From Synergistes jonesii (lineage in GTDB: Bacteria > Synergistota > Synergistia > Synergistales > Synergistaceae), in assembly GCF_000712295.1 (NCBI RefSeq), contig NZ_JMKI01000053.1, positions 1 through 59,365 of the forward strand: a stretch of 59,365 nucleotides of DNA. Direction: 5' to 3'. The notes beneath the pieces were generated by a model, which ran no database searches, was not told the origin of the DNA, and saw only the letters and a list, made by a program, of their open reading frames with translations. The position numbers were made by a program, and so were the translations under genes. The first letter of the stretch is position 1, and each line of letters opens with the position of its first letter. Shown here piece after piece: positions 1 through 59,365 of this stretch.

Positions 1-871
<871 letters not shown>

Positions 872-1132
872 ATGCTGACATCTCATTCGCTGGAATTAAC
901 TTGGTAATTCTTTTATCTCTTATACACCGTATTCTATTGACATGGTTCGGTCGTTGATATTTCTCAAAAAATGTCTCGTATCGACGACAAAAGGTATTGT
1001 ATTACGCTTTCCTCAAAAAAGCAACCCCCGATTTTTGATTCCAGCCCGTTTTTTTGTTGACCTCAGCTTTCTTTGTTTGCCGACGCTTTATGATATAATG
1101 CGCTGATAGAAGGTATTTGCCGGAGGTATTTT
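872..1132. other. Divergent intergenic region between 16S rRNA and the PBP gene
   Basis: This AT-rich gap must hold the rRNA promoter on the minus strand and the PBP promoter on the plus strand. I looked for a minus-strand -35/-10 pair with 16-18 nt spacing: several TTGA-like hexamers exist (for example the complements near 965-970 and 1012-1017) but none pairs convincingly with a -10. No gene is visible. The rRNA leader probably starts in the 900-1050 stretch. Confidence 0.5.
1091..1099 (+). promoter_or_regulatory. Extended -10 promoter for the PBP gene
   Basis: TGATATAAT is a perfect extended -10 (TGn + TATAAT). The best -35-like hexamer at canonical distance is poor (TTGTTT at 1073-1078, 15-nt spacer), as is normal for extended -10 promoters. 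A start point near 1106 would give a leader of about 27 nt that contains the GGAGG at 1122-1126. Confidence 0.6.
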
Positions 1133-3445
1133 TTGACTATGTCTTCAACTGCCCGTCAAGACACCGATTTTTCTATAGAACATAAGCCAAAGAAAAGGCC
1201 CTTTATCCTTTCGTTCTTCTCCTCCCTTCTGCTCCTTGCTGTGCTGCTTTGCGCGGCCGGCGCGGTCGCGATGATATTTTTTCTGAAGGACGTCACCTCT
1301 TCGCTTCCCTCTTACCAGGATATGCTGGATCATCAGCCGAGCCTCGCCACGACTCTCTACGACAGAAACGGAAAGGTGATTACGCAGCTTTTCCAGGAAA
1401 ACAGGACGTGGGTGAAGCTCGACGCGGTCTCTCCGTGGATGGTGAAGGCCATCTTGGCCGCCGAAGACAGCTCTTTCTACGAGCATTCCGGCATAAGGCC
1501 GGTCGCCGTCATCCGCGCCGGGCTCGTCGATATTTTTCACAGAGGCGCGAAGCAGGGCGCGAGCACTATCACGCAGCAGCTCGCAAGGAATCTTTTCCTG
1601 TCGAGCGAGAAGACTATTATAAGGAAGGCCAAGGAGGCTGTGCTCGCCCTGAGGCTGGAGCGCATCTACACCAAGGACCAGCTTCTTGAGATGTATTTGA
1701 ATACCATTTATATGGGGCACGGCGCCTACGGTATAGAGGCGGCGGCGAAAACTTATTTTGGGAAGCAGCCTAAGGAGCTCGGGATAGACGAATCGGCAGT
1801 TCTTGCAGGGCTGGTCGCCGCACCTGAAAAGTATTCGCCTTTCAGGCACGCAAAGAATTCGCATGTGCGCAAGGCTTACGTTATGCGCAGGATGCTCGAC
1901 CTCGACTGGATATCCAACGAGGATTACAAGAGGCTGATAGATAAAAAGCCGGCGCTCGTGAAGCGTAGGAACAGGGAGACGAGTTCGCTTTCTCTCGACG
2001 GAGCTCCTTATTTCGTTTCGTACATTCTTTTCAATCAGCTGCTGCCGGTCTACGGCACGGATAAAATTTACCGAGGGGGGCTGAAGATTCATACGACGAT
2101 CGACCTCGACATTCAGCGAAAGGCCGAGGAGATCGTTTCAAAGATGCCGCACGAGGGCGCGCTCGCGGCCATCGATCCGAACACGGGGGAGATCATCGCG
2201 CTCGTAGGCGGGCGCGATTTCAACAAGAGCAAGTTCAACCGCGCGACTCAAGCGTACAGACAGCCGGGCTCCGCTTTTAAACCGTTCGTCTACGCCGCCG
2301 CGATCGAGCAGGGCTATCGCGGAATCGATCACATCCTCGACGCGCCTCTCGAATTTTCAAACGGTTGGTCGCCGACTAATTACTCGTCGAACAAGTACGA
2401 CGGAGAGGTCACTTTGATGACGGCGCTCGCTAAGTCTATCAACACCTCCGCGGTGCGCCTCGCGCAAATCGACGGCATAGAGCGCGTGGCGGGGATCGCG
2501 CGTCGCCTCGGCATCACGACGCCCTATCTGCCCGACGATCTGTCGCTTGCGCTCGGCTCGGCGAGCCTGACGCCGCTCGAGCTGCTCGTCGCCTACTCGG
2601 CCTTCGCAAACAACGGCTATCGCGTGAAGCCTTACTCCGTCAGAGAGGTCCTTTCGCGCAACGGCGACTCGCTCGAACAGAACGGACCGAGCATGGAGAG
2701 CGAAATTTCTTCGACGACGGCGGTAGAGGTGCGTTCGATGCTTCAGCAGGTCACGGCGTGGGGAACTGGGACGCGCGCTAAGATAGACGGCTATGAAACC
2801 TTCGGCAAGACGGGGACGACGAACGATTACACCGACGCGTGGTTCGTCGGAGGCGTGCCCGGGCTCGTCGCCGTAGTCTACGTCGGCAATGACGACCACA
2901 AGCCGCTCGGCGGACGCTCGACTGGTTCGGTGGCGGCTCTGCCTGTGTGGAGGGAGTTCGTTTCCTACGCCGTCGCTAAGATGAATTTGCCAGCGACCTT
3001 CTCCGTCCCTGCCGACGCGGAGGTGGAGGCTGTGAGCGTCTGCCGCAAAACGGGCTTTCTCGCAGCGCCGGGCTGCCAGACGGTAACGCTTCTTTTGCCG
3101 CAGGGTCAGGCGCCTTCGGCGACGTGCCCCTGGCACGGCGGCTCGAGCCTGGAGGCGCACTCAGACGAAAACGCCCCCGTTCTGTTGCTCGCGCCGGTGG
3201 ACGACGAGATATCCGCAGAAAGGTATGCGATGAGGCTGCAGCCAAAGTCGAAGCCGATGTCTTCGGACGGTGGAGCGCCGGCAGAGGCGGAAACGGTGCC
3301 GCTTCCGCAGAAGAAGCCCTCGCTAAACGAGCCGGTGAAGCTTCCGAGCGCAACGGCCGACCCATATAAGAAAGATCCAAGCCAGATGAGCGAGATGGAA
3401 GCGAAGTATCAGCAGCTGCTGAAAAAGTATAAGCTCATCGAATAA
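1133..3445 (+). CDS. Class A penicillin-binding protein (PBP1A family), bifunctional peptidoglycan glycosyltransferase/transpeptidase
   Basis: It polymerises lipid II into glycan strands and cross-links peptide stems at the outer face of the cytoplasmic membrane. A cytoplasmic head is followed by one membrane helix (residues about 24-50). The GT51 domain shows EDSSFYEHSG at 111-120 (Glu111 catalytic) and GASTITQQLARN at 142-153. The transpeptidase has Ser380 in SAFK, SIN at 435-437 and KTGT at 559-562, so all catalytic motifs are intact. The tail is Pro/Lys-rich. Length 770 is usual for the family. The TTG start is chosen because GGAGG at 1122-1126 lies 6 nt upstream; an in-frame ATG two codons later (1139) is the alternative. 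The gene is monocistronic and convergent with the dGTPase-like gene. Confidence 0.95.
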   Translation: MTMSSTARQDTDFSIEHKPKKRPFILSFFSSLLLLAVLLCAAGAVAMIFFLKDVTSSLPSYQDMLDHQPSLATTLYDRNGKVITQLFQENRTWVKLDAVSPWMVKAILAAEDSSFYEHSGIRPVAVIRAGLVDIFHRGAKQGASTITQQLARNLFLSSEKTIIRKAKEAVLALRLERIYTKDQLLEMYLNTIYMGHGAYGIEAAAKTYFGKQPKELGIDESAVLAGLVAAPEKYSPFRHAKNSHVRKAYVMRRMLDLDWISNEDYKRLIDKKPALVKRRNRETSSLSLDGAPYFVSYILFNQLLPVYGTDKIYRGGLKIHTTIDLDIQRKAEEIVSKMPHEGALAAIDPNTGEIIALVGGRDFNKSKFNRATQAYRQPGSAFKPFVYAAAIEQGYRGIDHILDAPLEFSNGWSPTNYSSNKYDGEVTLMTALAKSINTSAVRLAQIDGIERVAGIARRLGITTPYLPDDLSLALGSASLTPLELLVAYSAFANNGYRVKPYSVREVLSRNGDSLEQNGPSMESEISSTTAVEVRSMLQQVTAWGTGTRAKIDGYETFGKTGTTNDYTDAWFVGGVPGLVAVVYVGNDDHKPLGGRSTGSVAALPVWREFVSYAVAKMNLPATFSVPADAEVEAVSVCRKTGFLAAPGCQTVTLLLPQGQAPSATCPWHGGSSLEAHSDENAPVLLLAPVDDEISAERYAMRLQPKSKPMSSDGGAPAEAETVPLPQKKPSLNEPVKLPSATADPYKKDPSQMSEMEAKYQQLLKKYKLIE

Positions 3446-3490
3446 TATTTTAATATTTTTTGCCGCAGGCCGGCCGCGCTATCGCGGCGT

Positions 3491-4504
3491 TCAGCGGGCC
3501 TTCGGTATCGGCCAGGGGCTGGGGACGAACCTCTCCTGAAAGAAGTGCAGCGCGTAGCGGTCCGTCATGCCGGATATCATGTCTACAGCCTCCTGCGGCG
3601 AGCCGCCGTTAGTTTTGAGGCGCTCTTCAAAAAGGGCCGTGAGCACGTGCTCGACGCGCGAATCTTCTATCTGCGCGTTGGCGCGCGCGTAGACGTGACG
3701 GTATAAAAAACCGCGCAGCCTTTCTATGTAGGCTAGCATCTTATCGCTGAATTTTATTTCGCGCGCGCCGCTGTTCGCTATCACGTCGATTATCATGTCG
3801 TTGATTCTTTGGGAATTCGGAATCGAAATGATTTCCTCCATCTCGGGCGCAAGCGCGTCTCTGTCGATAAGGCCGGCGCGCAGCGCGTCGTCTATGTCGT
3901 GATTGAGGTAGGCAAGGGAATCGGAGACTCGCACGACCCACGCCTCCATCGTCGAGGGGTTCGCCAGCCCGTAGCCGGAGCGCACGTCGACCTGTCCCTT
4001 CGAATGCTGCAGTATGCCCATGCGGACTTCCCAGCTCAGGTTGAGCCCACGTCCGTCCTTCTCCAGCCTATCGACGACGCGCAGGCTCTGAGCCGCGTGA
4101 TGAAAGCCCGCAAGCCCATGTTTTTTCGCGAGCTCGTTGAGGACCTTTTCGCCCATGTGGCCGAAGGGCGTGTGTCCGAGGTCGTGTCCGAGCGCTATCG
4201 CCTCGGTGAGGTCTTCGTTGAGGCGCAGCGCGCGCGCAACGGTGCGCGCTATCTGCGAGACTTCAAGCGTGTGAGTAAGCCGCGTCCTGTAGTGGTCGCC
4301 TTCTGGCAGCAGCAGCACCTGCGTCTTATATTTCAGCCGGCGGAACGATTTGCAGTGGATTATCCTGTCGCGGTCACGCTGGAAGCAGGTGCGCACCGCG
4401 CAGGGCTCTTCTGTCCTTTCGCGCCCGCGGCTCTCGGCGGAGAGGCACGCCTGCGGCGAAAGTATTCGTCTTTCTATTTCTTCCCAGCGTTCGCGTATCG
4501 TCAT
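3491..4504 (-). CDS. Deoxyguanosinetriphosphate triphosphohydrolase-like HD protein
   Basis: This HD-superfamily hydrolase is related to Dgt, which removes the triphosphate from dGTP and so tunes dNTP pools. The metal site is visible: His78 in RLTHTLEV, His107-Asp108 in GHDLGHTPFGH, and a downstream Asp in the usual region. Length 337 matches the dGTPase-like type 2 group. The reading frame extends 22 codons further upstream, but ATG at 4504 is preferred: a GGAGAAGG ribosome-binding site lies 4 nt before it, and the homologous core starts there. Substrate is inferred; several HD proteins of this group prefer other dNTPs. Convergent with the PBP gene, with about 45 nt between them. Confidence 0.85.
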   Translation of the reverse strand: MTIRERWEEIERRILSPQACLSAESRGRERTEEPCAVRTCFQRDRDRIIHCKSFRRLKYKTQVLLLPEGDHYRTRLTHTLEVSQIARTVARALRLNEDLTEAIALGHDLGHTPFGHMGEKVLNELAKKHGLAGFHHAAQSLRVVDRLEKDGRGLNLSWEVRMGILQHSKGQVDVRSGYGLANPSTMEAWVVRVSDSLAYLNHDIDDALRAGLIDRDALAPEMEEIISIPNSQRINDMIIDVIANSGAREIKFSDKMLAYIERLRGFLYRHVYARANAQIEDSRVEHVLTALFEERLKTNGGSPQEAVDMISGMTDRYALHFFQERFVPSPWPIPKAR

Positions 4505-4582
4505 CTTTCCTTCTCCGTAATTTTTCATTTTTCCCGCCCATATTATGACAGCCAAAGCAGGCGGACGCAACGGTAATTGAAA

Positions 4583-4607
4583 GGCCGCGCCCGAAAAGGA
4601 CGCGGCC
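4583..4607 (-). terminator. Rho-independent terminator after ppdK
   Basis: GGCCGCGTCC and GGGCGCGGCC pair around a short loop that contains TTTT on the minus strand, about 35 nt past the ppdK stop. The T-tract is short (TTTC), so termination may be partial and could serve both strands. Confidence 0.6.
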
Positions 4608-4641
4608 CTTGTATTATATTTTCGTCAGCCGTTTAAAGCGC

Positions 4642-7278
4642 TTATTTGATCGCTCCGAGCGCCGCGAGCGCGGCCGAAAGCCTTGCTACCGGGACGCGGA
4701 AGGGGGAGCAGCTCACGTAGTTGAGGCCGAGCTTGTTGCAGAAGGCGATGCTCGACGGGTTGCCGCCGTGTTCGCCGCAGATCCCAAGCTTGATGTCGGG
4801 GCGCACGGAACGCCCCTTGGCCGCGGCTATCTCCATCAGGGCGCCGACGCCGTCGCGGTCAAGCTGCGCGAAGGGGTTTTCTTTGAATACGCCCATCTGG
4901 ACGTATTCTGCGAGGAATTTTCCCTCCGCGTCGTCGCGCGAATAGCCGAAGGTCGTCTGAGTGAGGTCGTTCGTGCCGCAGCTGAAGAACTGCGCGTATT
5001 TCGCGAGCTGGTCCGCGACCAACGCCGCGCGCGGCAGCTCTATCATCGTTCCGACCAGATATTCGAGCTTCACGCCGCTCTCTTCGATGATCTTCGCTCC
5101 GACGCCGTCGACGAGTTCGCGCATCGCCTTCATCTCGAACTCCGTCCCGACGAGCGGGATCATAATGTCGGGGATTATACGCAGTCCCCTCTTAGTCAGC
5201 TTGCACGCGGCGTTGAATATCGCGCGCGCCTGCATCTCGTAAATCTCTGGGTAGATCATGCCCAGGCGGCAGCCGCGGAAGCCGAGCATCGGGTTCTGCT
5301 CGTGCAGCTCGCGCGCGCGGGCCATCGTCGCGCTTATCTTCTTCGCCTCAGCGCCGTTCGGGTCGCGCTTCGCAAGCGCCTTTTCCAGCTCCGGTATCTT
5401 CGGCAGGAATTCGTGGAGAGGCGGGTCAAGGAGGCGGATCGTCACAGGCAGGCCCTGCATCGCCTCGAATATTCCCAAGAAGTCCTCCTCCTGCATTTTT
5501 TCGAGCTTATCGAGCTGAGCCACGCGCTCTTCCTTCGTCGTCGCGACGACCATCGCTTCCATTACCGGGATGCGCTCCGCCGCCATGAACATATGCTCTG
5601 TGCGGCAGAGGCCGATGCCCTTCGCTCCAAAGTCGCGCGCGCGCTTCGCGTCTTCCGGCGTGTCCGCGTTCGCCCACACATGGAGCTTCGCTATCTTGTC
5701 GGCCGTCGCGAGCAGCTCGCGGAAGTTTTCGTCGAACTTCGGCTCCATCAGCGCCATCTTGCCGAGGATGACTTCGCCGCTGCTTCCGTCGAGCGTGAGG
5801 ATGTCGTCCTTCTTCACCGTTACGTCGCCTACGGTGAATGTTTCGGCCGCGAGGTCGATCTTCACCGCTTCGGCGCCGGAGACGCACGGCTTGCCGAGGC
5901 CGCGGGCGACGACCGCCGCATGGCTGGTCATTCCGCCGTGGCTCGTGAGGACGCCCTGCGACGCAAAAAGCCCGTGGATGTCGTCCGGCGTTGTCTCCGG
6001 ACGGACGAGGACGACCGCTTCGCCCTTGCCGCCGCGCTCGGCCGCTTCGTCGGCGTCGAAGACGACCCTGCCGACCGCCGCGCCGGGCGACGCGGGGAGC
6101 CCCTTGACGAGCACATCGTGCTTCGCCTTGGCGTCGATCTGCGGGTGCAGCAGCTGCTCAACCTGCTCCGGCGAAACGCGCGATACCGCCGTCGCTTCGT
6201 CGATGAGGCCCTCGTGCAGCATTTCGACGGCGACGCGGACGGCGGCCGCGGCGGTGCGCTTGCCGTTGCGCGTCTGCAGTATGTAGAGCTTGCCGCGCTC
6301 CACCGTGAATTCTATATCCTGGGCGTCGCGGTAGTGTTTCTCAAGGAGCTTCGCGATGCGGTGGAATTCGCGGTAGACCTCCGGCATGTCCTTTTCAAGC
6401 GCCGCGATGGGCACTGGCGTGCGTATGCCGGCGACGACGTCTTCGCCCTGAGCGTTGATGAGGTATTCGCCGAAGAGCTTGTTTTCTCCGGTCGACGGGC
6501 TTCTCGTGAAGCAGACGCCGGTGCCGCAGTCGTCTCCGAGGTTTCCAAAGACCATCGTGACGACGTTGACGGCCGTACCGTACTCTTCGGGAATCTTGTT
6601 TATCTTGCGGTAGGTGATGGCGCGCGGCGTGTTCCAGCTGCGGAAGACCGCGTCGATCGCGAGGCGGAGCTGCTTCCACGGATCCGTCGGGAATTCGCGG
6701 CCGGCCTCTTTGACGATCTCTTTGTAGTCGGCCACGAGCTTCTTGAGTTCGCCGGCGGGAATCTGATAGTCGGCCTTCACTCCGGCGTTTTCCCTCGCCT
6801 TCGCGAGGCGTTCTTCAAACTTAACTATGTCCACGCCCAAGACGACGTCGGAGAACATCTGGATGAAGCGGCGATAGCTGTCGTAGGCGAATCTTTCGTC
6901 GCCGGCGGATTTCGCGAGAGCTGCGACCGTATCGTCGTTGAGTCCGAGGTTCAGTATCGTATCCATCATGCCGGGCATCGATACGGGGGCGCCGGAGCGC
7001 ACCGAAACGAGCAGCGGGTCTACGGAGGCGCCGAACTTCTTCCCGGCGAGTTTCTCCACTCTGGCGACGGCCGCCTGGACGTCCTCCCATATGCTCGCTA
7101 TAAAATCCTTTTCCTCCCAGTATTTGTGACACGCTTCCGTCGTTATGATGAAACCCGGAGGCACCGGGAGCCCTATTCTCGACATCTCAGCCAGATTGGC
7201 TCCCTTTCCGCCGAGCAGCGTCCTCATATCGGCGCTGCCCTCGCAGAAGTCATAGATGTACTTTTTTGTTGTCCGCAT
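4642..7278 (-). CDS. ppdK: Pyruvate, phosphate dikinase
   Basis: It interconverts pyruvate + ATP + Pi and PEP + AMP + PPi, linking glycolysis and gluconeogenesis in anaerobes. Domain order is the N-terminal nucleotide-binding domain (GGKGANLAEM near 23-32), the swivelling phosphohistidine domain with His453 in GGMTSHAAV, and the PEP/pyruvate barrel with the CGEHGG motif (Cys834) near the C-terminus. Length 878 fits the bacterial enzyme (about 874). The start ATG has a purine-rich AGGAGG-type site just upstream. It is the last gene of the minus-strand run and ends in a hairpin. The antisense strand of this gene is stop-free for over 900 codons, a codon-use artefact. Confidence 0.97.
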   Translation of the reverse strand: MRTTKKYIYDFCEGSADMRTLLGGKGANLAEMSRIGLPVPPGFIITTEACHKYWEEKDFIASIWEDVQAAVARVEKLAGKKFGASVDPLLVSVRSGAPVSMPGMMDTILNLGLNDDTVAALAKSAGDERFAYDSYRRFIQMFSDVVLGVDIVKFEERLAKARENAGVKADYQIPAGELKKLVADYKEIVKEAGREFPTDPWKQLRLAIDAVFRSWNTPRAITYRKINKIPEEYGTAVNVVTMVFGNLGDDCGTGVCFTRSPSTGENKLFGEYLINAQGEDVVAGIRTPVPIAALEKDMPEVYREFHRIAKLLEKHYRDAQDIEFTVERGKLYILQTRNGKRTAAAAVRVAVEMLHEGLIDEATAVSRVSPEQVEQLLHPQIDAKAKHDVLVKGLPASPGAAVGRVVFDADEAAERGGKGEAVVLVRPETTPDDIHGLFASQGVLTSHGGMTSHAAVVARGLGKPCVSGAEAVKIDLAAETFTVGDVTVKKDDILTLDGSSGEVILGKMALMEPKFDENFRELLATADKIAKLHVWANADTPEDAKRARDFGAKGIGLCRTEHMFMAAERIPVMEAMVVATTKEERVAQLDKLEKMQEEDFLGIFEAMQGLPVTIRLLDPPLHEFLPKIPELEKALAKRDPNGAEAKKISATMARARELHEQNPMLGFRGCRLGMIYPEIYEMQARAIFNAACKLTKRGLRIIPDIMIPLVGTEFEMKAMRELVDGVGAKIIEESGVKLEYLVGTMIELPRAALVADQLAKYAQFFSCGTNDLTQTTFGYSRDDAEGKFLAEYVQMGVFKENPFAQLDRDGVGALMEIAAAKGRSVRPDIKLGICGEHGGNPSSIAFCNKLGLNYVSCSPFRVPVARLSAALAALGAIK

Positions 7279-7342
7279 TACTTTATCCTCCTACTCAATT
7301 GCCGCAACGCCACACGCGTTAATCGCGGCAAGAATCTTGCCG

Positions 7343-7384
7343 CGGCGGCCGCTTCGCTGCACTGAGTTCGCACGGCGGCCGCCG
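7343..7384. repeat. GC-rich inverted repeat between glyS and ppdK
   Basis: CGGCGGCCGC (7343-7352) and GCGGCCGCCG (7375-7384) are perfect 10-bp inverted copies separated by 22 nt, lying in the 127-nt gap after glyS. There is no T-run on the minus strand, so it is not a classical terminator. It may be a transcript-stability or attenuating hairpin between the two genes. Confidence 0.5.
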
Positions 7385-7405
7385 TAATTGTAAATCCCTC
7401 CGCTG

Positions 7406-9459
7406 CTATTTAAGTATGCTGAAGTCTCCTATATGCATGAAGAAATTCTGACATTCCCCGAGCAGGGCCAGGCGGTTCGCGCGGATCTGCGGGTCCTTGT
7501 CCATGACGAGGACGTCGTTGAAGAATTGCGCTATGACGGGGGCCAGCTCCGCCATCGTCGCGGCGAGCTTCTCCCAGTCGCAGCCGGCAATGGCGCTCTT
7601 CGCTGCGGCGGTCAGTTTGCCGAGCTCCCCATATAATTCTTTCTCGGCGTCCGCCGAGAGCTTCGAGGCGTCTACAGCGCCGGGCTCCTCTTCGGCTTTC
7701 GAAAGGAGATTCTTCACGCGCACCGCGGCAGTGACGAGTTCGGCGAACCACTCTTCGCCGCTGGCCTTAGTAAGCACCTCGGAGAGGCGGAACATCTGAA
7801 GCGGCCTATTCGGCACGGTCTGCATCGCGAGCGCGACGGCCTCGTGGCTCTCTCCCTTTTCGCGGAGCTGGACCTGCTGGCGCTGCGCGACGAAGGCCTT
7901 TAATTTCTCCAGGCGCTCCGGCGCGAGCTCAAGCTGCGACGCGGCCATCTCCAAAGCTTCGTCCATATCCACGTCCAAAGAGAGCCCCCAGAGGAGCTCG
8001 TTGATCGTCCTCGCCGCGCGGCGAAGCCCGTAGGGGTCCTGGGACGAGGTCGGTTCGAGCCCTATCTTGTATATCGCGGCGAGCGTGTCGAGGCGCTCGC
8101 CTATGCCGAGCAGAGCTCCCGATATACGCGAAGGTAGCTCGTCGCCGGCGAATCTCGGCAGATACTGCTCGTAGAGGGCGAGGGCTACTTCTTCGGGCTC
8201 GCCGGCCTTGCGCGCGTATTCGCGCCCCATCACGCCCTGAACGTCTGAGAATTCGTAGACCATGTTCGTGACGAGGTCGGCCTTCGCAAGGTCGCAGGCG
8301 CGCGAGAGCACCGCGCGGTCGACGTCGCTGCCGAGGTCGTCGGCGAGCTTCAGCGTTATCTTCTTTATGCGCTGCACCTTATCGTAAACGGAGCCGAGCT
8401 GCTCCTGATAGGTAACGTTTTTAAGCTCTTCGGCGCGCTCGTCCAGCGACTTCTGCTGGTCTTCCTTCCAGAAGAAGGCCGCGTCGTAGAGGCGCGCGCG
8501 CAGAACTCTTTCGTTGCCTTCGCGCACGACGTTCATATCTTTCGCGCAGTTGTTGCTGACGCCGATGAAGTTCGCCATCAGACGCCCCTTCGCGTCGTGA
8601 ACGGGGAAGTAGCGCTGGTTCTTCGCCATCGAAAGGATAAGGACTTCCTCCGGTATTTCGAGGAATTCCCTGTCGAAGCCGCCGTAGAAGGGGATGGGAT
8701 ATTCGTTCAAGTGAACGTTCTCTTCGAGCAGTTCGGGATCTACCGTGACCTTCGCGCCGAGCTCCTTTTCTATTTCGGCGATTCCGGCGAGTATCATCGA
8801 CTTGCGCTCTTCGGGATCCGTGATGACGGAGTTTTCGCGCATCGCCGAGGCGTAAGAAGCGGCGTCTTTTATGAGTACGGAACAGCTTCCCATGAACCTG
8901 TGCCCGCGGGAGAGGTTTCCGCTCTTTACGCCGCCGAATTCGACGCCGACGACTTTGTCTCCGTAAAGCGCGACTATCCAGCGCACGGGGCGCGCGAAGC
9001 GGACGTTTTTATCGGCCCAGTACATGCTCTTTGGGAAGGAGAGGCGGCGCATGAGCCTTTCGAGTATCTCCGGAAGCAGCGACATCGTCGCTTCGCCGGC
9101 GGTGCGCTTCTCCGCGACGACATATTCTACGTTTCCTATCTCCTGTATCTTCAGCTCGGATACGTCGACGCCCTTGCCGCGCGCAAAGCCCTGCGCGGCT
9201 TTCGTGGGGTTGCCTTCCGCGTCGAAGGCGGCGGCTTTCGCCGGGCCCTTGAAGGTCTCCACGGCGTCCTCCTGCCTTTCGGCCAGGTCGACGGCCGTCA
9301 GCACTAGGCGGCGCGGCGTGCACTGCGCCTTTACCCCTCCATGCGGGATGTGGGCTGCGGCGAACTCCTCCTCCGCGAACGCGGCAAGGTCGGCCAAAGC
9401 CTTCGGCATAAAGCGCGCCGGTATCTCTTCCGTTCCTATTTCAAAGAGAAGGTCTGCCA

Positions 9460-9460
<1 letters not shown>
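7406..9460 (-). CDS. glyS: Glycyl-tRNA synthetase beta subunit
   Basis: This is the beta chain of the alpha2-beta2 glycyl-tRNA synthetase; it recognises tRNA-Gly and has an HD-like and an anticodon-binding region. The protein opens with LLFEIGTEEIPARFMP, the family signature, and is 684 residues long, as expected. The frame runs 62 codons upstream into glyQ, but ATG at 9460 is the real start: it shares one base with the glyQ stop (TAATG), a classic coupled arrangement for this pair. The heterotetrameric enzyme type is ancestral in bacteria, so this is the expected form. Confidence 0.97.
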
Positions 9461-10359
<899 letters not shown>

Positions 10360-10409
10360 GCACTTTGCCTCCTTTGGTCGGTGCTGCCTTTTCTCAATAA
10401 TTTGCTATT

Positions 10410-11123
10410 TTATCTCATATTGGCGAAATATGGCGAAAGTAATTTGATATTCTTGAGAAAATTCTCGTTTTTGCGAGGCTCCTTCGACCAGAGAAGAAAT
10501 TTCTCGTGCGGCAGCAGCGCGGCCGCGCGAAGTTCCGCAAGCTCGGCGGCGTCCATACTCAGCCCGCCGTTTTTCGCGCAAGAGGCGCAGAAGACCCCCT
10601 CCTTCGTCATGACTCCGCGGCCTGAGAGGCGCGTCCCGCAGGAGGCGCATATATCGTAAGAGGGCGCGAGCCCCATCAGATTCAAAAACTTCCAAGTGTA
10701 GCGGAACTCGACGGCCGCCGGGGGGCATTTTTCGCGCAGCTGCACGAGCGCGCTCCACAAAGCGCGCAGGAGCGCGTCGTTCTCGCAGCCGGTCGGAGCC
10801 TCCCTCGCGGTCAGCTTATAGAGCCGCATCGCGCATAGCAGCGTACCGCCGCTTTCGCGCAGCGTCAAAAAATCCTCCCTGACCTCGGCGTCCTGAAGAT
10901 ATAGTTTTGTCGGGCTCTGATATAGGGAGTAGCGCGCCCACGTCAGCGGCTCGGTGGCGCCGCCGAAGCGGTTCTTCGCGTTCGCGCGCGGCGCCCCCGC
11001 CCAGCGCGGCCCGAGCTCCCGCATGAATATCAAAATGGACTGCCCCTCTTTCGCCGAATCTTTGCGCAGAAGGACAGTCCCCGTCTTTGTGTAATAACCC
11101 TGAGGCAGATGCGCGGGGATCAA
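10410..11123 (-). CDS. recO: DNA repair protein RecO
   Basis: A recombination mediator that helps RecR load RecA on SSB-coated single-stranded DNA. It has an N-terminal OB-fold opening (YTKTGTVLLRKDSAKEGQ, residues 11-28) and a C-terminal zinc ribbon with Cys159, Cys162, Cys179 and Cys182. Length 237 is normal. The start is probably TTG at 11123, overlapping the era stop as TTGA; no later start retains the OB-fold. The same TTGA junction recurs at the thyX/DUF1385 pair. Located between era and glyQ, as in many bacteria. Confidence 0.9.
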   Translation of the reverse strand: MIPAHLPQGYYTKTGTVLLRKDSAKEGQSILIFMRELGPRWAGAPRANAKNRFGGATEPLTWARYSLYQSPTKLYLQDAEVREDFLTLRESGGTLLCAMRLYKLTAREAPTGCENDALLRALWSALVQLREKCPPAAVEFRYTWKFLNLMGLAPSYDICASCGTRLSGRGVMTKEGVFCASCAKNGGLSMDAAELAELRAAALLPHEKFLLWSKEPRKNENFLKNIKLLSPYFANMR

Positions 11124-12040
11124 CTGCGGTACCCGAGGCGGCGCAGCTCTTCGGGAGACTTGCGCCAGCCAGGTTTTACCTTGACCCAGAGCTGAAGGAA
11201 GAGCTTATAGCCGAGGCGCTCCTCGAGCTCCCTGCGCGCCTCACTGCCTATCTGCTTCAGCATCGTCCCGTTCTTTCCGATGATGATTCCCTTCTGCCCG
11301 GGACGCTCTACTATCACCGTCGCGCGAATCGTACAGAGCTTTTCCCCGGGATGCTCATCCGGGCTTTTGAATTCGTCGATCAGCACCGCGACGCTGTGCG
11401 GGACTTCCTCGTCGGTGTGACGGAGGATCTTTTCGCGTATGACCTCGGAGGCCAGGAAGCGCTCGGTCGAATCCATCAGCATATCTTCCGGATATATCGC
11501 CGGCTGCCGCGGCAGCAGCGCGCTTATCGCGGCGGCGAGCTCTTCGAGCCCCCTGCCTTTGTTCGCAGAGAGCGGCGCGACGGCGGCGGGCTTTATGAAT
11601 TTTTCGTAAAGGGCGACCGCCTTTTTATAATCTTCCGCCCTCGCGAGCTTGTCGATTTTGTTGACCGCCAGAACGACGGGGCGGGAAAGCGACGCAAGCA
11701 TCTTTAAAATGATCCCGTCCTTCTCGCCGACGGCCCTGTCCTGCGCTTCGACGACGTAGCAGACGACGTCGACGGACAAAAGAGCCTCTTCGGCCTCTTT
11801 CAACATGAAGCCGCCGAGCGCGTGCTTCGGCGCGTGGATGCCTGGCGTGTCTACGAAGACGATCTGCTCGGACGCCGTTGTGTAGATGCAGCGCACCGCG
11901 TTGCGCGTCGTCTGAGGCTTCGGCGAAACGGCCGCGACTTTTTCCTTGAGCAGCGCGTTTATTATCGACGATTTGCCGACATTCGGACGTCCGAGCAGCG
12001 CCGCGAAGCCGCAGCGGAAATCACTTTCCGCGCCCATCAT
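11120..12040 (-). CDS. era: GTPase Era
   Basis: This GTPase binds the 3' end of 16S rRNA and assists 30S maturation. G1 is GRPNVGKS at 17-24, G3 is DTPG at 64-67 and G4 is NKID near 125. The C-terminal KH domain has IIGKNGTMLKQIG and a typical KPGWRKSPEEL tail. ATG at 12040 is chosen because GGAGG sits 5 nt upstream; the frame stays open to 12064. It overlaps cdd by 20 nt and recO by 4 nt. With ybeY in the same run, it forms a ribosome-maturation pair. Confidence 0.97.
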   Translation of the reverse strand: MMGAESDFRCGFAALLGRPNVGKSSIINALLKEKVAAVSPKPQTTRNAVRCIYTTASEQIVFVDTPGIHAPKHALGGFMLKEAEEALLSVDVVCYVVEAQDRAVGEKDGIILKMLASLSRPVVLAVNKIDKLARAEDYKKAVALYEKFIKPAAVAPLSANKGRGLEELAAAISALLPRQPAIYPEDMLMDSTERFLASEVIREKILRHTDEEVPHSVAVLIDEFKSPDEHPGEKLCTIRATVIVERPGQKGIIIGKNGTMLKQIGSEARRELEERLGYKLFLQLWVKVKPGWRKSPEELRRLGYRS

Positions 12041-12464
12041 GCGCCCCTCCGCGCGCGTCGTCAAGCGAAAAGGAAAATGGCAGCAGCTCTTTCAGCGGGT
12101 AAATTTTCGGCTCGCCGCCATCCTCGAGTATCACGGACATATGCGGATTGAACTCGGCTAAGAACTGCCGGCACGCGCCGCACGGCGGACAGAACATCCC
12201 GTCCTCCCCCGCGACGGCGAGCGCTACGGGCTTCGTCAGCCCCTTTATGACCGCCGCGGCCATAGCGCTGCGCTCGGCGCAGATAGAAAGGCTGTAGCTT
12301 GCGTTCTCGACGTTGCAGCCGCAGACGGTCTCTCCGTTTTCGAAGAGAAGAGCGGCTCCCACGCGAAATTTTGAATAGGGCGCGTAGGCCATTTTCCTTG
12401 CCTCGGCGGCCTTTTCGAGGAGTTTTTTCGCGTCGGCCGCGCCGACCGCGGCTTTAGGCGCCAT
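12021..12464 (-). CDS. cdd: Cytidine deaminase
   Basis: It deaminates cytidine and deoxycytidine to uridine and deoxyuridine in pyrimidine salvage. This is the small homotetrameric type: Cys62-Ala-Glu64 (zinc ligand and catalytic Glu) and PCGAC with Cys95 and Cys98. Length 147 is slightly longer than the usual 130-135. The start at 12464 overlaps the end of ybeY by 11 nt; the longer open frame upstream is only the ybeY sequence in another frame. The order ybeY-cdd-era is common in several phyla. Confidence 0.95.
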   Translation of the reverse strand: MAPKAAVGAADAKKLLEKAAEARKMAYAPYSKFRVGAALLFENGETVCGCNVENASYSLSICAERSAMAAAVIKGLTKPVALAVAGEDGMFCPPCGACRQFLAEFNPHMSVILEDGGEPKIYPLKELLPFSFSLDDARGGAHDGRGK

Positions 12465-12960
12465 TCTCGCGCACCTCTTCCTCCAGAAAGCGCGCGACGA
12501 GAGAGTCCTGCGCCCTCCACATCGCCTCGCGCTCCCCGTCGTCAGCGTGGTCGAAGCCGAGAAGGTGCAGGAAGCCGTGGCAGATGACGAGCGCCGTCTC
12601 GCTCTCCGCACTTTTTTCGTTTTCCTCCGCGTTCTTCGCAACTATCTCCGGACAGACGATTATATCGCCGAGCGGAAGCGAAGCCCAGCCCTCGGGAGGC
12701 GCGAACCCCCCCCGCCCATCCTCCCACATCGGAAAGGAGAGCACGTCGGTAGGTCCCGACGTCTTGCGGTATTCCGCGTTCATCTCCGCCATCTTATCGG
12801 CGTTCGCGAGGACGAGCGAAATTTCGCACTCCACAACGGCTTCGGGCAGAAGCTTTTTTCCTTCGAGATATTCGGAAAATATTTTTTCAAGCCTTTGAAG
12901 CTTCTCTTCTGACAACGCGCAAGCCTCACAGGAAAGCCCGCATCTTATGACCGCCTTCAT
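12454..12960 (-). CDS. ybeY: Endoribonuclease YbeY (rRNA maturation factor)
   Basis: A metal-dependent RNase involved in 16S rRNA 3'-end processing and ribosome quality control. The signature HGFLHLLGFDH gives zinc ligands His128, His132 and His138. TSGPTDVLSFP at 68-78 is also conserved. Length 168 is usual. The start ATG lies one base after the pgpH stop (TGA-A-ATG), so it is translationally coupled to pgpH; its end overlaps cdd. Confidence 0.95.
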   Translation of the reverse strand: MKAVIRCGLSCEACALSEEKLQRLEKIFSEYLEGKKLLPEAVVECEISLVLANADKMAEMNAEYRKTSGPTDVLSFPMWEDGRGGFAPPEGWASLPLGDIIVCPEIVAKNAEENEKSAESETALVICHGFLHLLGFDHADDGEREAMWRAQDSLVARFLEEEVRENGA

Positions 12961-12961
12961 T

Positions 12962-15121
12962 TCATTTGTCCTCTTCCTTTTTTTCTTTTTCCTCTTCGCC
13001 GTCGCCGCTCTGAAGCAGCGCTGCTCCCATGTCCCGCGCCGTAACGTCGTCGACCTGTTCGCCGCGCTTCAGCTTCGCTTCCTTTATTATCTCCTCGATG
13101 TTTTTCACCTCGCGCGAATGGTAGGTCGAACGAAGCACCTCCATGAACGCTTCGGCTACCAAGGACATCTCCCTCATGGTAAAATCGACGTCGTTGAGCT
13201 GCTGAGCTTCGACCTTGCTGCGTATCACCTGAATGATGAAATCAGAAAGCTCCTTGCCGTCCGCGAAGGGCTTGTTGCGCCCTTTGACGGCGGCTTCGAC
13301 GGAGTCCGCGAGCATCACGAGGGCCGTCTCGCGCGACTGAGGGCGCGGCCCTGGATAGCGGAACTGCTCTTCCGTCACGTTTTCGCCGAGGGCCTTCGCC
13401 TTCTCATAGAAATATCTCTGCAGCGTCGTGCCGTGATGCTCGCTGATGAAGCACCGCAGCGCCTTCGGCAGGTTCGTCTGCTGCGCTATCTCCAGCCCCT
13501 CTCGGACGTGTGATATGAGCAGGCTGCCGGAAAGCGTCGGCGGCAGCCTGTCGTGGATGTTTTTGCCAGGGCGCTGATTCTCGACGAAGTACTGCGGGTT
13601 CTTCAGCTTGCCTATGTCGTGGTAATAGGCCCCGGCGCGCACTAGCAGATCGTTCATGTGCAGCCTGTCCGCCGCCGCTTCGGCGAGCGTCGCGACCATC
13701 AGCACGTGATTATAAGTTCCCGGCGCCTCCATCTGCAGGCGCTTGATGAGCGGCTGCGACGGGTGGCTGAGCTCGAGCAGACGCAGCGGCGAAAGTATAT
13801 CGAAGATATTTTCCCAGAGCGGCAGCAGCGCGATGACGATGGTCCCCCAGACCGCGCTGAAGAGTATCGTCGCAAGGATGAGGTTGTAATTGAAATAGAG
13901 GCCGAGCCCCCAGTGTATGCCTATCGAAGCGGCGCCGAGGCAGAGGCCGAGAAAGAAGAGGTTGCGCCATATCGTGATTCGATGGTTCGGCGGGTCGATG
14001 AAGAGGACCCTTCCCACGCTCGCCGAAACGGCCGCAAGGATGCAGCCGAGACATACGATTCCCGGGTTCGTCCCGTAGGCGATGATTACGCTGACGACTC
14101 CTCCGCCGAAGATGACGTGGAAGGAGAGCGAAACGGGCAGGGTGAGACAGAGCCAACCCGTCAGGCCGAGCACGGCCATCGAGTAGCCGCCGAAGCGCGC
14201 GAAGACGACCTCAAGCGTCCATACTACCGAGATGACGACCGCGATGTAGACCCATTCGCGCAGAGAGAGCTTCTCGCGCAGCCCTCCCGCGATCCATACG
14301 GGCCAAAAGCTCCATACGGCGATGACGCCGAGGATGAAGATGAGATGTTTCCACGGGAAGGCCGCGTCGGGGTAGCCCTGCGACGCGAGCAGCTTAGCGA
14401 GCGACGGAGTGACGACCTGCCCTTTCTGAACGAGTACGGAGCCGGTGTGTATCTCCTTTATGACCGAAGGTATCTGAGAAGCGACGTCCTCGCGCAGCTT
14501 CTGCACCATTTCGCCGTCGGACTGCAGCGACGGGTTGAGGACGACGTCGAGCATTTGGAACGCGATATTGCGCTCCGACTGAGTGAGCGCGGATTCTTTG
14601 AGATATTTCCAGATAAGGGCGGTCTGCTGTTCTCTGTCCGTGGACTGATTTTGGACCTTGCGCCCGATTTCCACCGCGCTGCCGACTATGGCCTTCCGCG
14701 ACTCCTCGCTCTGCTTGCCGAATATGCGCAGCAGCGGCTCGTTGAAGAGCTGCTGGTAGGAGCCGTCCTTAAGGAGTTCGAGACGGCGCGAGACCTCCGA
14801 CGCTATTTTTTCATCCTGCACCATCACGTCGATGATTCGCGACGCGGCGCGCTGCCGTAGCTCAAGAGTCGCTGCGCGGTCCTCGTAGCGCGCGGATGTC
14901 AAGGCCAGATAGACGCGCTTCGAAGGCATGCCTATCTGATAATTTTCCAGCCTGTCGAACAAATACCAGTTGATACTGACGAGCAGCGCGGCCACGACGA
15001 GCAGGATGGCGCAGAAAATTATAAGCTGCCTCTTTTCGCGCAGAAAGGCGAGCTTCGCGACAAAAACCTTTATGTCATCTTTCAGCTTGTTTTTCCGCTC
15101 TTCGCCTGTCATAGTCTTCAT
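12962..15121 (-). CDS. pgpH: 7TM-HD cyclic-di-AMP phosphodiesterase (PgpH type)
   Basis: PgpH enzymes hydrolyse c-di-AMP to pApA. A cytoplasmic N-terminus is followed by a first membrane helix (about 35-55), a large extracytoplasmic region (about 60-270), several membrane helices (about 275-460) and a C-terminal HD domain with His501-Asp502 in YYHDIGKL, then ISEHHGTT. Length 719 fits. The Glu/Lys-rich C-terminus is low complexity. It overlaps the 3' end of phoH by 47 nt; the start has GAGGG 4 nt upstream, and ATG at 15112 is an alternative. It pairs functionally with the c-di-AMP cyclase gene near 31 kb. Confidence 0.93.
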   Translation of the reverse strand: MKTMTGEERKNKLKDDIKVFVAKLAFLREKRQLIIFCAILLVVAALLVSINWYLFDRLENYQIGMPSKRVYLALTSARYEDRAATLELRQRAASRIIDVMVQDEKIASEVSRRLELLKDGSYQQLFNEPLLRIFGKQSEESRKAIVGSAVEIGRKVQNQSTDREQQTALIWKYLKESALTQSERNIAFQMLDVVLNPSLQSDGEMVQKLREDVASQIPSVIKEIHTGSVLVQKGQVVTPSLAKLLASQGYPDAAFPWKHLIFILGVIAVWSFWPVWIAGGLREKLSLREWVYIAVVISVVWTLEVVFARFGGYSMAVLGLTGWLCLTLPVSLSFHVIFGGGVVSVIIAYGTNPGIVCLGCILAAVSASVGRVLFIDPPNHRITIWRNLFFLGLCLGAASIGIHWGLGLYFNYNLILATILFSAVWGTIVIALLPLWENIFDILSPLRLLELSHPSQPLIKRLQMEAPGTYNHVLMVATLAEAAADRLHMNDLLVRAGAYYHDIGKLKNPQYFVENQRPGKNIHDRLPPTLSGSLLISHVREGLEIAQQTNLPKALRCFISEHHGTTLQRYFYEKAKALGENVTEEQFRYPGPRPQSRETALVMLADSVEAAVKGRNKPFADGKELSDFIIQVIRSKVEAQQLNDVDFTMREMSLVAEAFMEVLRSTYHSREVKNIEEIIKEAKLKRGEQVDDVTARDMGAALLQSGDGEEEKEKKEEDK

Positions 15122-16070
15122 AAGCCCTCACGATCCTCTGAACTATCTCGTGCCGTACGACGTCGTCGTCGCCGAGCCTTATGAACTCGACGCCCGGGAT
15201 ATCCTTCAAAATATCCTGCACGACCTTTAGTCCCGATTCCTTCGTCCCGGGCAGATCAACCTGCGTTATATCGCCCGTAACGACGGCCTTTGAGCCGAAG
15301 CCCAGGCGCGTCAGGAACATCTTCATCTGCTCCGGCGTGGTGTTCTGCGCTTCGTCTAGGATGATGAAGCTGTCGTTGAGCGTACGCCCGCGCATATAGG
15401 CGAGAGGCGCGAGCTCTATCACGCCCTTCTCAAAGTAGCGGTCGAAGCGCTCCGCCGGGAGCAGATCGTAGAACGCGTCGTAAAGAGGGCGGAGGTAAGG
15501 CGCCACCTTCTCGTTCATATCGCCCGGAAGATAGCCGAGGCGCTCGCCCGCCTCGACGACGGGGCGCACGAGTATGATTCTGCTTATTTTAGCCGACTTG
15601 AGCGACGCGACGGCCAGCGCGGCCGCGAGATACGTCTTGCCGGTCCCCGCCGGGCCGATCCCAAAAGTTATGTCGTTGTCGCGTATCGCTCTGATATATT
15701 CCTTCTGCCCGCTCGTATAGGGGCGTATCGCCTTGCCCCTGTTGCTGACGCAGACGACGTCGTTGTAGAGCGAGCGCAGGTCGACGCTCCCACCGCTGCG
15801 GATGCTGTGGAGCCCGTAGCGCACCTCGGCGCTGTTCAGCTTATGTCCGGAAAGCGACAGCTCGGCGAACTGCATGAGAAGATTCTCTATTTTCGCGACG
15901 AGTCCTTCGTCGCCGCCCTTTATGGAGAGAGAGCTGCCCCGCGCGTAGACCTTGACGGGGAAGCTCTGTTCCACAAGGCGGAGGATCTCCTCGTGCTCGG
16001 CGAGCAACTTCACGACGGAAGCGTCGGTCAGCGATAAGAGATTTTCCGCCGATTCTCTTCCTTCTTTCAT
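15075..16070 (-). CDS. phoH: PhoH family ATPase
   Basis: PhoH-like P-loop ATPases are linked to RNA metabolism; the usual neighbourhood (pgpH-ybeY-era) supports an RNA/ribosome role, but the exact reaction is unknown. An N-terminal KH-like region (about 35-75) precedes the ATPase, with Walker A GPAGTGKT at 139-146 and Walker B ILDEAQ ending at 242. Length 331 matches the short PhoH form. The start ATG at 16070 is 15 nt from the NifU-like gene. Confidence 0.93.
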   Translation of the reverse strand: MKEGRESAENLLSLTDASVVKLLAEHEEILRLVEQSFPVKVYARGSSLSIKGGDEGLVAKIENLLMQFAELSLSGHKLNSAEVRYGLHSIRSGGSVDLRSLYNDVVCVSNRGKAIRPYTSGQKEYIRAIRDNDITFGIGPAGTGKTYLAAALAVASLKSAKISRIILVRPVVEAGERLGYLPGDMNEKVAPYLRPLYDAFYDLLPAERFDRYFEKGVIELAPLAYMRGRTLNDSFIILDEAQNTTPEQMKMFLTRLGFGSKAVVTGDITQVDLPGTKESGLKVVQDILKDIPGVEFIRLGDDDVVRHEIVQRIVRAYEDYDRRRAEKQAER

Positions 16071-16085
16071 TACAAAAAAGAAAGG

Positions 16086-16319
16086 CTACGCCCTTTCTAC
16101 GGCTTTGACTTCGGGGATGGCCGAAACTACCGTTTCTTCGACCATCATGCGAAGCGTTTCCAGCGCGAAGGGGCAGCTGCCGCATGCGCCTTCCATCGCA
16201 ACGTAGGCCGTCGCGGTAGGTTCGTCGAACTTTACGAAAGTGCAGAAGCCGCCGTGCGACGCGAGCGCCGGCGAGACCTGGCTCTTAAGTACGTCTTTGA
16301 TCTTCTCTTCTGTTGTCAT
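16086..16319 (-). CDS. NifU-like Fe-S scaffold domain protein
   Basis: A stand-alone NifU C-terminal-type domain of 77 residues with the CxxC pair Cys46 and Cys49 in GACGSCPF, which can hold a transient 4Fe-4S or 2Fe-2S cluster. Such proteins deliver clusters to client enzymes. ATG at 16319 follows a strong GGAGGAG; the frame upstream of it is not coding. It lies between mazG and phoH with short gaps and is probably co-transcribed. No other Suf/Isc gene is in the window. Confidence 0.88.
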   Translation of the reverse strand: MTTEEKIKDVLKSQVSPALASHGGFCTFVKFDEPTATAYVAMEGACGSCPFALETLRMMVEETVVSAIPEVKAVERA

Positions 16320-16335
16320 GATGACTCCTCCGATT

Positions 16336-17139
16336 TTATTTGTTTGTTTTTGCTTTATTCCAGAATTCGTCGAGCTCGGCCAGTGTGAAATCATTCCACG
16401 GGCGCCCCGATTGCTCTACCGATTTTTCCACGCCGCGGAAGCGCCTGTCAAATTTTTCGCACGCGGCGTGCAGGTCTATCTCAGGGTCGACGCCGAGATG
16501 CCGCGAAAGATTCACCGCCGCGAAGAACAGATCTCCGAGCTCTTCGGCGATCTCCACTTTATCTCCGCCGGAAATCGCTTCCTTCAGTTCGGCAAGCTCC
16601 TCCTCCAACTTCGCAAGCACGGCGGACGTCTCTCCCTTAGGCCAGTCGAAGCCGGGCTTCGCGGCGCGCTCCTGTATGCGGTAGGCGCGCAGCAGCGCGG
16701 GCATCCCGCGCGGTATCCCCGCCATATAAGAGGAATCCTCCTCCTTGCCCCTGCGTTCAGCAGATTTTATCCGCTCCCAGTTTTTCAGGACGTCTTCTGA
16801 ATTTTTTACGCTCGTTTCGCCGAATACGTGGGGATGGCGCCTTATGAGCTTGTCGGCGAGGCGCTCCATTACGTCGCGTATCGTGAAATCCCCGCGCTCC
16901 TCCGCCACGCGGGAGACGAAAATCACCTGAAGCATCAGGTCACCGCACTCCTCGCACATATTGGGGACGTTTCCGGCCTCGATGGCCTCTATCAGCTCGT
17001 AGGCTTCTTCGACTATGTAGCGCCGCAGCGACATGCAGTCCTGCTCGCGGTCCCACGGACAGCCGCCGGGCTCGCGCAGGCGCTTCATTATCGCGACGAG
17101 CTTAAGAAATTTTTCCGCGGTTTCCTTTTCCTTATCCAT
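16336..17139 (-). CDS. mazG: Nucleoside triphosphate pyrophosphohydrolase MazG
   Basis: It hydrolyses (d)NTPs to monophosphates and PPi, cleansing the pool of aberrant nucleotides. It has tandem MazG domains: the first with GGCPWDREQ and VEEAYELIEAIE followed by EECGDLMLQV, the second with EELAELKEAI and EELGDLFFAAVN. Length 267 is typical of the two-domain form. ATG at 17139 has GGGAG 8 nt upstream; GTG at 17148 is an alternative. It overlaps the mfd stop by 8 nt, so translation is coupled to the repair factor. Confidence 0.95.
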   Translation of the reverse strand: MDKEKETAEKFLKLVAIMKRLREPGGCPWDREQDCMSLRRYIVEEAYELIEAIEAGNVPNMCEECGDLMLQVIFVSRVAEERGDFTIRDVMERLADKLIRRHPHVFGETSVKNSEDVLKNWERIKSAERRGKEEDSSYMAGIPRGMPALLRAYRIQERAAKPGFDWPKGETSAVLAKLEEELAELKEAISGGDKVEIAEELGDLFFAAVNLSRHLGVDPEIDLHAACEKFDRRFRGVEKSVEQSGRPWNDFTLAELDEFWNKAKTNK

Positions 17140-20100
17140 TGCGATCACTCCCGCTCTGCAATATTTTATCAGATAGGTGCGCGTTTTGTTCTATTATTGT
17201 CCGCGCCGCCTCTTTTATTCCGGCGAAGCCGCCGGGGCCGATAAATCCGTCGAGCCGCCTGCGCCACCTCGGGGGGAACTTCAGCCCTTCCCAAGCCGCG
17301 TCGGGCCTGCCTTGGAGCACGAGCTCGTAGCGGCTGCAGATCAGTTTAGTTATGCCTAAGGCGTACGAGGCGCCGCGGATGGCCGCGAGGCTGAAGAGGA
17401 AGTCGAGCTCGTTGGGAATCTTCCCGAAGCGGTCCTCCGTCTCTTCGCGCAGCGCTGTCGCCTCTTCGGCCGAATCGACCTTAAGCAGCCTCCTGTATAA
17501 AGTGACGCGCAGATTCTCCTGCGGCAGATAGTCGCCCGGTATCGAGACGGGGAAGGATATTTCTACAGCCAGTTGCTCGTGGTATCTGCCCTTTATCTTC
17601 GCTATCTCGTCGGCGAGCAGGTCGCAATATTTCTGATAACCTATCTTGCTTGCGTTGCCGTGTTGCGAGATTCCTATAAGGTCGCCGCCGCCGCGAATCT
17701 GCAGGTCGCGCTGCGCGAGCTGGTAGCCGGCGCCGAGCTCGTCGAGGTCGGCTATCGCTTCGAGTCTTTCGCTCGACTCGACCGAGATATGAGCCTCGGG
17801 CGGATAGAAGAGGAAGGCGTAAGCCTGGTCCTCCCGCCGCCCCACCCTGCCGCGCAGCTGATACATCTGCGCAAGTCCGAGCTCCTGCGCGTCGTCGACG
17901 ATCAGGGTGTTCGCGGCGGGTATGTCGAGCCCGCTTTCGACGATTGTTGTGCAGACGAGCATGTCTACTTTTCCGGCGGAAAAATCCGCCATCGTCTTTT
18001 CCAGCGACGCCTCCGCCATTTTGCTGTGCGCGACCGCTATCGTGAGTTTCGGGAAGAGGCGCTTGAGCATCACGGCACGCTCCTGCAGGTCGCTTATCCT
18101 GTTGTGCACGTAGAATATCTGCCCGCCGCGGTTCTTTTCGCGCAGCACCGCGCTCTTCAGCAGCTCCTCGGAGAAGGGGCGGACGACAGTTATGACCGGC
18201 AGGCGTCTCTGCGGAGGCGTTTCGAGCACTGACATGTCGCGGAGGCCGCTCAGCGAAAGGGAAAGAGAGCGTGGTATAGGGGTGGCGGAAAGCATCAACA
18301 CATCCACGCCGGGCGCCAGCTTCTTCATATGCTCCTTGTGCATGACGCCGAAGCGGTGTTCCTCGTCGACGATCACGAGTCCGAGGTCTTTGAATTTTAC
18401 ATCGTCGGCAAGAAGCCTGTGCGTGCCTATAAGAATGTCGACCTTGCCCTCCGCGAGCTCCTGCAAAATTTTCTTCTGCTTGCTCACGGCGATGAAGCGC
18501 GAAACGACCTCGACTCGCACCGCGGTGTTCGCGAAGCGTGCGCTGAAGGTCTCGAAATGCTGCCGCGCAAGCAGCGTCGTCGGCGTCATGATCGCGGTCT
18601 GCTTTCCCGCGAACACCGCCGTACCGGCCGCGCGGATCGCTATCTCCGTCTTGCCGAAGCCGACGTCTCCGACGACCAGGCGGTCCATCGGGACGCCGCT
18701 CGCCATGTCGCGCATGACGTCGTCTATCGCCTGCAGCTGGTCCTTAGTCTCCTTGTAGCTGAAGCTCTCTTCGAGCTCGCGCATCATCGCGCCGTTTTCC
18801 GGAAAGGCGAAGCCGCCGCTCACCTCGCGCTCGGCGTAAATTTTGACGAGCGCCGCAGCCGCCTGCTCCGCCATTGCCTTCGCCTTCGCAGCGGCTTTCT
18901 TCCAGTGCGACGTTTTAAGATTATCCGGCTTCGGCTCCTGCCCCGGCAGAGGCGACCACGGAGATATTTTGTAAAACTGCATCACGGGGATAAGAAGGCG
19001 CCGCTCCTCGGCGAATTGAAGGACGAGATACTCCTGCTCCCCCTCGGAGGTTTTGACTCGCTCGGAGCCCATATAGAGCGCGACGCCGTAGTCGTCGTGG
19101 ACGACCCACTGGCCGCGCATGAGCCCGCTTCCCCAGTCCGACGGCGCCCTGTTTTCTATGCCGCGCCGCGCTACGGTGATTCCGGAAAGCTCAAGCTCGG
19201 TGAGCACCGCCGTTTTCGACGCGGCGTCGATAAAGCCCTCGCTCAACACGCCGCTCTTTGCGCCAAAGGAGTTCACGCGCGCCCATTCGAGGTTGCGCGC
19301 CGTCTCCGATACGACATTTATCTTGTATCCCTCTTTCAGCAGCGAAAGGCAATAATATTCGACATTCTTAAGCTTGCCCCTGAAGTTCGGAAACTGCGCA
19401 ACAGGCATCCTGGCGATGCAGTTCTTTACGTCGGGCAGTATTCTAAGCCTTTTGAAGCGGGTGAGCACCGATAGGATGTCGTTCCAGGCGCGCCACTGAA
19501 GCTCTTCCCCGCTCTGCGCGTTTATGCTTCTGCTGAGCCACAGCGCGTTTTCGGCGGTCACGTCGAGGGCTGCCGGGTCAAAGAGAAGCGCCCTCATATC
19601 GTCGGGGAAAAACTTTTCGAGCCTGCTTTCGCTCTTTGAGACAAGGCTCTGCACCGAACATCTGCGCAGCCGGCGGAGGCTCATCTGGCTCTCCGGCAGG
19701 AAAAATCTTATATTTTCAACGTCGTCGTCAAAGAATTCTATTCTGAGCGGATAATCGTCCGAAGGGCTGAAGATGTCCACAACGCTCCCGCGCACGGCGT
19801 ACTGTCCGGGCGTCCAGACGAGGTCGCAGCGTTCGTAGCCCTTCTGCGCGAGCCAGTCGGCGAGGCGGTCGCGCCCCGCTTCCTTTCCGCATTCCAGCTC
19901 AAGGTAGTCGGCCCCCGTCGAGAAGGGGGCCATCAGGGACGCCGGCGTCGCCGCGAGCACGCCTCCGCGGTATTTGAAATTTTCCAGCGCGTCCCCGCGG
20001 GCGAAGCGCTGCGCCCCGCTCTTCGAAGTGTCGTCGGCGAGCGTTATCTCCGGCAGTACCTTAACGTTCTCAAACACGCCGAGCGCCGCCGCGTCCGCCG

Positions 20101-20281
20101 CGAAGTCGCGCGCCTGACGCGCGTCGGGCAGCAGCGCGAGCAGAGGCTCCTCTATGCCGCGGCACACCCAGGGACGCATCGCCCCCTTGGAGGCGACGTG
20201 GACGCCCTTGTTCCGCAGCCACAGCTCTTCGTCCAGCTCGACGAGCGCGCCCGCCGAAATGTTTTTTTTATTCTCCGTCAT
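17132..20281 (-). CDS. mfd: Transcription-repair coupling factor Mfd
   Basis: This translocase removes stalled RNA polymerase and recruits UvrA. An N-terminal UvrB-like region with no usable Walker motif (about 1-350) precedes the CarD-like RNA polymerase-interacting domain (from about 388, with GQWVVHDDYG). The RecG-like motor has GDVGFGKT ending at 545, a DEEH box with RFGV, and SATPIPRS. The C-terminal TRCF domain completes it. Length 1049 is slightly below the 1100-1150 common elsewhere; the shortfall appears to be in the N-terminal third. It overlaps pth by 14 nt and mazG by 8 nt. Confidence 0.97.
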   Translation of the reverse strand: MTENKKNISAGALVELDEELWLRNKGVHVASKGAMRPWVCRGIEEPLLALLPDARQARDFAADAAALGVFENVKVLPEITLADDTSKSGAQRFARGDALENFKYRGGVLAATPASLMAPFSTGADYLELECGKEAGRDRLADWLAQKGYERCDLVWTPGQYAVRGSVVDIFSPSDDYPLRIEFFDDDVENIRFFLPESQMSLRRLRRCSVQSLVSKSESRLEKFFPDDMRALLFDPAALDVTAENALWLSRSINAQSGEELQWRAWNDILSVLTRFKRLRILPDVKNCIARMPVAQFPNFRGKLKNVEYYCLSLLKEGYKINVVSETARNLEWARVNSFGAKSGVLSEGFIDAASKTAVLTELELSGITVARRGIENRAPSDWGSGLMRGQWVVHDDYGVALYMGSERVKTSEGEQEYLVLQFAEERRLLIPVMQFYKISPWSPLPGQEPKPDNLKTSHWKKAAAKAKAMAEQAAAALVKIYAEREVSGGFAFPENGAMMRELEESFSYKETKDQLQAIDDVMRDMASGVPMDRLVVGDVGFGKTEIAIRAAGTAVFAGKQTAIMTPTTLLARQHFETFSARFANTAVRVEVVSRFIAVSKQKKILQELAEGKVDILIGTHRLLADDVKFKDLGLVIVDEEHRFGVMHKEHMKKLAPGVDVLMLSATPIPRSLSLSLSGLRDMSVLETPPQRRLPVITVVRPFSEELLKSAVLREKNRGGQIFYVHNRISDLQERAVMLKRLFPKLTIAVAHSKMAEASLEKTMADFSAGKVDMLVCTTIVESGLDIPAANTLIVDDAQELGLAQMYQLRGRVGRREDQAYAFLFYPPEAHISVESSERLEAIADLDELGAGYQLAQRDLQIRGGGDLIGISQHGNASKIGYQKYCDLLADEIAKIKGRYHEQLAVEISFPVSIPGDYLPQENLRVTLYRRLLKVDSAEEATALREETEDRFGKIPNELDFLFSLAAIRGASYALGITKLICSRYELVLQGRPDAAWEGLKFPPRWRRRLDGFIGPGGFAGIKEAARTIIEQNAHLSDKILQSGSDRNG

Positions 20282-20852
20282 TTAAGCGAAAACCGTTGGC
20301 CTTCGTCATGGCCTTGTCGATGCCTTCCCTTATCCAGAGTCCCAGCGCCTCCCAAGCGGCGTCCTCTATTTTGTGCCACTCCCTGCGTTGTTCCGGCGGA
20401 ATTTTTCCGAGCACCCACTCTTTCATCTCCATTTTTCCCTCCGGCGAGCCCGTGCCGATTCTAAGGCGCGGCACGTCGAGGGTGCCGAGCGCCCCGAGAA
20501 TCGATTTCAGCCCGTTCTGCCCCCCGGCCGAGCCGCTCTTGCGCATGCGTATCCTTCCGAAGGGAAGCGCGGAGTCGTCGGAGATTATCAGCAGATCGGA
20601 AAGTTCGATGTTACCGTAGCGCACAGCCTCCGAGACGGAGAGCCCGCTGAGATTCATGTAGGTGTGAGGCTCGAGGAACGCGACCCTTTCGTCGAAGCAG
20701 AGCGCCGGCCCCCAATATGCGCCGCGGAACTTTATCTGCGGCTCGTGAAGAGCGAGGCGCGCGACGAACGAATCCACGATGAGCCAACCGGCGTTGTGGC
20801 GCGTCCATACATATTCATATCCCGGATTCCCCAGTCCTACTATCAGCTTCAT
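20268..20852 (-). CDS. pth: Peptidyl-tRNA hydrolase
   Basis: It recycles peptidyl-tRNAs that fall off ribosomes. GLGNPG at 6-11 and TRHNAGW with catalytic His19 are intact, as are MNLSG and Asp92/Asp93 ahead of LPFGRIR. Length 194 is typical. The SGSAGGQNGLKSI block completes the active-site rim. It lies downstream of rplY, as in many bacteria, and overlaps mfd. Confidence 0.96.
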   Translation of the reverse strand: MKLIVGLGNPGYEYVWTRHNAGWLIVDSFVARLALHEPQIKFRGAYWGPALCFDERVAFLEPHTYMNLSGLSVSEAVRYGNIELSDLLIISDDSALPFGRIRMRKSGSAGGQNGLKSILGALGTLDVPRLRIGTGSPEGKMEMKEWVLGKIPPEQRREWHKIEDAAWEALGLWIREGIDKAMTKANGFRLNDGE

Positions 20853-20970
20853 TTTTCCGCACCCGCCGCGCGGCCTCCGCCGCCGTGAAATAAAAGAGCG
20901 CAGCAGCCCGGCACAGTCAAAAGTGACGGCAGGGCGCCGCGCGCGGTTTTTTCCGATTTTGAGAAAAATA

Positions 20971-21639
20971 TTATTCCTCTTCCTTCGCTGCCTTGCCCTT
21001 GGCGACGACTTCGACTTCCTTCGTCTCCTCTTCGGCCTCTTCCGGCGCGGGCTCTTCTTCGAAGGCTCTCACCGCCGCTATATGCAGTACGAGGGTATCG
21101 GGGTCGCTGAGGACCGTGACGCCCTCCGGTATCCGTATGTCTTTGACGAAAATTTCCGAGCCGATTTCCAGGTCCTGGGCGTCGACCGTGAACTCTTCGG
21201 GGATGTCGCTCGGCTGCACTTCGACGAGAAGCATGCGGGTCTTATGGGCGAGCAGCCCGCCCTCCTTGACGCCCTTAGAAAGCTCCGCGTTGACGACGCG
21301 GACGGGAATTTCGACCTTGACCTTGTGCCCTTTGAGCACCTGATAAAGGTCTATGTGGCGGATGGCGCGCGTGAGCGGATGGCGCTGCACGTCGCGGATA
21401 AGCGCGTTAGCGGTCGTGCCGTCGCTGATCGCGAGCTCTACGAGCGTCGTCTCCCTGCGCGCGCTGTTTGCAAGCGGCGTGATGAATTTTGCCGACACTG
21501 TGCCCGGAAGGCCGTTCTTGTAATCGGGGCCGTAAAGTACTACAGGGATGAGATTCTTCGAGCGGATCTTACGGCACGCCCCTGTGCCGGTGACTTCCCT
21601 CTTCGCGAAGTCGAGTTTGAGCGTCTGATTCTTAGCCAT
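20971..21639 (-). CDS. rplY: 50S ribosomal protein L25 (general stress protein Ctc form)
   Basis: It binds 5S rRNA. The long Ctc-type protein (222 residues) has an N-terminal L25 domain and a C-terminal TL5-like domain, then an acidic/Lys-rich tail from about 195. The N-terminus LKLDFAKREVTGTGACRKIR is typical. A strong AGGAGG-type site precedes the ATG. The gene sits between prs and pth, the order found across many phyla. A 118-nt gap follows before pth, with GC-rich palindromic stretches but no clear terminator. Confidence 0.93.
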   Translation of the reverse strand: MAKNQTLKLDFAKREVTGTGACRKIRSKNLIPVVLYGPDYKNGLPGTVSAKFITPLANSARRETTLVELAISDGTTANALIRDVQRHPLTRAIRHIDLYQVLKGHKVKVEIPVRVVNAELSKGVKEGGLLAHKTRMLLVEVQPSDIPEEFTVDAQDLEIGSEIFVKDIRIPEGVTVLSDPDTLVLHIAAVRAFEEEPAPEEAEEETKEVEVVAKGKAAKEEE

Positions 21640-21675
21640 TGGCGTTTCCTCCTCAGAAATGTTTGCGACTTTAAT

Positions 21676-22671
21676 CTATTTTGTTTCTTTCTTTTCGCTG
21701 TCTGCGAACAGAGTGCTGACCGAATGCTCCGAATGGATGCGCCTCAGAGCCTCGGCGAATAGCGGCGCTATCGACATGACCTTTATCTTGTCGATCTTCT
21801 TCTCCGAAGGAATGGGTATCGTATCGGTGAGGACGACCTCTTCGATGTCGGATCCCTTCAGGCGGTCGATCGCCGGATCTGAAAGCACGCCGTGCGTCGC
21901 GCAGGCGTAGACTTTATCCGCTCCTCTCTCTTTGAGAGCCGCGGCCGCTTTGACTATCGTCCCAGCGGTGTCGATTATATCGTCTACAAGGATGCAGGTC
22001 TTGCCTTTGATGTCCCCGATGATATCCATCACCTCGCACACGTTCGCGACTTCGTGCAAACGGCGCTTGTCGACGATGGCGAGATCCGCGCGGCCGATAT
22101 GCCCGGAGAAGGTCCTCGCGCGCGCTACGCCGCCTATGTCGGGGGAGACTACCGTAAGGAGGTCGTCCTTTATCTCTTTCGAAAGCTTCTTACGGAAGTA
22201 GGAGGCGAGGAGCGGGCCGCCCATCAGATGGTCGAGCGGTATGTCGAAGAAGCCCTGTATCTGTCCGGCGTGGAGGTCCGCCGTTATAACGCGGCTCGCG
22301 CCGGCCTTTTCAAGAAGATTCGCCACGAGCTTCGCCGTGATGGGTTCGCGCGCCTTCGTCTTTCTGTCCTGTCTCGCGTAGCCGAAATAAGGTATCACCA
22401 GATTGACGTTGTAAGCCGACGCCCTCTTCAGCGCGTCGACCATTATCAACAGCTCCATCAGATGCTCGTTTGCCGGCTTACAGGTAGGCTGCACCACGTA
22501 GACGTCCGTGCCGCGGACGCTCTCCTCTATGGAGACGGCGATCTCGCCGTCCGCAAACCTCTTCGTCTTCACATTGGAAAGGGGTACGCCGAGATTATCG
22601 CAGATACTCTCTGCGAAGTTCTTGCTGTCTCTTCCGGAAAAAATTTTTACCTCCCGTATTCCTGCGAACAA
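21676..22671 (-). CDS. prs: Ribose-phosphate pyrophosphokinase
   Basis: It makes PRPP from ribose 5-phosphate and ATP for nucleotide, histidine, tryptophan and NAD synthesis. Visible motifs are the ATP site with FGYARQDRK, the metal site DLHAGQIQGFFDIP, and the PRPP loop VDDIIDTAGT. Length 331 is a little above the usual 315, with a C-terminal Lys/Glu extension. It lies between glmU and rplY, a conserved order. Confidence 0.96.
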   Translation of the reverse strand: MFAGIREVKIFSGRDSKNFAESICDNLGVPLSNVKTKRFADGEIAVSIEESVRGTDVYVVQPTCKPANEHLMELLIMVDALKRASAYNVNLVIPYFGYARQDRKTKAREPITAKLVANLLEKAGASRVITADLHAGQIQGFFDIPLDHLMGGPLLASYFRKKLSKEIKDDLLTVVSPDIGGVARARTFSGHIGRADLAIVDKRRLHEVANVCEVMDIIGDIKGKTCILVDDIIDTAGTIVKAAAALKERGADKVYACATHGVLSDPAIDRLKGSDIEEVVLTDTIPIPSEKKIDKIKVMSIAPLFAEALRRIHSEHSVSTLFADSEKKETK

Positions 22672-22721
22672 TTTCTTCTCCCCCTTAAGGTAGTCGATAA
22701 AGATAAAAATTTATAGCTGCG

Positions 22722-24119
22722 CTATTTGTTCATCTTATGCCTGCGCCTGCGGCTCCAGCCCTCTATATTGGTCTGGCGCGCGCGCGCTACGCCGAGAGCT
22801 CCGTCCGGTATGTCCTGAGTTATCACGGAGCCCGCCGCCGTCGATACGTCGTCGCCTACGGTCACCGGCGCGACGAACATCGTGTCGCTGCCTACGAAGC
22901 AGTCCCGCCCTATTTTAGTCGTATTTTTCTTTTCGCCGTCGTAGTTGCAGGTGATCGTGCCCGCGCCGATGTTCGTGTTCTCGCCGATCTCGGCGTCGCC
23001 TATATATGAGAGGTGCGGCACCTTAGAATCTTTGCCGACCTTGCTCTTCTTTATCTCAACGAAGCGGCCGACGTGAGCGTTAACCAAAAGCTCGGCGTGC
23101 TCGCGCATGAACGCGAAGGGGCCGGCCGACGCCCTTTCTCCGACCGTCGAATCGTTCAGCCTGACGGAGCCCTTCAGGTTCGCATTCGCACGGACCGTCG
23201 AATTCTTAAGCACGGTGAAGCTTCCGATAAAGGCGCCGTCCTCAACGACGGTATCGCCCCAGAGCTGCACCGACGGATGGATCGTCACGTCGCGCCCTAC
23301 CTTTACCTTAGGGCCGATCCACACGCTCCGCGGGTCCATGCAATGCATACCGTTGTTCAGCATAAGGGACTTCACTATGCGGTCGCGCATCACGGAAGCG
23401 GCCTTTGCAAGCTGAAGCTGGTCGTTGACGCCTAAGAATTCGTCCGGCGCGTCGGACTTTATCGCGTCCACACTGCCGCCCTCTTCTTCTATAAGAGAAA
23501 GCGCGTCGGGCAGATAATACTCGCCCTGCGCGTTGCGCGGGGAAATCTTATCTATCACCGAGGCAAGCGCCTCGCTGTCGAAGATATACATGCCGCTGTT
23601 CACTTCTTTTATCGCGCGCTGCTCCTCCGTCGCGTCCTTATGCTCGACGACGCTTACTCCGCCGCGTCCACGAATCACGCGCCCGTAGCCGGTCGGGTCG
23701 TCGAGGTCGAAGCTCAGGAAGCTGCACGCTTTTTTTTCTTCCTTGTGGCGCGCGGCAAAAAGGGAAAGGGTCTCGGGCGTGACAAGCGGGGCGTCGCCCG
23801 CCAAAATCATCACGTTGTCGAAAGAGCTCCACCACCGCTGCGCAAGCTTCGCGGCGTGGGCGGTTCCCTTCTGCTCGCGCTGCCATATTATTTCGCTTTT
23901 GGGAAATTCGCTTTCCAGCCAGGATGAGACGGCTTCTCCGCCGAAGCCCACGACGACGGCGCTCTCTGAAAAACCAGCGCTCTGCGCGGCCTTCAGCGGA
24001 TAATAAAGGATGGGCTCTTCGAGCACCGTATGAAGGACTTTGGGAGTTTTGCTGCGCATGCGGGTACCCTTCCCCGCAGCCAAAACCAGTACCCCGAAGG
24101 ATTTTTTTTGCTGTTTCAT
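22722..24119 (-). CDS. glmU: Bifunctional N-acetylglucosamine-1-phosphate uridyltransferase / glucosamine-1-phosphate acetyltransferase
   Basis: It performs the last two steps to UDP-GlcNAc. The uridyltransferase has LVLAAGKGTRMRSKTPK (residues 11-27). The left-handed beta-helix acetyltransferase covers about 250-455, with the hexapeptide rhythm and the HLSYIGDAEIGENTNIGAG block. Length 465 is typical. The start is ATG at 24119, with no other close start. It follows tRNA-Gln by 53 nt and leads the prs-rplY-pth run. GlmM for the preceding step lies at 27.6-29.0 kb. Confidence 0.96.
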   Translation of the reverse strand: MKQQKKSFGVLVLAAGKGTRMRSKTPKVLHTVLEEPILYYPLKAAQSAGFSESAVVVGFGGEAVSSWLESEFPKSEIIWQREQKGTAHAAKLAQRWWSSFDNVMILAGDAPLVTPETLSLFAARHKEEKKACSFLSFDLDDPTGYGRVIRGRGGVSVVEHKDATEEQRAIKEVNSGMYIFDSEALASVIDKISPRNAQGEYYLPDALSLIEEEGGSVDAIKSDAPDEFLGVNDQLQLAKAASVMRDRIVKSLMLNNGMHCMDPRSVWIGPKVKVGRDVTIHPSVQLWGDTVVEDGAFIGSFTVLKNSTVRANANLKGSVRLNDSTVGERASAGPFAFMREHAELLVNAHVGRFVEIKKSKVGKDSKVPHLSYIGDAEIGENTNIGAGTITCNYDGEKKNTTKIGRDCFVGSDTMFVAPVTVGDDVSTAAGSVITQDIPDGALGVARARQTNIEGWSRRRRHKMNK

Positions 24120-24172
24120 TTAAGGCTCCCCTCCAAAGACGCGCTCCCGGCATACGCTACACCATAAATAAA

Positions 24173-24248
24173 TGGCTGGGGTGGATGGACTCGAACCATC
24201 GATGTCGGAGTCAAAGTCCGATGCCTTGGGCCGCTTGGCTACACCCCA
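24173..24248 (-). tRNA. tRNA-Gln (anticodon UUG)
   Basis: The minus strand folds as a full cloverleaf. The 7-bp acceptor stem is TGGGGTG/CACCCCA with discriminator G and an encoded CCA end. The anticodon stem TCGGA/TCCGA encloses loop CTTTGAC, so the anticodon is TTG. The T-arm is intact with GGTTCGAGTCC. Length 76 nt. It lies just upstream of glmU and shares its direction. Confidence 0.97.
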
Positions 24249-24263
24249 TTATCCGCAACGGAC

Positions 24264-24293
24264 ATTATAACGTCAAATTATACAACTCTGCAA
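24264..24293 (-). promoter_or_regulatory. Promoter for tRNA-Gln (and perhaps the glmU run)
   Basis: On the minus strand TTGCAG (complement 24288-24293) is followed after 18 nt by a perfect TATAAT (complement 24264-24269). A start near 24257 would fall 9 nt before the mature tRNA 5' end. Confidence 0.6.
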
Positions 24294-24448
24294 GCGCAGA
24301 ATGCCATAGTTCAGTCGTCGTCCCGTCAAAGCAGTCTCAAAAAAGCCCGCGGCGGCGCAAGAATAGCGGCATGAGCGATTTATCCGCGCCCAAAGCGCAT
24401 AACCGATCTTAATTGAATTTTCATTTTACATTTATTATTATTTCAATA

Positions 24449-24477
24449 TACACAAATCAAAAGATATGCTCTATAAT
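24449..24477 (+). promoter_or_regulatory. Promoter for the PerR-type regulator gene
   Basis: TACACA (24449-24454), a 17-nt spacer and a perfect TATAAT (24472-24477) fit a sigma-70 promoter. The start point would be near 24484, inside the overlapping operator-like palindromes. Confidence 0.55.
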
Positions 24478-24498
24478 AATAATGATTTGCAAAATCAT
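24471..24498 (+). promoter_or_regulatory. PerR/Fur-type operator candidates
   Basis: Two overlapping sites are seen. CTATAATAATAATGA (24471-24485) matches the PerR box TTATAATnATTATAA at all but three positions. ATGATTT-GCA-AAATCAT (24482-24498) is a perfect 7-bp inverted repeat with Fur-box-like TGAT/ATCA ends. They cover the -10 and the start point of the regulator gene, which suggests autorepression. Confidence 0.55.
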
Positions 24499-24525
24499 CA
24501 CGCAGATAGAAGCGGGGGGATAAAA

Positions 24526-24951
24526 ATGTGGGCAGTTGACGATGGAATAGCCGTACTGAGGGAAAGAGGCGCTAAAATAACCGCGCAGCGAATCGCCATC
24601 TTAAAGCAGCTTCAGGGAAGAAAAGATCATCCGTCCGCCGAAACTCTCTACAAAGAGCTTTCAGGAGATTATTCGACGATGTCTCTCGCCACTCTGTACA
24701 GCACCGCGCAGCTCCTTGAAGAAGCCGGCCTGATCAAGATTCTCAGCATCGACGACAAGAGGGTCTATTTCGATCCCGATACAAAGACGCACGGCCATTT
24801 TCTCTGCCAGAAGTGCGGAAAACTTTTTGATATCCCGGTCGACGAAGAAGCGATATTCAAAACGGCCACCGCGGCTAACAACGATATCGCTCAGATCGAA
24901 CACACCGAGATCTTCTTCTACGGAATGTGCACCGACTGCCTGAAGATCTGA
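24526..24951 (+). CDS. perR: Fur-family regulator, PerR-type peroxide sensor
   Basis: A metal-dependent repressor of 141 residues: a winged-helix N-domain with AKITAQRIAIL and a dimer domain with structural zinc cysteines Cys94/Cys97 and Cys135/Cys138. The five B. subtilis PerR regulatory ligands (His37, Asp85, His91, His93, Asp104) align with His35, Asp83, His89, His91 and Asp102. Asp rather than Glu at the last site is the hallmark of peroxide-sensing PerR over Fur. The start ATG 24526 follows GGGGGGA; an upstream in-frame ATG lies over the promoter and operators and is rejected. The next gene follows after 7 nt. Confidence 0.85.
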   Translation: MWAVDDGIAVLRERGAKITAQRIAILKQLQGRKDHPSAETLYKELSGDYSTMSLATLYSTAQLLEEAGLIKILSIDDKRVYFDPDTKTHGHFLCQKCGKLFDIPVDEEAIFKTATAANNDIAQIEHTEIFFYGMCTDCLKI

Positions 24952-24958
24952 TGGGAAA

Positions 24959-25492
24959 ATGAGCGCTGTCATATCGTTCTGTGCCGGCGCCTTTCTGCTT
25001 TACTGGCCGTATCTCTGGTGCATGTACAGAAAGGAAGACCCCGGCGCCTACGGCCTCCGCTGGGAGTTCGATAGGCGCGATATAATGCAGACACTCGCCG
25101 TGTCTGCATTAATTTTGTCTTTCCTCACGATCGTCGCGGTGAATTGGCCGTGGGACGAACTCCCGCGCAGGCGCGGGCTGTGGGAAGCGTTGAACCTCGG
25201 AGCGTCTGGGCTCGCGGCCGCCGTCATCGAAGAAACTTTTTTCCGCGGATGGCTGCAGCCGACGTTTGAAAAAAAGCTCGGCCCTTACGCCGCGATCGTA
25301 GTCACCAATCTTATATTCGCGCCGCTGCACCTTATCGCGGCGCCGCGGCTCATATCGCTGTGCACCTTTTTCCCCGGAGTCGTCATGGGTCTGCTGAAGC
25401 ATCGCTATAAAAACCTCACGCCGCCGGCGCTCTTTCATTTTATCGGGAACGTCTGGGCGATATGGTTCTTCCCGACATCTATCGGTTTTTGA
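24959..25492 (+). CDS. CPBP-family intramembrane protease
   Basis: A membrane protein of 177 residues with the three Abi/CAAX-like motifs: Glu91-Glu92-xxx-Arg96, FxxxH (Phe120-His124) and HxxxN (His160-Asn164). About five hydrophobic segments are visible (near 3-22, 43-62, 80-90, 110-130, 133-147 and the C-terminus). Family members cleave prenylated or other membrane substrates; the substrate here is unknown. It follows perR by 7 nt and may be co-transcribed, which would make it peroxide-responsive. Confidence 0.85.
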   Translation: MSAVISFCAGAFLLYWPYLWCMYRKEDPGAYGLRWEFDRRDIMQTLAVSALILSFLTIVAVNWPWDELPRRRGLWEALNLGASGLAAAVIEETFFRGWLQPTFEKKLGPYAAIVVTNLIFAPLHLIAAPRLISLCTFFPGVVMGLLKHRYKNLTPPALFHFIGNVWAIWFFPTSIGF

Positions 25493-25501
25493 CTTTGCTT
25501 C

Positions 25502-25530
25502 TTGATAACGGCGCGCTTTGGTGATATATA
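25502..25530 (+). promoter_or_regulatory. Promoter for the exported protein gene
   Basis: TTGATA (25502-25507), a 17-nt spacer and TATATA (25525-25530), the latter preceded by TGA to give an extended -10. The 5' untranslated region would be only about 12 nt and would start with the ribosome-binding site. Confidence 0.5.
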
Positions 25531-25549
25531 AATTCAAGAGGTGGTCTCA

Positions 25550-26629
25550 ATGAATTTCAGAAAAACATTTTTTGTCGCGGCGTTCTGCGCGGCAGTCGTT
25601 TTCTCTCAGGCGCGGGGCGAAGCGGAGGAGAAAAAATTGTTCGAGATAAAGATACCGCTGGAAAAGGGAGCGGCGGTCGTCGTCACGACGCCGGACGGCG
25701 CGGAACGCGAAGTCGGGCGCGTCAACGCGCTCCCGACGGCGACGCGCTGGCCGAGCTACACTGCGAGCGCCTGGGGCCTTCCCGGGACTGTATGCGCGTC
25801 GGCGGTCAACGCGATACATATGCTCGTCTCAGTGGAAGGCGGCAAGGGGCGCACGATGAGCGTGATACCGCAGGAGACGATAGCGCCGGCGGCGGGGGCG
25901 GGAGCCTCCGTCATAATCTCGCCTAAAGCGGGAGAGAGCCTATTCGGCGCGTGGGCGCCTCCAGTCGGCGCCCTGGTGCTCGTCGAAAAGCCTGATAAAA
26001 CGGCCGCGCCCCTGGCCGCCGACAACCTTCCGAAGCCCGGCGACGCGCTTTTGATCACAGCCGACGAATTCGGCGGAACGCCCTACATGATCGACATCGA
26101 AAACAGGCCGGGCGGTCGCGTCGTCGCTTGGAGGCGCGGCGGCTGCGAGCTGCTCGCGCGCGTGATAAGGCCGCTCGGCGGCACGGGGCGCTTCGAGGGG
26201 ACGCTATTTCAGCGAGCCGGCGCGATACGTGCGAACCACTGCGGCGTCATCGACGTCTCGACGTCCCCGCGCGGAGCGGTCGGAGGCTTTCAGATAATCC
26301 CGTGGGATCACGCCCTTAAGTCGAAGGAGATGCAGAACGTCTGGACGATGACGCAGTGGCTCGTCGTCGGCGCGGCGGACGGAAGGTCGATGATGGGAGG
26401 GAGCGCTCCGCTCTTCAAAAACGGACTCGTCTCCGGTCCGGCGTCCGGCGAAAGGCTCTGGGACGTCTGGTCGACCTACGGCAGAAAGTCGCTCGTCCTC
26501 GCGCGCTACGGCAACGGGAAATGGCGGCGCATGAAGGAAGCTGCGGGACGCGGCGACGACGCCCTCAAGGATATAACGGAGCTCAGGATATATTATCCCT
26601 TCACTGAGGAGATTCAAAAAATAAATTAG
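25550..26629 (+). CDS. Exported protein of unknown function
   Basis: I do not recognise this 359-residue protein. It has a clean signal peptide (MNFRKTFFVAAF, cleavage likely after about residue 21 at QARG). The mature part is soluble-looking and rich in Gly, Ala and short beta-prone segments, with no transmembrane segment and no CTERM tail. A PGG-RVVAWRRGG block and the segment GVIDVSTSPRGAVGGFQI stand out. ATG 25550 is chosen over the in-frame GTG at 25541 because AGAGGTGG ends 6 nt before the ATG. It has its own promoter and terminator, so it is monocistronic. A periplasmic location is inferred. Confidence 0.75.
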   Translation: MNFRKTFFVAAFCAAVVFSQARGEAEEKKLFEIKIPLEKGAAVVVTTPDGAEREVGRVNALPTATRWPSYTASAWGLPGTVCASAVNAIHMLVSVEGGKGRTMSVIPQETIAPAAGAGASVIISPKAGESLFGAWAPPVGALVLVEKPDKTAAPLAADNLPKPGDALLITADEFGGTPYMIDIENRPGGRVVAWRRGGCELLARVIRPLGGTGRFEGTLFQRAGAIRANHCGVIDVSTSPRGAVGGFQIIPWDHALKSKEMQNVWTMTQWLVVGAADGRSMMGGSAPLFKNGLVSGPASGERLWDVWSTYGRKSLVLARYGNGKWRRMKEAAGRGDDALKDITELRIYYPFTEEIQKIN

Positions 26630-26649
26630 GCCGGGCGAATAGAAGACGA

Positions 26650-26671
26650 GGCGCCGCGTTCGCGCGGCGCC
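26650..26671 (+). terminator. Rho-independent terminator after the exported protein gene
   Basis: A perfect 9-bp stem GGCGCCGCG/CGCGGCGCC with a TTCG tetraloop, followed by TTCGATTTATT, begins 20 nt after the stop. The hairpin is very stable but the U-tract is interrupted. Confidence 0.75.
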
Positions 26672-26703
26672 TTCGATTTATTCGTTGTCTATGTGTCGTT
26701 CGT

Positions 26704-26720
26704 CCGCGCGTGACGCGCGG
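26704..26720 (-). terminator. Hairpin after galU
   Basis: CCGCGCG and CGCGCGG form a 7-bp stem with a TGA loop about 10 nt past the galU stop on the minus strand. No T-run follows, so it may act as a 3'-end stabiliser together with the nearby plus-strand terminator hairpin. Confidence 0.4.
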
Positions 26721-26729
26721 CGCCGCCTA

Positions 26730-27617
26730 TTAGAGGAGCGCTCCGCTTTCCTTAACGGCTTTTATTACTATTTTTCTCAGCTTGGGGTCTTCGAGCGCCT
26801 TTACGACCGTCGCCTTTATCCAACCCTCTTTGACGCCGCAGTCGAGGCGGCTGCCGTTGTAGAGGAGGGCGTAGAGCGGCTCTTCTTCGAGCAGCAGCGA
26901 GAGCGCGTCTGTGAGCTGATATTCTCCGCCGGCGCCACGCTTTATTCTTTTAAGGCAGCCGAATATCGACGGCGAGAGAAGGTAGCGCCCCATTATTGCG
27001 AGATTCGACGGCGCGTCCGCCGGGCGCGGCTTTTCGACGAGCCCCTTGACGCGGTAGACCCCCTCTTCGACCTCTTCGGCGGCGACTATGCCGTAGCGCG
27101 ATACTTCGCTTTCCGCGACCTTTTCCACGCAGAGCACGGAGGAATCATATTTTTCCGCGACCGCTTCAAGCTGGCGCAGCACGGTAGGCTTCGCCGCCAT
27201 CACGTCGTCGGGCAGGATCAGCCCGAAAAATTCGCCTTTGCAGAATTCTTCCGCGCAGAGCACCGCATGGCCGAGGCCGAGGGGCTTCTGCTGATAGGCG
27301 TAATGGAATTCCGCGAGCTTATGTATGCCGTCGACCTTTTCCGCGAGGTCCTCCTTGCCGCGCTCGCGCAGGGCAGCGACCAGCTCCTCCGACGGCTCGA
27401 AGTAGCGGCGTATGCTTTCCTTGCCCTGCCCGGTGACGAACATTATCTGCGTGCAGCCGGAGGCGACCGCCTCGTCGACCCCGTGGTGTATGAGCGGCCT
27501 GTCGATTAGCGTCATCATTTCCTTCGGCACATCCTTAGTCGCGGGGAGGAATCTCGTCCCCAGCCCGGCCACGGGGAATACCGCTTTCTTTACCGGCTTG
27601 TAGCGGACCTCAGACAT
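26730..27617 (-). CDS. galU: UTP-glucose-1-phosphate uridylyltransferase
   Basis: It makes UDP-glucose for envelope glycans. The N-terminal FPVAGLGTRFLPATK and PKEMMTLIDRP are diagnostic for the bacterial GalU family, with GLGHAVLCAEEF and LPDDV further on. Length 295 is usual. The start ATG overlaps the glmM stop by 8 nt, so it is the last gene of the cdaA-cdaR-glmM-galU operon. Both glmM and galU feed nucleotide-sugar pools for wall and envelope building. Confidence 0.95.
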   Translation of the reverse strand: MSEVRYKPVKKAVFPVAGLGTRFLPATKDVPKEMMTLIDRPLIHHGVDEAVASGCTQIMFVTGQGKESIRRYFEPSEELVAALRERGKEDLAEKVDGIHKLAEFHYAYQQKPLGLGHAVLCAEEFCKGEFFGLILPDDVMAAKPTVLRQLEAVAEKYDSSVLCVEKVAESEVSRYGIVAAEEVEEGVYRVKGLVEKPRPADAPSNLAIMGRYLLSPSIFGCLKRIKRGAGGEYQLTDALSLLLEEEPLYALLYNGSRLDCGVKEGWIKATVVKALEDPKLRKIVIKAVKESGALL

Positions 27618-28974
27618 GGCATTCTATTTCCTTTCTGATCGCGTCCTCCATGATGCCGGCGGCTTCGTTCATAAGCTTTTCGTCGCGCGATTCGACGAAT
27701 ATTCTGATAAGGGGCTCCGTCCCCGACGGACGCAGAAGCATGCGCCCCCTGCCGCCGAGGAGTTTCTCCGCTTCGGCGGCGGCCGACGCGACTTTTTCGC
27801 TCTTCATTATCTTTTCTTTGCCGTCGACGCGCATGTTGCGCAACAGCTGCGGATAGCGCTCGAAGCGGTCGCTGAGCGTCGAAATCTCTTCGCCGAGCTC
27901 CGCGACCCCCTTCAGGAAGAGGACTCCTGCGCAGAGCCCATCGCCGGTGTTCGCGTATTCGAGCGCTATAATGTGGCCGGACTGTTCGCCTCCGATTCGC
28001 GCCCCCTCTTTACGCATCGTGTCGAGCACGTATCTGTCGCCGACCGGGCAGCGGAAAACTTTTATACCCTCCTTCGCGAGGAGCTCTTCGAGCGCCATAT
28101 TCGACATCACGGTCGCGGCGACGCCGGCGCCGAGCCTGTCGCGCTTAGCGAGCCAGCGCCCTATCACCCACAGCATTATGTCGCCGTCGAGCACACGCCC
28201 ACTGCTGTCGCAGAGCAGCACGCGGTCCGTGTCGCCGTCGTACGCGATGCCGAGCTCCGCTTTGTTCTTTACTACCTCCGACGCGAGCGTATTGATGTGC
28301 GTCACGCCGACGTTTTCATTTATGTTCACGCCATTCGGCTTATTGGCGATGAAGGTGACCCTGCCGCGCCAGTCTGAGAAGAGCGGCTCGACGAACGCCG
28401 ACGCGGCGCCGTTCGCCGCGTCTATAACTATCGGGCAGGAATAATCTTTTATCTCCTCTATTATTTTTTTCAAACGCTTCGCGTACTCTTCGCGGAAGCG
28501 CGAGCCGTCGCTGACGCCTCCGATGTTTACCGGCGCCGCGAAGGCGCGCTTCTTTTCGTCGAGGAATATTTCTTCTATATCGGCCTCGTCGTCGTCCGTG
28601 AGCTTGAAGCCGTCCTTGTCGAGAAATTTTATGCCGTTGTATTCCGGAGGATTGTGCGACGCGCTTATCACCGCGCCGCCGTCGAAGTCGTTGTGGGCGG
28701 CTACGCTGCTGACGCCGGGGGTCGGGATGACGCCGAGGTCCGACGCCGAGCCGCCGGCCGACGTGATACCCGCCATCAGCGCGGACTGGAGCATCTCGCC
28801 GGAGCGCCTGGTGTCGCGTCCCACTGCGATCTTAGGTGTACCTGCGCCGCGCTTCCTCAAAAATACCGTGTAAGCCGCGCCCAGCCTCATAGCCGCTTCG
28901 GGGCGCATCATCCCGCTGTTTGCAACGTCGCGCACTCCGTCGGTCCCGAAGAATTGTCTTTTCTTATCCTGCAT
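27610..28974 (-). CDS. glmM: Phosphoglucosamine mutase
   Basis: It converts glucosamine 6-phosphate to glucosamine 1-phosphate ahead of GlmU. FFGTDGVRD at the N-terminus, catalytic Ser106 in SASHNP, the magnesium loop DGDTDR and the phosphate-binding RPSGTEP tail are all intact. Length 454. ATG 28974 is used; a TTG seven codons upstream would overlap the likely AGAGGGG site. Position after cdaA-cdaR is the classical arrangement, in which CdaR and GlmM can modulate the cyclase. Confidence 0.96.
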   Translation of the reverse strand: MQDKKRQFFGTDGVRDVANSGMMRPEAAMRLGAAYTVFLRKRGAGTPKIAVGRDTRRSGEMLQSALMAGITSAGGSASDLGVIPTPGVSSVAAHNDFDGGAVISASHNPPEYNGIKFLDKDGFKLTDDDEADIEEIFLDEKKRAFAAPVNIGGVSDGSRFREEYAKRLKKIIEEIKDYSCPIVIDAANGAASAFVEPLFSDWRGRVTFIANKPNGVNINENVGVTHINTLASEVVKNKAELGIAYDGDTDRVLLCDSSGRVLDGDIMLWVIGRWLAKRDRLGAGVAATVMSNMALEELLAKEGIKVFRCPVGDRYVLDTMRKEGARIGGEQSGHIIALEYANTGDGLCAGVLFLKGVAELGEEISTLSDRFERYPQLLRNMRVDGKEKIMKSEKVASAAAEAEKLLGGRGRMLLRPSGTEPLIRIFVESRDEKLMNEAAGIMEDAIRKEIECHV

Positions 28975-29016
28975 TTTTACGCTGACCCCTCTCAAAATTC
29001 ACATGAAGCCAGAAAA

Positions 29017-30348
29017 TCATTTGCCGTCCACGGCGGTGACGCGCACCTGCTCAGGTTCGGTCTGAACGATCTGAAAATCCCGTTTCAGGTTTTTGACGAG
29101 CACGGGGAGCTCCGTCTGCTGCGATACGATGTTCGAAACGTCCACGTACAGCTCGCAGGGAGCGCCGTCCGTCAGAGAATCGATAGCCGTCTGCGTCCCC
29201 TCCACCGTCAAGCTGACGGATTGAGGCGAAAGCTTCCACTCCTTTCCAGACTCGGACCCTTCGACGAGCAGAGGGACGTTCGTGAAGGTCTTTACGCCCA
29301 TCTTCTTGGACAGGCGGATCTCGACCCTCGCGCGGTCAGGACCGGAAATCTCCACGCCCTCCTCAAGCTGCTCCGGCCTCATCGGTATCATGATCTGGAT
29401 GTTCTGGTCCAGCCCCGTTATATCGACGGGAGGAAGGACGAGTGACTGCATCCTTTTGACCGCTTCGCTTCTGCCTCGAATCGAAACGCTCTCCGGTATG
29501 ACCTTGATAGACTCGACTTGCAGATCCTCCTGCGGCGAACCGACGACTGAGACCTTCACAGGAATCCGTTCGCCGACTATCTCGTTTTCAAACGCCGCCG
29601 TCGCGTTCGTCTCTTTCGGCGTTATCGTAAGCTTGCCCGTCGGAGTCGTGAGGAAGGGCTGCTTGACGTTCGCCTGAGCCTTCAACGCGACGCTGACGCG
29701 CGCCTTGCCGCCCTCGTCGAGCTTGTCGAGCGCTACGACCGCTTCGAGCCCCTGCACCGCGAGGACTTCGTTCTCCGGTCCGCTGATCACCGCGCTTGCG
29801 GGGTCGAGCGTGATCGAGGATAAAATCATGCCCTCTGGCGGAGCGCCTTCAGCTCTCGCCTTTATTTCCACCGTGCGTTCGACGTGGCGGTAGACCTCGA
29901 CCTCGGCAACCGCCGGCTTTAGGCTTATCACGCGCGCGAAGGAGGGAACGTCAAGGTTTATCGGAAGAGTATACTTTCCGGCCTGCAGATTCGCAAGGTC
30001 GACTTCGGCGATAAGGTCCGACGGTCTTACGCCCGACAGCATGTTTATCTTGCCGGATATTTTGAGTTCTATCTTATTCGTCGGCGCGTAGAGAGAAAAG
30101 CCGGCAGGGAGGTTCGCGTAATTAATCTCGACGCTCAGAGTGCGCGCCGATTCCGAGTCGCTGTCGAGCGCTACGAAGGCCCAGAGCGCCACTGAAATAA
30201 ACACGGAGACGCATATGAAAAAGCCCTTCGACTGGAGAATCGATTCTCCTTTATAGTTCAGCCTGCCGCTCAACGACGAGAGCTTTCTGTCGACGGCGTT
30301 GAGCGTGCCTATGATAAGTCTTTCCAGCGTCTTCTTTTCATTCGGCAT
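29017..30348 (-). CDS. cdaR: YbbR-domain membrane protein CdaR, regulator of the c-di-AMP cyclase
   Basis: A short cytoplasmic N-terminus, one membrane helix (about 42-61) and a long extracytoplasmic part with about four YbbR repeats of roughly 85 residues. Length 443 is usual for a four-repeat form. CdaR binds and tunes CdaA in Firmicutes; the same role is inferred from synteny here. It starts 11 nt inside the end of cdaA, indicating coupled translation. Confidence 0.9.
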   Translation of the reverse strand: MPNEKKTLERLIIGTLNAVDRKLSSLSGRLNYKGESILQSKGFFICVSVFISVALWAFVALDSDSESARTLSVEINYANLPAGFSLYAPTNKIELKISGKINMLSGVRPSDLIAEVDLANLQAGKYTLPINLDVPSFARVISLKPAVAEVEVYRHVERTVEIKARAEGAPPEGMILSSITLDPASAVISGPENEVLAVQGLEAVVALDKLDEGGKARVSVALKAQANVKQPFLTTPTGKLTITPKETNATAAFENEIVGERIPVKVSVVGSPQEDLQVESIKVIPESVSIRGRSEAVKRMQSLVLPPVDITGLDQNIQIMIPMRPEQLEEGVEISGPDRARVEIRLSKKMGVKTFTNVPLLVEGSESGKEWKLSPQSVSLTVEGTQTAIDSLTDGAPCELYVDVSNIVSQQTELPVLVKNLKRDFQIVQTEPEQVRVTAVDGK

Positions 30349-31168
30349 TTTTAACGCCCCCTGACCACTGCTGCTGTATTTCTTCGCGCAGCCGCTCCAT
30401 AAAGTTCGTCTCCCTGCTTTCGAAGCTGAAATAATGGTTGCATATCTTTCTCAGCTGCTCTTCGTCGAGAGGCTTGGAAAAATGCCCGCCTACGGCGGCC
30501 GTTATCTCTCCGCGCTCCTCTGAGACGGTCAGAGCTATCGAATCGGACATTTCCGTCACTCCGAGCGCCGCACGGTGGCGCGTACCGTACCATCTCGAGA
30601 TGTCGGTCTTCTCCGTCAATGGAAGGTAGCAGCCGGCCGCAACTATGCTGCTGCGGTCGAGCACGACCGCGCCGTCGTGCAGAGGCGTGCCGGGCCAGAA
30701 GATCGATATCAGAAGCTCCTCGGTGATGTCGGCCTTCAGCATGACCGCGGTGCGCCAGACTTCCTTGAGGCTCGTGTCGCGCTCGAGGACGCAGAGGGCG
30801 CCGATGCGCTGCGAGCGGCAGTAGATCAGCGCCTTTGTAAGCTGCTCGGCCCTCGCGTCTATATCCTTTTCGTCCTTAGCCATTTTCCAGAGGTGTCCCT
30901 TTCCGAGCTCTTCCAGCATGTGGCGCATCTCCGGCTGGAAAAGCACGGGGATGACTATGATGAACGCGCCGAGCATCTTTCCGATTATCCACGAGAGGCT
31001 GCGCAGCTCGAGGATGTTGGCTATCATCCCTATGAAGGCTATCGTCAGCACGCCGCGAATCAGCTGCATCGCGCGCGTGCCGACCAGCAGCAGCAGCACG
31101 CGGTATATCAGGAAGGAGACTATCAGAATGTCGATAAAGTCCTGCCAGCGCAAGTCGAAAAAAGCCAC
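30338..31168 (-). CDS. cdaA: Diadenylate cyclase CdaA
   Basis: It makes c-di-AMP from two ATP. About three N-terminal membrane helices (residues 10-80) are followed by the DAC domain with DGA at 165-167 and RHR at 197-199, both catalytic motifs intact. Length 276. The GTG at 31168 is preferred because AAGGGG lies 8 nt upstream; another GTG at 31177 is too close to that site. A perfect TATAAT (complement 31199-31204) upstream is the likely operon -10, without a good -35. The matching phosphodiesterase gene is pgpH at 13-15 kb. Confidence 0.95.
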   Translation of the reverse strand: MAFFDLRWQDFIDILIVSFLIYRVLLLLVGTRAMQLIRGVLTIAFIGMIANILELRSLSWIIGKMLGAFIIVIPVLFQPEMRHMLEELGKGHLWKMAKDEKDIDARAEQLTKALIYCRSQRIGALCVLERDTSLKEVWRTAVMLKADITEELLISIFWPGTPLHDGAVVLDRSSIVAAGCYLPLTEKTDISRWYGTRHRAALGVTEMSDSIALTVSEERGEITAAVGGHFSKPLDEEQLRKICNHYFSFESRETNFMERLREEIQQQWSGGVKNAE

Positions 31169-31274
31169 CGAACACACCCCTTACTACAGCTCTAAAAAAT
31201 TATAGCTCAAAAAACGGCTCGAAACTTTACAAATGCCAATCGAATATCAACAACTTATTCGCATATTTTGCCTT

Positions 31275-32123
31275 TTACTGCCCTCTTACCTTTCGCAGAA
31301 ACGCCAGATTGCCCTCGTCGCCTACGCCGTCCTTCGGCGTTTCCAGGATGGCCGGCACGTTCTTAAAGCGTTCGTCGTTCATTAGAAGCGAAAAAGGCAG
31401 CGTGCCTATCTGTCCTTCGCCGAGGTGCGCGTGGCGGTCGAGGCGCGAGCCCTTCGCGCTTTTACAGTCGTTGATATGCCAGCAGAAGACGTTGTCGATC
31501 CCGCAATGCTTATCTATCAGCGATATGAAGCGCTCGTAGGCATCGGCAGAGCGAAGGTCGTAGCCTGCCGCGAAGACATGGCAGCTGTCGACGCAGAAGG
31601 CGAGGCGCGGAGGCCATCTCAGCAGATCGCCGATAACGGAAAAATGTGACAAATCACCACCGAGGACGGAGCCCTGGCCGGCCATCGTTTCAAGCAGGAC
31701 GCGCACCCTGTACCCCTGCGTCTCCTCGAAGAGCAGCCGCAACGACTCCGCCGCGATTTCCAGCGCCCTTTTCTCGCCGCCCTCCTTCGCGAAGCCCGGA
31801 TGGAGGACGATATCGCTTATCCCCAGCTGATGGCAGCGCTCCGTCTCCGCGCGGAGCGCCCTTCTGCTCTTTTCCAGCGTTTCCGCGTCGGAGGAAGCGA
31901 CGTTTATCAGATACGACGCGTGCGAGACAACGCTTTTAACGCCGGAGCTCCGCCACGCGTCGTAAAAGCCTCGCGCCTCTTCGAGGGAGACGGGCTTGCT
32001 CTGCCACTGCAGCTGGTTGCGGGTGAATATCTGCATCGCTTCGCAGCCGAGCGCGTCGGCCCTGGCGAAGGCTCGGCACACGCCGCCGGCCGCCGAAATA
32101 TGAGTCCCTATAAGCGCCATCAC
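31275..32123 (-). CDS. nfo: Endonuclease IV (AP endonuclease)
   Basis: It cleaves the DNA backbone at abasic sites in base-excision repair, using a three-zinc TIM barrel. Motifs: GTHISAAGG near the start, SHASYLINVAS, DIVLHPGF, LLETMAGQG with VLGGDL, FCVDSCHVFAAGYD, and WHINDCKSAKGSRLDRHAHLGEGQIG. Length 282 is usual. The start is GTG 32123 or the adjacent ATG 32120. It follows the TRAP-like gene by about 60 nt. Confidence 0.95.
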   Translation of the reverse strand: MMALIGTHISAAGGVCRAFARADALGCEAMQIFTRNQLQWQSKPVSLEEARGFYDAWRSSGVKSVVSHASYLINVASSDAETLEKSRRALRAETERCHQLGISDIVLHPGFAKEGGEKRALEIAAESLRLLFEETQGYRVRVLLETMAGQGSVLGGDLSHFSVIGDLLRWPPRLAFCVDSCHVFAAGYDLRSADAYERFISLIDKHCGIDNVFCWHINDCKSAKGSRLDRHAHLGEGQIGTLPFSLLMNDERFKNVPAILETPKDGVGDEGNLAFLRKVRGQ

Positions 32124-32183
32124 CAGGCACGCCTCTCAAAAAGGCGGCGCCAGGCACCTGCAACTCTTCCCACTCGACCGCCC

Positions 32184-32417
32184 TTAAGCCTTGCCGCTCT
32201 CGATCTCCCCGTGCGACGTGAGCAGCTTCGCGCGCCCGCGGATCTTCATCGCGGATATATGTTCGGTGAACTGCGCGAGCCAAACCTCGCCCTCTTCAAG
32301 CTTCTCGGTGTGCAGAAATTTGTTTTCCGCGCCGCGCGTCACGCCGGTTACGGTTACGCCGTTTTCGAGAGCCTTGACTACTATATATTCTCCCGCGGCA
32401 GCCGTGTTTTCTGTCAT
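32184..32417 (-). CDS. mtrB: TRAP-family protein (trp RNA-binding attenuation protein, MtrB)
   Basis: A 77-residue protein that aligns over its length with Bacillus TRAP, an 11-mer ring that binds GAG/UAG triplet repeats in RNA when loaded with tryptophan. The RNA-contacting residues Lys37, Lys56 and Arg58 of B. subtilis correspond to Lys39, Lys58 and Arg60. GVTRG, the segment around HTEKL and AQFTEH are conserved. The site equal to Thr52, near the Trp pocket, is Ile54, so ligand affinity could differ. The start has GGAG 7 nt upstream. It lies 32 nt after dnaE, away from any trp or folate gene. No trp leader is present in this window. Confidence 0.9.
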   Translation of the reverse strand: MTENTAAAGEYIVVKALENGVTVTGVTRGAENKFLHTEKLEEGEVWLAQFTEHISAMKIRGRAKLLTSHGEIESGKA

Positions 32418-32449
32418 TTCTTTTCTCCTCTTTTCTTATCTTTCCCGTA

Positions 32450-35400
32450 TCAGATACAGCTTATATGGTCGTGGGAGTACTCAGAAAGCTCTTTCTTCAG
32501 CTCTTCTGTAGCCTCCGTCTTTACCCTTTTGATCAGCGAGACGATATAATCGTTCGTAAGGCCGCCGGCGCGCACCTTCAGTATTATCTCGCTTTTCCCC
32601 GGATGCTTCATAATGATCCTGAACATGCCGTCGTAGAAACTTTCCGACGTCTCCGACTCTACGGTGATTATAACGCGCCTCTCGAGCTTCTCCCTGTACT
32701 CCTCCTCCGTGAATATGTCGTCGGCCATTATCGATATTCCGCGGTCTTCGCGCGGCCTGCCTTTTATGAAATAGAGCTGCCCCGGCTGGAGTATCGGCTT
32801 GAACTGGGCCCAGCGGCTGTTGAATATCATCACGTCGAGCGTGCTTCGGTTGTCCTCGAAGACCGCGGTCCCATAAGGGTTGCCGGAGGACTTGCTGTAT
32901 TTTTCCGTAACGCTCGACAGCAGCCCCGCGGTAACGGCGGGGCTCGGGGACTGCCAACTGCCGAGGTCGCCTATCGGACATGTGATATAGGGCCTGACCT
33001 CTTCCTCGTAGTGGTCGAACGGATGCCCCGAGATGTAGAGCCCCATGCTCTCCTTCTCCATGCCGAGCTTCTGATGCTCGCTGAAGTCGGGAAGCTCATG
33101 CATTTCAGGTATCATCGACGCTTCGTCGTCACCGAAGAGCGAAGCCTGGTTCGTATGCTGAGCCTGCTTCGCGGCCTGCTCCATGAACTGCGGCATCGCT
33201 CCCAACAGCATCGCGCGGTTGGGCTCAAGGCTGTCGAAGGCTCCTGATTTTATCAGATTCTCTACGACCCCCTTGTTGACCTGCCTCATGTCGACCCTCG
33301 TCAGGAAATCCCAAAAGGAGGTATATCTGCCGTCTTTATCGCGGCTCTCTATTATGCTCGCTACGGCGGCGTCGCCGACCTTGGCGACGGCGGAGAGCCC
33401 CAGCCTTATGACCTCGCCTACGACGGTGAATTCCTCTCGCGATTCGTTTATGTCGGGCGGCAGGACCTTGAAGCCCTCGTCGCGGACGCTGCGGATATAC
33501 TGCCCGAGGGTTTCCATCTTCGAGCCCACGAGGCTCGAAAGGTAGGAGGCGAGATATTCCGCGCCGTAGTGCGCTTTAAGCCACGCGGTCCAGTACGCTA
33601 TCAGGCCGTAGGCCGCGCTGTGCGATTTGTTGAAGCCGTAGCCGGCAAACTTTTCGATAATGTCGAATATATCGCCCGCGTTCGCCGCGTCGACGCCGTT
33701 CTTCCGCGCGCCTTCGATGAACTTCACACGCTCCTTCGCCATGACGTCCTTCTTCTTCTTGCCCATCGCGCGGCGCAGAAGGTCCGCTTCGCCGAGCGTA
33801 TAGCCGGCAAGCGCCTGCGCGCTCTGCATGACCTGTTCCTGATAGAGTATGACGCCGTAGGTGTCCTTCATGTACGGTTCGAGCTTCGGGTGCAGATAGT
33901 GCACCTGCTCCTCGCCGTGCTTGCATCTGACGTAGGTGTCGGCCATGCCGCTGTCAAGGGGGCCGGGGCGGTAAAGCGCCACGAGCGCGATTATATCGTC
34001 GAAGCAGTCGGGGCGCAGACGGCGGACGAGCGCCGTCATGCCCAAAGATTCAAGCTGGAAGACGCCGAGCGTGTCGCCGCGCTGAAGCATTTCATAGGTC
34101 TTCTTGTCGTCGTCGGGTATCTCATTCAGATCGATCTTCCCCTTGCCGTTCGCCTCGATGTTCTTAACCGCCCCGTCGAGCACCGAGAGCGTGCGCAGCC
34201 CTAAGAAATCCATTTTTACCAGCCCGAGCTTTTCGCACGGCTCCATCGAATACTGAGTGGCGACCTGCCCTTCGCCGAACTTTCGCACCGGCACCATGTC
34301 GCTCGTCGGCTTAGGCGTTATGACGACGCCGGCGGCGTGCTGCGAGCAGTGCCGTGCGAGCCCTTCGATATGTATCGCCGTATCGACCAGCTTCTTCACC
34401 TCCGGCTTGCCGTCGTACATCTCTTTGAACTCGGGCACCTCGACGAGGGCGTCGGTTATATGCTTGTGCTGGAGAGGGTAATTTACAGGAATCAATCTTG
34501 TGATCGAGTTGACCTCCGCTATCGGGATGTTCATGGCGCGTCCGACGTCCTTTATCGCGCCGCGCCCGAGCATACGCCCGAACGTCACTATCTGGGATAC
34601 GTGGTCGATGCCGTACTTTTCGACGATGTAAGCTATCAGCTCTTCGCGCCCCTTGTCGGAGACGTCGGTGTCGATATCCGGCATGCTTATGCGCTCGGGG
34701 TTTAAAAAGCGTTCGAAGAGCAGATCGTACTTTATCGGGTCGAGATCCGTTATACCCAGCGAGTAAGCGACTAAAGAGCCAGCGGCCGAGCCGCGCCCCG
34801 GACCTATCGGGATGTTTCTTTTCTTCGCCGCGACTATTATGTCGGAAACGATACAGAAGTAGCCGGGGAAGTCCATCTGCTCGATGACCCCGAGCTCGTA
34901 TTCGAGGCGCTCTATGTAATCCTGCGGAGGATTTTCGCTCTTCAGCCTGTCGCGCAGCCCCCGCTCCGCCATTTTGCGCAGATGGGTTGAGAGCGTTTCG
35001 CCCTCGGGCAGCGGAAACTCGGGCAGGTAGTAATGCCCCGTATTCAATTTAACGTTGCAGCGGTCCGCTATTATCTGCGTGTTAGTCAGAGACTCGGGCA
35101 GATCGTCGCCGAAAATCGCCCACATCTCCTCCGGCGAGCGGAAGTAGTAGTCGTCGCCCGTGAAGCGGTAGCGCTTCTCGTCCGTCACGACGCTCCCCGT
35201 CTGCACGCACAGCAGCACGTCGTGCCACTCCGCGTCTTCGCGCCTAAGATAATGCGAGTCGTTCGTCGCGATGAGAGGTATTTCAAGCTTCTTCGACATC
35301 TCGACGAGAGCCTTGTTCACTATCGCCTGCTCAGGCACGCTGTTCGACTGCACCTCAAGGAAGTAGTTGCCCGCCCCCATGATGTCGCGGTAAAGCTCGG

Positions 35401-35878
35401 CGCACCTATAGGCGCCCTCTATATCGCCGCGGATTATGAACTGCGGCACCTCGCCGCCGATGCACGCGGAAGAGCATATCAGCCCCTTGCTGTAGCGCGC
35501 GAGCAGTTCGTGGTCGATGCGCGGCCTATAGTAAAAGCCGTCGGTGTTAGCTATCGAGACGAGCTTCGTCAGATTATAGTAGCCTTCTTCGCTTTCCGCA
35601 AGCAGGATGAGATGGTTCTGCCCCTTACCCTCGCGGCAGGTGTGGCCGTTCGGGTCGACGTAGACCTCGCAGCCGAGTATCGGCTTCACGCCGGCGTCGT
35701 TGCACTTCGTATAGAATTCATAGCAGCCGAACATCACACCGTGGTCGGTGATGGCCACGGAATCCATACCCATATCTTTCGCGGCCTTCGCCAGGTCGGC
35801 GCATCTGTTCGCGCCGTCGAGCAGGCTGTATTCGGTATGCACGTGGAGATGCACGAACGGCTTATCCGGCGAGCCCAT
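32450..35878 (-). CDS. dnaE: DNA polymerase III alpha subunit
   Basis: The replicative polymerase. Order: PHP domain with HLHVHTEYSLLDG at 10-22, the C-family polymerase palm with MPDIDTDVSDKGREE near 398-412 and GRGSAAGSLVAYSLG upstream of it, the tandem helix-hairpin-helix, and an OB-fold near the C-terminus. Length 1142 is typical of DnaE1. GGAGGAG precedes the ATG. It is 81 nt from dnaX, so two replisome subunits lie side by side; mtrB follows. Confidence 0.97.
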   Translation of the reverse strand: MGSPDKPFVHLHVHTEYSLLDGANRCADLAKAAKDMGMDSVAITDHGVMFGCYEFYTKCNDAGVKPILGCEVYVDPNGHTCREGKGQNHLILLAESEEGYYNLTKLVSIANTDGFYYRPRIDHELLARYSKGLICSSACIGGEVPQFIIRGDIEGAYRCAELYRDIMGAGNYFLEVQSNSVPEQAIVNKALVEMSKKLEIPLIATNDSHYLRREDAEWHDVLLCVQTGSVVTDEKRYRFTGDDYYFRSPEEMWAIFGDDLPESLTNTQIIADRCNVKLNTGHYYLPEFPLPEGETLSTHLRKMAERGLRDRLKSENPPQDYIERLEYELGVIEQMDFPGYFCIVSDIIVAAKKRNIPIGPGRGSAAGSLVAYSLGITDLDPIKYDLLFERFLNPERISMPDIDTDVSDKGREELIAYIVEKYGIDHVSQIVTFGRMLGRGAIKDVGRAMNIPIAEVNSITRLIPVNYPLQHKHITDALVEVPEFKEMYDGKPEVKKLVDTAIHIEGLARHCSQHAAGVVITPKPTSDMVPVRKFGEGQVATQYSMEPCEKLGLVKMDFLGLRTLSVLDGAVKNIEANGKGKIDLNEIPDDDKKTYEMLQRGDTLGVFQLESLGMTALVRRLRPDCFDDIIALVALYRPGPLDSGMADTYVRCKHGEEQVHYLHPKLEPYMKDTYGVILYQEQVMQSAQALAGYTLGEADLLRRAMGKKKKDVMAKERVKFIEGARKNGVDAANAGDIFDIIEKFAGYGFNKSHSAAYGLIAYWTAWLKAHYGAEYLASYLSSLVGSKMETLGQYIRSVRDEGFKVLPPDINESREEFTVVGEVIRLGLSAVAKVGDAAVASIIESRDKDGRYTSFWDFLTRVDMRQVNKGVVENLIKSGAFDSLEPNRAMLLGAMPQFMEQAAKQAQHTNQASLFGDDEASMIPEMHELPDFSEHQKLGMEKESMGLYISGHPFDHYEEEVRPYITCPIGDLGSWQSPSPAVTAGLLSSVTEKYSKSSGNPYGTAVFEDNRSTLDVMIFNSRWAQFKPILQPGQLYFIKGRPREDRGISIMADDIFTEEEYREKLERRVIITVESETSESFYDGMFRIIMKHPGKSEIILKVRAGGLTNDYIVSLIKRVKTEATEELKKELSEYSHDHISCI

Positions 35879-35959
35879 GGCCTCTCCTCCGTCCGCCCGC
35901 GCGGCGCGCGGCTTCTGCTTCCATATATCGTGTGGCGTTCATTATTTTCCTCTCTTTCT

Positions 35960-37687
35960 CTATAAGTTTTCCGACAAACCTTCCAAACCGCTGTCGCCCT
36001 TCTCGACGTACAGCACTTCGGCGCCCGCGCGCCGCAGCATGCGCGAGATGCCTGGGTCGGCGTCCAAAAGCGCGCTCCCCTGCCTCTCCTGCTGCACGTT
36101 CTGACGCTGCGCCGGCTTATCGGCCGCTTTTTCCTCCTGCGCCGTCACTGGAGCGCCGGCTTCTTGCATCTGCGGCTCCGGCTCGGCCTCCTGGACTTCG
36201 GGAATATCTATACCCCACGTCCTGGCCGCGGCACGCAGCGCGTTTTTTCTGTTGCGCTCCATCGAAAGGAAGTTCTGCGAAGGGCAGGGGCGCTCAAAGC
36301 TTATTTCCAGCCCGCCGTCCGCGCTGTAAATTTCCGCGTTCAAAAGCGCCGACGCGACGGGAAGCCGATCGGAAGAAAGGTTCCCGACGAGGCGCGAAAA
36401 ATCGCCGTCGCCCAGCCTGGCGCAGAGAGCCGCGGCGTCTAAGGACGAAGCTTTCTCGCCTGTCGAAGGCGCGGGAAGGCCGGCGAAGGGAGCCGTGAGC
36501 TGCGTCTTGGGCGCGGAAGTCGGGCGCGCGTACTGCGCCCCCTCCGCCTTCCGCGGCTGAGCGATTCCCTGAGCCGGAGCCGGCTGCGCCTCGCTTCCGC
36601 TCATGATGTTCCGCAGCTCCATGAAGACGAGGCCGCTGAATATGTCGCCCTTCATCCCGTAGCGCATCTTCGGCATGAGGCGCGACAGCACCATGCAGGC
36701 GGCCTGCAGCTTCTCCACCTCCCACTCCTTCGCCTCCGACGCCAGAAAGTCGCGCTCTTCAACGGAGGTTTCCAGCGCTTCGAGCGCCCTCTCCTGCCAA
36801 AGAGAATAAAGCCACAGGTCGCGGAAGAGCACGAAAAGCGACTCGCAGAGCCTTTCGGGCGAGATTCCGCGCGCCATTATCGAATGAAGCGCCGACGCGG
36901 CGCTCTGCGGGTCTGTGCGGAGGGAGACGGTCCAGCGCTCGAGCTCCGAGCGGCTGCTGCCGCCCGTCAGCTCGCGTATCGCGTCGAGCGACAGTCTGCC
37001 GCGGCCGAGCGCCACGGCCTGCTCTGTGAGGGAGAGCGCGTCGCGGAGCGCTCCGTCCGCCTGGCGGGCTATTTCCCAGACCGCCTCCTCATCCGCTTCG
37101 ATATTTTCTTTTTCGCATACGTATTTGAGGCGCGCGACCGTATCCGCTGTAGTAATTCTGTGGAACGGTATATGCTGGCAGCGCGAGCGGATCGTGACCG
37201 GCACCTTGTGGGGCTCCGTAGTCGCGAGCAGGAAGACGACGTTCGCCGGCGGCTCTTCAAGCGTCTTCAGCAGCGCGTTGAAGGCCGCGTCGGTCAGCAT
37301 GTGGACTTCGTCTATTATGTAGACTTTATAGGAGGCCGACAGCGGCTTCAGGCTGACGTGGCTCTTGAGGTCGCGTATCTCGCCTATGCCTCTGTTCGAC
37401 GCGCCGTCGATCTCTATCACGTCGAGATGCTCGCCGGCGGCTATCGCGCGGCAGTTCGCGCATTCGCCGCACGGCTCGCAGCCGTCCCTCCTGTTCAGGC
37501 AGTCGAGGGATTTCGCCACGAGGCGCGCCGCTGATGTCTTGCCGCATCCGCGCGGGCCGGAAAAAAGATAGGCGTGCCCAAGCGCCCCCTCGCGAAGAGA
37601 CTCCATCAGAACGCCCACAGCGGCGCTCTGCCCTACCATATCGGAGAATGTCTGGGGCCTGTACCTGCGGTATAGTGAAATATACAT
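35960..37687 (-). CDS. dnaX: DNA polymerase III subunit gamma/tau
   Basis: Clamp-loader ATPase. Walker A is GPRGCGKT at 44-51, zinc cysteines include Cys70, Cys73, Cys76 and Cys79, and the Walker B region reads IDEVHML. An arginine-finger region and a long Pro/Ala/Gln-rich linker (about 355-430) precede a tau-like C-terminal part. Length 575. I found no A-AAA-AAG slippery heptamer in frame, so production of a short gamma by frameshifting is not evident. The start codon is ATG at 37687. Confidence 0.94.
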   Translation of the reverse strand: MYISLYRRYRPQTFSDMVGQSAAVGVLMESLREGALGHAYLFSGPRGCGKTSAARLVAKSLDCLNRRDGCEPCGECANCRAIAAGEHLDVIEIDGASNRGIGEIRDLKSHVSLKPLSASYKVYIIDEVHMLTDAAFNALLKTLEEPPANVVFLLATTEPHKVPVTIRSRCQHIPFHRITTADTVARLKYVCEKENIEADEEAVWEIARQADGALRDALSLTEQAVALGRGRLSLDAIRELTGGSSRSELERWTVSLRTDPQSAASALHSIMARGISPERLCESLFVLFRDLWLYSLWQERALEALETSVEERDFLASEAKEWEVEKLQAACMVLSRLMPKMRYGMKGDIFSGLVFMELRNIMSGSEAQPAPAQGIAQPRKAEGAQYARPTSAPKTQLTAPFAGLPAPSTGEKASSLDAAALCARLGDGDFSRLVGNLSSDRLPVASALLNAEIYSADGGLEISFERPCPSQNFLSMERNRKNALRAAARTWGIDIPEVQEAEPEPQMQEAGAPVTAQEEKAADKPAQRQNVQQERQGSALLDADPGISRMLRRAGAEVLYVEKGDSGLEGLSENL

Positions 37688-37724
37688 GTTACCCCTCCTA
37701 AATCGATTTACGAACGAACGCGGC

Positions 37725-38840
37725 TCACTGGAAATAGTCGGTGACCATATTTCCGCGCCGCGCCCTGTTGAGGGCGTCGTTTATCCTGTCGCGGAGCTCG
37801 GAAAGCGCCGGCATGCCGGGCAGCAGATCGCGCTCGGATAAAATTTTCTCGCGCCTTATCATCAGAACGCTTCCGCCTTCCGCCGCGGCTACCTTGACGT
37901 CGTAGGGGGCGAGCTCCAGCTCCAGCGCGCCGTCGAGGCGCTCCGCGAGCTCGCTGAAAAGTCTTTTCGCTTCGCCGCCTGCGGGCGCCTCCAATATCGG
38001 CTCACCGTCGACGAGCAGGCGGACGGAGCCTGAGTCTTCCTCCAGCGTGACCTTCAGAGAGCACACGACGTCCTTTCTTTCTATCTCTATCCCGTTGTCG
38101 CGCAGATACTTCATCGCGGCCTCCACGCGCTCGTCCTCTTCGGGATGCGTCTGGTAGATTCCCAGCTGATACTGCGCGCGCTTCAGCTTCTCGAGCTTCA
38201 TGCGCTCCATCATCGTGAGCATCGCGGCCGGATTGTAGCCGGCCTTGCGCAGAACGTCTATGCCCATAGCGTCGGCCTCCTTTTCGAGGTCGATGCTGTA
38301 GCTGTTCATCAGCGCGGTCTGAAGTCCGCTGGACATCGCAGCGATTCCCGCGCCGCTCTTTCCGCCAGCCTGCGCAGCGGCGATGAGCCCCGCTATCGTG
38401 AGCAGGCTGAGCGCGTTGTTGCGCTTCGCCTGGACTATCCCGTGCGCGCGGTCCGCGTGGATGAATTCGTGGCACATGACGGCGGCTATCTCGTCCTCGC
38501 TCTTCAGGAAGTCGAGCATCCCCGTAGTGAAGTAGGTGATGCCGCCCGGCAGCGAAAAGGCGTTCGGCTGTTTCATCTCGATGATTCTGACGCTGTATTC
38601 GAGGTCGCGCTGGAGGTGCGGCGTCAGCTTTGCGGCGATCATCGCGAGCTTCGCCTCAGTGGAGGGGTCGAGCACCCGCGGATACTGCTTTTCGACCTCC
38701 TGCGAACCTTTGCGCCCGATCTTAAGCTCGCGCTTGATCGTTTTTTCGCTCGGCTCGGGAGAGGCGGCGGCGTATGCGCACGCGGCGCAGAAAAACAGCG
38801 CGGCGAACAGCGCGTACGCTGCAAAAAGTTTTTTGCTCAA
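37725..38840 (-). CDS. Periplasmic M48-family zinc metalloprotease
   Basis: The protein has a signal peptide (1-25, cleavage near AYAAA) and a mature M48 catalytic domain: His124-Glu125-x-x-His128 in MCHEFIHADRAHG, then DLEKEADAMG supplying the third ligand near 187. The C-terminal 150 residues resemble no domain I know. Length 371. Relatives (BepA/LoiP-like) act in outer-membrane protein quality control, plausible in a diderm. The start is a TTG with AAAGGGG about 9 nt upstream. A perfect TATAAT (complement 38888-38893) upstream is a possible -10. Confidence 0.88.
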   Translation of the reverse strand: MSKKLFAAYALFAALFFCAACAYAAASPEPSEKTIKRELKIGRKGSQEVEKQYPRVLDPSTEAKLAMIAAKLTPHLQRDLEYSVRIIEMKQPNAFSLPGGITYFTTGMLDFLKSEDEIAAVMCHEFIHADRAHGIVQAKRNNALSLLTIAGLIAAAQAGGKSGAGIAAMSSGLQTALMNSYSIDLEKEADAMGIDVLRKAGYNPAAMLTMMERMKLEKLKRAQYQLGIYQTHPEEDERVEAAMKYLRDNGIEIERKDVVCSLKVTLEEDSGSVRLLVDGEPILEAPAGGEAKRLFSELAERLDGALELELAPYDVKVAAAEGGSVLMIRREKILSERDLLPGMPALSELRDRINDALNRARRGNMVTDYFQ

Positions 38841-38985
38841 GCGACTCGACCCCTTTCCGAAAAAATCCCGCGAAGCACGCTCCTATTATTATAACGAAAA
38901 AACGGCGCTTATTTTGCCCGCGGGCTTCGGCGAATCGAATTCTTCGACCTCCGGCCGCGGCGGCCCCCTTGCGCAAAAAAAGAGG

Positions 38986-39006
38986 AGGACGCGATACGCG
39001 CCCTCC
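38986..39006 (-). terminator. Rho-independent terminator after the thioredoxin reductase gene
   Basis: On the minus strand a GAGGGCGCG/CGCGTCCTC stem (one mismatch) is followed shortly by a run of seven T (complement 38976-38982). It lies about 30 nt past the stop. Confidence 0.8.
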
Positions 39007-39034
39007 CGCCGAGTCTCAGCCTCTCGAATTTTTA

Positions 39035-40231
39035 TCAGCCGACGAACTTCTTTACGTCCTCTATCGTCTTCGGCTCTTCGCAGCGCGCCATCGCGCCCTT
39101 CTTCATCTCGATGAGCGCCGGCAGCTTCGCTATGCCGAGTTTCTCCGCCATCTTGCCGTTCCTGTAGCCGTCGATGAAGGCGATCTTTTTGCCGCTCTCC
39201 TTCGCGAATTTCTCGGCCTGCACCTGAAGGTCGATCTGCCGTTGCTCGATGCTCGAGGTGAAGAGCGCTATCACCTCTTCGGGCTCGATGAGGACGGAGC
39301 GCAGGTGAAGCTGCCCGGATATGTACGCGTATGCCGCCATCGCCGCTACGGCCCCGTCGCCGGCCGCAGTCACGACCTGGCGCAGATATTTGTCGCGTAT
39401 GTCGCCCGCCGCGAAGATGCCTTCGACGTTAGTCTCCATCCTGTCGTTCGTCACTATCCAGCCGCCCTTCGCCTGTTCGACGAGCGAATTGTCGGGCTTG
39501 AGGTAAGAGACGTTCGGCTCCGTGCCTACGAAGACGAAGCAGCCCGCCACTGGCAGATCGGAAATATCTCCGCTCTTGACGTTCCTCAGGACGAGCTTTT
39601 CAACGACGCCTTCGCCCTCTATAGACTGTACGACGCTGTTCCAGATCGGCACGATCTTCGGGTTGGCGAGGGCCTGCTCCGTCGCGAAGCGGTCCGCCCT
39701 CCACTCGTCGCGGCGGTGGATGACGTAGACCTTATCGGCAAATTTCGTAAGATAGCCGGCCTCTTCGACCGCGACGTTGCCGCCGCCTACTACCGCGATC
39801 GTCTCGCCTTCGAAGAAGGCCGCGTCGCATACCGCGCAGTAGCTGACGCCGGCGCCTGTGAACTCGGCTTCGCCGGGGCAGCCGAGCTTCCTGAAGCTCG
39901 CGCCGGTCGCTAAGATGACGGCTTCGGCCTCGATTTCGCCCTGATCGGTAACGACGATCTTGCTTCCGCTTCTCAGCTCGATCTTGTTCACCGTGCAGGA
40001 ACGGAACTCCGCCTTGAAGTGCTCCGCGTGCTTGCGGAATGCTTCGCCGAGCTCCGAGCCGGTCGAATGGATCGTGCCGGGCCAGTTTTCGATTTCGTCC
40101 GTTATATTGATCTGTCCGCCGGCTATGCCCTTCTCAAGAATAAGGGTGTCGAGCCCGGCGCGGCGTCCGTAAACGGCTGCGGCAAGACCAGCGGGTCCTG
40201 CTCCGATTATTACGAGTTCTCTTTTCTCCAT
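39035..40231 (-). CDS. trxB: Thioredoxin reductase with a C-terminal thioredoxin-fold domain lacking CxxC
   Basis: A flavoprotein that reduces thioredoxin with NADPH. FAD motif GAGPAGLAAA lies near the N-terminus, the redox pair Cys132-Ala-Val-Cys135 sits in YCAVCDA, and the nucleotide motif GGGNVAVEEA follows. After the usual reductase end (about 309) comes an extra domain of about 89 residues with a thioredoxin-like pattern: a strand VIALF, Ser326-Ser327 where CxxC should be, and a cis-Pro-like LPALIEM at 370-376. ATG 40231 is chosen; AAGG is 9 nt upstream. A -10-rich AT stretch precedes the gene. Strong terminator downstream, so it can be its own unit. Confidence 0.92.
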   Translation of the reverse strand: MEKRELVIIGAGPAGLAAAVYGRRAGLDTLILEKGIAGGQINITDEIENWPGTIHSTGSELGEAFRKHAEHFKAEFRSCTVNKIELRSGSKIVVTDQGEIEAEAVILATGASFRKLGCPGEAEFTGAGVSYCAVCDAAFFEGETIAVVGGGNVAVEEAGYLTKFADKVYVIHRRDEWRADRFATEQALANPKIVPIWNSVVQSIEGEGVVEKLVLRNVKSGDISDLPVAGCFVFVGTEPNVSYLKPDNSLVEQAKGGWIVTNDRMETNVEGIFAAGDIRDKYLRQVVTAAGDGAVAAMAAYAYISGQLHLRSVLIEPEEVIALFTSSIEQRQIDLQVQAEKFAKESGKKIAFIDGYRNGKMAEKLGIAKLPALIEMKKGAMARCEEPKTIEDVKKFVG

Positions 40232-40296
40232 CAAAAACATCCTTTCTGCAGAGAAGGTGACGTGTCAGGTCTCTTATAATCAAATTATATAAAATT

Positions 40297-41145
40297 TTAG
40301 CGTTTGCGCCATATTATGTGGCGAATTATCGCGTTGTAATCCAAAACTTTATTCACAAGAACAAAGCTGTCGCCGGAGAGCTCACACAGCTCCTCGGCCT
40401 GGCGGCCGCCGGCGCATTCGCAAAGAATCATCCCGCCGCTTTTGAGGAAACGCGGAAAAGCCGCGAAGAATTTTTTATACAGAAAGGTGCCGCCGCGGCC
40501 GCCGTCAAGCGCGGAGTGCGGCTCGTAATCGCGCACCTCGGGCATCAGCCCGGCTATCTCTTCGCTGGGAATATACGGAGGGTTCGCGGTAATGAAATCG
40601 AGACTCTCCTCTTCGACGGGCGCGAGCCGCGGCTCCCCGTTCAGCAGGAACTCGACGCGCGCTTCGAGCTTCAGCCTCTTTGCATTCATCCTCGCCCAGC
40701 GCAGCGCCTGAGGGCTCTTGTCCACCGCTACGCAGGAAAGCGACGGATTTTCCAGAAGCAGAGCGCAGGCTATGCAGCCGCTGCCGGTGCACCAATCCGC
40801 AAAGCGCGCAGCGCGTCCCTTGGGAAAATATTTCAGCGCCTCTTCTACGAGGAGTTCGCTCTCCGGACGCGGAATCAAAACGCCGCGCCCCACCTTGAAG
40901 GGATAGCCGTAAAATTCCGCTTCGTGCAGCACGTAGGCAAGGGGAACGCCCTTGGCGCGCTTAGCGGCGGCAGAAAAAATCCCGCGGCAGACGTGCGCGG
41001 GAATTTCGTCGTCCTTATAGATGAGCTCGGCGCGGCTTATGCCCGCGCGGAGCGAGATTATCAAATCGGCCGAATACTCGGGCCTCGCGCTCTGCGCTTC
41101 GCGTAAAATAGAGCGCAGTTCGCGGCGCAGCCGCTGAAGCTTCAT
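40297..41145 (-). CDS. prmC: Release factor glutamine methyltransferase
   Basis: It methylates the GGQ glutamine of release factors. The SAM-binding region has a DWCTGSGCIACALL block, and the catalytic NPPYIPSEE motif is present; the N-terminal helical domain covers about 1-75. Length 282 is typical. The start lies one base past the prfA stop, so enzyme and substrate (RF1) are translationally coupled. Confidence 0.95.
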   Translation of the reverse strand: MKLQRLRRELRSILREAQSARPEYSADLIISLRAGISRAELIYKDDEIPAHVCRGIFSAAAKRAKGVPLAYVLHEAEFYGYPFKVGRGVLIPRPESELLVEEALKYFPKGRAARFADWCTGSGCIACALLLENPSLSCVAVDKSPQALRWARMNAKRLKLEARVEFLLNGEPRLAPVEEESLDFITANPPYIPSEEIAGLMPEVRDYEPHSALDGGRGGTFLYKKFFAAFPRFLKSGGMILCECAGGRQAEELCELSGDSFVLVNKVLDYNAIIRHIIWRKR

Positions 41146-41146
41146 C

Positions 41147-42220
41147 TCACACGGAAAGGAGCTTCAGCTTCTCGGCTTGGTCGGCCTCGGAGAGCATCCT
41201 GATGAGCTCGTAGAGGTCGCCGTCCAGAATCTGGTCGAGCTTGTAAAGCGTCAGGTTTATCCTGTGATCCGACACGCGGTTCTGCGGATAGTTGTAGGTG
41301 CGTATGCGCTCGGCACGGTCGCCAGTGCCGATCTGCCCCTTGCGCTCGGCCGCCATCTCCGCGTTCTGGCGCTGTAGCTCGGCGTCGTAAAGCTTCGTGC
41401 GGAGGAACTGCATCGCCTTTGCGCGGTTCTTTATCTGTGAGCGCTCGTCCTGGCATGTCACGACGATTCCCGAGGGAATGTGCGTGATGCGCACCGCCGA
41501 GTCGGTCATGTTGACATGCTGGCCTCCGGCGCCGCTGGCGCGGTACGTGTCGATCTTCAGATCCTCGGTGCGAATCTCCACATCCACTTCGGCGGCTTCG
41601 GGAAGGACCGCGACCGTCGCCGTAGAGGTGTGGATGCGTCCGCTCGCCTCGGTCTCCGGCACACGCTGCACGCGGTGGACGCCGCTTTCGTATTTGAGCA
41701 TACTGAACGCGCCGCTCCCGTCGACGCGGAAGACTATTTCCTTATACCCGCCGATGCCCGTCTCGTTGCCGGAAATTATTTCGGTCTTCCAGCGCTGGCG
41801 CTCGGCGAAGCGCGTGTACATCCTGAAAAGGTCCGCGGAAAAGAGCGCGGCCTCTTCGCCGCCCGCTCCGCCGCGAATTTCGATTATGACGCTCTTCTCG
41901 TCGTTGATATCCTTCGGCAGAAGAAGCACGCGGATCTCGTGCTCGAGCTTCGGTATGTCCTCCTCAAGCTTCGAAAGCTCCTCCTCGGCGAGTTCCTTCA
42001 TCTCTTCGTCCTCTACGGCGATCATCTCCTTAGCGTCCGCTATGCCCTTTAGCGCCGCCTCGTAGCGCGAAAAGGCGTCGACTATCGGCGCGAGCTCGAC
42101 GTGCTTCCTGCCGAGCCGCTGCATCTCCTGCGGGTCGTTCGCGACCGCCGGGTCGGCCATTTTTTCTTCAAGCTCCTTATAGCTCGCTTCAATTTCCTTC
42201 AGCTTGTCTATCAGTTCCAT
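41147..42220 (-). CDS. prfA: Peptide chain release factor 1
   Basis: It reads UAA and UAG stops. GAGGQHVN has GGQ at 232-234; the codon-recognition region precedes it, including the usual [13 protein letters not shown]-type stretch. Length 357 is typical. ATG 42220 gives the normal N-terminus ([11 protein letters not shown]); a GTG four codons upstream is an alternative. It overlaps the DUF1385 gene by 32 nt and touches prmC. Confidence 0.96.
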
Positions 42221-43157
42221 CCTTTGCACCACCTGACGCAGTATCTTTTTCTATCGGGCGAAGCGCCTCGCCCAGCGCGGCTATCGCCACCTCCAGCTGA
42301 TCGCGGGAGGGCGTGCGCGTCGTTATATATTGAAGCAGAAGGGCCGGCATTATCAAATATCTGCCCCAGCTCTCCGACTCAGCCGCGCCGCGTATGAACT
42401 CATAAGAGAGCCCTATGACGAGCGGCAGCAGCGCGACGCGGCTTCCGACGCGCCACAGCACGCCGCCCTTTCCTATCGATGCGAAGACTAAAATGCCGAC
42501 GACGATCACGACGATGAGGAAGGACGTGCCGCAGCGGCGGTGTATCCGCGAATACTCCGCGACGCGCTCCGGTTCCAGCCGTTCGCCGTGTTCGAAGGCG
42601 TTTATCGTCTTATGCTCCGCGCCGTGGTACTCGAATACGCGCGCGATGTCCTTCCACAAAGATATGAGCGCGACGTAGGCGACGAAGACGGCGCCGCGCG
42701 CCACGCCCTCGATCATGTTCGCCGCGAAGCGCGAAAGCGCGAAATGCGCCGCAAGGTACTCCGACAGCAGCATCGGCAGCGCGATAAAAAGAACGACGAC
42801 TCCGAGCAGCGCCGCCCCTATCGACAGCGCGCCCTCCAGCGGCGATATTTTCTCCTCTTCTCCAAGGCTGATGTCCGCCGAGATGGAAAGCGCCTTCATA
42901 CCTACGCGCATCATCTCCACCATCGTAGCGAAGCCGCGGACCACGGGATATTTCCACGGAGCGGCCTTAAGCCATTTCGAGGCCGGCCACGACTGTAGGA
43001 CTACCTTGCCCTTCGGGTCGCGCACCGCGAGCCCCCAATTCTCGGAGCCTCTCATCAGCACGCCCTCTATCACAGCCTGCCCGCCGACAGGAATCCTCCT
43101 CTTTGCTTCGCCGTCGGCGAAAAGCATCATGTTGAGAAGCGCGAACGCCGCGATCAA
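42189..43157 (-). CDS. DUF1385 family membrane protein (YqhQ-like)
   Basis: A membrane protein of 322 residues and unknown biochemical function. The signature [13 protein letters not shown] lies about 20 residues from the N-terminus, and [14 protein letters not shown] is the other conserved block. About four or five hydrophobic segments (around 105-130, 140-165, 220-240, 245-265). The TTG start at 43157 overlaps the thyX stop as TTGA and has a strong GGAGGAG 8 nt upstream; an internal ATG at 43130 has no such site. The gene is often next to rpmE and prfA/prmC, as here. Confidence 0.88.
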
Positions 43158-43840
43158 GAAAGCAGCTCCTCCATGCCGCTGTAAGGCTTGCCGCAGGGAT
43201 GCGCCTCGCCGCAGGCGCCCGCGACGCAGGCGGGGCCGGCCGTGCCGAATATGACGGGCGCGGCCGCGCGCGCCTCGCGCAGCATCCCGCGCGCCATCTC
43301 CTGTATCTCCCACTGGGCGCGGCGACAGAGCCTCAGCGCGAAAAAGTGATGCAGCTCGCGCGCGTTCATCGTGACGACTATGCGCGTCTCTCCGCCGTGC
43401 GGCAGTATGAAGCGCGCGTCCTCCTTCGGGATTCCCAGGGAGAGCAGTTTTTCATAGGCGAGCCCGGCCGCTTCGGCCTGCTCCACGAACACCTTGAGCG
43501 CCTCCGCGTCCGCCGAGACGGACGGCGGCACCACGCAGCCGTTGCCTTTCATGCCTACGTAGCGCTGGCTCTGCTGCGAATAGCTCGCGACCCTGTGGCG
43601 CACGAGCTGGTGCGTCGCGACGCGGCTCACGCCTTCGATCGCGAATGTGAAAGAGGCATGCTCGAAGGGCGAAAAATGGCCGGCTTCGCGCAGCTTGGAC
43701 AGAAACGACGAAATCTTAGCGGAATCGAGCCCGTCAAAAATTTCCGCAGCGCCCGACGCGCTGTAGCATAATTTCGCCGCCGCGGCGACCACCCTGTCAG
43801 CATCAGGGGTAGCCGCTATAAGTTTTATAAATAAGCTCAT
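43154..43840 (-). CDS. thyX: Flavin-dependent thymidylate synthase
   Basis: It makes dTMP from dUMP with FAD and methylene-tetrahydrofolate. The ThyX motif RHRxxSxxxxSxRY is intact at 81-94. FSPFEHASFTF and the C-terminal NARELHHFFALRLCRRAQWEI block are typical. Length 228. The Cys-rich tail (ACVAGACGEAHPCG) is seen in some family members. It lies between rpmE and the DUF1385 gene. Confidence 0.95.
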   Translation of the reverse strand: MSLFIKLIAATPDADRVVAAAAKLCYSASGAAEIFDGLDSAKISSFLSKLREAGHFSPFEHASFTFAIEGVSRVATHQLVRHRVASYSQQSQRYVGMKGNGCVVPPSVSADAEALKVFVEQAEAAGLAYEKLLSLGIPKEDARFILPHGGETRIVVTMNARELHHFFALRLCRRAQWEIQEMARGMLREARAAAPVIFGTAGPACVAGACGEAHPCGKPYSGMEELLS

Positions 43841-43898
43841 TGCGCCGCTCCTTTTTTCGCAAAACTAATTTACCGAATATTCTCATAAAAGAAAAAAG

Positions 43899-43923
43899 AG
43901 AGGGCGCACGCGGCGTCCCCTCT
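43899..43923 (-). terminator. Rho-independent terminator after rpmE
   Basis: AGAGGG/CCCTCT arms close a GC-rich inner hairpin on the minus strand, then six T follow (complement 43892-43897), 12 nt past the rpmE stop. Confidence 0.8.
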
Positions 43924-43934
43924 TTGGATAACGG

Positions 43935-44171
43935 CTATTCGGCTTTCTCTTTTGCCGCCTTCTGCCCGTAGTCGACGCCGGCGTACTTCTGGCGGAACTT
44001 CTCAAGGCGTCCGGCTTCTATCACGCGCCCTTTTTTGCCGGTGTAGAAAGGATGGCAGGCGCTGCATACTGAAACCCTGATGTCGCCTACCGTCGACTTT
44101 GTCTCAAATGTATTGCCGCACGCGCAGGTCACCTTGCAGACCTCGTATTTCGGGTGAATGTCCTTTTTCAT
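43935..44171 (-). CDS. rpmE: 50S ribosomal protein L31 (zinc-binding type)
   Basis: A 78-residue L31 with all four zinc cysteines: Cys16, Cys18, Cys36 and Cys39, so it is the C+ form that can be replaced or serve as a zinc store. IHPKYE at the N-terminus is typical. A GGAGGTG site lies 6 nt upstream. It has its own strong promoter and terminator, hence monocistronic. The C-terminal tail ([10 protein letters not shown]) is a short charged extension. Confidence 0.96.
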
Positions 44172-44217
44172 TTATCGCACCTCCAAATGCTCGATTACTT
44201 CCAACATACAGCAAAAT

Positions 44218-44246
44218 ATTATATTCCACTTCGCCCGGCGGCGCAA
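44218..44246 (-). promoter_or_regulatory. Promoter for rpmE
   Basis: TTGCGC (complement 44241-44246), exactly 17 nt, then a perfect TATAAT (complement 44218-44223). The start point would be near 44211, giving a 40-nt leader with the GGAGG site. Confidence 0.75.
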
Positions 44247-44525
44247 GCTTTCGTTTGTTTTGTCTGCTTTATCGACCTATTGGTCGATTGTCCAATGTAT
44301 GATTGACAAAAATACACTTCACGCGTCACCGCGTTGTTTTCAGTGCTTTGCAACACATACCCTAGATTGCCGTTTTCCCGCCGGCGGCATTATGGGAAAT
44401 ACAACAGGATTAGCGTTTTGCCATTAATCTGCCGAGTTGGAAATAAACCGACCTTTGGGAGAAACTATAAAAGATTGTCCCGATCATTTGCACCATCGGT
44501 AGTTGGAGCTTATACCTTACGTCAT
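44247..44525. other. Non-coding gap between rpmE and the B12-controlled operon
   Basis: No supported gene. An inverted repeat CGACC-TATT-GGTCG lies near 44274-44287. On the minus strand a weak CCGAT/ATCGG hairpin followed by a short T-run (complement near 44472-44500) is the only terminator candidate for the four-gene operon. Base composition is lower in GC than the flanking housekeeping genes. Confidence 0.4.
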
Positions 44526-45833
44526 TTATGTGCGGCGTTTTTTTATAAAGCATGACAGTATCGCCAGAAGGGCGGCGATCCCAATTCCGCCGTTGCATCC
44601 ACCGCCGCCGTCTGAAGGCGTGTCAGGCTCCGCCGGGGTAACGGACCCCGTCGGGTTCACTGCAGTATATGCGGAAATATTGCCGCCTAAGTCGTTACTT
44701 CCGAACTCCTTCCAGTGCGTTCCGTCATAGCGCCAGAGGCTATAGCCGACGCCAATCCAAAGATATTTCGTGCCTTCGTCGTAGACCAATCCCAGGCGGT
44801 AGCCATATTTGCCTTTGAAATCCCTAAGTAGCGTGCCTATATCGCCATTCTGTAGTTTTTTCAGAGTCGTCTCGTAGAGACGGATGCTGTATCCCGGCGT
44901 ATAATCCTCGCCCGAAGTCCATTTGGCCGCCTGTATGTAGACCTTGTCGCCGGCTAAGACAATCGCGTCAAACATGTGCTTGAACGTTGGATCCATAGCG
45001 TTCACCTCTTCAGCGGTGATGAGGCTGCTGACCTCCATCGTACTAAGATCCGCCATCTCGACGCACGATTCGGGATTCCAATCATCCCCAAACTTCTGTA
45101 CGCCGCCCAGCGTGGCCACGTAGAGCTTGCCGTCGATCTGCGAATAGGCTCCCGGCGTGAAGCCGTCGAGGTTTTTGCCCTTCATCTCCACACGCTCCAA
45201 CTCGTTCAGCTCCGCGTCGAGCTTTATCAGATTGTTAAGCCGGTATGATCCCGAAGCCGTATCCCATGGGTCGTTGCTGCCGGTAAATATCGCGTAAATA
45301 TTGCCGTCATAGGCGCACAGAGCCTCGCCGTGACCGTCGTACTTGGAATCGTTGTGGAAGTATTCGTACTTCTTGTCCTGTTTGTAGACGTCGTCCGCTG
45401 TGGTGATACGGCTGACGATCGGAATATCATAAGCTGTGGCGTAAAGGCGGCCGCCCAGCTCTGCTATCGCCCTCGTATTGTGCAGCGTCGTCGTCGCCTC
45501 TCGCAGCGGTTTACTCCAGGCCGACGGCTGCGCCCACTGTGACTGTTCTCCTGGGTTATAAATGGGAATTACGTCGGTGCCGTTTCCGGTGTAGAGCGTC
45601 ACAGCGATGCGGAAATTGCCGTCGGCGTTCCTGAATGGGTAGAGGCCCTGCCCGGCATTCCCGCCCATATTGCTGATGAGCGGCGAGACGGGAGCTTCCG
45701 CCCCCTGGACTATGCCAAGCGCAGTGTTCGCATAATTGTTGTCCTGCCTGGTAAACAACAGATCGGCCCGCGCCGGCAGCGAAGCGACAAGCAGTAAGAG
45801 AATGATTAGCGGTAATACGATTTTTCTGCGCAT
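44526..45833 (-). CDS. Secreted propeller-like protein with Synergist-CTERM tail
   Basis: A signal peptide (1-23, ending ARA) precedes a mature domain with recurrent blade-like strands: GGRLYATAY 127-135, DGNIYAIFT 176-184, DGKLYVATL 234-242, GDKVYIQA 295-302 and GTKYLWIGV 354-362, about 55 residues apart, as in a beta-propeller. A Pro/Gly linker (about 394-412) leads to Cys413 in GGGGCNGG, a hydrophobic helix and KKRRT. It is the last gene of the cobalamin-riboswitch operon, 24 nt after the receptor gene. In Bacteroides the propeller BtuG caps BtuB; a similar role here is inference. Ligand unknown. Confidence 0.7.
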   Translation of the reverse strand: MRRKIVLPLIILLLLVASLPARADLLFTRQDNNYANTALGIVQGAEAPVSPLISNMGGNAGQGLYPFRNADGNFRIAVTLYTGNGTDVIPIYNPGEQSQWAQPSAWSKPLREATTTLHNTRAIAELGGRLYATAYDIPIVSRITTADDVYKQDKKYEYFHNDSKYDGHGEALCAYDGNIYAIFTGSNDPWDTASGSYRLNNLIKLDAELNELERVEMKGKNLDGFTPGAYSQIDGKLYVATLGGVQKFGDDWNPESCVEMADLSTMEVSSLITAEEVNAMDPTFKHMFDAIVLAGDKVYIQAAKWTSGEDYTPGYSIRLYETTLKKLQNGDIGTLLRDFKGKYGYRLGLVYDEGTKYLWIGVGYSLWRYDGTHWKEFGSNDLGGNISAYTAVNPTGSVTPAEPDTPSDGGGGCNGGIGIAALLAILSCFIKKRRT

Positions 45834-45857
45834 ATTGCTTCCTCCTATAATAATTTT

Positions 45858-47825
45858 TTAGAAAGTCCAAAGCAGGGCGGCGTAAAATGTCCTGCCCTGT
45901 ATCGGGTACCAGAGAACTCTTTCCGGACCGTTGCCGACGGCGAAAATCATCACGTCTGGGCCGGAGTTGAAAACATCGTCAACGCCGAAGACCAGCTTGA
46001 GGCCGTCGCGTATCTGCCAGTGCACGCCGAGACCCAAAGTCGTCAGATCGTCCCAGCCAACTTCTCCCTGCATATCGTAATAGTTCTTGCCTATATGGTG
46101 CAGCTCGGCAAAGAGCTTCGCGCGGTCGTCCTTAAAAATTTTTCTGCTCACGCGCAGCAATCCCTCAAACTCGGGGCGGTTGGGCAACGGATCGTCGTAC
46201 ATGTATCCCGGCGTCTTATTCTTAGGATTCATCCAAGTCGCGGAGAGATAAATATCCCACTTGTCGCGCTTTACCGTCGCTTCCAGTTCCACGCCGGATA
46301 TCTTCGCCTCTCCGATATTCACGTACTGCGCGTATCTGGGGTTGACCATCAGATAGTCGATGAGATTATTTGACTTGCGGTAGAAATAAGTCAGCTCGGC
46401 CCTGACCTGCGCCTTGGATATTTCTCCTTCCCAGCTCACGCCGGCGTCATACTGCGTGCCGTCCTCCCACTCAAGCTCTCTATTGGGGACTATGAACGCT
46501 CCGTCTCCGTAAAGCTCATAAAGATTGGGCGCACGGTTATAAGTACCTCCGGTCAGCTTCAGCGTCCAGCCTCTGTAAAACTTTTTCGTCAGCGCCGCGC
46601 CCCAGGAAAATTCCGTGACTCCTTCTGCGGCATTCCACCTTACGATCGGCGTGAACCATAAGTCGCCGGCTTTGTTGAGGCTGATAGTATCCTGTATCTG
46701 CCCGTTCCACGAATTGCGCGTGTGGCGCTCTCGCCCGCCGAATTTCTTAACGACATCTCCCATCGTATGGAGTTCTTCGTTGTAATAATTCCACAGAAAC
46801 TCGACCAAATGGCTATCGCCCAGCGGCAGCGAACCGTCGACGGCCGCGCCGAAACGCTTTGTCTCATATCTGTTGTGCTGCTCGCCCCAGCCTCCGATCT
46901 TATTCTCCGGGTCGTCATAATCCTTCGTCTGATGCAGGTATTCCAGACGCAGGCCGTAGTCAAGATCGCCAAGCCTGTCCTGTCGCATAACGATGGCGTT
47001 CCACTGGTCCGTTACCTGTGCGGCGCCGGGCACGCTGTCGAACTTGTCCGCGCCTGGGGCCGAATAGGGCAGCTCTCTGTCGTTGCGTTTCCAGCCGCCC
47101 TCTATCTTCCACTTATCGCCGTTCCACTTTAGCAGAAGATTAGAATTTTTATAGCCGCTGTTCTGCCTCTTCGCCTTATAGTCGTCGTCGGGGGTGTAAG
47201 GCGTGTTATTGTCGTTCCAATACTCAAAATCGCCGTCCGTGCGGTCGAAATTGACGGAGCCCATAAAAGCCCCCTCGCCCAACGGCGAGTGATATGTCAG
47301 GCCGCCCGTTAATCTACCGAAGGAGCCGACGCCGGCTGCGGCGGAGCAGCCGGCCTTCTTCGGCTTCACCGTGACGATGTTGATGACGCCGCCCATCGAG
47401 GCCCCGCCAAAGCGGGCGGGAATATAGCCGCGGTAGACTTCTATCCTTTCGACGTTTTCCACAGGGATAGTGGAAAGGTCGACTGCCGGTTCACTGCCAA
47501 GGTTCATCAGCACTCCGTCTACATAAACGGCTACCTGCGAGGAGCTGCTGCCGCGCACCGAGGCCGTTGTGTAGGCGCCGCGCCCTTTTGTTTCGATAAC
47601 GTGCAGCCCCGGCACCTGTTTGAGCAGTTCGGGAAGGTTCTTCTGTTCCCCCTTCATTTCCTGCGGCTTGATGACGGTGACGGTGCCCGGAGAGAGGAGC
47701 AGCTTCTCCTCCCGCTCTGCGTCGGCGGTGACCTTCTCCTCAGGCAAGCTCACTGCATTGTCCGCAGCGGCGGCCCCCGCGCAGAGGAAGAGGCACAGCG
47801 CTGTAATAAAAAGATATATCCTCAT
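45858..47825 (-). CDS. TonB-dependent outer-membrane receptor, BtuB-like (probable corrinoid transporter)
   Basis: It has a signal peptide (1-22), a possible TonB box (EEKVTA near 29-34), a plug domain (about 45-155, with LPELLKQVPGLHV, RGSSSSQVAVYVDGV and ERIEVYRGYIPARFGGASMGGVINI) and a 22-strand-type barrel ending in an aromatic residue (LLWTF). Length 655 fits BtuB/Cir-size receptors. The cobalamin riboswitch ahead of the operon makes B12 or another corrinoid the likely substrate. It lies between the GLUG protein and the propeller-like protein. No tonB, exbBD or btuFCD is in the window. Presence of this family shows an outer membrane. Confidence 0.9.
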   Translation of the reverse strand: MRIYLFITALCLFLCAGAAAADNAVSLPEEKVTADAEREEKLLLSPGTVTVIKPQEMKGEQKNLPELLKQVPGLHVIETKGRGAYTTASVRGSSSSQVAVYVDGVLMNLGSEPAVDLSTIPVENVERIEVYRGYIPARFGGASMGGVINIVTVKPKKAGCSAAAGVGSFGRLTGGLTYHSPLGEGAFMGSVNFDRTDGDFEYWNDNNTPYTPDDDYKAKRQNSGYKNSNLLLKWNGDKWKIEGGWKRNDRELPYSAPGADKFDSVPGAAQVTDQWNAIVMRQDRLGDLDYGLRLEYLHQTKDYDDPENKIGGWGEQHNRYETKRFGAAVDGSLPLGDSHLVEFLWNYYNEELHTMGDVVKKFGGRERHTRNSWNGQIQDTISLNKAGDLWFTPIVRWNAAEGVTEFSWGAALTKKFYRGWTLKLTGGTYNRAPNLYELYGDGAFIVPNRELEWEDGTQYDAGVSWEGEISKAQVRAELTYFYRKSNNLIDYLMVNPRYAQYVNIGEAKISGVELEATVKRDKWDIYLSATWMNPKNKTPGYMYDDPLPNRPEFEGLLRVSRKIFKDDRAKLFAELHHIGKNYYDMQGEVGWDDLTTLGLGVHWQIRDGLKLVFGVDDVFNSGPDVMIFAVGNGPERVLWYPIQGRTFYAALLWTF

Positions 47826-47895
47826 ATCTTCCGCCTTTCAGTGACTGGGACGCCCCGGCTCCGTATGTGCCGGAGCATCCCGCCGTCTATCCTGG

Positions 47896-50376
47896 CTATG
47901 CCCCAGAATTATTTCGTGACCTTCTCTTTGCCGCGTGTGTGACGAGGGGGATCGCCGCCAGCAGCATAATTCCCATGTACCCGGCGGCATTGCAGCCCCC
48001 GGAGGAGCCGCTAGACGATGCTGGGGGCTGCGGGGCTTCCGCCAACCTGACGACGGCGATCGAACTGATGATGCCGCACTCCGCCGGGTTGAGGTCAAAG
48101 CCACCGTTGTCCTGGATGTAAAGCGCCAGTTTGTAGGAAGCGTCCGGGTCGATTTCATCCTCGGGGGCCATCATCCTGTCGTCCATCGTCTGCAACGTGA
48201 AACGCTTGTCGCCGAAGGCGTCCTGATCTTCGGCGTAGGCGAAGAACTCCCCTGTGCCGTCCGGACGCGTGCAGACGAGCGCCGCCTTTTGCGGCGTATC
48301 GGCCATCAGCAGGTCGCCGCTGACTACTAAAGCCGCCACAGCGAGCTTGTTCGGCTGCCGTGTGGTCATCTGCATGACGGGCAGCGGCTTTATCTGCGTT
48401 ATCTCCGCCTTGTCCAGCGAGGCGGCGTAGTCGACCGCGGCTCCGAGCAGCGCTGAACTGAGGAAGGCGACGCCCTTTGAATTGGTTCTGAACGCCGATA
48501 TGTCGGCGCCGCAGGCGGCGGCGATATCGACGAGCATATCCGAGGTCGCGCCCACTACTTTCAACGCCTCCGCGTAGGTCGGGACTACGCTGCCGGCCGG
48601 AATGATGCCGGAGATGTCCACATCCTTGATCTGCTCACCTTCAAGCGTGATGGAATCCTTGAATCCTCCGTCGGCAGTCGCAACAGTGAAGGTGTACCCG
48701 TAGGCCTTATCGTGTCCCTTCCTCAGCGTAACCCGAAGAGTTCCGTCTTCCCTACGCTCCAAGAGCACGTCGTCGGAGAGGGCCTCGCCGGACAGCGCGG
48801 AAAGGCTCCAGGCGACGCTCGTGTCGTCTGCGTCGGAGGGAAGCACGGCGACGCCGAGGGTACGCGTCTCCCCCTCCGTCAGCTCAGATCTGTCGCCGTA
48901 GGCAATAACGGCTTCCACCGGGATGTTGCCTTTAGCTACTTTAAGCGTCGCTTCAAGCGTCACGGAGGTTTCAAAGTTCGATATATATCTGTCCTTCGGC
49001 TGGCCGGAACCTGTGTCCGTATGGCCGAGAAGGCCTTTTATATCGGCGGAGAGCGCCGCGTAGGAGATATCATCCGCTGTAGCGAGGGCCTTGACCTTAA
49101 TCGTTTTCGAGCCCTGCCCGCTTATTATTTGGAGCTTAGCCCCGTCCGCGTGCCAGGTATATTTGAGCCCCGAGGCGTCGGCCTGCGGCGGATAGGAGAT
49201 GATGTGTACCTCGCGCTCTTCGCCGGGCTTGATCGTGCCGAAGTCGGCTGCGTCGAATATCGCGGCGGCCACCGGCAGCTTGCTTTCGTCCGTCACCCTG
49301 CCGTATTCGTAGTGCCCCATAGATGCGTTGCCGTTCAGCGGCTGATCGTCCGTCATCTTGAGCCAGTAGCAGTTCTGATAATCATAACCGAAGGCGCCGA
49401 CTACGCCGCCGGTGTAGCCTGCGGCGCCACTGATCTTAGCGGCTACCGACACGGAATCTGCCGTGATGTTGCTGTTGAAGCCTCCGAAAATGCCGCCGGC
49501 GTCCATGCCGGAGATTATCGAGTTGGACATTACGACGCAGTTGCGGACTTCGCCGTGGTACCACGATGAGAAGCCAACTACACCGCCTGCGTAAGCATAA
49601 CTTATCGGAACCGAAGCTACTGGGCCGAAGACGACGCAGTTGCGTATCATAGCCTTGATGCCATCCGTCACAGGTCCGGTACCGTCACCCCTTGGGTTGC
49701 CGTTGAGCCCGGCGATGCCTCCGGCGTAGCCCCTCTTAGAGCTGGTGGCGAATACCGCCACATCGGTGGCGCAGTTTTCGATCAAGCCGTCGGCCCAACC
49801 GGCGACGCCTCCGACGCCTTCGCATTTGGAGGCATCGACGCTCCCCTTGACGACAAGGTTTTTGACCGTACCTTCGTTGTCCAGATAGCCGAAGAGCCCC
49901 GCCGTTTCGCTCTGCGTATCGTTATGCACGTAGAGATTCTCGCAGGTGACTATAGAAAGGCCGGATATGGTATGGCCACCGCCGTCGAAGGTGCCGTCGA
50001 AACCTTTATAATTTGGAATTACACTAAACCCGCTTTGAACTGACTTATAGTCGATCTTCCACCCTATCGGCGCCCACTCTTTCCCCTGGAGGTCGATGTT
50101 GCGCGTTAGCAAGATGTGTTTATCCTTAAAATAGATACTTGGGTCAAACCAGTTGCCGACCCTGTTCGTCAGCTTCGCAAGCCCGGCGAGCTCCTCCGGC
50201 GTCGAGATGAGGAAAGGCTTTTCCTTGGTGCCGCGTTCGTTTTTGTAGTCGTCATACCACCTGGTGTCCGGCGTCCACGAGTCGGCGTACACGGCGGCGG
50301 CGAAGACTAAGAGTATCAGCAGCGCTAGCTGCGCCGCGACGGCCCGTTTTGTTTTTAAGAGAGTCCTTACGTTCAT
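47896..50376 (-). CDS. Large surface protein with GLUG repeats and Synergist-CTERM tail
   Basis: It has a signal peptide (to about 31), then FLISTPEELAGLAKLTN (55-71) and a run of GLUG-like segments forming a probable beta-helix (GLFGYLD, GVGGVAGWA, GYAGGIAGL, YAGGVVGF, DAGGIFGG, YTGGVVGAFG; about 160-325). Two Ig-like segments (about 375-585) and an uncharacterised C-terminal region follow. The tail has SSGGCNAAG, a hydrophobic stretch and a basic end, the Synergist-CTERM pattern. Length 826. It begins 12 nt after the other GLUG gene. Role unknown; binding at the cell surface is inferred. Confidence 0.75.
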   Translation of the reverse strand: MNVRTLLKTKRAVAAQLALLILLVFAAAVYADSWTPDTRWYDDYKNERGTKEKPFLISTPEELAGLAKLTNRVGNWFDPSIYFKDKHILLTRNIDLQGKEWAPIGWKIDYKSVQSGFSVIPNYKGFDGTFDGGGHTISGLSIVTCENLYVHNDTQSETAGLFGYLDNEGTVKNLVVKGSVDASKCEGVGGVAGWADGLIENCATDVAVFATSSKRGYAGGIAGLNGNPRGDGTGPVTDGIKAMIRNCVVFGPVASVPISYAYAGGVVGFSSWYHGEVRNCVVMSNSIISGMDAGGIFGGFNSNITADSVSVAAKISGAAGYTGGVVGAFGYDYQNCYWLKMTDDQPLNGNASMGHYEYGRVTDESKLPVAAAIFDAADFGTIKPGEEREVHIISYPPQADASGLKYTWHADGAKLQIISGQGSKTIKVKALATADDISYAALSADIKGLLGHTDTGSGQPKDRYISNFETSVTLEATLKVAKGNIPVEAVIAYGDRSELTEGETRTLGVAVLPSDADDTSVAWSLSALSGEALSDDVLLERREDGTLRVTLRKGHDKAYGYTFTVATADGGFKDSITLEGEQIKDVDISGIIPAGSVVPTYAEALKVVGATSDMLVDIAAACGADISAFRTNSKGVAFLSSALLGAAVDYAASLDKAEITQIKPLPVMQMTTRQPNKLAVAALVVSGDLLMADTPQKAALVCTRPDGTGEFFAYAEDQDAFGDKRFTLQTMDDRMMAPEDEIDPDASYKLALYIQDNGGFDLNPAECGIISSIAVVRLAEAPQPPASSSGSSGGCNAAGYMGIMLLAAIPLVTHAAKRRSRNNSGA

Positions 50377-50388
50377 CTTGCTTTCCTC

Positions 50389-52344
50389 CTATTTCCGGCA
50401 TCCGCGCCTGACGCTCACCGCCATAAACGCCGCCGGCAGCAGCAGCGCCAGCAACACTATTGGGCCGCAGGCCACCGTCGAACAGCCGCCGGAGCTTCCG
50501 CCGCCGGGAGTCACCGTGTCTGCCTTGGCCGTGACGGTCAAAGAGGCCGATAGGCCCGTTCCGTCAACGGCTTTCGCAGTAAGCTTATATCGTGCCCCTT
50601 CAACGAAATTCACGAGCGTTACCTTCACCCGGCGCGTCGATTCGATATAAGTTATCTCAAGGTCGTCAGTCGTGGCCGCGTCGCCGGAGATTACTTCGTA
50701 GCTCCATTTCAGTTCCGGGTATGAGACACCACTTTCGGGAGTGATGGAGGCTGCCACCTCTTCGCTCGCACCGGCGCTCTTGAGGATTATCTCCTCCGCG
50801 CTGAGTAACAGCTCTTGCAGCGAGGAGAGCACACTCAGCACGACCGCCTTAAGCGACCATGAATTTCCGCCTGGAAAGCCTGAGGCGCTAAGGTAAAGTT
50901 CGGTCGTTCCGCTTTTTCCGCTCCTTATCACAGCAGTATCGCTGGAGTAGGCCACAGAAAGAGCGGATTTATCCGAGGTCCCCCAGGAAAACCCGAGTTC
51001 GCCCATGTCGCCGCAGTTAGTTGGGAAGACAAGAGCCTTTATTGTTGTAGGAATGTTTTCCACAACCTTATAAATAGGCGGCAGTATCACTGAAGCCGCA
51101 CGGAGGTTTTTCGCCTCGATCACCTTGAGAGCCTGTTCGTCGGTTATTTCGTCAATGTCGCCGACGGCTTCTTCCGCCCGTCCGTCGCCGCCGAGCCATT
51201 CGCATCCTGTGAAGGTGGATATCCTTGCTCCGTGCCCGATCAGGCCGCCGATCATTGCCGACGGCGCTGAAATAGAGACGGCGGAGGAGCAGTATTCAAA
51301 TAATATGTTGTTGGTATAGCCCACGACGCCGCCAACATAGAGTCTCTTGCCCTCCGCAGCGGAGGCCGTTATTTTTCCTTCTCCAGTACAAGCCACAATA
51401 GCATTGCTGGCCCAAAGATTTCCCGCGACTCCGCCAATCTGGGCGCTTTGCGCGGTCTTTATATTCATATCACAGAAGCTCGCGCAGTTTGTCATCGAAC
51501 CGACAGTATGTATCCATCCCGCGATACCTCCTATATATGATGTCCCGCCAAGCGAGGCGTCCCCTGGAGCCGTAAGTACTATCGAGCCGGTAAAGCCGCA
51601 GTTTTCAACAGCGCGTCCGGCTTCCCCCACCACGCCCCCTACAGTGGCGTCATAAGACAGGCTGATATCCGCCGAGACATAACAATTTAGGAAACTACAC
51701 CAGCTCATACCGGAAATGCCTCCGACATGCCCGTGGCTGTCGGAAGAGATTTTTCCACTAAAGGAGCAGTTTTCAATTGTTTTGTTGATCGTCCCATTGG
51801 CGGTTGCCTGTGTGGCACCCAACAGTCCACCGATGTAGAAGCCAACAGATCCGGCGTCTTTGTCCGCCTGGGATGGGCGTATATCTCCCTCTATATGCAG
51901 GTTTTTAAAGACAGGATAGACAGCTTCGCAATAGCCGAAAAGACCGATATATGAAATATATGAAATGCCATCACTAATGGGATTTTTTATTTCGCCAAGT
52001 CCACTTACTTTATGCCCGCAACCGTCAAAAGTGCCACGAAAACAATGCAGAAGCTGCCAGCCGGTCTTGGTGCGGTGGCCGATGGCCGTCCATGTCCCGC
52101 CAGAAAGGTCTATGTCGCTCGCCAGTTTCACCGTCTTGCCTTCAAACTGCTCTGTGCCGTCGTTCACGAGCTTAGCAAGCCCTGCAAGCTCCTCGGCAGT
52201 GTTAATCGTGAAGGTAGCGTCCGCTGAGTTCGCCTCATACCAGCCGATGTCGGCTGACTCTATCCAATTCGCAGCCGAGGCCGCACCGGCGAATAATAAA
52301 AGCGCAGCGAGGATGATGTGAAAAGTGATTTTTCTTATGAGCAT
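50389..52344 (-). CDS. Surface protein with GLUG repeats and Synergist-CTERM tail (first gene of the operon)
   Basis: A paralogue of the following gene, 651 residues: signal peptide (1-25), INTAEELAGLAKLVND at 47-62, DIDLSGGTWTAIGH at 77-90, then GLUG-like turns (IGLFGYCE, YIGGLLGA, HVGGISGM, TVGGVVGE, YIGGIAGW, QIGGVAGN, YVGGVVGY, MIGGLIGH) to about 380. An Ig-like part (about 415-600) and SSGGCST-hydrophobic-basic tail (614-651) follow. GGAGGG lies about 10 nt before ATG. It is directly downstream of the riboswitch leader, so B12 should repress it. Function not known. Confidence 0.75.
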   Translation of the reverse strand: MLIRKITFHIILAALLLFAGAASAANWIESADIGWYEANSADATFTINTAEELAGLAKLVNDGTEQFEGKTVKLASDIDLSGGTWTAIGHRTKTGWQLLHCFRGTFDGCGHKVSGLGEIKNPISDGISYISYIGLFGYCEAVYPVFKNLHIEGDIRPSQADKDAGSVGFYIGGLLGATQATANGTINKTIENCSFSGKISSDSHGHVGGISGMSWCSFLNCYVSADISLSYDATVGGVVGEAGRAVENCGFTGSIVLTAPGDASLGGTSYIGGIAGWIHTVGSMTNCASFCDMNIKTAQSAQIGGVAGNLWASNAIVACTGEGKITASAAEGKRLYVGGVVGYTNNILFEYCSSAVSISAPSAMIGGLIGHGARISTFTGCEWLGGDGRAEEAVGDIDEITDEQALKVIEAKNLRAASVILPPIYKVVENIPTTIKALVFPTNCGDMGELGFSWGTSDKSALSVAYSSDTAVIRSGKSGTTELYLSASGFPGGNSWSLKAVVLSVLSSLQELLLSAEEIILKSAGASEEVAASITPESGVSYPELKWSYEVISGDAATTDDLEITYIESTRRVKVTLVNFVEGARYKLTAKAVDGTGLSASLTVTAKADTVTPGGGSSGGCSTVACGPIVLLALLLPAAFMAVSVRRGCRK

Positions 52345-52407
52345 CGTTATTTTTCCCTCCTTCGATTTATTGAGCTTCTTTCGACGCCTGAATAGCGGAA
52401 GAAGTTC

Positions 52408-52467
52408 TCAACCGTCGGGTGAATGCTGGAAAAATAACGCCGTCTTTTTATAAGGGAATAACGACAT
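52408..52467 (-). CDS. Possible 19-residue leader peptide in the riboswitch leader
   Basis: A short ORF (MSLFPYKKTALFFQHSPDG) with AGGAG 8 nt before its ATG lies between the second leader hairpin and the first GLUG gene. It is not part of the aptamer. It may be a chance ORF; there is no homology or codon-use evidence. Confidence 0.3.
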   Translation of the reverse strand: MSLFPYKKTALFFQHSPDG

Positions 52468-52488
52468 CTTCTCAGCTCCTTTCATATA

Positions 52489-52513
52489 AAGGCGGTCAGA
52501 TAACATCCGCCTT
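52489..52513 (-). terminator. Terminator-like hairpin in the riboswitch expression platform
   Basis: AAGGCGG and CCGCCTT form a 7-bp stem with an 11-nt loop, followed on the minus strand by TATATG. The U-tract is weak. It lies about 155 nt past the aptamer and upstream of the first gene. Confidence 0.4.
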
Positions 52514-52544
52514 CGCCGGAGCGGGAAGACCTTGACATAGATAA

Positions 52545-52582
52545 GGGAGAGAGCGTTGTGTGATGCAAAACGACTCTCTCCC
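52545..52582 (-). promoter_or_regulatory. Long hairpin downstream of the cobalamin aptamer
   Basis: GGGAGAGAG and CTCTCTCCC are perfect 9-bp arms; inside them CGTT/AACG adds four more pairs with one unpaired base. The structure is stable but lacks a T-run, so it may be an expression-platform element or a pausing hairpin. Confidence 0.5.
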
Positions 52583-52668
52583 CTATGAATATGTACACAA
52601 CATCTGTTTGCATACAAAAAGTATATGCGGAAATCGCCGTCCTGCGCCCGCTGCGCATCGCTAACTCC

Positions 52669-52915
52669 GAATCCCCGGTAGGTCTTCTGGCTCCCGTTCA
52701 TCCTACTGCAAAGCGTCTGTCCCACTTTGCATAAACAGCTTACGCGAATTTGTAAAAAGCATGCAAACTTGTTTTGCTGTTTACCCCGCGCCTTCTCACC
52801 CGTGTCGCTAACCTAAGGCGGCGACTGTCGGCAATGGCATATCGCGGTTTCGTCCCGATTACAGCAGCAGCGGCTGCCCCGGCTTTCATACCGGATTCCC
52901 TGGCTCCGCAGATTC
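52669..52915 (-). ncRNA. Cobalamin (B12) riboswitch aptamer
   Basis: Read on the minus strand the order of conserved elements is right. The P1-like pair is GAATC/GATTC (complement 52911-52915 and 52669-52673). GAATCCGGTATGAAAGCCGG is followed by GCTGCTGTAATC, then the central CCATTGCC-containing core, and finally the hallmark AGCCAGAAGACCT (complement 52680-52692). It precedes the operon with the TonB receptor. Binding of adenosylcobalamin or another corrinoid should lower expression of all four genes. Confidence 0.93.
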
Positions 52916-52923
52916 TGAATTTT

Positions 52924-52952
52924 TAATTACTCAATCGACCGACGCATTTCAA
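52924..52952 (-). promoter_or_regulatory. Candidate promoter for the riboswitch operon
   Basis: TTGAAA (complement 52947-52952), 17 nt, TAATTA (complement 52924-52929). The start point would be close to 52917, right at the aptamer 5' end, which supports the weak -10. Confidence 0.4.
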
Positions 52953-53190
52953 GGTTGTCTTTTACCGGCAGAAGCCCCCCTTCCTATATCGCCACATTTG
53001 CGGTTTACACTGTTTTCACAAAACAAAAACAACTAATAAACGATATGACAACAACAAACATACAGCACCGTACAGAGGACGTATCGCAACATACCAGACT
53101 CTTCCGTAGAAAGCCGAACCAATGTACAGTGCGCTTTCAAGCTTGGAGTAAAGTATAACATCTACGCCACCTCTGTCAAGACATACTCGC

Positions 53191-53215
53191 TTACACATCC
53201 AGGATGTCTGTGTAA
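53191..53215. repeat. Imperfect palindrome upstream of the antitoxin gene
   Basis: TTACACATCC and GGATGT-CT-GTGTAA pair as outer TTACAC/GTGTAA and inner ACATCC/GGATGT arms. It lies about 25 nt upstream of a TTGACT hexamer (53239-53244) that may be the -35 of the dinJ promoter. It could be an operator or a terminator remnant. Nothing else gene-like is seen between 52953 and 53299. Confidence 0.35.
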
Positions 53216-53299
53216 CATATAAGGGCTCTGTTTTTAGCTTGACTTTATATGCACCTTGTTATGTATTGTGCGTACAAAACATAGAAAAGAGTACTATAA

Positions 53300-53575
53300 A
53301 TGCCATCAGTAAATCCGATAATACAAGTGCGTGTAAATCCTGAAATAAAGGCCGCGGCCTCAGAAGTTGCGGATGGTATAGGAATTCCGCTTTCAACGCT
53401 GATAAACACCTTTGTAACACGGTTGGCATGGGAGGGGAAAGTGCCGTTTGAACTTATAGCTCCGGCCGTTCCAAACGAACGCGTACGCGCGGCGATAGCC
53501 GAGCTCGAAGATGGAAAGGGGACTCGTTGCGCCACCATCGAAGAAATGTACAAAACAGCCGGAATAGAAAAATGA
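53300..53575 (+). CDS. dinJ: RelB/DinJ-family antitoxin
   Basis: A 91-residue antitoxin with an N-terminal ribbon-helix-helix (IQVRVNPEIKAAASEVADGIGI, residues about 8-29) for operator binding and dimerisation, and a C-terminal toxin-binding segment. The pattern VNPEIKxxA...GxxxSTLIN is typical of DinJ. Its stop overlaps the start of the damaged yafQ-like gene (ATGA). With the toxin broken, it is an orphan antitoxin here. No strong ribosome-binding site is seen (only AAAAGAG). Confidence 0.85.
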   Translation: MPSVNPIIQVRVNPEIKAAASEVADGIGIPLSTLINTFVTRLAWEGKVPFELIAPAVPNERVRAAIAELEDGKGTRCATIEEMYKTAGIEK

Positions 53576-53845
53576 GAGAGCTTGAACTATCGACACAATT
53601 AAAAAAGACCTTAAGCGCCTGTAAAAACAGAGAGCGCCGCTTGACGAACTAAATACGGCAATCGAAATACTTCAAAGCGACATTCCTGTTCCAGAGAAAT
53701 ATAAAGACCATATCCTTATCGTCAACTGGAAAGAATATCGTGAGATTCACATAACGTCGGATCTGTTGCTGATATATAAAAAACAGGAACAGACAGGCTG
53801 AAACTCGCCGCCGCGGGAAACTACGTGGAGCTGTTTAACAGGTAA
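53572..53845 (+). pseudogene. Broken YafQ-family toxin (RelE superfamily)
   Basis: The start MRELELSTQLKK is YafQ-like but the frame then closes early. Reading shifts by one base near the A-run at 53603-53608 give KDLKRL, then an in-frame TAA, and then LDELNTAIEILQSDIPVPEKY followed by NWKEYREIHI and LLLIYK, all recognisable YafQ sequence. A second shift near 53795 restores a tail ending NYVELFNR. At least two frameshifts and one nonsense codon mean no functional mRNA interferase is made. Sequencing error cannot explain all three lesions easily. Confidence 0.85.
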
Positions 53846-53958
53846 ATGACTAAAAACGCCTCTTAAACGATAAGCCACAGAGACTCAGGGCCTGTATTTT
53901 TATGTTTTTTATCGTAAAACGCCAAATACGAGTAGCAAAAAGTTTATAAATAAGCAGG

Positions 53959-54549
53959 TTATTTATTGCGATAGTCGTTTGCGTCTATGCAGCGATCGTA
54001 TTCTTCTTTTGAAAGGCGTATCCAGTCTGTGCCGTCGATGCCTCTTTTTAAGTCCGGGTGGTCAGGCATGACGGAGGCGATCTTTATCCAGCGTTGTTTT
54101 TCATGTGCGATAGCTCGTATCTCTTTACCTACCTCCGCGAAGTCTGTGTCACGGCTGAAAAGAACAGCTACGTCACAGCGGCCGAGACGGGCGGTGCGCA
54201 CAAGATCAAGGGCGATTCTGATGTCCACGCCTTTTTCACTGGGTGTACCGTTGTTGTAGTGGAGCGGCGTGGTAAAGGTATCGACGCGCGTGTCCTGCGC
54301 TTTATGGGCGGCCAGTTTATTATTCCAAAATGAGTGCCAGAATGGATTCCTGTCATACGTGTGTACACCGGTATAAAGATGAATACCTGCAAGTCTCCAA
54401 TCTGGATACCTACCGACTATTAATCGGGAAAGAGCGACAGGATCGAAATTGGGATAATTTATCTTCCAGGCTGCTTTTACTGAGAGATAAAGATTCTGGA
54501 GGTCAAAGAATATTTCAGCACGTTTTATTTTTGGTTCGAAATAATGCAT
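53959..54549 (-). CDS. NYN-domain protein (PIN-like putative RNase)
   Basis: A 196-residue protein of the NYN/LabA-like group, a PIN-fold nuclease family. Acidic residues are in the right places: Asp16 in EIFFDLQNL, the Asp in KGVDIRIALDLV, and the pair in SRDTDFAEV, a metal site. It ends in a variable Lys/Asp-rich tail. AGGAGG lies 5 nt before the ATG. The message starts about 75 nt upstream and that leader is almost entirely a hairpin ending in a U-run. Substrate unknown; it lies in the accessory region between a broken toxin gene and an integrase remnant. Confidence 0.85.
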   Translation of the reverse strand: MHYFEPKIKRAEIFFDLQNLYLSVKAAWKINYPNFDPVALSRLIVGRYPDWRLAGIHLYTGVHTYDRNPFWHSFWNNKLAAHKAQDTRVDTFTTPLHYNNGTPSEKGVDIRIALDLVRTARLGRCDVAVLFSRDTDFAEVGKEIRAIAHEKQRWIKIASVMPDHPDLKRGIDGTDWIRLSKEEYDRCIDANDYRNK

Positions 54550-54560
54550 TTGAACCTCCT

Positions 54561-54616
54561 AAAAAATAACCCCTTTGAAGCTATTGCAACGGGTACGCCC
54601 GTCAACTCCAAAGGGG
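54561..54616 (-). ncRNA. Structured leader RNA or attenuator ahead of the NYN gene
   Basis: On the minus strand the arms CCCCTTTG and CAAAGGGG (8 bp, 54609-54616 with 54570-54577) enclose an inner hairpin ACGGG-CGTA-CCCGT (54589-54602). The closing arm is followed by TTATTTTTT and then directly by the AGGAGG ribosome-binding site. It is thus a terminator-like structure in the 5' leader, or a roughly 60-nt small RNA with its own promoter. I do not recognise a known riboswitch class. Confidence 0.6.
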
Positions 54617-54629
54617 AGAAGATACTCAT

Positions 54630-54658
54630 ATTATACAAACGGATAGGAGGGGAGTCAA
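54630..54658 (-). promoter_or_regulatory. Strong promoter for the leader RNA and NYN gene
   Basis: TTGACT (complement 54653-54658), exactly 17 nt, perfect TATAAT (complement 54630-54635). The start would be near 54623, a few bases before the hairpin. One of the best sigma-70 matches in the window. Confidence 0.75.
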
Positions 54659-54977
54659 GGCCGGCCGGCGATCCTTAATCTCCAAGTACCCCGAGGCACA
54701 AAAACAACAATACCTCACTGTTGCGTTGTCAGCGCAGGGTTATGATATGTCCAGCAAAAGAAATACTATAAACCAGTGAGGGAAGGAGGTGCGGACAAAA
54801 TATTGGACTGATCATGCAGCCAGACCAAGACTTTGGTAGCCACGGCTCGACGCCGAAAAATATGTAACAAACTCGCCGGCATTTTAGAGATATACCGTCT
54901 CGCCAGGGAATGGCGCGCCGTTGAATCCGAGCGCCGGGCTTGAAGCCGCCAGAAAACACGGGACAAAATAGCTGCCT
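54659..54977. other. Stretch with no supported gene
   Basis: Several short ORFs exist on both strands (up to 76 codons on the minus strand) but none has a ribosome-binding site plus recognisable content. A plus-strand frame from about 54830 reads like a short Arg-rich helix but has no start. The stretch looks like decayed mobile DNA. Confidence 0.4.
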
Positions 54978-55049
54978 TTACTTCGCCCCGTCTCTCAGTG
55001 CGTCAAGATAATCAGCATACCACTGCATCATCTCGACGCGCTTATCCAT
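54978..55049 (-). pseudogene. C-terminal remnant of a P4-type tyrosine recombinase (integrase)
   Basis: The last 23 codons (MDKRVEMMQWYADYLDALRD and a short end) match the typical C-terminus of P4-like prophage integrases, in which RxxMMQWWADYLD precedes the stop. The frame upstream of it (to 55259) does not resemble the integrase catalytic domain, so only the tail survives. It suggests a past integration event at this locus. Recognition is by pattern alone. Confidence 0.4.
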
Positions 55050-55450
55050 ACTTTCTCCAAGCAAAAACGCCACGAGCTCTTTCCTGAAGTCAATACATCG
55101 AGAACGAGTCCGTTCTCGATCGGAATCTCGCCGCGCTTTCACGAACTCAAAATACGGGCTATCTCCTTCTTCAATTCTTTTTCGGTTATCACCGAAGCCC
55201 CCCCTTCTGTCTCTCAAAACCGGCGATTTAACACGAAACGCAATCCAGCAGACGCGCATGATACACGAAACACTCTCAATCGTTATACATCACCCCATAG
55301 TGCCTTTAAAAACAAAAAAACCGCAAAAGCCCGTCTACAACAGGCCTTCCGGCTCATTTCAAGGTGTTTTGATTTACTTTGAATTTAAGAACTGGTGCCG
55401 GAGGGGGAGATAGTTTATAATCAATAATAAATATAAGGGGAGGTTTTATC
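55050..55450. other. Gap before the zinc-ribbon gene
   Basis: No supported gene. The minus-strand frame continuing the integrase tail lacks family motifs. A perfect TATAAT at 55416-55421 is a possible -10 for the zinc-ribbon gene, with a poor -35 (TGGTGC at 55393-55398). Confidence 0.4.
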
Positions 55451-56041
55451 GTGGCTCTTATCAAATGCTCAGAATGTGGCAAAGAGATTTCAGACAAAGC
55501 GTCCGCTTGTCCGCACTGCGGCTACCCAATGGGCGAGATAAAAGTAACAGAGGTGGAGCGCCCCGCGCAGGAAGCGCCGTCCGTGCAGGTAGAAGCGCAC
55601 CCCCCGACGGCAGAACCCCCGCACAAGAAGTCCTCCATTATGATTTTCGTGGCTTTTTTAGTCATTTTGACCGCGGTGGCGCTTGCGTTCGCAAGTTTCG
55701 ACGACCGAACGAAAACGGCTAGACAAAATAACGAAGGCAAGACAAAAACAATCCCCACAAACGCCACTCGGGTAGAAACTGTTTCTAAGCCGGAGCCATA
55801 CATTCCATATGAATTCGCTAAAGATTTTGTTCGCGATAGACTGGTAGCGCCAAGCACGGCAAAATTCATGCCAATCTCCCGAGTTCATTATGTCCTTTAC
55901 CCTGACCAAAAGACATGGAGAATTACTTCGTTTGTTGACAGTCAGAACGCTTTCGGGGCGATGGTGAGAACGAAGTGGTCGGTTAAGCTGATCGAGACTA
56001 AGGATACATGGAAGCTGCTAGACATAAAGTTTGAGCAATAA
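55451..56041 (+). CDS. Zinc-ribbon membrane protein
   Basis: A 196-residue protein: an N-terminal zinc ribbon (Cys7-x2-Cys10 in CSECG and Cys20-x2-Cys23 in CPHCG), a Pro-rich linker (about 38-60), one membrane helix (about 62-82) and a C-terminal soluble domain of about 90 residues that looks alpha/beta. Similar zinc-ribbon/TM proteins occur widely beside mobile genes; the C-terminal domain is not recognised. GTG start with AGGGGAGG 7 nt upstream. Orientation N-in is inferred. Confidence 0.75.
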   Translation: MALIKCSECGKEISDKASACPHCGYPMGEIKVTEVERPAQEAPSVQVEAHPPTAEPPHKKSSIMIFVAFLVILTAVALAFASFDDRTKTARQNNEGKTKTIPTNATRVETVSKPEPYIPYEFAKDFVRDRLVAPSTAKFMPISRVHYVLYPDQKTWRITSFVDSQNAFGAMVRTKWSVKLIETKDTWKLLDIKFEQ

Positions 56042-56119
56042 ATCTCCTTATCTCAATCACAGAATCAATAATATAAAGTAATAGGCATTATAATAGGATA
56101 CCAGGAGGAGGGGATGAGC

Positions 56120-56332
56120 ATGTCTCCAACGAAGACGATGGAAAGAGAGAAAGCGGCAAACATATTCCTGTCGCTCGACGAAGAGAATTTCGACCGCGCC
56201 GCAAGCTACATCGCATATCTGGCGGAGATGGAGCGCCTTGAAGATGAGGATGACATCGCTTACATTGAAGCCCATAAAGACGAGCCTTCCGTCCCGCTGT
56301 CCGATGTGTTAAAGGAGCTGGGCCTTGGGTAA
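56120..56332 (+). CDS. RelB-like antitoxin
   Basis: A 70-residue acidic protein with a helical start and the C-terminal VPLSDVLKELGLG pattern that is common in RelB/Phd-type antitoxins whose DNA-binding part is reduced. The ATG at 56120 is chosen since GGAGGAG ends 9 nt upstream; ATG 56114 is too close. It overlaps the next gene by 8 nt, the usual antitoxin-toxin coupling. The assignment rests mainly on its neighbour. Confidence 0.75.
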   Translation: MSPTKTMEREKAANIFLSLDEENFDRAASYIAYLAEMERLEDEDDIAYIEAHKDEPSVPLSDVLKELGLG

Positions 56333-56591
56333 GTACTCCGTGAGGCTGAAAAAAAGTGAAGAGAAAGCGCTCGCCTCTTTTGATGCCTCAACTCAAAGGG
56401 CCATAGCGGCGAAGCTGCTTTCTCTCGCGAAAGACCCATACCCGCAGGGGTGCAAGAAAATTCATGGGCTAAAAAACACATGGCGTATACGCAGCGGAAA
56501 TTTTCGCATAGTTTACGCCGTGCATGAAGACATTCTGCTTATCCTCGTGATAAGGATAGGCGATAGAAAAGACGTCTACAAGGGAATGTAA
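56325..56591 (+). CDS. RelE/ParE-superfamily toxin
   Basis: An 88-residue toxin with the family core: KYSVRLKKSEEKALASF near the start, KKIHGLKNTWRIRSGNFRIVY and ILLILVIRIGDRKDVYK. The Arg residues in WRIRSGNFRIVY and the final RKDVY match mRNA interferase-type RelE. The frame is intact. A TTG start follows AAAGGAG by 7 nt and lies inside the antitoxin end. Likely an active toxin-antitoxin pair, in contrast to the broken yafQ upstream. Confidence 0.88.
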   Translation: MGKYSVRLKKSEEKALASFDASTQRAIAAKLLSLAKDPYPQGCKKIHGLKNTWRIRSGNFRIVYAVHEDILLILVIRIGDRKDVYKGM

Positions 56592-56640
56592 ATGATATTT
56601 ACCATGCAAGATAAGATTATGGGTTCCAGAGGTAAAAGCA

Positions 56641-58251
56641 ATGTGTGCGCTTTTAAAACTGTTTGTCGTCTTATTTATTCTTTATATATTCATGCCAAAG
56701 GATTTAATGGTAATATTTGCCGTGGTAGGAGGCATAACGGCTGTCTTTTGGGCATCACAGCGGAACAAGCCGTCCCCACCCGTTCCAAGCTCCCCGCCTA
56801 CTCATAAACGGCGGGAGCCGCTAAATCCGCCTGCAGCGCCCAAAACAATAAACGCAGATTGGAATATAAGCGTTTCCTTTAGCAAATCCCGCAGTGCAAA
56901 TTTTGAACGCGCCCTGTTTCTTGCACGAGAGGCCCCCAAGTTCGAACAATTTGATAATGCTGAAAACACGGTATATCAGGCGACATTCTCGGCGCAGCCG
57001 CATGATTACATGCGGTTTGTCAAGCTATATGAGATGATTTCCGGCTGGAAATCCACGCACGTTATGATTTGCGGAGAGCTTGTTGACAGGAAAATAGTAA
57101 GTAATCTTAATTATTGTTATGGTGACAGAATACGCTCCGGCAATCCGGATTTTTGCTACGGCGCAAGCCACATGACGGCAAATCCATTTGGGTGCCACAG
57201 ATTGCAAATCAGCGCGTGCAATAACCCGTGGATTAAGTTTTTCCGCCCCGTTGGCGATGGTAGTTATAAACTGGATAAAAAGGCTATGAAGGCGCGCATT
57301 GACAGCTTCGCCGCAATTTATCGACATTGTCCCGTGTTTGATTATGGTGAAATCCTGCTGAAATTGGAACTCCTGCCCGATATTGTTTCAGGGCGTGAAT
57401 ATCACGAAATATACGAGAACGAAAACGGCCCTGTACTCTCTGCCGAAGAAGCGGACACAATAAACAGTGGCGCGTGGCTTCATAATCCGACGATACATAA
57501 GCTGTTCCAAGGACAAGATGAAGAGACGACAAATAAAATTCTTAACGCTATTAAAGTTGGATATGCAGGAGGGGAAACTAATTCGCAAATAAAACAACGC
57601 ATCGATAAACTCGTAGAGAGTTCGGCAAAAAACGAATCTCTTCCTACCCCAAAAACCATTGCACAAACAGCAGCTTTGGCTATGGCCAACACGGCGCGGT
57701 TGGAGATGTACCGCAAGAACGCGGACATCATCCTTTGCATTCAGTGGCTTGCGGCGCTCGACCTTCGCACGTGTATTGAGTGTGCGGAGCTCGACGGCAA
57801 GTATTGGGATTTGGACGGCAATCCTATAGGGCATGAAATCCCGTTCGTCCCGCCGCCGGTGCATTCCAATTGCCGTTGTACACTCGTCCCTGTTACGTCT
57901 TTAGATGCGGAGCTTGACGAAAACGGCAACGTGGTAGATAAACGTACGCCGCTGTCCACCCGCGCAAGCAAGGACGGTCAGGTGCCGGCGACGTGGTCTT
58001 TCGAAAAATGGTTCGACTCCTTAAGCGAAGAAGAACAGGAGAGGTACCTGGGGACGTCGAGATTTACACTGATGAAAAGCGGTGAAATCAGCTTTTCCGA
58101 CTTAGTAAACAAAAAGGGGAAAATCAAAACTATTTTAGAATTGGGACATCCTGAAATGCCTGACGATCTGCCGCCACAAAATCAGCCCGCCCCTAAAAAA
58201 TCAAGAAGGAAACGGAAGCCTCAAGAACAACAAACAAATAGTTCTGCGTAG
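56641..58251 (+). CDS. Membrane-anchored MuF-domain (phage head morphogenesis-like) protein
   Basis: An N-terminal membrane segment (about 5-40) is followed by a Pro-rich linker, an unrecognised Cys-containing region (about 65-280, including FCYGASHM and FGCHRLQISACNNPW), and a Mu gpF-like domain (about 340-425): LDLRTCIECAELDGKYW near 373-389 and PPPVHSNCRC near 404-413. The C-terminal 110 residues are Lys/Pro-rich. Length 536. No capsid, portal or terminase gene is nearby, so it is not part of a visible prophage. MuF domains also occur in polymorphic toxins; a fusion of that kind is possible. No enzyme motif recognised. Confidence 0.7.
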   Translation: MCALLKLFVVLFILYIFMPKDLMVIFAVVGGITAVFWASQRNKPSPPVPSSPPTHKRREPLNPPAAPKTINADWNISVSFSKSRSANFERALFLAREAPKFEQFDNAENTVYQATFSAQPHDYMRFVKLYEMISGWKSTHVMICGELVDRKIVSNLNYCYGDRIRSGNPDFCYGASHMTANPFGCHRLQISACNNPWIKFFRPVGDGSYKLDKKAMKARIDSFAAIYRHCPVFDYGEILLKLELLPDIVSGREYHEIYENENGPVLSAEEADTINSGAWLHNPTIHKLFQGQDEETTNKILNAIKVGYAGGETNSQIKQRIDKLVESSAKNESLPTPKTIAQTAALAMANTARLEMYRKNADIILCIQWLAALDLRTCIECAELDGKYWDLDGNPIGHEIPFVPPPVHSNCRCTLVPVTSLDAELDENGNVVDKRTPLSTRASKDGQVPATWSFEKWFDSLSEEEQERYLGTSRFTLMKSGEISFSDLVNKKGKIKTILELGHPEMPDDLPPQNQPAPKKSRRKRKPQEQQTNSSA

Positions 58252-58289
58252 AAGCTATAATTAAGGGAATAATAAAGAGGAGGGTTTTC

Positions 58290-58415
58290 ATGAAAAAATT
58301 AGCGCTTTGCCTTTTTCTCACATTTGCATTTGCCTCCAGCGCTCTTGCGTTGCAAGAAATTTCCAAAGCGGTATATGACATCGGTGGAAAACTGCTGCGG
58401 GAACGCATAAAATAG
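58290..58415 (+). CDS. Small exported peptide, 41 residues
   Basis: A signal peptide (MKKLALCLFLTFAFASSALA) is followed by a 20-residue mature part that is charged and amphipathic. GAGGAGGG lies just upstream of the ATG, an excellent ribosome-binding site. It is 38 nt past the MuF-domain gene and may be co-transcribed. No homologue recognised. Its stop lies just before the IS element boundary, so a longer gene may have been cut by the insertion. Confidence 0.55.
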   Translation: MKKLALCLFLTFAFASSALALQEISKAVYDIGGKLLRERIK

Positions 58416-58480
58416 AAAAGCCGAGCGTCTAAGGGAGAGTATAACAAATTCTGTGTAAACTCCATAGAGAAGAAAGCAAG

Positions 58481-58519
58481 CCTCCTGGATTGGTGTTAAG
58501 ATAAATTCAATCCAGGAGG
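58481..58519 (+). promoter_or_regulatory. Hairpin that sequesters the transposase ribosome-binding site
   Basis: CCTCCTGGATTG (58481-58492) and CAATCCAGGAGG (58508-58519) are perfect 12-bp inverted copies with a 15-nt loop. The second arm contains AGGAGG, the ribosome-binding site of the transposase ATG at 58528. Messages starting upstream of the arm would fold and block translation. Confidence 0.75.
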
Positions 58520-58527
58520 ATATTTTT

Positions 58528-59365
58528 ATGGCAAGACAGAGAAAACTGACACCGGAAAGAAAAGCGCTTATTCAGAGTCTCCTTTCCCACTACAAACCGG
58601 AAGACGCCCAGGACGTACAGGCTATGCTGAGGGATCTTCTCGGAGATACGATCCAGCAGATGCTGGAAGCCGAGATGGATGACCATCTCGGTTACAGCAA
58701 ATATGACTACAAGAACAAGCATACAGATGACAGCCGCAACGGCTACAGCCCTAAAACAGTCACCTCTTCGGCCGGAGATATCCCGATCGACGTCCCCAGA
58801 GACCGCAAGGGTGACTTCGAACCGCAGTCAGTCAAAAAGAACCAGACCGATATCTCAAATATAGAGGATCAGGTCCTGTCCATGTATGCAAAAGGCATGA
58901 CGACCCGGGATATCTCGGCTCACCTGCAGTCTATCTACGGTGTGGATGCCTCTGCTGAAATGATTTCGCGAATGACGGATCGAATTCTGCCGATTGCCAA
59001 AGAATGGCAGAACCGGCCGCTGGCCAAAAAGTATGCAGTCGTCTTTATGGACGCCGTGCATTTCAATGTGAGGCAGGACGGCCGAACCGTCAAGAAAGCC
59101 GTTTATGTTGCTATTGGGACAAGACTGGACGGGCATCGTGAAGTCCTTGGCCTGTGGGTCGGCGGAAATGAGAGCGCCAAGTACTGGGTCGGTGTCCTTA
59201 ACGAGATCCGTAATCGCGGCACCGAAGATATTTTCATTATCTCCGTCGACGGCCTGACAGGCTTTGCAGATGCGATAAGCGCCGTATATCCCAAGGCCGA
59301 AATCCAGCGCTGCATTGTCCATCAGATCCGTTACACGACAAAATTCGTCTCTTACAAGGACATAA
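58528..59365 (+). CDS. IS256-family (mutator-type) transposase, truncated by the window end
   Basis: 279 codons are present. The N-terminal part has the usual LLGDTIQQMLEAEMDDHLGY (about 38-56) followed by the RNGYSPKTV region. The first catalytic Asp175 lies in VVFMDAVHF, the second Asp241 in ISVDGLTGF, and the CxxH motif (Cys262, His265) in RCIVHQIR; the Glu lies beyond the edge. Full members have about 400 residues. ATG 58528 has AGGAGG in the sequestering hairpin. No lesion is seen in the visible part, so it may be active. Confidence 0.93.
   Translation, partial: MARQRKLTPERKALIQSLLSHYKPEDAQDVQAMLRDLLGDTIQQMLEAEMDDHLGYSKYDYKNKHTDDSRNGYSPKTVTSSAGDIPIDVPRDRKGDFEPQSVKKNQTDISNIEDQVLSMYAKGMTTRDISAHLQSIYGVDASAEMISRMTDRILPIAKEWQNRPLAKKYAVVFMDAVHFNVRQDGRTVKKAVYVAIGTRLDGHREVLGLWVGGNESAKYWVGVLNEIRNRGTEDIFIISVDGLTGFADAISAVYPKAEIQRCIVHQIRYTTKFVSYKDI

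Follow-up and report, generated by a model that had tools for sequence, protein, structure and literature searches.

The closest described system to the locus studied here is the BtuG–BtuB complex, which captures corrinoids in Bacteroides thetaiotaomicron (PMC6143338, PMC10404256). The extreme B12 affinity of BtuG was linked to gut competition, and BtuG was called exclusive to Bacteroidetes on the basis of BlastP searches in human gut genomes (PMC6143338). The Bacteroides xenosiderophore system XusA–XusB also combines a TonB receptor with a surface propeller and has a siderophore as the ligand. BtuB of Escherichia coli needs no surface lid. As regards surface anchoring, the MYXO-CTERM tail of Myxococcus, composed of a C-terminal Cys motif, a hydrophobic helix and a basic end, is cut by MrtX, a protease of the CPBP family, and the protein is displayed at the surface; lipidation and type II export were proposed (PMC11980579). 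A search of the open-licence literature yielded no paper on corrinoid uptake in Synergistota, on Synergist-CTERM, on an autotransporter with a cobalamin riboswitch, or on the combination of a beta-propeller, a TonB-dependent protein and a cobalamin riboswitch.

Here we describe a locus of Synergistes jonesii that is probably a corrinoid-repressed outer-membrane uptake operon with capture of the BtuB–BtuG type, found outside Bacteroidota and with a different surface anchoring.

Results

Structure of the locus

The S. jonesii assembly has the size of 2.74 Mb and is 99.85% complete. The window, that is, the whole stretch of DNA analysed, is its contig C53 of 59,365 nucleotides. A cobalamin riboswitch aptamer was found at 52660–52925 of the minus strand, where it matches RF00174 over the full model (positions 1–189) with 55.1 bits, above the gathering score of 31.5; the aptamer was described as well-formed in an earlier, sequence-only reading of this DNA, and this description is upheld. 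Four co-directional ORFs follow 3' of the aptamer, separated by gaps of 12, 70 and 24 bp. They encode two GLUG-repeat proteins, GLUG1 (651 aa, 50389–52344) and GLUG2 (826 aa, 47896–50376), a BtuB-like TonB-dependent receptor (655 aa, 45858–47825), and a BtuG-like propeller protein of 435 aa (44526–45833), all on the minus strand. The ORFs and the Pfam and NCBIfam matches thus confirm the gene order proposed from the sequence. The next minus-strand gene lies approximately 0.35 kb from the stop codon of the 435-aa gene.

A scan with the σ70-type consensus produced a promoter-like site TTGACA-16-TATACT with an extended −10 box (11/12) 5' of the aptamer, at 53152–53179 of the minus strand; three promoter-type sites were found in the region with about 1.7 expected by chance, which is weak evidence when taken alone. 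Folding of a 136-nt RNA stretch (z −3.9) revealed a strong hairpin GGGGAGAGAG...CTCTCTCCC 3' of the aptamer (52541–52586, minus strand), a candidate expression platform without a real U-run, so that control may act on either termination or translation. The riboswitch-headed cassette is more than a chance arrangement, since it recurs twice more in the genome and in many relatives, each time behind riboswitches.

The receptor and the propeller

The receptor contains the plug (PF07715, 2.5e-22) and the barrel (PF00593, 3.9e-29), and its model aligns with TonB receptors. Its best NCBIfam family is TIGR01779 (TonB-B12, 4.8e-47), and among PDB sequences the receptor profile (A2) matches E. coli BtuB best, although the score of 160.8 bits is below the TIGR01779 equivalog cut-off of 599.7. 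In the fold search the receptor model (pLDDT 65.7) matches CirA, PirA and BtuB about equally; given these ties among BtuB and siderophore receptors, the receptor fold was not used as evidence on the ligand.

For the 435-aa protein, AlphaFold2 with a four-sequence alignment as the input yielded a beta-propeller (mean pLDDT 70.3, pTM 0.78) with weak N- and C-terminal parts. The propeller domain, with its extent taken from an alignment across phyla (A4), corresponds to positions 44652–45761 of the minus strand. When the model was compared to PDB using VIA-align, all ten best entries were BtuG, namely BtuG1, BtuG2, BtuG3 and the B. uniformis homologue 3DSM (Z from 23.4 to 21.9, rmsd about 3.0, 273–282 residues, sequence identity 13–16%). 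E. coli YncE came next with Z of 21.5, about 1–2 Z units behind BtuG. Foldseek placed BtuG2 second and XusB third. Hence the predicted fold is nearest to BtuG, as anticipated from the sequence, the assignment to the BtuG (seven-blade) type being made by the VIA-align ranking and not by counting blades.

A phmmer search of the 435-aa protein against the PDB sequences gave no match. The profile built from 20 sequences of A4 matched designed kelch propellers (4e-11) ahead of BtuG (3.5e-6). Two candidate Pfam assignments, kelch and DUF5074, were rejected as sub-threshold hints. A fold shared with BtuG proves neither a common ligand nor common descent; the propeller may nevertheless descend from a common ancestor with BtuG. 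The sequence-only reading had suggested an independent corrinoid capture complex. Its substance is retained as a pair of the BtuB–BtuG type; an "independent" (convergent) origin is one of two possible readings, since the match of the sequence profiles to BtuG is no better than that to propellers in general.

Other cobalamin riboswitches in the genome

The S. jonesii genome contains eight cobalamin riboswitches. Three paralogous receptor–propeller pairs, including the one in the window, each lie behind such a riboswitch. The riboswitch at C38:44100 is followed by genes for a receptor of 661 aa and a propeller of 426 aa. The one at C31:137017 precedes genes for a receptor (684 aa), a propeller (589 aa) and additional CTERM proteins. 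Identity to the counterparts in the window is 59 and 61% for these two receptors and 35 and 40% for these two propellers. At C37:107002 the riboswitch precedes a lone 1444-aa ORF, an in-frame fusion of GLUG1 and GLUG2 in which both keep their tails. Other riboswitches are located before a methylmalonyl-CoA-mutase pair with MeaB (C38:37886), a CbiK/CbiD biosynthesis region (C54:5415), and the genes btuF-btuD-btuC-cbiR-exbB-exbD-tonB lying on one strand (C5:27093).

In the latter operon, CbiR, a cobamide remodelling enzyme, scores 208 bits with the equivalog cut-off of 105; the names of BtuF, BtuC and BtuD come from family matches that score under the cut-offs, and ExbB and ExbD score as members of the ExbB/TolQ and ExbD/TolR families, respectively. 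Its tonB gene is the sole PF03544 (TonB_C) match in the genome. Since the only TonB gene belongs to a riboswitch-headed btuFDC-cbiR operon, the TonB-dependent receptors considered here would serve corrinoids, and this operon is the strongest single argument for that.

One could suppose that the pair captures some other ligand (a xenosiderophore, haem or a cobalt complex) in the manner of XusA–XusB and is merely regulated by corrinoids, as the presence of the XusA–XusB system in the fold lists and the tie of the receptor model with siderophore receptors would permit. This seems unlikely: the tonB gene has the context described above, the receptor finds its best match in BtuB both among sequence families and among PDB sequences, and the pair is associated with cobalamin riboswitches in two different phyla (see below).

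CTERM tails and the GLUG proteins

With the TIGR04564 (Synerg-CTERM) cut-off of 22.5 bits, the sorting tail of GLUG2 (47944–48006, minus strand) scores 26.7 bits and that of the propeller protein (44535–44609, minus strand) scores 23.7 bits in the genome scan and 18.6 bits in the protein scan. TIGR04564 did not detect the tail of GLUG1; the end of this protein reads GGCSTVACG-hydrophobic-RRGCRK. The receptor carries no CTERM tail. Cys-containing tails are therefore present on all proteins but the receptor, as claimed initially, by TIGR04564 for two of them and by reading for GLUG1. The window also encodes MrtS, the Synerg-CTERM glutamic intramembrane protease (24959–25492, plus strand; NF040589, 239.7 bits with the cut-off of 130), the sole Rce1-like gene found in the genome, so that a tail above the cut-off and MrtS occur together in S. 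jonesii. Contig C16 encodes the type II secretion protein GspD, which scores over the cut-off.

The propeller protein has a Sec signal peptide, and its leader MRRKIVLPLIILLLLVASLPARADLLF was searched for a lipobox Cys; it contains no Cys. Unlike the lipobox lipoprotein BtuG, it thus combines a leader of the signal-peptidase-I type with a Synerg-CTERM tail, the C-terminal Cys tail being its putative anchor. The tail resembles that of the MYXO-CTERM proteins, whereas the system involves TIGR04564 and MrtS, with processing predicted for Synergistota. By analogy with Myxococcus, CTERM cleavage and display of the proteins at the cell surface may be expected in Synergistota. We considered whether corrinoid loci are the main clients of the CTERM system; this is true in S. 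jonesii (7/11) and not family-wide (27/150 among the matches listed).

GLUG1 has a signal peptide and GLUG repeats (Pfam Glug, 6.9e-8); GLUG2 has a GLUG repeat (Pfam Glug, 3e-4) and a PKD-like hint. The Pfam scan of both proteins returned only Glug and a weak PKD_6 match, and no match to DUF4465, the type of the accessory B12 binder BtuH. In comparison with the BtuB–BtuG system, the locus has GLUG accessories in place of BtuH. Tandems of GLUG1 and GLUG2 beside the cassette were observed in S. jonesii and three further genomes (G072, G135 and G076), all from one family. Given this restriction, the GLUG proteins are probably family-specific accessories outside the core receptor–propeller pair. 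Their inclusion in the capture complex, as suggested earlier, therefore holds as far as their presence in the operon is concerned, but not as a part of the core.

Large surface proteins are known to contain GLUG motifs, and most Synerg-CTERM genes of the family are away from cobalamin riboswitches (27 of the 150 matches listed are near). Both facts would agree with the GLUG proteins and the propeller being surface adhesins or structural proteins that are incidentally corrinoid-regulated, with the receptor alone engaged in uptake. We regard this as slightly less probable still than another ligand, as the closest solved folds of the propeller are BtuG, and the propeller and the receptor are linked both in position and in divergence, as follows.

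Recurrence in Synergistota

The profile of the three S. jonesii propellers was used as a query; tail-only matches were left out, and the counts ignore kinship. In total, 47 propeller-domain matches were obtained in 27 of 151 Synergistota genomes. A same-strand riboswitch is located upstream within 1 kb for 16 of the 47 propellers, within 5 kb for 29 and within 10 kb for 33, whereas uniform placement would yield 0.04 and 0.43 for the distances of 1 and 10 kb, respectively. The receptor gene directly adjoins the propeller gene (at most 1 kb, same strand) in 28/47 cases, and both a receptor and a riboswitch occur within 15 kb in 27/47. Homologous loci in other Synergistota thus possess riboswitches and receptors; as the 435-aa protein also models as a propeller, those refuting outcomes of the sequence-only reading that were amenable to a check did not occur. 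By its place next to btuB in a corrinoid-riboswitch locus the propeller gene corresponds to btuG. Several Synergistota propellers without a receptor or a riboswitch sit at contig ends. The receptor and propeller distances correlate (Spearman 0.72 over 61 pairs, 0 of 2000 permutations), shared ancestry contributing to this value.

That the riboswitch governs the GLUG genes alone and the receptor and the propeller are expressed from an unregulated promoter of their own, as the 70-bp gap before the receptor gene and its distance of 4.8 kb from the riboswitch might suggest, is very improbable, because in the two other cassettes and in most relatives a riboswitch lies immediately before the receptor or propeller gene.

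Negativicutes

The propeller was also found in Sporomusa ovata DSM 2662, a member of Negativicutes. Its locus consists of two tandem cobalamin riboswitches (RF00174), a 1003-aa receptor, 43% identical to the receptor from the window over the aligned positions, and a propeller with 26% identity and without CTERM. In the Sporomusa order the propeller is present in 9 of 28 genomes, mostly beside a receptor and behind riboswitches, and in Negativicutes as a whole, in 41 of 250 genomes. Many Sporomusales propellers have no signal peptide, which surface capture does not account for.

In Negativicutes the propeller either has a gene of its own or forms the N-terminal part of a giant autotransporter. 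In many of these genomes it forms residues ~35–414 of a protein of 1,700–4,700 aa encoded directly 3' of the receptor gene. All five giant proteins whose C-termini were tested end in a PF03797 autotransporter domain (1e-36 or better). Riboswitches were found upstream in six giant-autotransporter propeller loci; other loci are cut by contig ends.

Discussion

The S. jonesii locus resembles the BtuB–BtuG system in having a propeller gene beside a BtuB-type receptor gene behind a corrinoid riboswitch, in the occurrence of several paralogous pairs per genome, and in the nearest folds of the modelled propeller (BtuG1–3). It differs in the phylum, in the sequence, and in the anchoring and accessory proteins.

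The putative uptake operon could operate as follows. At low intracellular corrinoid the riboswitch would permit expression of the operon. The propeller, presumably located at the cell surface as a lid on the receptor, would bind corrinoids and, like BtuG seated on BtuB, deliver them to the BtuB-like receptor next to it. TonB–ExbBD would power the import, BtuFCD would move the corrinoid inward, and CbiR would remodel it. The GLUG proteins may belong to this regulon as accessories at the surface, perhaps providing additional capture or a scaffold.

In a broader context, we lean towards the view that, besides Bacteroidota, at least two groups of diderms have a BtuB-linked family of corrinoid-capture propellers. 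These would be displayed at the cell surface via Synerg-CTERM and MrtS in Synergistota and via N-terminal fusion to giant autotransporters in Negativicutes, where some receptors would themselves follow an autotransporter barrel within a single chain. If this is true, lid-assisted corrinoid scavenging would be a general diderm strategy, Synerg-CTERM and MrtS would gain defined clients for experiments, and the lid could, as this suggests, be displayed by quite different export systems.

Two-barrel polypeptides and propellers without signal peptides

At eight loci that carry a gene for the BtuG-like propeller, the adjoining gene encodes a single polypeptide of 1414–1764 aa in which an autotransporter barrel (PF03797) is followed by a TonB plug and a TonB barrel, so that one chain comprises two outer-membrane barrels. 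These genes were found at L105:4554-8945, L112:5251-9534, L114:5543-10837, L116:9145-13476, L153:117-5219, L154:8796-13040, L155:6741-11141 and L164:1860-6923, in most cases with cobalamin riboswitches (RF00174) nearby. A literature search found no mention of chains fusing an autotransporter barrel to a TonB receptor.

In many Sporomusales and their relatives the propeller gene starts lack a signal peptide, and the CTERM sorting tail is absent as well (L079, L100, L148, L157, L158, L106, L110, L111, L112, L153 and L164); the N-terminus of the propellers without a signal peptide is often MSENLFAY. Cobalamin riboswitch matches number 33 in Sporomusa ovata (G151) and 38 in G168, and tandem arrangement is common among them.

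CTERM-tailed proteins and the source genome

In the Synergistota genome G072, a 177-aa gene resembling MrtS of the window (matched by eye) lies next to a Fur-like gene. Some 2 kb separate it from the propeller operon, and this interval contains two more cobalamin riboswitches (L057:2447-4880). One further product of the third receptor-propeller cassette in the source genome (L013:13540-15153) combines a CTERM tail with a flavin-reductase-like domain (PF01613, 3e-12), which is unusual for a predicted surface-sorted protein. The window itself begins inside a 16S rRNA gene (partial, 1-871; RF00177).

Elsewhere in this genome, a separate cobalamin riboswitch heads a 1444-aa ORF (L012:4407-8741). 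Here GLUG1-CTERM is joined in frame to GLUG2-CTERM, and the product therefore contains an internal sorting tail followed by a second signal peptide. The only TonB_C gene of the genome is the tonB that closes the operon riboswitch-btuF-btuD-btuC-cbiR-exbB-exbD-tonB (L014:12856-18204).
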